From the IMG/VR virus record IMGVR_UViG_3300007523_000633, positions 1 through 25,486 of that record: a stretch of DNA of 25,486 nt. The stretch is one strand, 5' to 3'. The position numbers were made by a program, and so were the translations under genes. The DNA is from a virus. This document shows, in pieces, positions 1-25,486 of this stretch (positions are counted from its first letter, which is position 1; each line of letters opens with the position of its first letter). The notes beneath the pieces are model-generated. The model ran no database searches, was not told where the DNA came from, and saw only the letters and a list, made by a program, of their open reading frames with translations.

Positions 1-618
1 CTCACCCTCGTATTTAGCTGGTGTAGGTAGTAGTATATACATTGGGCCGTCTTGATTATAACGATCAAACATGTTGTTGCTGTCTGCGGCAGTACACCAA
101 CGTGTACCCTGTCCGTAGTAGCATGCGGCATTTACGTCATCTGGACGTATGATACGCACATTGGCATCCTTGTAAACTTCTTTAGCATCACCTTTTGACT
201 TTTGCTCTTTTGCTTCGGGGTCAGCATACTGATCTACGGCGTCATAGAATGTTTTTAAATCTTTGTAGGCATTGAAGTCCGCGTGTTCTGGTTTGAGCTG
301 TTTCTTGATGCCTAGGGTAGCAAACTTGGTCAGGTAGTCACGCATGGTGCTACCAATGTCTTCCCATTTGATTAAACCGTTAGCATACATCTTTGCTAAG
401 GCTTGTGTATACTTTTTCTGTTTGGTAGGATCACCAACTTCGATCTGATTTTGTAAAATCATTTCAGCGGCCTTTATGGGATCTTCCATACTATTGATGT
501 TGCTTCTAACAGCACCAGGCGTTGTTGGATCTCTCAAGGCTATATTAACCAATTTGGCCGCAAAGGCTCTGGCTGTCTTGGTTCTGTCGTATTCCGTTAT
601 AAAGTGTCTCGCTCTCAT
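1..618 (-). CDS. GTRWCT-motif phage protein, 3' part outside window
   Basis: The first 206 codons of a protein that runs off the left edge. The start ATG (618-616) overlaps the stop of the SoxYZ-like gene as ATGA. It is a clear paralogue of the 447-residue protein at 1349-2692. Both begin MRAR(H/N)FITEY, both have a GDPTK segment near residue 62-76, and both share the core AACYYGQGTRWCTA (here about residues 164-177) followed by NNMF and a PMYI(L/I)LP strand. I do not recognise a characterised family. The first nine residues resemble a T4-type capsid-targeting peptide with an I-T-E cleavage site, so a head-packaged protein is possible. Seen: paralogy and motif. Inferred: packaging. Confidence 0.8.
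   Translation of the reverse strand, partial: MRARHFITEYDRTKTARAFAAKLVNIALRDPTTPGAVRSNINSMEDPIKAAEMILQNQIEVGDPTKQKKYTQALAKMYANGLIKWEDIGSTMRDYLTKFATLGIKKQLKPEHADFNAYKDLKTFYDAVDQYADPEAKEQKSKGDAKEVYKDANVRIIRPDDVNAACYYGQGTRWCTAADSNNMFDRYNQDGPMYILLPTPAKYEGE
92..129. repeat. near-identical DNA copy shared with 2136-2173
   Basis: These 38 bases match positions 2136-2173 in the same orientation with only two mismatches. Both encode the YYGQGTRWCT core of the two paralogous proteins. Identity this high at synonymous positions, while flanking sequence has diverged, suggests strong constraint, gene conversion or recent duplication. Confidence 0.85.
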
Positions 619-1349
619 TTCGTAAACTCGTTGCCTTTATTATCGTTAGCAATGATATTTACATCGCCATTGTATTTAAACTTTATGTAAGGATCTTGTG
701 CAATTGATATTTCTGTATCTGCTTGCATAACAATCATGTCATTGTCGTCAACCCAGGTAATAGTTTTAATAATCCATTCAGGTATATACCCACCCGAATC
801 TAAATCTTTTTGTAACCCAGTAAACATAGGATGTTTAATCCTAGTAGTCTGATATCCATCTTTTGATTTATATAATATCTTACCTAAGTCTAGAGTAAGT
901 TCTGGATCATGTACATCCATGTATCCTGAACACCCACCGCTAGCTCTAATGCCAGTTTTGTGTGCAAACAGTTGACCTTGGATTGTTTCTCCAACTATAC
1001 GAACATAACTGTCTGTTTCCATTCTAATACGTGTTGATATTTCAGTTGTTTGTGTACGCTTTGTTAACTTAAATGTTGCCGCATGCTGTGTAGGATTGCC
1101 ATCAATGATTAAATGTAGGGCAACAAAACGATCAGTGGCAACAGTAATAGTTATAGGTACCTGTGCACCACTTGACGCTCTTACAGGACCTGATATTGTT
1201 AGTTCATCATTGTCTGCTAACTCAACAACTGGTCTCGTGCCAAACAATCGTTCTTTAACATAGGGCCATACATCATCGTTAAAATTCTTAGCATCATAAG
1301 CAACTGCTGTAGATGCAAAAAACATTAGTGCTATCAGTAGATATCTCAT
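615..1349 (-). CDS. secreted SoxYZ-like carrier, quinoprotein dehydrogenase-associated type
   Basis: 244 residues. Residues 1-17 form a signal peptide (hydrophobic core, AVA cleavage site), so the product is exported. The mature part starts with a DVWPYVKERLFG-type segment, then a SoxY-like beta-sandwich with LIIDGNP (about 80-86) and a GGCSG motif (138-142, Cys140) matching the carrier cysteine of SoxY. A SoxZ-like domain follows (about 160-230; IKHPMFTG, then TEISIAQDPYIKF). This order matches the fused SoxYZ-like carriers encoded beside PQQ-dependent alcohol/methanol dehydrogenases; their exact chemistry is unsettled. The ATG has an AGAGGG ribosome-binding site and a TAATG overlap with the upstream gene. 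It lies between two paralogous phage genes and looks like an acquired host-type metabolic gene. Identification rests on remembered family features, not a search. Confidence 0.78.
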   Translation of the reverse strand: MRYLLIALMFFASTAVAYDAKNFNDDVWPYVKERLFGTRPVVELADNDELTISGPVRASSGAQVPITITVATDRFVALHLIIDGNPTQHAATFKLTKRTQTTEISTRIRMETDSYVRIVGETIQGQLFAHKTGIRASGGCSGYMDVHDPELTLDLGKILYKSKDGYQTTRIKHPMFTGLQKDLDSGGYIPEWIIKTITWVDDNDMIVMQADTEISIAQDPYIKFKYNGDVNIIANDNKGNEFTK

Positions 1350-2692
1350 TATGCCCTCTGTGGCTCCCCACCTGAATATCCTGTTAATGACACTGGGTAT
1401 CCGTACTCATCTAACATTTGATCTATACCTTTCTTAAACTGATCATCAGCTAACCCACTTGAATTTCTTTCTTTTTCTATTCTTGACAAGCCATTTAAAA
1501 ATTTCTCTAGCTTCTGTACTTTAGGCTCTTTACTCAGACTGTCATCGTTACTGTATTCAATGCTGACAAACATATCAGAATCTACAGTTACAGCATACAG
1601 TGATGACGATGCACCAAGCTCACAGTATGTTACACCTAAACATTTATTTGATACCGCATCAAACCAACCATACGCTATTCCAGCCTCTGCTTGTCCTTCA
1701 AAGTTGCCCCAGTCCTCTTGATCCATCATACCCTTTTCTATCAGGGTTCTAAGAGTTCTACCACTTATTGGCCAACTATCATAACTGCCAGTAGCCGCAT
1801 TTAAACTTAAAGTATACATATCACCGTGCTTGCCTTGAGAATATAGTATAGCCCCGTCACTTTCTTTCTTCCACTTGGCATAATCTTCATCTGACATCAT
1901 CGCCGGAACCATTTTACGTTTAGCCCATTCTGTCATTGAGCTAACATTACGCAGTGTTGGATAACGTTTAACTACTGCATACATATCAACTTCTGAATCA
2001 GAGGCATCCATAAACTGTCCAGTATGGAAATGGAATTGATATTTCTCTCCTGGAGTCTGAGGTTTCTTAGGAAGGATAATGTACATATCGCCTGTTTTAT
2101 GATAGTGCTTGAACATGTTGTTATTTTTACTTGCTGTACACCAACGTGTGCCTTGTCCGTAGTAGCATGCGGCTTCTTCGTCCTTGGGAACTATTACACG
2201 TATATGCTCGTCATCATATATTTGTTTAGAATCACCTTTGTTTGTAGGAGTGTCATCGTCTATTTTTGGATACTGTTCAACTCGTGTTATTAGATCGTTG
2301 AACGATGTAAACTTGTCAATTTGTTTATCGTCTGCTTCTAGTTTCTTTTTAAGTTTCAGCTTGTGATATGTTTCTAAAGCATCTCTCAGCGTAGACTTTA
2401 TGTCTTCTAATTCATAGCCACCACGACTGTACATACGTGCTATCCATTGGCTGTATTCTTTATTCTTTGTTGGATCACCTTGCTCAATTTGTGCCATTAC
2501 TTTATTCATAAAGTCTGCACGCTCTTGAGCATTGTAAAGGTTTATTGCGTCTTTAGAACTAGTCATTAGATTCCACACATCTAAATCACGTCCAGGAGTC
2601 TTGTTTTTATTAAGAGCGGTAAGGATATTAGCACCGTGAACTTGTGCAGTCTTTTCTCTTGAATATTCCGTTATAAAGTTTCTTGCTCTCAT
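1349..2692 (-). CDS. GTRWCT-motif phage protein, full-length paralogue
   Basis: 447 residues, no signal peptide or membrane segment, function not recognised. The N-terminus MRARNFITEY is nearly identical to that of the partial gene at 1-618. Residues 11-125 are charged and mostly helical-looking. The conserved core AACYYGQGTRWCTA lies at about 174-187, followed by NNMF and DMYIILP, suggesting a beta-rich domain whose Cys, Trp and Arg are candidates for function. The C-terminal half (about 270-440) has no motif I know. The start overlaps the upstream stop by one base (TAATG), so translation is coupled. The first nine residues fit a capsid-targeting peptide (I-T-E at 7-9). A packaged enzyme or effector is possible but unproven. 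Confidence 0.85.
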   Translation of the reverse strand: MRARNFITEYSREKTAQVHGANILTALNKNKTPGRDLDVWNLMTSSKDAINLYNAQERADFMNKVMAQIEQGDPTKNKEYSQWIARMYSRGGYELEDIKSTLRDALETYHKLKLKKKLEADDKQIDKFTSFNDLITRVEQYPKIDDDTPTNKGDSKQIYDDEHIRVIVPKDEEAACYYGQGTRWCTASKNNNMFKHYHKTGDMYIILPKKPQTPGEKYQFHFHTGQFMDASDSEVDMYAVVKRYPTLRNVSSMTEWAKRKMVPAMMSDEDYAKWKKESDGAILYSQGKHGDMYTLSLNAATGSYDSWPISGRTLRTLIEKGMMDQEDWGNFEGQAEAGIAYGWFDAVSNKCLGVTYCELGASSSLYAVTVDSDMFVSIEYSNDDSLSKEPKVQKLEKFLNGLSRIEKERNSSGLADDQFKKGIDQMLDEYGYPVSLTGYSGGEPQRA

Positions 2693-3033
2693 TATATAGT
2701 TCGGTCTCTAAATATATCTTTTACTACGGGATACGTCTTGCTCTGATTTGGCATACCCTGAAGAAATCTTAATATGTTATTAAACTCTACTCTAGCTTCT
2801 TCTGACATTCCTTCTTTACTTAAATCTTTAACATTTTGTATTGATCTAAATATAGTTAATGCAGATTTCCATGCGTCTTTTTCTTGTTCTTGAGTTTGTG
2901 GCACAGGCTCACCCATTGGATTGTCAGTAATACTGTCAGCTGATGCTGGAGTAGCAGTTAGCGCGGCAACCAATGCGGCTATTGCGGCATTAGATTTCAA
3001 TCCTTCTTCTATTGTAAATTCTTCAACTCTCAT
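2692..3033 (-). CDS. small phage protein with Ala-rich hydrophobic segment
   Basis: 113 residues, unknown function. The N-terminus MRVEEFTIEEG is followed by a short hydrophobic Ala-rich stretch (about 15-32, ending TPASA) that could be a signal sequence or a membrane-associated helix. Residues 35-113 are hydrophilic and probably helical. The first ten residues also fit a capsid-targeting peptide (I-E-E before Gly11), like those of the two neighbouring GTRWCT proteins. The gene sits in an overlapping run: its start overlaps the upstream nucleotidyltransferase stop as ATGA, and its stop overlaps the next start as TAATG. Signal peptide versus packaging peptide cannot be settled from sequence. 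Confidence 0.75.
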   Translation of the reverse strand: MRVEEFTIEEGLKSNAAIAALVAALTATPASADSITDNPMGEPVPQTQEQEKDAWKSALTIFRSIQNVKDLSKEGMSEEARVEFNNILRFLQGMPNQSKTYPVVKDIFRDRTI

Positions 3034-3764
3034 AGTTTATAAGTCCACTGTTTGTACCATGCACCAGTACCTGGTAATATATTTTTATCGCTTTCGGGCA
3101 ATACTAGATTGTCTTTCTCAAATGAGTCTTTTGCGTCCTTGACCAGTGCTTCATAGTTAGGATCGTTCTTAATTTTATTTATAATGGTCTCAACTGACTG
3201 CATGTCCTTTACGGTCCCACCTAACAGTTTGTCTGCTATCTCTGCAGGGTCTTTAGTGATAACTTCGTTACTGGCCCGACTAATTAATCCGTACTTTTGG
3301 CTCCATTTTAATCCCAAGTGTTTAGCTATGCTTGACAATAATATGTGCCTATGCAATCCTTTAAACGGTGAGCCTTCCGGCGAGCCCATTAGGCTAAACT
3401 GTTGCCACTTAGGATCACCAAACATAAAGTCTACTTGTACAAATCCATTATTAGCATCACCTAAGATAGGTGCTTTATAGTGTACACTGTCTCCGCTCTT
3501 GCGTAAGTCTTCTTGGTTAACACCGTTACGTAGCAGTTGGGTAATCAATGTTTGTTTGTCTATTTTAGTTTCGTCGATGCCAAGATCTAAATCACCCGAT
3601 GTTGCTTTACGACCTGTTGACCCTAGCATGTTGTCCACTAGGTTAAGACCCGTTAGTTTTTCTAACCATTTGACTGTAGGAACGACATCAGCAAGATTGA
3701 TACGTTGGGTAAGAGGTTCACCCTTTTCATTTTTAAAAACATTACCGCCTTCTAGTAATATCAT
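3030..3764 (-). CDS. nucleotidyltransferase-fold protein (pol beta superfamily)
   Basis: 244 residues. Residues 48-64 read GSTGRKATSGDLDLGID, the G-S...D-x-D signature of the polymerase beta-like nucleotidyltransferase superfamily (Asp58 and Asp60). A third candidate metal ligand, Asp112, lies in the strand QVDFMFGD. Substrate cannot be told: members modify nucleotides, proteins, RNA or antibiotics. The N-terminus MILLEGGNVFK contains an early L-L-E, a possible prohead-protease site. The ATG overlaps the upstream HAD gene (ATGA, 3761-3764). I considered a toxin-antitoxin nucleotidyltransferase, but there is no cognate partner and the gene is embedded in a long phage operon. Confidence 0.7.
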   Translation of the reverse strand: MILLEGGNVFKNEKGEPLTQRINLADVVPTVKWLEKLTGLNLVDNMLGSTGRKATSGDLDLGIDETKIDKQTLITQLLRNGVNQEDLRKSGDSVHYKAPILGDANNGFVQVDFMFGDPKWQQFSLMGSPEGSPFKGLHRHILLSSIAKHLGLKWSQKYGLISRASNEVITKDPAEIADKLLGGTVKDMQSVETIINKIKNDPNYEALVKDAKDSFEKDNLVLPESDKNILPGTGAWYKQWTYKL

Positions 3765-4330
3765 GCTCTTGACCCCTCCTCAACGCTTTCGCTCAGTTGC
3801 CCGTATGACATAGCCAAACTGTCTGATACTTTTTGTAAACTATCTTCATCTGCTTGGTATTTAATTCCAATCCCACCCGCGTCTCTCCAGGATTGTATAT
3901 TAGATCCCTTGTCATCTATTAGGATATTGGGACTGCCATCACGGGTATTAATTGCATATTGCGCTTTGTTGCTAGCAATTTGAATTGTTTGTGGTTGTGG
4001 AGTTAGTTTGGCTCGAATCCAAATCTTTTTCCAATATGCAGAATTAGCGAAGTCGTTACGTAACGGACTTGAACAGATACTGTATCCACCAGCATAACTA
4101 ATAGCAAGTTTTACTAGTGCATCTGATGTAGGGAACTTAGGTAAGCGTGAAAAGAAATCAGTACCCACCATTTGGTTTAATATAGGGTCTGCTTTGGCTG
4201 GCGGAATATCTCGATATGACTTAACACCTGCCATCTTAGCGTATTCGGAGAAGAAATCCGCAAGAACACCATCCATGTCTAGGTAGATTACGGTATTCTT
4301 TGTGGCTCTTACTAGTTCGTTTGCTTTCAT
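3761..4330 (-). CDS. HAD-family 5'(3')-deoxyribonucleotidase-like phosphatase
   Basis: 189 residues with the ordered HAD motifs: motif I DMDGVLADF (Asp18 nucleophile, Asp20 acid/base), motif II SICSSP (Ser87/88), motif III Lys122 and motif IV ILIDD (Asp139/Asp140). This spacing and the small cap fit the 5'(3')-deoxyribonucleotidase group common in phages, where it may dephosphorylate nucleotides or act in DNA or RNA end repair. No kinase domain is fused, so it is not a full T4-type Pnkp. The ATG at 4330 lies only 6 bases after a GATAAATA motif and has no clear ribosome-binding site; there is no later in-frame ATG before motif I. It may be leaderless or translated by readthrough. Confidence 0.75.
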   Translation of the reverse strand: MKANELVRATKNTVIYLDMDGVLADFFSEYAKMAGVKSYRDIPPAKADPILNQMVGTDFFSRLPKFPTSDALVKLAISYAGGYSICSSPLRNDFANSAYWKKIWIRAKLTPQPQTIQIASNKAQYAINTRDGSPNILIDDKGSNIQSWRDAGGIGIKYQADEDSLQKVSDSLAMSYGQLSESVEEGSRA

Positions 4331-4336
4331 AACTAG

Positions 4337-4344
4337 TATTTATC
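4337..4344 (-). promoter_or_regulatory. candidate T4-type late promoter (GATAAATA)
   Basis: GATAAATA on the minus strand in the 23-base gap between the SpeD-like gene and the HAD gene. It is identical to motifs at five other sites here. Only 6 bases separate it from the HAD ATG, far closer than at the other sites (20-33), so transcription would start at or just before the ATG. Confidence 0.4.
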
Positions 4345-4353
4345 GTAGTTTGA

Positions 4354-4722
4354 TTATCCAGCTTGCCTAGTGAGATAGTTAATCCTAGTCTTTGTGGGTT
4401 TGAAAAATTCGTCTACAGTTTCTGCTACAGTTTCAACATCAAACTGTTTGCATGAAAACACGTCTAGGTACAAGTCACCAGTTGAATCGATAAAGTGTGC
4501 GACGATAGTTGACGTAACGATAATCTGCACAGCAGTCAATCCAGCTTTGTCCGGAAACTCTGCGGCAGTGTATTCTATGTGTGTAGAACCAATCGGTTTC
4601 ATGTCTATGCGATGCAATAAGGCATCAATGAAGTCTTGGACTGTTCGTGGATCTTTGATTGCTTCTCGGGTGCAATCGTGGCAATCTAAAGTGAGGTGGT
4701 AACCCCAATACATTGTACTCAT
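4354..4722 (-). CDS. speD: S-adenosylmethionine decarboxylase-like pyruvoyl enzyme
   Basis: 122 residues, the usual length of bacterial class 1B SpeD proenzymes. Self-cleavage would occur before Ser71, which would become the pyruvoyl group. His76 lies 5 residues later and Cys91 20 residues later, exactly the Ser63-His68-Cys83 spacing of the Thermotoga enzyme. The usual processing Ser (position 55 there) is Thr63 here, and the E-S-H context is T-S-T. The product would be decarboxylated SAM for polyamine synthesis, but no spermidine synthase is visible and some SpeD homologues have turned into other pyruvoyl decarboxylases, so substrate is uncertain. The ATG at 4722 follows a good TAGGAG site that overlaps the nuclease stop codon. 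Confidence 0.75.
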   Translation of the reverse strand: MSTMYWGYHLTLDCHDCTREAIKDPRTVQDFIDALLHRIDMKPIGSTHIEYTAAEFPDKAGLTAVQIIVTSTIVAHFIDSTGDLYLDVFSCKQFDVETVAETVDEFFKPTKTRINYLTRQAG

Positions 4723-4733
4723 TGAATTATCTC

Positions 4734-5480
4734 CTAGTTTTTCCAGTTGTCAACAGTGTACTTGACGGATTCGTCAACACCAGTTGTTTTGAAATCGATG
4801 CCGGTTAGTTGTTCAAGTTCTTTTACAGATACAGTATGGTTAGGCCATTCTTTCGCTGATAATTTGCTGTTAGGAAACAGGAATGCTATAGTCTTTCCGG
4901 TAGTAGCATCTGTTACTATCTTGTATACTTTAGTCGGAACACCTGTCGCCCCTACTTTTTTGTATCCAGCTTCATATATGGTACCACTAACAACATATAC
5001 ATCATTGCCTGCTCTAACTTGATCTCTAACCCACAGTTCTAACATGCGCCATATGCCGCGATTGTTTCCTGGGTCCTGTGGAATCATGTTTGACAGCAAG
5101 AAGCTCTCACTCATCACGTCATCATTTACTGTGTTTACCGCGGCTGGGCTTAGGTGGCCTCTATCGTATCCGGCACCTTTGTAGTCATCCATTGACGCCC
5201 TACAGTTCTCTGTTACTGTTGGATCTTCACGGAAATTATTCTTCCTTTTTGCGGGACCGTTAACAGTATCTTTAGTTATATGATCTAAGACATATCTAGC
5301 TGTACGTGTTTCACAACTATGCAATACAGCATAATTTGTTTTACATAGGTATTGATCACCAGCCGCATCTGTAGCTGTTGGAGCGCTACTTTTAGTAAAT
5401 TGTGAACATTTGTCATCTATAGGATTGGCTTGTACCGCCAGACTGAATGCTATTGCTAATATTGATAAAACATATTTCAT
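4734..5480 (-). CDS. secreted DNA/RNA non-specific endonuclease (DRGH family)
   Basis: 248 residues. Residues 1-18 are a signal peptide ending AVQA, so the enzyme is exported to the periplasm or beyond. The mature protein has the beta-beta-alpha-metal nuclease signature YDRGHLSPA (Asp106, Arg107, His109), SNMIPQ (Asn131), and NNRGIWRMLE (Asn140, Glu148). The Asn-to-Glu spacing of 8 equals that of Serratia nuclease (Asn119, Glu127). Four cysteines (25, 46, 56, 93) could form disulfides after export. It probably degrades nucleic acid outside the cytoplasm. The ATG has an AAGGA site and lies 31 bases below a TATAAATA motif, so late expression is likely. Confidence 0.85.
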   Translation of the reverse strand: MKYVLSILAIAFSLAVQANPIDDKCSQFTKSSAPTATDAAGDQYLCKTNYAVLHSCETRTARYVLDHITKDTVNGPAKRKNNFREDPTVTENCRASMDDYKGAGYDRGHLSPAAVNTVNDDVMSESFLLSNMIPQDPGNNRGIWRMLELWVRDQVRAGNDVYVVSGTIYEAGYKKVGATGVPTKVYKIVTDATTGKTIAFLFPNSKLSAKEWPNHTVSVKELEQLTGIDFKTTGVDESVKYTVDNWKN

Positions 5481-5511
5481 TGAATTTTCCTTAGGTTAAC
5501 TGCTAATATTA

Positions 5512-5519
5512 TATTTATA
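5512..5519 (-). promoter_or_regulatory. candidate T4-type late promoter (TATAAATA)
   Basis: TATAAATA on the minus strand, the canonical T4 late -10 element, 31 bases upstream of the nuclease ATG and overlapping the stop codon of the oxygenase-like gene. No credible -35 box lies at the right distance, as expected for late promoters that use a phage sigma factor. Confidence 0.6.
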
Positions 5520-6123
5520 TCACAGGCACCCAGGTGTTAAGAAGATAGGGAGTTGATTGTATATAATGCATAGGAACAAAATCCATAGATATAGATATCC
5601 TAGGAGCATCTTGGGTCCACAGTTGAACCATATGAGTATCTCCTTCGTCTTCATATATGCTTAAGGTATTATTTTTAGTGTCATGATCAAATATCTTTCC
5701 GTCTATGTATTTGTATCGGGTGATACTTGGTTCAGCATTAATATAATAGGTACAGACATAAGTCTCATCTAAATCACTCAGACCCTTCCAATGATGATGC
5801 CATGGTATAATTTCACCTTTTTGCTGATAATTTAACCAAGCATGTACATAGTAGTTGTGTTCGTATTCATTGATTTCTCTAAATGCTTGGCAGACTTCTT
5901 GATACAATTGGTTTATGCTGGTATAGGGAAATGTAAATACGTTGTAGAAGTCATGCAATTTTGAACTTGTGGGTGCCTGTTCCAGTTGTTCAGCTAATAT
6001 ATTTTGATATCCCTTGTCATTAGGAATTTCCTGGTTGGCATAGGTCCTTACAACCTTGTTGTTAATCCGTCGGCAATCTTTCTTGAGCTGTTCTAGATCT
6101 AACTGAGTTTCAACGATCCTCAT
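5515..6123 (-). CDS. putative 2-oxoglutarate/Fe(II) oxygenase-like protein
   Basis: 202 residues from the ATG at 6123. The frame is open 11 codons further up, but only to a TTG; the ATG overlaps the desaturase stop as ATGA, so it is preferred. Key residues are WHHHW (108-112), a distal His164 (DTHMVQLW) and Arg175 in PRISISMDF. This fits the double-stranded beta-helix fold of phage 2OG-Fe(II) oxygenases: two iron ligands near the first motif, the third at His164, and Arg175 binding 2-oxoglutarate. The strict H-x-D is not evident (H-H-H instead), so activity is less certain. Its place at the end of the desaturase/FabF operon hints at a lipid or small-molecule substrate, but nothing fixes it. 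Confidence 0.6.
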   Translation of the reverse strand: MRIVETQLDLEQLKKDCRRINNKVVRTYANQEIPNDKGYQNILAEQLEQAPTSSKLHDFYNVFTFPYTSINQLYQEVCQAFREINEYEHNYYVHAWLNYQQKGEIIPWHHHWKGLSDLDETYVCTYYINAEPSITRYKYIDGKIFDHDTKNNTLSIYEDEGDTHMVQLWTQDAPRISISMDFVPMHYIQSTPYLLNTWVPVI

Positions 6124-6845
6124 TTTCTCAATAACCTTGTTAACTGATAAGTCCAATCAATGCCGCCGTCGCTTGCGTGGTCGTCCCACTGTGGGTTTGC
6201 ATGGTGATTACCGTGCCATGTTTCTCCAAATCCAAACCACATATAACTTCTAGTGTTGCTTGGCCCTTTCTTGTCGTGTTGTAGTAATAATACAAAAGCT
6301 ACTGCCCACAGTGTCAAGCTGGCTGGTATCGCCCAGGCAAACAAGAACAGTTTCCAACTAATCAAATACATTATGCCTGCATTAGCAAACACAAACAACC
6401 AGTAGTAATCATGTACCCAATGATATCTTTTCATTAAACTAATTAGATTTTTACTAAACACAACATCTTCTGCGTGTACAAATTTATGGTAACAGTAGAG
6501 TAAACTACGCCACCCCCTAGCAGGACCATGAACATCATGTTTGGTATCACTGTATCTGTGATGGATGTTGTGTACGCTGACATAACTTAACGGAGAACCC
6601 AGCCCTGGCATAAACGCACACCAAGCCACAAACCATTCTACTGGTTTGCTCATTTCAAAATACCTATGACTGAAATATCTGTGCATGCCAATGTTGTTAC
6701 CTATACACAAATATAAAAAGTAAAATACAAATGATACCAACCACCATGTCCACTCTGCATCTAACCCAACAAAAATAAACACTGGTAACAATATCTGTAA
6801 CAGAGTCATCCAGACATAATTAGGTTTTATTAGATAGTCAATCAC
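6120..6845 (-). CDS. membrane fatty-acid desaturase, copy 2
   Basis: 241 residues. The three histidine boxes of delta-9-type membrane desaturases are present: HRYFSH (55-60), HNIHH (92-96) and HGNHH (211-215). These bind the di-iron centre that inserts a cis double bond into an acyl-CoA or lipid acyl chain. Hydrophobic spans lie at about 12-50, 70-90 and 146-190. It starts at a GTG (6845) with an AAGGA site, overlapping the upstream desaturase by 8 bases. It is a tandem paralogue of the gene at 6838-7620. At 241 residues it is shorter than most bacterial relatives (about 280-330), but all catalytic boxes are kept. Electron donor and substrate are unknown. Confidence 0.88.
   Translation of the reverse strand: MIDYLIKPNYVWMTLLQILLPVFIFVGLDAEWTWWLVSFVFYFLYLCIGNNIGMHRYFSHRYFEMSKPVEWFVAWCAFMPGLGSPLSYVSVHNIHHRYSDTKHDVHGPARGWRSLLYCYHKFVHAEDVVFSKNLISLMKRYHWVHDYYWLFVFANAGIMYLISWKLFLFAWAIPASLTLWAVAFVLLLQHDKKGPSNTRSYMWFGFGETWHGNHHANPQWDDHASDGGIDWTYQLTRLLRK
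6372..6395. repeat. 24-base exact repeat shared by the two desaturase genes
   Basis: These 24 bases recur exactly at 7126-7149 in the same orientation and encode the shared FVFANAGI segment. They support origin of the two desaturases by tandem duplication and could allow recombination between them. Confidence 0.85.
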
Positions 6846-7620
6846 GATCTGGTTGTCCTTGCCAATTGTATTTTGGCATAAAGAATTTACTGGTCTGATA
6901 GGTCCAATCTATTTCACCTGAGTTGACTGCGGTGTCAGGAGCCCCAGGGTGTAAATGATGATTGAGATGTAGTCCTTCGTACAAGTAGTCCCAACGATGT
7001 AAAGGTGAATTGTTAGGTTCCATGTGCCAATGCTGACGCCATACTGCCCAACCAATACCCCAGCATGCCGCACTAGCAGGAATTAACCACACAAACAAAA
7101 ATAACTTGTAATCTATCAACCACAATATGCCTGCATTAGCAAACACAAATGGAATATAAAATTTATGTAGTAATCCGTACTTTCTACCTAACTGTGCGAT
7201 ATGTTTACTAAACACAGGAGTTTCTTTTGGGTCTACTGTTTTTTGAAACCATATCAACCATGAACGCTTACCACGTTGTGGTCCGTGTGGATCATATTTT
7301 GTATCTGAATGTTTGTGATGAATGATGTGTGTCATAGCATAACTTAAAGGTTCGCCTAGTCCAATCATTGACCCTGTCCATAGGAAGAAATACTCTACAG
7401 GCTTTGCGACTTTAAAATGTGCATGGGTAAAATATCTATGTAAGGCAATGTTGTTACCAATCATTGAATACACAATGGTATAGAAAAATACTGCTATAGC
7501 CCACCAATGCCAACTAGCACCTGATTGTATGCCTAAGTAAATACCCAATGGTAAACTTAGTTGTAGTAATCCAGTTGCGGCTGTACTGGGAGCCATATAT
7601 TTTAATATCTTATCCATCAT
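6838..7620 (-). CDS. membrane fatty-acid desaturase, copy 1
   Basis: 260 residues. Histidine boxes are HRYFTH (61-66), HIIHH (98-102) and HLNHH (218-222), again the delta-9 acyl-CoA/acyl-lipid desaturase pattern, with hydrophobic spans between them. Shared landmarks with the neighbour include IGNNI before box 1, GLG(E/S)PLSY before box 2, SDTK(Y/H)D(P/V)HGP after box 2, and FVFANAGI. The two differ most around box 3, so they may differ in chain or position specificity. Start is one of two adjacent ATGs (7620 or 7617) inside the end of the FabF gene, an 11- or 8-base overlap that indicates translational coupling. Confidence 0.88.
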   Translation of the reverse strand: MMDKILKYMAPSTAATGLLQLSLPLGIYLGIQSGASWHWWAIAVFFYTIVYSMIGNNIALHRYFTHAHFKVAKPVEYFFLWTGSMIGLGEPLSYAMTHIIHHKHSDTKYDPHGPQRGKRSWLIWFQKTVDPKETPVFSKHIAQLGRKYGLLHKFYIPFVFANAGILWLIDYKLFLFVWLIPASAACWGIGWAVWRQHWHMEPNNSPLHRWDYLYEGLHLNHHLHPGAPDTAVNSGEIDWTYQTSKFFMPKYNWQGQPDRD

Positions 7621-8833
7621 ATCTTTCTAACACTATACTAGCGTTACGTCCCCCAAATCCAAAACTATTCTTTATAGCGTATTTAATATCTAAATTAGTC
7701 CTAGTTGTTGGTAGCAACATTCCATCTCCACATGGATCTATTAGATTAGCATTACCAGGGACCTGGCTATCACGCATACCTTGTAATGTGTATATTGTTT
7801 CTACTATTCCAGCACCAGCCATGGTATGTCCAAGTTGCCCTTTGTTACTGACCATTGTACGACCTGGAGTAATATCTTTCATAGCATCAAACTCAACTTG
7901 ATCACCAACAGGAGTGCTAGTTGCGTGGGCATTAACAAGGTCAATACTACTAGCCGGAATGCCTGCTTTACTTAACGCCATGTTAACACATTGTCTAGCA
8001 CCATGCCCCTCGGGGTCAGGACTAGTATCACTGTCAAATAATGTAACAAATCCTGTACCTTTAACAATGCCGTATATTTTACTATTTCTTGCTCGGGCCT
8101 TGCTTAATGGCTCGATGATAATTGTTGCGGCACCTTCTCCCATAACAAATCCATTGCGGCTTTTGTCAAAAGGGAAACTGCCTTCAGAACTTAATGCTCC
8201 GAGGCTTTGAAACCAATACATATAAATTGGTTCTGCTATATGGTCACTGCCACCTACTATCATAGCATCTAATTCAGGATTTGCTTTTAGTGTATTAATT
8301 GCATGCTCTATACTAGTTAATCCTGTAGTGCAAGCACTGTCTAATGCAGTGTTAGGTCCTTGTACTTTATAGATTGCACTCACTTGTGCGGCAGGAAAAT
8401 CTAATCCAATGTTTAGACTTTTCCTAGGACTTATTTTTTTAACACCGTTGTTTAGTGCTGAGAATATTTCTAATCTCAAACTAGTGCCTGACCCAAACGT
8501 GCTAACTACAACGCCTACGTTTTTACTAGTAAGGTTACTATCATTGATTGCTTCATCAACTGACATTAAACAAGCACGAGTATTTGGATCCCAATTTGGC
8601 CATCCGTAATTAAAATAGTCTGGATGTTGGTCACTTTCTTGTAGCTTTGGACTTATGCCTGCTATTTTTATTTTTAATGCTGAGTGTGTGTTAGGAAACT
8701 TTGTGTCATCATCATCGGGCCAGATGATTGGACAAATTGCTGATTTTCCGGATAATAGATTTTGCCAACTTGATTCTGCTGTTGTGCCTAATCCATTATG
8801 GATACCTATTCCGGTTATAACGTACTGTTCCAT
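7610..8833 (-). CDS. beta-ketoacyl-ACP synthase II-like enzyme
   Basis: 407 residues, the normal length of FabF. Counting from the ATG at 8833, the active-site Cys168 lies in DSACTTG, His303 in NAHATSTP, and Lys331/His336 in SNKGQLGH, giving the Cys-His-His triad plus Lys. The C-terminal NSFGFGGRNAS motif is also present. The reaction is condensation of malonyl-ACP with an acyl-ACP, elongating it by two carbons. The frame extends one TTG codon further, but the ATG has a TAGGAAG site. With the two overlapping desaturase genes it forms an acyl-chain elongation/desaturation cassette. A related ketosynthase of a polyketide or aryl polyene pathway cannot be excluded, but no ACP or reductase is present. 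Confidence 0.85.
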   Translation of the reverse strand: MEQYVITGIGIHNGLGTTAESSWQNLLSGKSAICPIIWPDDDDTKFPNTHSALKIKIAGISPKLQESDQHPDYFNYGWPNWDPNTRACLMSVDEAINDSNLTSKNVGVVVSTFGSGTSLRLEIFSALNNGVKKISPRKSLNIGLDFPAAQVSAIYKVQGPNTALDSACTTGLTSIEHAINTLKANPELDAMIVGGSDHIAEPIYMYWFQSLGALSSEGSFPFDKSRNGFVMGEGAATIIIEPLSKARARNSKIYGIVKGTGFVTLFDSDTSPDPEGHGARQCVNMALSKAGIPASSIDLVNAHATSTPVGDQVEFDAMKDITPGRTMVSNKGQLGHTMAGAGIVETIYTLQGMRDSQVPGNANLIDPCGDGMLLPTTRTNLDIKYAIKNSFGFGGRNASIVLERYDG

Positions 8834-8861
8834 CAACTTCCTAAATTATAGTAGTATATAA

Positions 8862-9371
8862 CTAATTATCAGAAACTAAGGCACAGACTGTGTTTTCTGG
8901 CAGATTTAGGTTAACAGTTTTTCCAGGAAAAATTTTAGCGTGTTGGAGACTGACTAGAGGTTTGTCATTGGCTGTGATCGGCCCGGTTATGCAGACAACA
9001 GTGATACGTTTGTCTATAGCATTAACTGTTTTGGTTGTAGGACCTTTGATAATTTCAACGTCTAACGTTCTAGTGTCTGGAATAGGGTTAAACAACATTA
9101 GGCTTAGGCTTTGATCTTGTGTTTGTGTCACATGTTCCATTGCTTTGAAATCTTTAAGATCTATTAATTGTCCAGCACTATCGTCATCTCTTTGCGATAC
9201 GATATTACCGTCTTTGTCTTTGATAGTTCCTGTTCCCTTTCCTTCTACAATGTATGTACATTGATGGTAGTGTCCGTTGCCATTATTATGATATACATTA
9301 GTTTCGTGCGGCCCAAAATAAGCCATACAGTAGATAAAATTGCCTGCATTAACAGCATTATTTAATATCAT
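8862..9371 (-). CDS. cupin-fold protein
   Basis: 169 residues, cytoplasmic. Residues about 32-48 (NGHYHQCTYIVEGKGTG) match cupin motif 1 (G-x-H-x-H-x(n)-E-x(n)-G), with metal ligands His34, His36 and Glu43. HVTQ near 79-82 may supply the motif-2 His. The C-terminal half (about 105-169) has a second set of beta strands and looks like a diverged cupin half or a stabilising domain. Cupins include dioxygenases, isomerases and binding proteins, so no reaction can be assigned. The start overlaps the upstream small gene as ATGA and the FabF-desaturase operon follows after 28 bases, so it may serve the same pathway or be a structural protein. Confidence 0.55.
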   Translation of the reverse strand: MILNNAVNAGNFIYCMAYFGPHETNVYHNNGNGHYHQCTYIVEGKGTGTIKDKDGNIVSQRDDDSAGQLIDLKDFKAMEHVTQTQDQSLSLMLFNPIPDTRTLDVEIIKGPTTKTVNAIDKRITVVCITGPITANDKPLVSLQHAKIFPGKTVNLNLPENTVCALVSDN

Positions 9372-9706
9372 AGTATGACTTCAGGATTTGCTAATCCTTC
9401 AACTGGTTGTGGTTGCAATGTAGGTAACTCAGTGGCAACTACCGTAGCAACATGTCCACTCCAGTTAGACATGTCTAAAGGGGTTGGGGGATTTTCTGCT
9501 AGATCTCTTTGTTGAACATACATGCTGATCTGTGGCCGGATAGCCTCAATGAATTCCTCTAGATTATTCACTATAAAATTTGTAGTTTGGAATGCTACAG
9601 CAGGATATTCGTCTATGGATTTCTTGCTGTTTTCTGAACTATATTTTACTAGTACGGTGTGAGAGTCTTGGTCAACTTCCACAATTTTGATATTGATATT
9701 ACTCAT
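9368..9706 (-). CDS. conserved-looking phage protein, unknown function
   Basis: 112 residues, no signal peptide or membrane span. The N-terminal half has beta-strand character (INIKIVEV, HTVLVKYSS) and the C-terminal third is Pro-rich (about 86-112). The gene starts at 9706, 14 bases after the adhesin-like gene, and overlaps the cupin gene as ATGA. Its position right after the glycine-rich protein would suit a small tail-fibre assembly or tip protein, but this is context only. Confidence 0.65.
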   Translation of the reverse strand: MSNINIKIVEVDQDSHTVLVKYSSENSKKSIDEYPAVAFQTTNFIVNNLEEFIEAIRPQISMYVQQRDLAENPPTPLDMSNWSGHVATVVATELPTLQPQPVEGLANPEVIL

Positions 9707-9720
9707 TGATACTCTTTATA

Positions 9721-11409
9721 TTATATTGAATGTGGGTCAACGTAAGCTGTTCCTGCTCGTCGAGGCCCTGCTATAGTACCTTCTGTTATTATAACAACGT
9801 TATCATTTCCATTTATTGCTGGACCTGCTAACCCACCTACGCCACCTGGATTGGTATCAGCTGTTCCTGCTATCCCTGCTGATCCACGAGCCCCACCAGC
9901 TCCACCAAGACCTGCACCTGCACCTGCGGCACTTACGGTACCATTGTTAGCACCAGCACCATACCCAGCACCCCCACCACCTTGACCTCCGGTAGGTCCG
10001 CCACCACCACCACCACCACCACCGCCACCGGCAATGATGTTGTTGTTTACTAATTTGATTGGATATGCTATATCTAATGCAGTACCACCCGAAGCGCCAG
10101 GACGTCCTGGAATTGATGTTGTTCTTACTGTACGGCCTTTGCTAGTGCCGTATACTGGTCTACCTTTACTGTCGAGTTCGGTACCACCAGTGCTAGTATA
10201 ACTACCTGCAGGCCCACCGTCACCACCACGACCCTGGACTGTTCCGTTGTTTATTAGCCATACAGTATCACCAGCTGTTAATCCATTGACAAGCAATGCT
10301 GATTGCCCACTTGACGAACTACTGACTATTACATTACTGTTAACTGTGAGAGCAATATTTGATCTTCCTGGATAATAACTTGTTGCACTAAGATAATCAG
10401 ATAACACGTAGTTGTTTGCACTAGCCGCAATAGTTATGTTAACTTGTACCGGAGATGCTGGCAATGTTGCTGTTCTAGTAGGAGTTAGGTTAACACCACT
10501 TTGTATTGGTTCCCAAACACCATCTGCTTTAATCCACCCTGCTGTAATCTGTTTCCAGAGACCACTAGTCTTAACCCAAGCATTAGTGACTTCTTTCCAT
10601 GTTGAATCTTTAATCCAAGTTTGGAAATTTTTAGTAAATATTAAAATTATTGCACCATCATATCCAGCATAGCCTTTCTTACCACGTGGATAAACTGCAT
10701 TAGTTAGTCCACCCGGAGTTGTATTTGATCCTGCTGTTAATGTTGAACTAGCAACTAAAGCATTAGCATAATTTTGTCCACCATATCCACCACCAGGAGC
10801 TCCTACATCATCTGCTACCGAAAGTCCTGCGGAACCACCAAACGGATATCCAGCACCCCCACCACCGCCTGTAGCGTATGCTGTTGTAGAATTTTGTCCT
10901 CTTGGTATACTAGTAACTGATGTAGCAACACCACCCGCATATCCTACTGCGCCAAGTTGGTAACTAGCACCGCCCCCAGCGCCGCCGCCGCCTGCGGCTA
11001 CTATCATAGGAACACTGCCTATTAGAACAGCACTTGCTCCACCACCTCCACCACCTGCGCCATTATATCCTTCGTCGTATGAATTGCTTGCTCCAGCAGA
11101 TCCGCCTGTAAATGATATTATAGGATTAGTTCCGTCACCACCTAATGAAGTAGTTCCTGTGCCTGCTCTACCGTTTTGTCCACGTGTGCCTACAGAAACA
11201 GTTATAACATCACCAGAAGATATAGTAACTATACCTTGTGCAAATCCTGCACCACCACCAAGTTGACCATTAGCGCCAGAATGTCTAGCACCTGCGCCTC
11301 CACCTGCTCCCCATGCGTACACTAGGAGTTGATTGCTAAAACCAGCTGGCACTGTTACACGGTGACTACCTGGTGATAGATATTGGAATAGTACTTGATT
11401 TGTGGCCAT
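9721..11409 (-). CDS. glycine-rich adhesin / tail-fibre tip-like protein
   Basis: 562 residues. Two large glycine-rich blocks (about 34-250 and 395-545) flank a central segment with three repeats of the form W(I/V)K-x(n)-W (about 265-300; WIKDSTW, WVKTSGLW, WIKADGVW). A run of about ten consecutive glycines lies near residues 460-470. Blocks of polyglycine strands are the hallmark of distal tail-fibre adhesins such as gp38 of T-even-like phages, where they form a sandwich carrying receptor-binding loops, so a host-recognition role is likely. The ATG is coupled (TAATG) to a 36-codon gene and has an AAGGAAG site. No enzyme motif is present. It could instead be a general fibre with glycine-rich domains. 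Confidence 0.65.
   Translation of the reverse strand: MATNQVLFQYLSPGSHRVTVPAGFSNQLLVYAWGAGGGAGARHSGANGQLGGGAGFAQGIVTISSGDVITVSVGTRGQNGRAGTGTTSLGGDGTNPIISFTGGSAGASNSYDEGYNGAGGGGGGASAVLIGSVPMIVAAGGGGAGGGASYQLGAVGYAGGVATSVTSIPRGQNSTTAYATGGGGGAGYPFGGSAGLSVADDVGAPGGGYGGQNYANALVASSTLTAGSNTTPGGLTNAVYPRGKKGYAGYDGAIILIFTKNFQTWIKDSTWKEVTNAWVKTSGLWKQITAGWIKADGVWEPIQSGVNLTPTRTATLPASPVQVNITIAASANNYVLSDYLSATSYYPGRSNIALTVNSNVIVSSSSSGQSALLVNGLTAGDTVWLINNGTVQGRGGDGGPAGSYTSTGGTELDSKGRPVYGTSKGRTVRTTSIPGRPGASGGTALDIAYPIKLVNNNIIAGGGGGGGGGGGPTGGQGGGGAGYGAGANNGTVSAAGAGAGLGGAGGARGSAGIAGTADTNPGGVGGLAGPAINGNDNVVIITEGTIAGPRRAGTAYVDPHSI
10001..10030. repeat. CCA/CCG trinucleotide microsatellite inside adhesin-like gene
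   Basis: Seven CCA units followed by CCG, CCA, CCG on the plus strand encode ten consecutive glycines. Slippage would add or remove whole glycine codons without breaking the frame. Confidence 0.85.
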
Positions 11410-11519
11410 TAATTATCTTCCTTTGGTTCTACAGGAATCAATTGATCTAACACTTCTTCAGTTGTGTTTTTTTGATTATATGTCCACTCAATGGAGTCAA
11501 AAAATTCTGTTAGTAACAT
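11409..11519 (-). CDS. 36-residue protein leading the adhesin operon
   Basis: A short gene found in the gap upstream of the adhesin-like protein. ATG at 11519, TAA at 11409-11411 overlapping the next ATG by one base (TAATG). The product begins MLLTEFFDSIEW and is acidic, with no membrane span. It lies 33 bases downstream of a GATAAATA late-promoter motif. The promoter position, exact coupling and open frame together support a real gene. The start resembles the capsid-targeting-like N-termini of other proteins here (L-T-E at 3-5), though less convincingly. Confidence 0.6.
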   Translation of the reverse strand: MLLTEFFDSIEWTYNQKNTTEEVLDQLIPVEPKEDN

Positions 11520-11552
11520 AGATTATATCCGTAATGCTCTTAATATTAAATA

Positions 11553-11560
11553 TATTTATC
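11553..11560 (-). promoter_or_regulatory. candidate T4-type late promoter (GATAAATA)
   Basis: GATAAATA on the minus strand, 33 bases upstream of the 36-codon gene, driving the adhesin operon leftward. It lies 13 bases from the -35 box of the divergent plus-strand promoter, forming a back-to-back early/late pair. Confidence 0.6.
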
Positions 11561-11573
11561 ACCTTTTTAACAC

Positions 11574-11602
11574 TTGACAACTTTCACTAATGAGTGTATA
11601 AT
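11574..11602 (+). promoter_or_regulatory. consensus sigma70 promoter
   Basis: TTGACA (11574-11579), a 17-base spacer, and TATAAT (11597-11602): a perfect host housekeeping promoter on the plus strand. Transcription should start near 11608-11610, about 27 bases before the ATG of the only plus-strand gene. A GTG at 11594 in the same frame overlaps the -10 box and cannot be the start. Confidence 0.85.
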
Positions 11603-11635
11603 ACAACTTCTTATAACAGCTCAAGGTCTAAAAAT

Positions 11636-12082
11636 ATGCAAAATTTAGGTGAAAAATTAAACAAAATGATAGCAGATCCAATAGAAGGACCATATGAAGG
11701 AGAGGATTTTTGGGTTGATAGCAAAGGTGTTATACAAGTGGGCGAAAATAATGTTAGATTAGCTGGAACAATCTTGCGTAAAGTGAATTTAAGTGGTAAG
11801 TTTGATAAAAAACTAGTTAAAATAGGCACAAAGGGAGATAGTATAATGTTAGCATTTGACTCTCTTGGTAGCACTGCACCAGTTTATACAGCAAAGATTG
11901 GATTCAAGGGCGATATATTGACGCAAGTGCGCAAAAGTGAACAGGGAGAATTTTTCCTGTACATCAACGGAAAACGTAATGCTAAAGTATTTTCTAAAAT
12001 GTCAACAATAAAGACAGCAATCAACAAGTTAGATAAGGAAATGCAGGCAGCCGCTACTGAGCCAGAAGATTTAGATGACTAA
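11636..12082 (+). CDS. unknown protein, sole plus-strand gene, early promoter
   Basis: 148 residues from the ATG at 11636, with AAGG 9 bases upstream; the longer frame to a GTG at 11594 is excluded because that codon sits in the promoter. The product is charged, without signal peptide or membrane span. A beta-rich middle (about 22-118; VKIGTKGDSIMLAF, FFLYING) precedes a helical, acidic tail (about 120-148, ending PEDLDD). I do not recognise the family. Being the only gene facing right and having a perfect host promoter, it is probably transcribed by unmodified host polymerase early in infection. Its stop overlaps the stop of the convergent gene by four bases. Confidence 0.75.
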   Translation: MQNLGEKLNKMIADPIEGPYEGEDFWVDSKGVIQVGENNVRLAGTILRKVNLSGKFDKKLVKIGTKGDSIMLAFDSLGSTAPVYTAKIGFKGDILTQVRKSEQGEFFLYINGKRNAKVFSKMSTIKTAINKLDKEMQAAATEPEDLDD

Positions 12083-13290
12083 GGTTTTTGTTGTAGCTGT
12101 TTTGCCCGTTGGATCAATGGTTTCATTTGATTGGCCAATTCTGGATTTTCAGCGGTAGTCTTGATGATGTCCATCATAGGTTCTAAAGCCTTCATATCCT
12201 GTTGAGTGGTCGTCTTTCCTTGGCTTGCGGCATCAATTGCTTTAGCTAATACTCCAGGTTGTACCACACTTCCAGTCGCTTGTTTTAAGGTACTAGTGGC
12301 TTGTGCTACGTTTTTTAATTGCTCCGCATCTGGTTTTTCACCGTCGGTTCCAACAGTACCTGTAGTACCTACGGTTCCTGTAGTACCTTCTGTTCCATAT
12401 TCGTCAACTATTTTCTTAAACTTACTCATGTCATATGGTTTGTTTCTTGGTACTTTTGAATAATCTGGCACTTTGATCTCACCCTTGGCAAACTTATCCC
12501 GGGTTTCTTTGTTCTTAAACCAAGTGTCTAATGTTTTGGATGCTTTGCTTTCGTCAGCTACTATACCTTGCTGTTTTGCTTGTGCCTGTAGTTCTGCCAT
12601 GCGCTTTATCACCTGACTTTTCAATTCAGGGTCTTTGTGCATGTTTGGATCTATCTGGATGTCCTGCAATGCCTTCATTTTGGCATCGTATTCTTCTTTA
12701 TCTTTCAATGGAAGAACTTTATATTCATCTAATTTTAGCATAGCATGTGTGCCTTGCTTGGTCTTTAATAACGTTTGTAAATCTTTAGGATACAATGGCC
12801 CAATTGAATCAACATCTTTACGTGTTGGCATATCTAATGCAAGCCAGATTTTAAATTCTTTGTCTGTCATTTTTGCCCAAGAGTTCCAATCAATTGATAC
12901 TTTTTCGTCGCCTTTAACTGCTTGGTGAAACCATGTTGATCTATCATCATCTTGTTCTTGCCATTGTTCAAGTTTCCAGTCTGTGGACTCTTCTTCATCG
13001 TCTTTTATGATAGTATATTGTTCTTGCGGTTTGTGCCCTCTGGCATGCCTAGAGCCTTCACGTGCTGGTCGACGGTCAAGGGTATCTTTGAACTCTGCCC
13101 ATTTTTCAGCAAGTTCTTCTTCTAGTGTCTTAGGAGTTTTGCCTTTGCTAAGATCTTTAATTATGCTTTCTTCCTCTTCACCAACTAGTTTATCACCAAC
13201 AGGTCCTTTATCTGTACCTTTGTAATATCCAGTAAATTTTGGATCTTCTGTAATTGTATTAAATTTCTCTAATATGTTTTTAATATCCAT
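12079..13290 (-). CDS. hydrophilic low-complexity phage protein
   Basis: 403 residues, very rich in Lys, Asp, Glu and Gln, with no membrane span or recognised domain. Long predicted helices dominate. A Gly/Thr/Val repeat (GTTGTVGT-type, about residues 300-316) forms a flexible linker before a helical C-terminus (about 322-403). The start MDIKNILEKF contains I-L-E with Glu8, fitting the capsid-targeting pattern seen in several neighbours. The composition would suit a scaffold or internal head protein, but no motif proves it. Starts at ATG 13290 behind an AGG site, 5 bases after the Dps gene. Confidence 0.7.
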   Translation of the reverse strand: MDIKNILEKFNTITEDPKFTGYYKGTDKGPVGDKLVGEEEESIIKDLSKGKTPKTLEEELAEKWAEFKDTLDRRPAREGSRHARGHKPQEQYTIIKDDEEESTDWKLEQWQEQDDDRSTWFHQAVKGDEKVSIDWNSWAKMTDKEFKIWLALDMPTRKDVDSIGPLYPKDLQTLLKTKQGTHAMLKLDEYKVLPLKDKEEYDAKMKALQDIQIDPNMHKDPELKSQVIKRMAELQAQAKQQGIVADESKASKTLDTWFKNKETRDKFAKGEIKVPDYSKVPRNKPYDMSKFKKIVDEYGTEGTTGTVGTTGTVGTDGEKPDAEQLKNVAQATSTLKQATGSVVQPGVLAKAIDAASQGKTTTQQDMKALEPMMDIIKTTAENPELANQMKPLIQRAKQLQQKP

Positions 13291-13295
13291 AATAC

Positions 13296-13733
13296 CTAAA
13301 CCTTAGATGTTGCACGGAGGAACCATGCGTGTTTTGCAAAAGCGTCCTGACGCCCTGCTATAAAATCACTAATTCCATATTCTTTTATAGCTTCTGACTC
13401 AACAAATAATACTTTCATGATCTCTTGCATTTTTTCGGCATCAGCCAATAACTCTGCTACCATGCTTTGAGGATCTAATACTTCAATTTCATCATCAATG
13501 TTAGTCAATGTACTAAATCTATATAAACTGGCAGGCGCATATGATTTTATTTTACGAATGTTTTCAGCAAAGTCATCTATACTAGCATACACTTCTGTAT
13601 AGATAGTGTCAAACAATTGATGCAATTGATAGAAGTCTGAACCTTCTACATTCCAATGAAAGTTCTGTGCTTTGATTGCAAATGTGTATTGACTAGCAAA
13701 TGCTATTTTTAATTGGTTAGTAAACTTATCCAT
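13296..13733 (-). CDS. Dps-like mini-ferritin
   Basis: 145 residues, four-helix ferritin-like protein of the Dps family. The ferroxidase ligands are all present at Dps spacing: His26 (FHWNV), His38, Asp42, Asp53 and Glu57 (DDFAE), matching His31/His43/Asp58/Glu62 of Dps offset by five. The C-terminus keeps the family RQDAFAKHAWFLRA helix. Such proteins form 12-mers that oxidise Fe(II) with peroxide, store iron, and sometimes bind DNA. It lacks the long Lys-rich tail that E. coli Dps uses for DNA binding, so iron or peroxide detoxification is likelier than chromosome compaction. The start overlaps the upstream stop by one base (TAATG). Confidence 0.88.
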   Translation of the reverse strand: MDKFTNQLKIAFASQYTFAIKAQNFHWNVEGSDFYQLHQLFDTIYTEVYASIDDFAENIRKIKSYAPASLYRFSTLTNIDDEIEVLDPQSMVAELLADAEKMQEIMKVLFVESEAIKEYGISDFIAGRQDAFAKHAWFLRATSKV

Positions 13734-14095
13734 TATTTCTTTTTATCCTTCTTTTTTGGTTGCTGTCTGCTCATAAAGATACTTCTACCAAACCCAGCAC
13801 CACCGCCCATTGATGTAGCAACGCTACCTGAACTAGTACCACCCGAGCTAGCAGTTTCTGCCATTGTCGGTTCTGGACGCTCATTTTTCTTAAGATTGTT
13901 ATATACCATGTGTTCATGCACTGAATTCATATGATCATTGGCGACACTGACATAACTGCTGACCCATCCTGGGAGATCGTCACCTTCGTCAAACATTTTA
14001 TATACCGCCATGGCATTCTTGGCGATCTGTAATAGTTCTGCCTTGGCCATGCTGGCTTCGTGATCATCTTCTTTAAGAACTTCTGCTACCTTCAT
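13733..14095 (-). CDS. small phage protein with Gly/Ser-rich tail
   Basis: 120 residues, unknown function. Residues 13-70 look helical (AELLQIAKNAMAVYKM, then DDLPGWVSSYV). Residues 82-105 are Gly/Ser/Thr-rich, and the end is a basic KKKDKKK tail that could bind nucleic acid. The N-terminus MKVAEVLKED carries L-K-E with Glu9, the capsid-targeting-like pattern. A GATAAATA motif lies 27 bases upstream, inside the end of the previous gene. It is coupled (TAATG) to the Dps gene. Confidence 0.72.
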   Translation of the reverse strand: MKVAEVLKEDDHEASMAKAELLQIAKNAMAVYKMFDEGDDLPGWVSSYVSVANDHMNSVHEHMVYNNLKKNERPEPTMAETASSGGTSSGSVATSMGGGAGFGRSIFMSRQQPKKKDKKK

Positions 14096-14529
14096 TGTTG
14101 TGATTCCAGTTGTGTATCAATGTATTTATCTACTCTAAAGTTTACAGTTAAATCATCAATTTGATAAAGCTCAGACAACGTGTGCGTTTTTACTGCTAGG
14201 TTATCAATCCTAAATCGGGCACGTTGGTGATTTTCTAATGCTGGCTCCAACCTAACAACATTATTTTGGTCTTTTTCTGTCTGGATCCATATGCTTTCTT
14301 TAAGATACGTGTTGTTGTCCCATATCCAATTTCTCTCAGTGATCAGATCGTCGTTAACATATATTCGATACCTGCTATAGTAGACTATATTAGAAAAATG
14401 ATCAACAAACTCTTGCTCATTTATTACAGAAGATTCTATACAATCCTTAATATATTTTACCCAATCCGGCCTAAGGCAGTGTACATTAAAACTTAGATTA
14501 ACTTCAACTCTGAGATTAGGGTCGACCAT
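14092..14529 (-). CDS. conserved-looking phage protein, unknown function
   Basis: 145 residues, no signal or membrane span, mixed beta-strand content (VEVNLSFNV, YYSRYRIYVND, RARFRIDNL). I do not recognise the family. The next gene starts with an ATGA overlap (14092-14095). Its size and strand pattern resemble the beta-sandwich protein at 15315-15761, so both may be virion or accessory structural proteins; this is only a composition-level impression. Confidence 0.65.
   Translation of the reverse strand: MVDPNLRVEVNLSFNVHCLRPDWVKYIKDCIESSVINEQEFVDHFSNIVYYSRYRIYVNDDLITERNWIWDNNTYLKESIWIQTEKDQNNVVRLEPALENHQRARFRIDNLAVKTHTLSELYQIDDLTVNFRVDKYIDTQLESQQ
14123..14130 (-). promoter_or_regulatory. possible late promoter motif inside coding region
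   Basis: GATAAATA on the minus strand within the last codons of the gene above, 27 bases before the ATG at 14095. The spacing fits the other copies, but the bases also encode D-K-Y, so it may be coincidence. Confidence 0.35.
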
Positions 14530-14530
14530 A

Positions 14531-15280
14531 CTATTTTTTACGTAATGGTGTTGGTTTTCCGCCTAAGCCCATAGCCTTCATGTTATCGGATGCTGTAGTT
14601 GTACCAACATCGACAGTTAATGCATGGCTCCATCGAGGGTCATTTGCTTCTTTCTTATTCTTTGGAATATATCCACTAGCATTTTCAGTGACATTCATGC
14701 CTTTGCGTACAGCGTCATACAGTGCTGGCGCTAGTTTACCTGCTCCTGTTGCTTTTTCAAACTCTTCAAAATTCCCCTCAGCGGCCGCTTGCCTTGCTCC
14801 ACTAGCACTTACTCCAGCTAATCCTTCAACACCGTCTTCACGTTCACCACTGGATACAAAGTTAATGTTTTTAAAATTATAATAGCTCTTATTCATCTCA
14901 TTGCCATTATAATCTGTTAATAATGTTTTGAAACTGTCTAGTCTATCGCTACCAGCAACAAATGTTACTGATCTATATCCTTGATTGTAAAGCCAACCAG
15001 CTACTTTCATTATGGTATTTAGGTCTCTATTTGCTACGATATGTTTGGCCTGCTGTGGGAACATAGCCGCTAGGAACTTAACTTTAGTGTCATAGTCTAA
15101 CGGATTCTTTTTGGGATCTTGTGTTTGGCTGGTGAATATAAAATAATCACCACCTTGAGCGGCTTTAGCCACAGTGTTTAATAGTTGTTCGTGTCCAACG
15201 GTAGGTGGATTCATACGGCCAAAACAAAAGGCGGCATGTTTATTGTTGTCTACTGCTTCAAATAATTGTGTTAAAAACAT
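14531..15280 (-). CDS. NMNAT/cytidylyltransferase-like nucleotidyltransferase
   Basis: 249 residues. FGRMNPPTVGH (20-30) is the nucleotide-binding T-x-G-H motif of the cytidylyltransferase/NMN adenylyltransferase superfamily. SASGARQ (158-164) matches the second, S-x-x-x-x-R type motif. A Rossmann-like strand FVAGSDR lies at 107-113. Members attach a nucleotide to NMN, phosphopantetheine or phospho-alcohols; NAD salvage is the commonest guess for phage versions. A 60-residue C-terminal extension has no motif. The N-terminus MFLTQLFEA (L-F-E, Glu8) precedes the catalytic domain like a removable peptide, suggesting packaging in the head. It is preceded 26 bases upstream by a GATAAATA late-promoter motif. 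Confidence 0.78.
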   Translation of the reverse strand: MFLTQLFEAVDNNKHAAFCFGRMNPPTVGHEQLLNTVAKAAQGGDYFIFTSQTQDPKKNPLDYDTKVKFLAAMFPQQAKHIVANRDLNTIMKVAGWLYNQGYRSVTFVAGSDRLDSFKTLLTDYNGNEMNKSYYNFKNINFVSSGEREDGVEGLAGVSASGARQAAAEGNFEEFEKATGAGKLAPALYDAVRKGMNVTENASGYIPKNKKEANDPRWSHALTVDVGTTTASDNMKAMGLGGKPTPLRKK

Positions 15281-15306
15281 AGTAATCTCTAGTGCTTATA
15301 TTACTA

Positions 15307-15314
15307 TATTTATC
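15307..15314 (-). promoter_or_regulatory. candidate T4-type late promoter (GATAAATA)
   Basis: GATAAATA on the minus strand in the short gap right after the stop of the gene at 15315-15761 and 26 bases before the ATG at 15280. Confidence 0.6.
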
Positions 15315-15761
15315 TTAAAGTTTCTCAAGCAACCAAATATAAAACGGACTAGTAAATTTGAGAGTGTATGCACCATTCCACCCAAGGTTGACACAGCCAT
15401 CTAAATGATCTATTTCTTTACCGTTATACATCTGTTTTTCATCTAGGATGTATTCAGCTGACCACAGGAGATTGCCTAAACTGATATCGTCAATAGTGAT
15501 ATCGTTAATATTTAACAGCATGTCTTTAACTACTTCGCTATTTTCTATAACCGTATCAGCGACAGCTTTATTTTCCAAACGAATTGTTAAGGAGTGTGGA
15601 CCTTCATTGATGGTATGTTCAAATTTAAACTCTTGTTGACCTTCATTGGCAAGCTCGCTAGACACTACTTGTTGCTGGTCTAACCAGATGGAGAATTGTG
15701 GACGCTTTTCCCAGAATGTTCCGCTAAGGGTAACAACAAAACTTAATTTTTCCTCATGCAT
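15315..15761 (-). CDS. beta-sandwich-like phage protein
   Basis: 148 residues with regular alternating strands: FVVTLSG, QFSIWLDQQQV, HSLTIRLENK, then a conserved-looking block ending NGAYTLKFTSPFYIWLLEKL-type residues (about 128-148). This suggests a carbohydrate-binding-module-like or virion-decoration beta sandwich, but I cannot name a family. It lies between the glycosyltransferase-like gene (7 bases upstream) and a late promoter, so a role on the virion surface or in glycan recognition is possible. Confidence 0.62.
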   Translation of the reverse strand: MHEEKLSFVVTLSGTFWEKRPQFSIWLDQQQVVSSELANEGQQEFKFEHTINEGPHSLTIRLENKAVADTVIENSEVVKDMLLNINDITIDDISLGNLLWSAEYILDEKQMYNGKEIDHLDGCVNLGWNGAYTLKFTSPFYIWLLEKL

Positions 15762-15768
15762 GGCTATA

Positions 15769-16608
15769 CTACTTAGGTTGGTGCTCGTTAGGATGTTCTG
15801 CTTGTTTCTTGCCAGTCAACACATCTAAGTCACCCGCAAACTCATAATGTCCTGAATGATTTAGCAATACTTTGGAGTGTGCAAATATTTGACCACCCTG
15901 TTTAGCCCAGCGTCTGCAGAATGTCCAATCCTCTGACAGATAGTGGCCTGCTTCATCAATCTCAGTGTCAAATATTGAGTACATAAATGGCTCAAACTGT
16001 TTACCTAGACCAACATCATCTACGTACTTGCATTCTGGATATGCGGCACATAGTTCTTCATATACATGACGTTTGAACATCATAAAGCCAGTGCCCATTG
16101 TGTCTACTGGAAAAATATCATTTTCAATTGTTGTGCCTGGTTTTACATTGATAACGTATTGGATTGGCAATGCTTTCTTAGGGTAAAGTCCACCAATGAC
16201 AGCTTTGTCAGCGGCTAACATTTGGAAAACACTTTCTGGTTGGAAACGGATATCGGCATCAATGAACATAAAATGTGTTGCGGCAGGATTAGTCATCATC
16301 TTGGCCATTAAGTTGTTACGTGCCCTAGTAACCAAACTTTCATTGACCATGGTATCTAACGACCATTGTAAGCCCATCTTATTAGCCATTAAGATAAATC
16401 TTAGGAAACTAGTAAAGCAAGGTTCGGTAATTTGTCCACCATAACAAGGAATACCAAAATGTATATGCATCTTACTCCAATCTGGTTGATCTGATTGAAG
16501 CGGAACCCCGTCTACTGGTACTGGTGCTTGTTGAGGGGTTACCATTGGTGCACCTGTAGGTTTAATACGTTTTGATACTTTCTTTTTATTAGTTTTAGCT
16601 TTTGCCAT
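15769..16608 (-). CDS. GT-A-like glycosyltransferase
   Basis: 279 residues. After a basic, low-complexity N-terminus (1-45), a Rossmann-like domain starts at HIHFGIPCYGG. FMFIDADIRFQPE (113-125) holds the D-x-D metal and sugar-nucleotide site (Asp117, Asp119), preceded by SLVTRARNNL, a helix typical of this fold. GGLYPKK follows in the acceptor region. This pattern is that of family-2-like glycosyltransferases; the sugar and acceptor (DNA, virion protein or host surface) cannot be told. Start at ATG 16608 with a GAGAGAG site. The basic N-terminal tail is unusual for a phage glycosyltransferase. Confidence 0.7.
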   Translation of the reverse strand: MAKAKTNKKKVSKRIKPTGAPMVTPQQAPVPVDGVPLQSDQPDWSKMHIHFGIPCYGGQITEPCFTSFLRFILMANKMGLQWSLDTMVNESLVTRARNNLMAKMMTNPAATHFMFIDADIRFQPESVFQMLAADKAVIGGLYPKKALPIQYVINVKPGTTIENDIFPVDTMGTGFMMFKRHVYEELCAAYPECKYVDDVGLGKQFEPFMYSIFDTEIDEAGHYLSEDWTFCRRWAKQGGQIFAHSKVLLNHSGHYEFAGDLDVLTGKKQAEHPNEHQPK

Positions 16609-16639
16609 CGAAACTCTCTCTTTTAATTGAATTATGTAA

Positions 16640-16804
16640 TTACCCTTTATGTATTTCTACTAGCGACCCACTACCAGCAAGCTCTTGAACTACTGCTTCT
16701 AGACTAGCAACAGTGTCATCTGTTAGGAAGTTTTCTGCTTGGTCATTATCTTTAACCAGTTTGCTAACTTTGATTTGCAATATTTCTTCATGTAATTGTG
16801 CCAT
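16640..16804 (-). CDS. 54-residue acidic helical protein
   Basis: A short gene in the gap between the glycosyltransferase-like and ClpA genes. ATG 16804, TAA 16640-16642, with an AGGA site about 10 bases upstream. The product (MAQLHEEILQIKVSKLVK...) is largely alpha-helical, with heptad-like hydrophobics suggesting a small coiled coil. A GATAAATA motif 31 bases upstream and a 9-base inverted repeat in the leader support a real late gene. Function unknown. Confidence 0.7.
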   Translation of the reverse strand: MAQLHEEILQIKVSKLVKDNDQAENFLTDDTVASLEAVVQELAGSGSLVEIHKG

Positions 16805-16818
16805 TGATTATGTTTCCT

Positions 16819-16840
16819 AAATAATATACTCATATTATTT
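16819..16840. repeat. 9-base inverted repeat in a late leader
   Basis: On the minus strand AAATAATAT, loop GAGT, then ATATTATTT: a perfect 9-base-pair stem of A-T pairs between the late promoter motif and the ribosome-binding site of the 54-residue gene. It might be a weak RNA hairpin or a binding site; in AT-rich sequence it could also be chance. Confidence 0.5.
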
Positions 16841-16843
16841 ATC
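16836..16843 (-). promoter_or_regulatory. candidate T4-type late promoter (GATAAATA)
   Basis: GATAAATA on the minus strand in the gap after the ClpA stop, 31 bases before the ATG of the 54-residue gene. Confidence 0.6.
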
Positions 16844-16863
16844 AAGAACTTTTTACTTAAAAT

Positions 16864-19179
16864 TTATCCTAACACAATAAAGCCGTCTTTGTCAACGGTT
16901 TTATCTTCTAATAAGTCAAGCTCGGGTAGAATGATAACAAATGTAACTTTTTCACCGTTCCAATCAATGGACACAATGCTACCTGGATCTACTTGTTCAA
17001 ATAATATCTTCTTACTCAACGGAACTTTAATAAGATCGTTGATCTTACGTGCCAATGGTCTAGCGCCCATAGCTGGATCAAAACCAACATCAGTTAAATG
17101 GTCTATTAGTTGTTCGCTAGGTCGAACTCGTATGCCCTTTTCTTCTAATAGCCCATTTAATTCGTGTAAGAATTTAACTACAATTTTCTTCATTGAGATC
17201 TTGTCTAGTTTAGCAAACTTAATCACAGCATCAAGACGATTGCGGAACTCTGGTTTGAAGAACTTCTTGGCAGCTTCGTCATCGGTACCCGTTTTTTGTA
17301 GGTCACGGCCAAATCCAATTGCATTGTTCTCGCCATCTGCAGATCCTAGGTTACTTGTTAGTATCAATATAGCGTGTCGGCAATCAGCTTTCTTACCGTT
17401 TGACCCAGTGATAGTACCCTCATCCATGATCTGTAATAATAAGTTTGAGATGTCTGGATGTGCTTTTTCAATTTCATCTAACAAGATAATTGCATGTGGG
17501 TTACGTTCAATTTCACTGATCAATAAACCACCACCTAGATTACCATCTTCATATCCAACATAGCCCGGAGGTGCGCCAATCAACTTAGCCATAGAATGCT
17601 TCTCTTGATATTCACTCATGTCAAAACGCAACAACTTCATGCTTAATGCTTTAGAGAGTAGTTTACAAAGCTCTGTCTTACCAGTACCAGTTGGTCCAAG
17701 GAATAAGAAGTTACCTACAGGTTTGTTATGTGCTTTCATACCTGCTTTAGCAACGTATATCTTTTCTAGTATTTGGTCAACTGCTGAGTCTTGCCCGTAT
17801 AAGTTATCTTTAATTGTTGAGTCTAAATTAGTTAAATTTTCGTTGGCTTTTTCAGTAAGTAAGTTTTCTCTTGGAATCTTAGTTGCCTTGCTGATAGTGT
17901 CAACGATATCTAATTTCTCTACTGTAAATTTAGGATCAACAATCTTAAGTCGAGCGCAACTCATGTCAATTAAGTCTATAGCTTTATCTGGAAGTTTCTT
18001 GTCAGGTTGGTATCGAACTGACAGTTCAACTGATGCATCTATAGCGTCATCGGTGATTTTGCCACCATGGAACTTTTCAAAATGCACACGAAGTCCACGC
18101 AAGATGTCTTTGGTAATGTCTGGTGTTGGCTCATCAATGTTGAGTTTATAGAATCTACGCATTAAGGCACGATCTTTTTCAAACGACTGTGTGTATTCTT
18201 CATATGTTGTTGATGCGATAACTTTGATGTTGCCTTTAGCCAATGCTGGTTTCAACATGTTAGCAAAGTCTACTGAACCTGATCCACCTGACCCAGCTCC
18301 TTGCATTTGATGGGCTTCGTCAATGAATAGGATAGTGTTACCTTTTTGGTTCAATGCACCTAACACATCTTTTAGTTTTTCTTCAAACTCACCTCGATAC
18401 TTACTACCAGCAAGTAAACTACCAATTTCTAAATTATATATCGTGTAAGGTAATAGATATTCAGGTACATCACCGTCAACAATCTTGTGTGCCAGTCCTT
18501 CAGCAATAGCTGTCTTGCCCACACCTGGATCACCAATCATTAACACGTTGCTCTTTTGTCTTCGTGCAAGGACCTGTGCTATCTCTTCTAACTCAGTAGC
18601 CCTGCCTATAACTGGATCAATCTTACCGTCAGTCACTTGATTGTTAAGATTAGTACAGTATTCCTCTAGGATCTTGTCGCTGTAATTAGATTTAATTTCT
18701 TTAGATTTCTTAAAGATGCCATGTACCTGTGTGTAATACTCAACCAGACCACGTCTGTTAATTCCCCATTTGAGTAAGAAATATGCGGCATGACTGTTAG
18801 TCTCTTGACTTATGCTTAGATATAGATCAATGGTTTCCATTTGCTCGCGAGCACTGAACAATACTTGGGTAAACGCACGATTAAATACTCTCTCTAAACT
18901 ATGTGTGCGTTGTGGTACCAATGTTTCAACTAATCCTGCAGAGTCTGCAGGTGGAACAATGGTAACCAAATATTCTTGCTTGCCGATGTATTCGTAAAGG
19001 TCTCGTAATAGTTCTTCAACCTCAACTCCGTAGTTTACAAGAGTCTTATTAAATTCTGGATATTCAACTAATGCTATCAACAGGTGTTCCAAGGTCACGT
19101 ATTGGTGATTGTAGTCCTTGGCAATGGTGGTTGCGGTGTCGACTATTCTTTCAATTTCTGGATTTGAATGTATTGACAC
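16864..19179 (-). CDS. clpA: ClpA-type AAA+ protein unfoldase
   Basis: 771 residues, close to E. coli ClpA (758). Domains: Clp N-domain (1-150), first AAA+ module with GDPGVGKT (216-223) and FIDEAH (285-290), second AAA+ module with GPTGTGKT (495-502), LLDEIEKAH (566-574) and an FRNRLD arginine-finger region (645-650). NAIGFGRD (619-626) matches the IGF/IGL loop by which ClpA docks on ClpP. No ClpB middle domain is present. It unfolds proteins with ATP and could feed them to host ClpP, since no clpP is seen here. It starts at GTG 19179, chosen because a strong AAGGGAG site lies about 8 bases upstream. DnaJ precedes it in the operon. Confidence 0.92.
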
Positions 19180-19216
19180 TAATAAATCTCCCTTATAAAA
19201 ATATTTAGTTTATATA

Positions 19217-20050
19217 TCACAGGTTTCTAAGTATGTTTAACTGTTCATCTGATAATATTGGAGTTTTGATGTTTACTGCTACTATTAAATCTCCCCTAAC
19301 ATTGCTGTTCATTTGGTATAGTCCTTGACCCTGTAATCTAAATTTTGTATTATGTTGACATCCCTTGGGGATCTTAATACTGTATTCTCTATTATCGATT
19401 CCGGTAACAGTTCGATCACATCCTGTCATTGCTTCAATAGAATTAATTTCTAATGTACTTACTAAATTTATACCGTCAAGTTCAAATCTTTCATCACGCA
19501 ATAAACTTATTATAACATACAAATCTCCTCGTGTCAATGACTCAAACATGTTATCACCAAGGCCAGTATATTTGATAGTAGTGCCGTTGCTAACACCTTT
19601 TGGTATTTTTACTTCTACATTAAATCTCTCACCTTTTGTAGTTTGTACACTAATTGATCTAGTATGAAGCTCAAGTGTGTCAGCTAGATTAATCTGTAGA
19701 TTAATTCGAAGATCTTTATTACGTCTAGGCTGTTGTGTTTTCCTAAATGGATTACCACCAAATCCCTGATTGAAGAATTGGGCAAATATGTCATTTGGGT
19801 CGCCCCCACCAAATTGGAATTCAAAATGACTACCATTTGGGCCTGATTGTTGAAATAGATTTGGATTGTCGTGTTGCTGTCGTTTTGCTGGGTCAGTGAG
19901 TGTTTCGTATGCTGACTGTATCTCCTGGAATCTTTGTGTATCGCCACCTTTGTCAGGATGGTGTTGACTAGCCAACTTGCGGTAAGCTCGCTTAATATCG
20001 GACTCGGAGGCTTCCCTAGGAACTCCTAATGTTTGATATGCATCAGCCAT
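19217..20050 (-). CDS. class B DnaJ / CbpA-like co-chaperone
   Basis: 277 residues. The J-domain (4-62) keeps HPD at 31-33, needed to stimulate Hsp70 ATPase. A Gly/Phe region (about 68-100; FQFGGGDPNDIF, FGGNPF) and a C-terminal substrate-binding domain (about 105-277; the TKGERFNVEVKIPKG type) follow. The zinc-finger CxxCxGxG repeats of class A DnaJ are absent, so this is class B, like CbpA. It presumably redirects host DnaK to phage folding or disassembly tasks. The start overlaps the methyltransferase stop by one base (TAATG), and the ClpA gene follows 37 bases on, so chaperone and unfoldase are co-expressed. Confidence 0.9.
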   Translation of the reverse strand: MADAYQTLGVPREASESDIKRAYRKLASQHHPDKGGDTQRFQEIQSAYETLTDPAKRQQHDNPNLFQQSGPNGSHFEFQFGGGDPNDIFAQFFNQGFGGNPFRKTQQPRRNKDLRINLQINLADTLELHTRSISVQTTKGERFNVEVKIPKGVSNGTTIKYTGLGDNMFESLTRGDLYVIISLLRDERFELDGINLVSTLEINSIEAMTGCDRTVTGIDNREYSIKIPKGCQHNTKFRLQGQGLYQMNSNVRGDLIVAVNIKTPILSDEQLNILRNL

Positions 20051-20793
20051 TATTTCTTGTTACCTCTAGCAAGTTCATTTTTGTACCATGCTCTTTCTTT
20101 GGTGTAGATTGATTCAAAATCTTCCTCAAGATCACACTGCTCAGTAATTAGTTGCCCGCTCGTAGCATATCCTCTTTTAACTAAAACACTTATTCCAGTC
20201 CTAGCGTCATTTGCGCCTTCACCAATTTGTAAACATCCATATGGAAAAGTAACAACGTCAAACGTGCCATCATAAAGCTCTTCACGTAACTCGGCTACAA
20301 ATCGTCTACAGCCATCGATCCGCATAGTGTCATGGAATACAATGATTCCGTTTTGGCTTAATTCTGGATATATCACATCAAAATCATTCTTAATACCTTC
20401 GTAACTATGACACCCGTCAATGAAAGCTAAGTCAATGCAGCCACCGTGCCTGCTCTTAATTAAATCTCTAAATTCCTGTGTCTTACTATCGATTTTAGTA
20501 AGTTCAAAATTGTCTATGCCCTTACTGCGCAGGTATTCTTCACATTCTTCCTTACTAGACCAATGTTCAAATTGGTTGTTTAGCCCATGTGTGTCCCATA
20601 TATCGTACCCGTAAACTTTACCTTTTTCGGAGGTGTCTGGGATTGTAACAATTGTTCTTGCTCCCATACAAAGCCACTCAGTGGTGTATGCATTTGCTAC
20701 GCCAATCTCTACAATGGTCCTACATTGGTTTAGGTATATAAGAGATTGTAATAATGGTCGATGCTCTTCAACAAATATTTGTTTTTCTGCCAT
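20050..20793 (-). CDS. class I SAM-dependent methyltransferase-like protein
   Basis: 247 residues. Motif I VEIGVANAYTT (28-38) is the SAM-binding glycine loop. LAFIDGCHSYEGIKNDF (about 122-138) and VFHD (152-155) match the Methyltransf_24/CmcI-like subgroup, in which an Asp-Gly-x-His segment binds metal or SAM. Such proteins often act on sugars or small molecules made beside glycosyltransferases; the substrate here is unknown. It leads the methyltransferase-DnaJ-ClpA operon, with ATG 20793, an AGGA site, and the promoter embedded in the preceding terminator. Confidence 0.72.
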   Translation of the reverse strand: MAEKQIFVEEHRPLLQSLIYLNQCRTIVEIGVANAYTTEWLCMGARTIVTIPDTSEKGKVYGYDIWDTHGLNNQFEHWSSKEECEEYLRSKGIDNFELTKIDSKTQEFRDLIKSRHGGCIDLAFIDGCHSYEGIKNDFDVIYPELSQNGIIVFHDTMRIDGCRRFVAELREELYDGTFDVVTFPYGCLQIGEGANDARTGISVLVKRGYATSGQLITEQCDLEEDFESIYTKERAWYKNELARGNKK

Positions 20794-20819
20794 ATTAATC
20801 CTGTGTTGGTGTTATATAC

Positions 20820-20848
20820 AGTATACAATAAAAAAGGGTAAGCGTCAA
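20820..20848 (-). promoter_or_regulatory. sigma70-like promoter overlapping a terminator
   Basis: On the minus strand TTGACG (20848-20843), exactly 17 bases, then TATACT (20825-20820): five of six matches to each sigma70 box. The -35 lies in the loop and second arm of the terminator hairpin, and the T-tract forms part of the spacer. Transcription should start near 20813 and drive the methyltransferase-dnaJ-clpA operon. Confidence 0.7.
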
Positions 20849-20857
20849 TGCTTACCC
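20830..20857 (-). terminator. rho-independent terminator ending the lysis operon
   Basis: Minus strand: GGGTAAGC, loop ATTGAC, GCTTACCC, then six T. This is a perfect 8-base-pair stem with a 6-base loop. It lies 36 bases after the stop of the 83-residue gene. There is no T-run on the other side, so it works only for leftward transcription. Confidence 0.9.
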
Positions 20858-20893
20858 TAGTATTTAATTGAAAAAACCTGCCAAAAAATATTT

Positions 20894-21145
20894 TTACAGA
20901 ACTGCGCCAATGCCTGTGATTAAATTGTCTAACACTTCGTTGGCCCGTGATCTAACTGCTAGATCATCAGCGGCCTGTGAAATCTTTTCTGAACGTTTGA
21001 TGTCTTCTAATAGTTCTTTGTATTCATCATCGCTTAACGCACCGTTAGCGTGTTGTTTTTTAAGGTTAAGAATATCTTCGGCCCAGTTAGCTAATTTAGT
21101 ATTGTCGTTACCTACCCATTCTTCTAATTCTTGTTCTACGTTCAT
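20894..21145 (-). CDS. small acidic helical phage protein
   Basis: 83 residues from ATG 21145, with a strong AAGGAGA site 7 bases upstream. A longer frame reaches a TTG at 21175 but would overlap the previous gene and lacks such a site. The product (MNVEQELEEWVG...) is acidic and helical, with a central segment DEYKELLEDIKR and no membrane span. It is the last gene before the terminator. Function unknown. Confidence 0.75.
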   Translation of the reverse strand: MNVEQELEEWVGNDNTKLANWAEDILNLKKQHANGALSDDEYKELLEDIKRSEKISQAADDLAVRSRANEVLDNLITGIGAVL

Positions 21146-21155
21146 GTCCGTCTCC

Positions 21156-21575
21156 TTATCTAGGTTTGTCACCAATTACGTTAGTGATTATTGTAGCATT
21201 CTTTTCAATGTTGCCGAACTTGCTGGTACAGTAACCCATGCTAACATCTTTCTTGTCAATGTTATAACGTTTATCTAAACCTCTAACAATTTCTAAAAGC
21301 TCGGCGGTCATGGTCACGGTTTCCTCGTTACGAGGAATTGATTCTGCATAATTTTTTAATTCTAGTGTAGTGCCCCATAGCCTACTTACCTCGGCATTAA
21401 CTTCTGGAGTTCCACATTTACGAGCACCTAGGTTGGCTTGTGTTCTTACTTGTACAGCTAACAAGTATTCATTGTTATCAAAGCGTGCCATGTCAAAGTA
21501 GTCCCATGCTTCATTTAAGGTAGCACACCCCGACATAGTCAGTAGCATCGATAATGTTATTAATAGTTTTTTCAT
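21156..21575 (-). CDS. lipoprotein of the lysis region
   Basis: 139 residues from ATG 21575, with an AAGGA site 8 bases upstream; the frame continues 14 codons to a TTG but the signal peptide begins at this ATG. MKKLLITLSMLLTMSGC ends in a lipobox with Cys17, so the protein should be lipidated and anchored in the inner or outer membrane. The mature part is mixed and has two further cysteines (in KCGTP and GYCTS). It lies downstream of the endolysin and spanin-like genes, so it may be an extra envelope-disrupting or immunity-type lipoprotein. Function not recognised. Confidence 0.72.
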   Translation of the reverse strand: MKKLLITLSMLLTMSGCATLNEAWDYFDMARFDNNEYLLAVQVRTQANLGARKCGTPEVNAEVSRLWGTTLELKNYAESIPRNEETVTMTAELLEIVRGLDKRYNIDKKDVSMGYCTSKFGNIEKNATIITNVIGDKPR

Positions 21576-21576
21576 T

Positions 21577-21705
21577 TTATTTTCCTTTCTTAGGAACTTT
21601 TTTAGGTTTAGGCGCAAGTAATGCGGCGACTTTACTGGTTTTTTTAACTTTTGGTGTTTCTTTAGGCTGTTCTTTTTTACCTAGTATTCCGTCTAACCAG
21701 CCCAT
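21577..21705 (-). CDS. 42-residue Lys/Pro-rich basic peptide
   Basis: A short gene between the two lipoprotein genes: ATG 21705, TAA 21577-21579, with a GGA site about 8 bases upstream. The product starts MGWLDGILGKKEQ and is then Lys/Pro-rich (PKVKKTSKVAALLAPKPKK). It is strongly basic, with a short amphipathic start and no true membrane span. It lies one base from each neighbour: the spanin-like stop ends upstream and the next ATG follows. The next gene's ribosome-binding site lies inside its end, so the two are translationally linked. Function unknown; a membrane-active lysis helper or nucleic-acid binder is possible. Confidence 0.6.
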   Translation of the reverse strand: MGWLDGILGKKEQPKETPKVKKTSKVAALLAPKPKKVPKKGK

Positions 21706-21706
21706 T

Positions 21707-22006
21707 TTATTTTTCCTGAGTTTCTTTGTGTATCAATCGGTTGCTATCGTACCATCGTTGCCACTGTTCATACTTCAATTGTAATTCACGATACTTGCCA
21801 TAGTTTACAGTTGAGTTATCTAATATCTCAGATAACTGAGTTGCATCTTCTGGTAATGTTTCTAATTTTTCTGGTTCCATTAATAATGGTTCAGGTGCTT
21901 GCGGAAAGTTCATAGTTACAGGAACAGTCTTTGTTGATGCACAGCCTGATAGTATAAACATCATAGCAATAATTACTACTGCAATCGCCCATTGTGTTCT
22001 ATCCAT
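21707..22006 (-). CDS. outer-membrane spanin-like lipoprotein (Rz1-like)
   Basis: 99 residues. A hydrophobic start ends in the lipobox ILSGC (Cys22). The mature part is Pro-rich at first (FPQAPEPLLMEPEKLETLP) and then helical (about 55-99). Lipoprotein plus proline-rich segment is the typical layout of outer-membrane spanins (Rz1), which join the inner-membrane spanin to fuse the two membranes at the end of lysis. It directly follows the membrane protein at 22006-22452 with a TAATG overlap, the normal order for a spanin pair. Function by architecture and context only. Confidence 0.65.
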   Translation of the reverse strand: MDRTQWAIAVVIIAMMFILSGCASTKTVPVTMNFPQAPEPLLMEPEKLETLPEDATQLSEILDNSTVNYGKYRELQLKYEQWQRWYDSNRLIHKETQEK

Positions 22007-22452
22007 TATTTGCCTCTCCCAGTAATACCCTCATTATACAGGTCAATTACCCCAGGTGTCAACTCACAACCTTGCCGATTAATTTGCTCTTTCATTTGTT
22101 CGATGAGATATAGTGTGCCTTGTGTGTCTTCTTTAATAATTTTAGTTTCTGTTTCGATTTTAGTTACAATCTTAACATTTTCTTCTTGTGATTTTTGTTC
22201 AGCTATTTCAATCTTTGCTTGCATTTCAGCAATGCGAGCGCGGTATTCCATTTCAACACCGTAACCACCTTTGAAGTACAATGCCGGGATCAATACCGCT
22301 AGCCCAACTAACCTTAATATCAAGGCCTGTTTACCAGCAAAAGGTATCCACTTGGTTAGGTGTCCTAACACAAATGCACTAGCTCCCCCTATCAAGGCAA
22401 TATTAATTACCCAGACTAGGAAACTATCAGGAATAAAGTTTAATAACCACAT
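22006..22452 (-). CDS. inner-membrane spanin-like protein (Rz-like)
   Basis: 148 residues. Two hydrophobic segments (about 9-30 and 43-61) are followed by a charged coiled coil (about 66-125; AEMQAKIEIAEQKSQEE) and a C-terminal Cys-containing segment (CELTPGVIDLYNEG). Membrane anchor plus long periplasmic coiled coil is the layout of an inner-membrane spanin; two anchors rather than one is unusual. It sits between the endolysin and the Rz1-like lipoprotein. Confidence 0.6.
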   Translation of the reverse strand: MWLLNFIPDSFLVWVINIALIGGASAFVLGHLTKWIPFAGKQALILRLVGLAVLIPALYFKGGYGVEMEYRARIAEMQAKIEIAEQKSQEENVKIVTKIETETKIIKEDTQGTLYLIEQMKEQINRQGCELTPGVIDLYNEGITGRGK

Positions 22453-22453
22453 G

Positions 22454-22918
22454 TTAGGCTATAAGACCTGTTTTATATACAGTTCTGCCATTTTCTTTCA
22501 TTGCCGTTAATGCTAACTTACGATTATCACCGTTAGCTTTATAACTTACATGTACCCATCCTGAGTCTGGAATACCAGGAGTGTAAAATTCTAAGATAAC
22601 TTGATCAAACTCTGTATGGTCTACAATCCATTGTGCCACATCAGCGTTTGCAACTCCAGGGCATTCAATGTCTACTGCTTCGCCATAACAATGTTGACTT
22701 GTGGGCGAGCCACCTACTTTCTCATTGAGTTCTGGGCCTCTGTAACCTGAGTTGATTACTGTTGGTCCAAAGCGTTCACGTACTGGCTGTACTACTTTTT
22801 CAAATAAGGCTTTAGCCGCTTCTAGATGCTGGTCGTTTGGTGTGTTGTCTATATCGTGTCTGAGAGCTGTTTGACTTTTAGTATACTCAGCTAGGGTAAA
22901 GTTTTTTGATAACTGCAT
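22454..22918 (-). CDS. M15-family peptidase endolysin
   Basis: 154 residues, a single peptidase domain of the M15 (D-Ala-D-Ala/L-Ala-D-Glu peptidase) type. The Zn site is complete: S74-x-H76...G79-x-A81-x-D83 (SQHCYGEAVD) and His123 in GWVHVS. INSGYRGPELN (55-65) is the usual strand before it. It has no signal peptide, so it needs a holin to reach the peptidoglycan, matching the small membrane protein just upstream. It cuts peptide cross-links of the cell wall. ATG 22918 with a GAGGA site. Confidence 0.85.
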   Translation of the reverse strand: MQLSKNFTLAEYTKSQTALRHDIDNTPNDQHLEAAKALFEKVVQPVRERFGPTVINSGYRGPELNEKVGGSPTSQHCYGEAVDIECPGVANADVAQWIVDHTEFDQVILEFYTPGIPDSGWVHVSYKANGDNRKLALTAMKENGRTVYKTGLIA

Positions 22919-22929
22919 TTGAATATCCT

Positions 22930-22968
22930 CGTAAATAATTGAAAAAAGAGAGGAGTTTTACTTACCCT
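22930..22968 (-). terminator. weak possible terminator between holin-like and endolysin genes
   Basis: On the minus strand AGAGG, a 12-base loop, then CCTCT followed by C and six T. The short stem overlaps the holin-like gene's end. It is too weak to be sure and may only tune readthrough. Confidence 0.25.
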
Positions 22969-23134
22969 CTTTCTTCCAGATCTGATAACCACCGTAAATA
23001 ATAGCCACATAAGCCGCAATTGACAGTAATGGTTTGAATACAATAGCCACAACACCAATTGCTACTAGTGCTACACCGTTTTGTGAGCTTCTTTCAGCCC
23101 AACGTTTCTTGATCCATACTTTTAATAAATCCAT
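22958..23134 (-). CDS. 58-residue holin-like membrane protein
   Basis: A short gene read in the gap upstream of the endolysin. ATG 23134 with a strong AGGAGA site; TAA 22958-22960. A basic start (MDLLKVWIKKRWAERSS) is followed by a hydrophobic stretch (about 20-52) long enough for one or two membrane helices and a charged tail (WKKEGK). Size, topology and position right before the M15 endolysin fit a holin that forms the lysis hole. A structural membrane protein is the alternative. Confidence 0.65.
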   Translation of the reverse strand: MDLLKVWIKKRWAERSSQNGVALVAIGVVAIVFKPLLSIAAYVAIIYGGYQIWKKEGK

Positions 23135-23145
23135 TTCACGTTCTC

Positions 23146-23706
23146 CTATTTAAGTCCAGCCGCAATACGCAGGCTTTCTGTAAATTCATTTACAGGCGCA
23201 GTAGTTGTTACTTCAACTCCAGCGGATGTTTTTAGTTGATCGATTTCTTCCTGATCCTTCTTGTACCTTTTGTTATAGTCTTCTGAAGTCAATGAGACTG
23301 TAGATGCTAATACCTCTTCAGTTAACTCATATTCAGCTGGATTCCTATAATACTTAAAAGTCCAATCAGTGATTTCTTGTTCTGTCAGATTCATAATGTC
23401 ATTCATCATAGTCATAATCTGTTCAGGTAATTTTTCTGTGCGTTGTAGTTCAACAAATATCAGATAGTCTCCACCTTCTTTTTCGCCCGAGCTAACGTCA
23501 GCATCAAGAACAAAATCAAAGCCTTTTTCAATAAATCCGACCATATCAGCTCCGGCTTCCTTGCCAGTAACTTTAAAGCTGAGTACGCTGACATCAGCGT
23601 CATCGCCCATCTTGCTTTTATATTCGTCAATATGTAGTGACGTATTAACCAGGCGTTTTAAGTCGCCCATTTCTAAATTCTCTCTGAGGATGCGATTAAA
23701 TTTCAT
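23146..23706 (-). CDS. conserved-looking T4-like phage protein
   Basis: 186 residues from ATG 23706 (11-base overlap with the upstream gene). The frame reaches another ATG at 23775, but that would overlap by 80 bases and encode an implausible basic leader without a ribosome-binding site. The product begins MKFNRILRENLE (L-R-E, Glu9; capsid-targeting-like), then GDLKRLVN and HIDEYKSKMGDDADVSVLSFKV, with a folded alpha/beta body and a charged end. I recall similar proteins in marine T4-like phages but no assigned role. Confidence 0.72.
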   Translation of the reverse strand: MKFNRILRENLEMGDLKRLVNTSLHIDEYKSKMGDDADVSVLSFKVTGKEAGADMVGFIEKGFDFVLDADVSSGEKEGGDYLIFVELQRTEKLPEQIMTMMNDIMNLTEQEITDWTFKYYRNPAEYELTEEVLASTVSLTSEDYNKRYKKDQEEIDQLKTSAGVEVTTTAPVNEFTESLRIAAGLK

Positions 23707-24223
23707 TTGCTTGCTCTTCGTCTGGATTAAATTCAGTTGAAGAGTCATTGCCTTCTTCGTAAGCCGCTTCGACATCTTCTAAATCTAAGTTTGCACTTTC
23801 TAACTCTAAACTGCCTTGTTGTATTTCTTGCATTAATTTTTTGGGCATAACTATCTTAACTAACCAAACTGATTTTTTAGCCATCTTTGGCATTTTGGTG
23901 CCTTCTTCAAAATCATCTGGAGATTTAAGTTCCACAGGATACTCAAGTAGATCTTTGCTATAATAAATTTCGCAATCGTAGTCCAATAGTCTTTCACCGC
24001 CCCTGGGATCTGGCATCAGCTTATAGGGCCACATGAATGTGCAGGTTACGAAATATTTCTCATATACAGGTCCTTCCACCAGTTCGCCATCTTTCCAATT
24101 GGCAAAAACATAGAGATCAAGCTCATCTAACACACGCTCAAAATCTAGCAAGCTGGTTAGGGCAGAATCTGTCATGAATATTTCTTTGGTATTGTCTATT
24201 ACATCTGAAATTGGTTTAGCCAT
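23696..24223 (-). CDS. conserved-looking T4-like phage protein
   Basis: 175 residues, no signal peptide or membrane span. The middle (about 40-130) has strands and aromatic residues (YVFANWKDGELVEGPVYEKYFV, split into about two blocks; then RLLDYDCEIYYSKD). The last 40 residues are very acidic. Similar proteins occur in marine T4-like phages, but I know no function. A GATAAATA motif lies 20 bases before the ATG at 24223. The next gene overlaps its end by 11 bases. Confidence 0.72.
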   Translation of the reverse strand: MAKPISDVIDNTKEIFMTDSALTSLLDFERVLDELDLYVFANWKDGELVEGPVYEKYFVTCTFMWPYKLMPDPRGGERLLDYDCEIYYSKDLLEYPVELKSPDDFEEGTKMPKMAKKSVWLVKIVMPKKLMQEIQQGSLELESANLDLEDVEAAYEEGNDSSTEFNPDEEQANEI

Positions 24224-24242
24224 AGTTTCCTACTCTTTTTTA

Positions 24243-24881
24243 TTATTTATCGATTCCACGGTCCTTGTATGACTTAATTCCTTGCCATACCTGCTGATCT
24301 AACCAATGTTCTTGTACGTATTTGACATACTTCTTGTTAGGACCTTCCTCAATAAACTTCATAATGTCTGGGTTATCATGGGCTATAGGAAAATCTAATA
24401 TCTTGCTTAACCATTTTAGGTATCTATCTTTGTACAGGAAGAATGCTTCATGATCTAAATAGTGTACATCACCCAATGTGTCAAAGTAGTCAACAGCAAT
24501 AGGCAATGTTGTTTCTTTGCGTACTCTTTCTTGTTGTAGTGCGTTTACATATTGGTCTCTAACTATGACACATATCTGCACATTAACGCCAAGATCTCGT
24601 GCTACAGACGCCATTTTGTTAATTTTAGGCACCTGTTTTACACCATCGTATACAAAGGGTACACTTACATTAGCTAACCAGTAATCATGCCCTTCAAATT
24701 GGTCTAGAGTTAGTTTATCAGGGTTAACCCAATAGTCAGCAAACGGTTCTTGATCACTAGGAACCCAATACTCATCTAATAGATCTTTCCAACCACCAAC
24801 ATCAGGATGTAGGCTCAGTAGTCTACTAAACAAATGATTGCCTGACCCTTGCGGCCCTGTAATGATTAAGAGTTTCTTCAT
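24243..24881 (-). CDS. sulfotransferase-like P-loop protein, copy 2
   Basis: 212 residues. TGPQGSGNHLFSRLLSLHP (8-26) is a PAPS-binding P-loop variant of the sulfotransferase fold, where the loop binds the 5'-phosphosulfate. ICVIVRDQYVNAL (about 102-114) fits the 3'-phosphate-binding strand (R-D). A GWKDLLDEYW segment follows the loop. It would transfer sulfate from PAPS to a sugar or other acceptor; the acceptor is unknown and several catalytic features are weak, so it may be a related kinase-like P-loop protein. The start overlaps the upstream paralogue (ATGA, 24878-24881). Confidence 0.65.
   Translation of the reverse strand: MKKLLIITGPQGSGNHLFSRLLSLHPDVGGWKDLLDEYWVPSDQEPFADYWVNPDKLTLDQFEGHDYWLANVSVPFVYDGVKQVPKINKMASVARDLGVNVQICVIVRDQYVNALQQERVRKETTLPIAVDYFDTLGDVHYLDHEAFFLYKDRYLKWLSKILDFPIAHDNPDIMKFIEEGPNKKYVKYVQEHWLDQQVWQGIKSYKDRGIDK
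24244..24251 (-). promoter_or_regulatory. candidate T4-type late promoter (GATAAATA)
   Basis: GATAAATA on the minus strand, overlapping the last codons and stop of the sulfotransferase-like gene and 20 bases before the ATG at 24223. Confidence 0.5.
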
Positions 24882-25486
24882 GGTTTCTCTTTAAATGTTA
24901 CACCCAGTCGATTACCCATGTCAAGTTCGTTATGTTCAACAGCATGCACATACTTACGATTGGCATCATCTTCCAACAAGTGTTTGACATTTGAGTCTAC
25001 AGGAATGTTTACATCTAAACTCTTTACATAATCATTCTTGTACATATATAATAATTCATAGCTTAGAAATATGGGGTTATCTATACCACGCAATTGATTT
25101 AATAGCATAGGCAGTGTGCTTTCTTTACGTATTCTTGTTTGTTGTTCATGCAGTATATTTTGGTCTCTCCCAACCACTGCAAACTTAACTTTGACTCCTT
25201 GACGTTCAACAACACGTTTGAATAAATCTAAATTAGGTTCCCATAATGGGTTAACAGTATCATTGGGTATGCCTAACGGAACTGATATTGATGTAAAGTA
25301 GTTGTCGCTTTGTGACCAATCAAATTGACTTAGTAGACTAGGGTCGCGCCAATACTTAGCAAAGGGTTCAGCAGTGCGATGTGCCTCCCAATAGTTTTCC
25401 AATAGAGTTTTCCAGCCAAACACATCTGGATGTTGGCTAAACACTTTTGACCATAAGTGATTACCTGCTCCTTGTGGTCCTGTTAA
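24878..25486 (-). CDS. sulfotransferase-like P-loop protein, copy 1, 5' end outside window
   Basis: 202 codons seen; the frame stays open to the right edge, and the GTG at 25444 is an internal Val, since the P-loop LTGPQGAGNHLWSKVFSQHP begins before it. Probably only a few residues (about 6-8) are missing. It is a paralogue of the following gene: same P-loop, then DVFGWKTLLENYW, EPFAKYW, and VKFAVVGRDQN in the 3'-phosphate-binding position. Tandem copies suggest two related acceptors or a head-to-tail duplication. Substrate unknown. Confidence 0.68.
   Translation of the reverse strand, partial: LTGPQGAGNHLWSKVFSQHPDVFGWKTLLENYWEAHRTAEPFAKYWRDPSLLSQFDWSQSDNYFTSISVPLGIPNDTVNPLWEPNLDLFKRVVERQGVKVKFAVVGRDQNILHEQQTRIRKESTLPMLLNQLRGIDNPIFLSYELLYMYKNDYVKSLDVNIPVDSNVKHLLEDDANRKYVHAVEHNELDMGNRLGVTFKEKP

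Follow-up and report, generated by a model that had tools for sequence, protein, structure and literature searches.

A conserved phage operon encoding a FabF-like condensing enzyme, tandem membrane desaturases and a putative 2OG oxygenase: a candidate pathway for late acyl-chain remodelling

The 25,486-base IMG/VR contig IMGVR_UViG_3300007523_000633, from an aquatic bacterial virus, analysed here over its whole length and referred to as the window, carries an operon in which genes for a FabF-like condensing enzyme, two membrane desaturases (DesA and DesB) and a putative 2OG-Fe(II) oxygenase follow each other on the minus strand. We consider it probable that this operon serves phage acyl-chain remodelling and would be made late, together with a tail-fibre-like gene, the chains most likely being destined for the host membrane. 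A preliminary description of the window had also proposed acyl elongation and desaturation, and this remains the best reading in view of the FabF-type residues, the SCD-type fold and the presence of a FabI-type reductase in a sister cassette. The catalytic steps, the product, its destination and its benefit to the phage are those that we infer from the sequences.

The window also encodes virion structural proteins, an endolysin, a ClpA-like ATPase, a DnaJ-like protein and tail-fibre-like genes; no RNA families were found in it. Leaving aside one Acinetobacter record, the ClpA-like protein has its closest relatives in jumbo phages (Phosso and PA5oct, for example). Jumbo phages of the Phosso/PA5oct group are also matched by the major capsid gene of L023, a related record of 115 kb. 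These matches suggest that a large T4-related phage is the probable source of the window, which would then be a fragment of its genome. The cassette is flanked by phage genes (structural, lysis and tail-like), and the same flanking genes are present in its relatives. Contamination of the record with host DNA was thereby ruled out, since the flanking genes are of phage type and are conserved together with the cassette, and the phage origin that had been proposed for the set is supported.

Table 1. Features of the cassette and its surroundings, in window coordinates, in the order of the predicted transcript.
Feature	Position	Strand	Basis
Late-promoter-like GATAAATA core, before the tail-fibre-like gene	11553..11559	-	Motif scan
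Glycine-rich tail-fibre-like protein	9721..11409	-	Pfam Gly_rich_2 (below its cut-off); PHROG 11439 tail fiber (weak)
112-aa conserved protein, companion of the tail-fibre module	9368..9706	-	Conserved in relatives
169-aa conserved protein, cupin-like by eye only	8862..9371	-	No Pfam match; in the same predicted transcript
FabF-like beta-ketoacyl-ACP synthase (KAS II type)	7610..8833	-	Pfam; alignment to E. coli FabF; phage alignment
DesA, SCD/DesC-type membrane diiron desaturase, 260 aa	6838..7620	-	Pfam; His set; model; SCD1 fold match
DesB, second desaturase, GTG start	6120..6845	-	Pfam; His boxes and conserved His set
Putative 2OG-Fe(II) oxygenase	5515..6123	-	PHROG 2696 and 81; conserved downstream of DesB in relatives
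Late-promoter-like TATAAATA, at the end of the oxygenase gene and ahead of the nuclease gene; marker of the next unit	5512..5519	-	Motif scan

The three reading frames that the preliminary description placed at 6120–8833 are found there, all on the minus strand, with an overlap of 11 bases between FabF and DesA and of 8 bases between DesA and DesB, which supports the single co-translated unit that it proposed. The unit does not end with DesB, however: the ATG of the oxygenase gene, which had been missed, overlaps the DesB stop by 4 bases, and the unit runs on into that gene. Just ahead of the FabF start, an ATG at 8833, lies an AGGA-type ribosome site, and the listed open reading frame opens one codon earlier, with a TTG at 8836. 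The FabF frame is complete, as had been claimed, but the cassette is not, for the window version contains no ACP, reductase or dehydratase. In the cassette records as a group, some of which may be fragments, we found no ACP and no 2Fe-2S ferredoxin (sought as Fer2 only), and host partners would thus be needed.

Both halves of the ketoacyl-synthase fold are recognised by Pfam in the FabF-like protein (N-terminal domain, 8e-37; C-terminal domain, 5e-26). Alignment to the E. coli FabF structure from the PDB shows that C168, H303, K331, H336 and the NSFGFGG gate are kept, giving the Cys-His-His triad with its Lys that is expected of a condensing enzyme. The catalytic residues and the gate are invariant across five aligned phage copies, and HAT stands where HGT is usual after the catalytic His. 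Among profiles, KAS II is matched first, with 225 bits against ≈154 for E. coli KAS I. The score against the NCBIfam FabF equivalog TIGR03150 was 263.5 bits, far below the cut-off of 493.75, and the protein is therefore called FabF-like and not a FabF equivalog.

In a tree that included Pseudomonadota KAS II and KAS I, the phage copies grouped together in a single clade (SH-aLRT 99), which has a long stem and lies outside the KAS II sequences that were sampled. The other KS rows lie on very long branches and the tree is unrooted, so that it gives neither a placement between KAS I and KAS II nor a cellular donor lineage. The nearest cellular FabF, the best match among 299 Pseudomonadota genomes, is ≈38% identical. 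The preliminary description had named a position outside the acyl elongation enzymes as the result that would count against it; by profile, KAS II is the closest family, although the phage lineage is a very divergent one. The low equivalog score and the long branch together leave room for an atypical chain preference. Isolate-phage records also gave FabF matches, which were not used as evidence, since they look like bacterial DNA (mostly unannotated, from mixed hosts, and none above ≈35% identity).

DesA and DesB, which are ≈45% identical to each other, both match Pfam FA_desaturase over its curated cut-off (4e-08 and 8e-11). Their His boxes are intact, as first described, reading HRYFTH, HIIHH and HLNHH in DesA and HRYFSH, HNIHH and HGNHH in DesB. 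The HX4H, HXXHH and HXXHH pattern was kept in 116 of 116 desaturase ORFs, and the loss of catalytic boxes in close relatives, the second outcome that had been named as contrary, was thus not seen. Besides the three boxes, there is a further invariant histidine, His197. In an alignment of 73 sequences (72 viral), H61, H66, H98, H101, H102, H197, H221 and H222 were invariant and H218 nearly so. A structure model of DesA based on this alignment had a mean pLDDT of 96.5; an earlier model from 10 sequences reached only 52 and was discarded. The only PDB entries that matched the model with E < 1e-3 were SCD1 structures, with TM scores (query) of 0.66–0.68. As modelled, DesA folds like stearoyl-CoA desaturase.

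Substrate specificity is not readable from sequence, and the FabF is divergent, including at the HAT motif. On these grounds, the SCD-like proteins might be hydroxylases or other oxidases of a non-fatty substrate, with the FabF acting as a ketosynthase for another small molecule. We regard this as improbable, since the modelled SCD fold matches far above the hydroxylase folds, the nine-His set is kept, and a FabI-type reductase is coupled to the same genes in a related cassette (L022, below).

Co-occurrence in other phage genomes, which the preliminary description had proposed as a check, was assessed from scans of viral contigs with FabF and desaturases, and the same gene order was recovered in eight other FabF-bearing contigs (L001, L002, L003, L004, L010, L011, L019 and L013/L022). 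In these, a FabF with 64–73% identity is followed by the desaturases (DesA and then DesB in the two-gene form) and the 2OG gene, and the neighbouring genes are mostly shared. The cassette frames are ≈57–86% identical between related contigs, and dN/dS between related cassettes is 0.03–0.17. The frames are thus not chance open stretches, and by this measure the genes are under purifying selection and the proteins are maintained. The arrangement is not entirely rigid: in L010, DesB and the 2OG gene are ≈640 bases apart, and a 218.9-kb record (L020) has DesA, DesB and the 2OG gene with no FabF, showing that parts of the cassette can separate. The oxygenase of the window matches PHROG 2696 at 9e-11 and PHROG 81 at 2.7e-8, with no Pfam 2OG match and no PDB match, and is described here as putative.

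Both enzyme types form phage-only lineages in our trees. The 26 desaturases of the cassettes, with those of L022 (five) among them, all fall into one clade (SH-aLRT 99), a topology that fits duplication inside the phage lineage better than repeated capture. No recognisable desaturase of this kind was found in the isolate-phage collection.

The sequence ATAAATA is the core of the T4 late promoter. Over twelve loci of this phage group, the coding strand carries 58 copies and the opposite strand 4; 42 copies are located 10–45 nt before an ORF start, compared to at most 14 for any other 7-mer of the same letters. All eight occurrences in the window are on the coding strand. Between the two motifs listed in Table 1, and hence inside the FabF–DesA–DesB–2OG run, the window contains none. 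In the relatives, the motif is likewise located at the end of the oxygenase gene, mostly 24–53 nt before the next gene. This pattern, with motifs flanking the cassette but absent from its interior, predicts that the cassette shares one late transcript with the tail-fibre-like gene. A scan of the region for sigma-70 promoters gave matches at chance level.

The glycine-rich tail-fibre-like gene heads the predicted transcript, and late transcription with the tail genes, as predicted, narrows the time at which the cassette would act. In metatranscriptomes of cryopeg phages of similar size, FAD transcript coverage was low while that of capsid genes was high (PMC10405475), which is a caution against assuming strong late expression. 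The cupin-like and 112-aa proteins encoded between the tail-fibre-like gene and FabF were considered as pathway members and demoted: the pair also occurs in tail-fibre clusters that have no FabF or desaturase (L194, L195), and both proteins were assigned to the tail module.

The predicted transcript shared with a glycine-rich tail-like gene would also suit enzymes that serve the virion, through acyl or hydroxyl modification of tail-fibre proteins, as would the position of the L022 cassette, which is inserted between tail-fibre genes, some of them collagen-like. Such a role would explain the location of the operon in the tail-fibre region. However, metabolic genes are often inserted next to the tail genes of T4-like phages, the operon is without a protein acyltransferase, and a FabI together with five desaturases indicates acyl chemistry itself. 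We consider virion modification to be very unlikely.

The expanded relatives bear on the nature of the product. In L013/L022, FabF, five tandem desaturases, a 93-aa protein, a FabI-type enoyl reductase and the 2OG gene form one run; the best PDB match of the reductase is FabI (1.8e-52), and it has the Y-X6-K motif. More distant desaturase relatives (20–30% identity) are found in other phage clusters. Two records with T4-type major capsid genes combine, in one run, three to seven desaturases with oxygenases of the TauD and 2OG types, an SDR, a type III PKS-like enzyme, an ACP and an AcpS-type phosphopantetheinyl transferase. L033 has seven desaturases beside a phage ACP, an AcpS and a type III PKS-like enzyme.

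In the light of these clusters, synthesis of a dedicated acyl product has to be taken seriously as an alternative for the whole family. By this account, the enzymes would make a small molecule, such as a polyunsaturated, acetylenic or oxygenated chain acting as a signal, an antibacterial or a superinfection blocker, and not bulk membrane lipid. Five desaturases beside a single FabF and FabI in L022 would be in keeping with such a product, as would seven in a T4-like phage with its own ACP, AcpS, type III PKS-like enzyme, SDR and oxygenases, and the oxygenase genes lie tight against the desaturase genes in both L022 and the seven-desaturase cluster. The window form, however, is limited to two desaturases and lacks genes for an ACP, a ligase, a thioesterase or export, and membrane desaturases also serve ordinary lipids. 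For the present operon, we judge a dedicated product unlikely. In its broader form, the idea is that large T4-related phages own pathways dedicated to acyl products. The number of desaturases would grow by duplication within the phage (two in the window, five in L022, seven in L033), and the pathways would yield a defined polyunsaturated or oxidised product late in infection, and not a general change in fluidity. We put this forward tentatively and with some doubt; if true, lytic phages would in effect own small natural-product clusters.

Returning to remodelling of host acyl chains as the preferred reading, the FabF-like enzyme would condense malonyl-ACP with a host acyl-ACP, and the FabD, ACP, FabG, FabZ and enoyl reductase of the host would finish the two-carbon extension; L022 would bring its own FabI-type reductase to this step. 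Desaturases of this family remove two hydrogens using O2 and electrons from a donor. DesA and DesB would each place one double bond in the chain, presented as acyl-ACP, acyl-CoA or lipid, at the expense of O2 and a host electron donor. The 2OG oxygenase may oxygenate the same product or act on something else. Late in infection, the altered chains would most likely enter the host membrane.

At the level of the individual enzymes, DesA resembles SCD1 (4zyo, 4ymk, 6wf2) in fold, box order and His set, but the identity is ≈20%, and the phage proteins represent a minimal core of 241–260 aa. The phage FabF shares the catalytic Cys-His-His, the Lys and the Phe gate with E. coli KAS II FabF (1b3n), from which it differs in belonging to a long-branch phage-only clade below the equivalog cut-off. 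T4-like cyanophages reportedly carry lipid desaturases, a finding attributed to Roitman 2018 (ISME J); no FabF partner is mentioned in the passages that cite it, and the present lineage is far from the sampled cell genes.

Multi-copy viral desaturases, a phage fabF accompanied by a desaturase and the membrane-fluidity idea are already published. Virus-encoded desaturases of the SCD type (4ZYO-like) were described from phages of Arctic cryopeg brine and sea ice, five in each of two phages, together with a membrane-fluidity model (PMC7300359), and these two phages were later extended to 222 and 230 kb (PMC10405475). Like the present group, the Arctic phages have several SCD-type desaturases each; the 218.9-kb relative (G007) has five first-look candidates, which suggests that it may belong to the same phage group. 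Published predictions give Pseudomonas as the host of relatives of ≈220 kb. In contrast to our findings, the texts of the two Arctic papers contain no reference to FabF or to a 3-oxoacyl synthase and describe no operon or late-promoter setting (PMC7300359, PMC10405475), and the first of them names no 2OG partner either (PMC7300359). For the freshwater pelagimyophages PMP-D, a gene list names all three kinds of gene seen here (fabF, a stearoyl-CoA desaturase and a 2OGFeDO protein) within one phage group, but it gives neither arrangement nor copy number, and the 2OGFeDO protein was taken to act on nucleic acid (PMC7029224). Prophages of Rhodobacteraceae carry fabG-acpP-fabF, and thus a fabF in a phage-like element as here, but in a host-order FAS operon without desaturases (PMC8224337). 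A phage acyl-CoA desaturase is also known from Lake Baikal (PMC7678222).

In the open-licence literature that we searched, we found no account of the fixed FabF–DesA–DesB–2OG operon, of its expansion with FabI or of its late-promoter setting. Phage desaturases have previously been interpreted as genes taken from the host that keep membranes soft at low temperature. Here, they share with a condensing enzyme an operon that is conserved, belongs to the phages, stands beside tail genes under late-promoter-like motifs and can be enlarged by duplication. What had been a list of metabolic genes thereby becomes a testable pathway, raising the questions of which acyl chain it produces, at what time, and whether that chain benefits lysis, assembly or competition between phages.

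The gene sets of two viral contigs, L033 and L032, look like an acyl or polyketide pathway owned by the phage, and the major capsid gene is present in both contigs. The clusters include an acyl carrier protein (ACP), an AcpS phosphopantetheinyl transferase and a type III PKS/chalcone-synthase-like enzyme, together with three to seven tandem desaturases; SDR, TauD/2OG oxygenase and radical SAM genes are also found there. The phage contig L034 has T4 gp44/45/46-like genes, recognized by eye, and matches to the capsid gene. The 218.9-kb record that includes L020, a locus with DesA, DesB and the putative 2OG oxygenase, holds a fifth desaturase candidate at another place.

Features in the window and in the compared viral loci
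Locus	Position	Feature	Strand	Remarks
L033	3675-13469	Possible acyl/polyketide-type gene cluster		T4-like phage contig
L032	5076-12488	Possible acyl/polyketide-type gene cluster		T4-like phage contig
L034	4703-8624	Flavoprotein that looks halogenase-like by eye; AMP-binding enzyme (PF00501); desaturase		Consecutive
L038	4841-15662	Three desaturases, between which lie genes judged by eye to be 2OG-type, Rieske-like and P450-like		Viral contig
L020	10865-12587	Two further desaturase-like genes, very divergent	Opposite	Within late region
Window	4734-5480	DNA/RNA non-specific endonuclease		Likely signal peptide
Window	24243-24881; 24878-25486	Two neighbouring related proteins		GPQGSGNHLFS / GPQGAGNHLWS
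Window	1-618; 1349-2692	Proteins with MRA[RK]xFIxE-like start	Minus	Related loci too

In the window itself, the endonuclease gene is kept after the cassette in many relatives, and it has a late-promoter-like motif of its own. The protein pair at the end of the window looks sulfotransferase-like by eye, and had no family match in Pfam or PHROG.

The N-terminal motif was found in 26 of the 184 plus-strand ORFs of ten related loci, and is common to many proteins that are otherwise unrelated. It may label proteins that are packaged into the head: in both the window and the related loci, these starts are similar to the capsid-targeting peptides of T4, which are cut by gp21.
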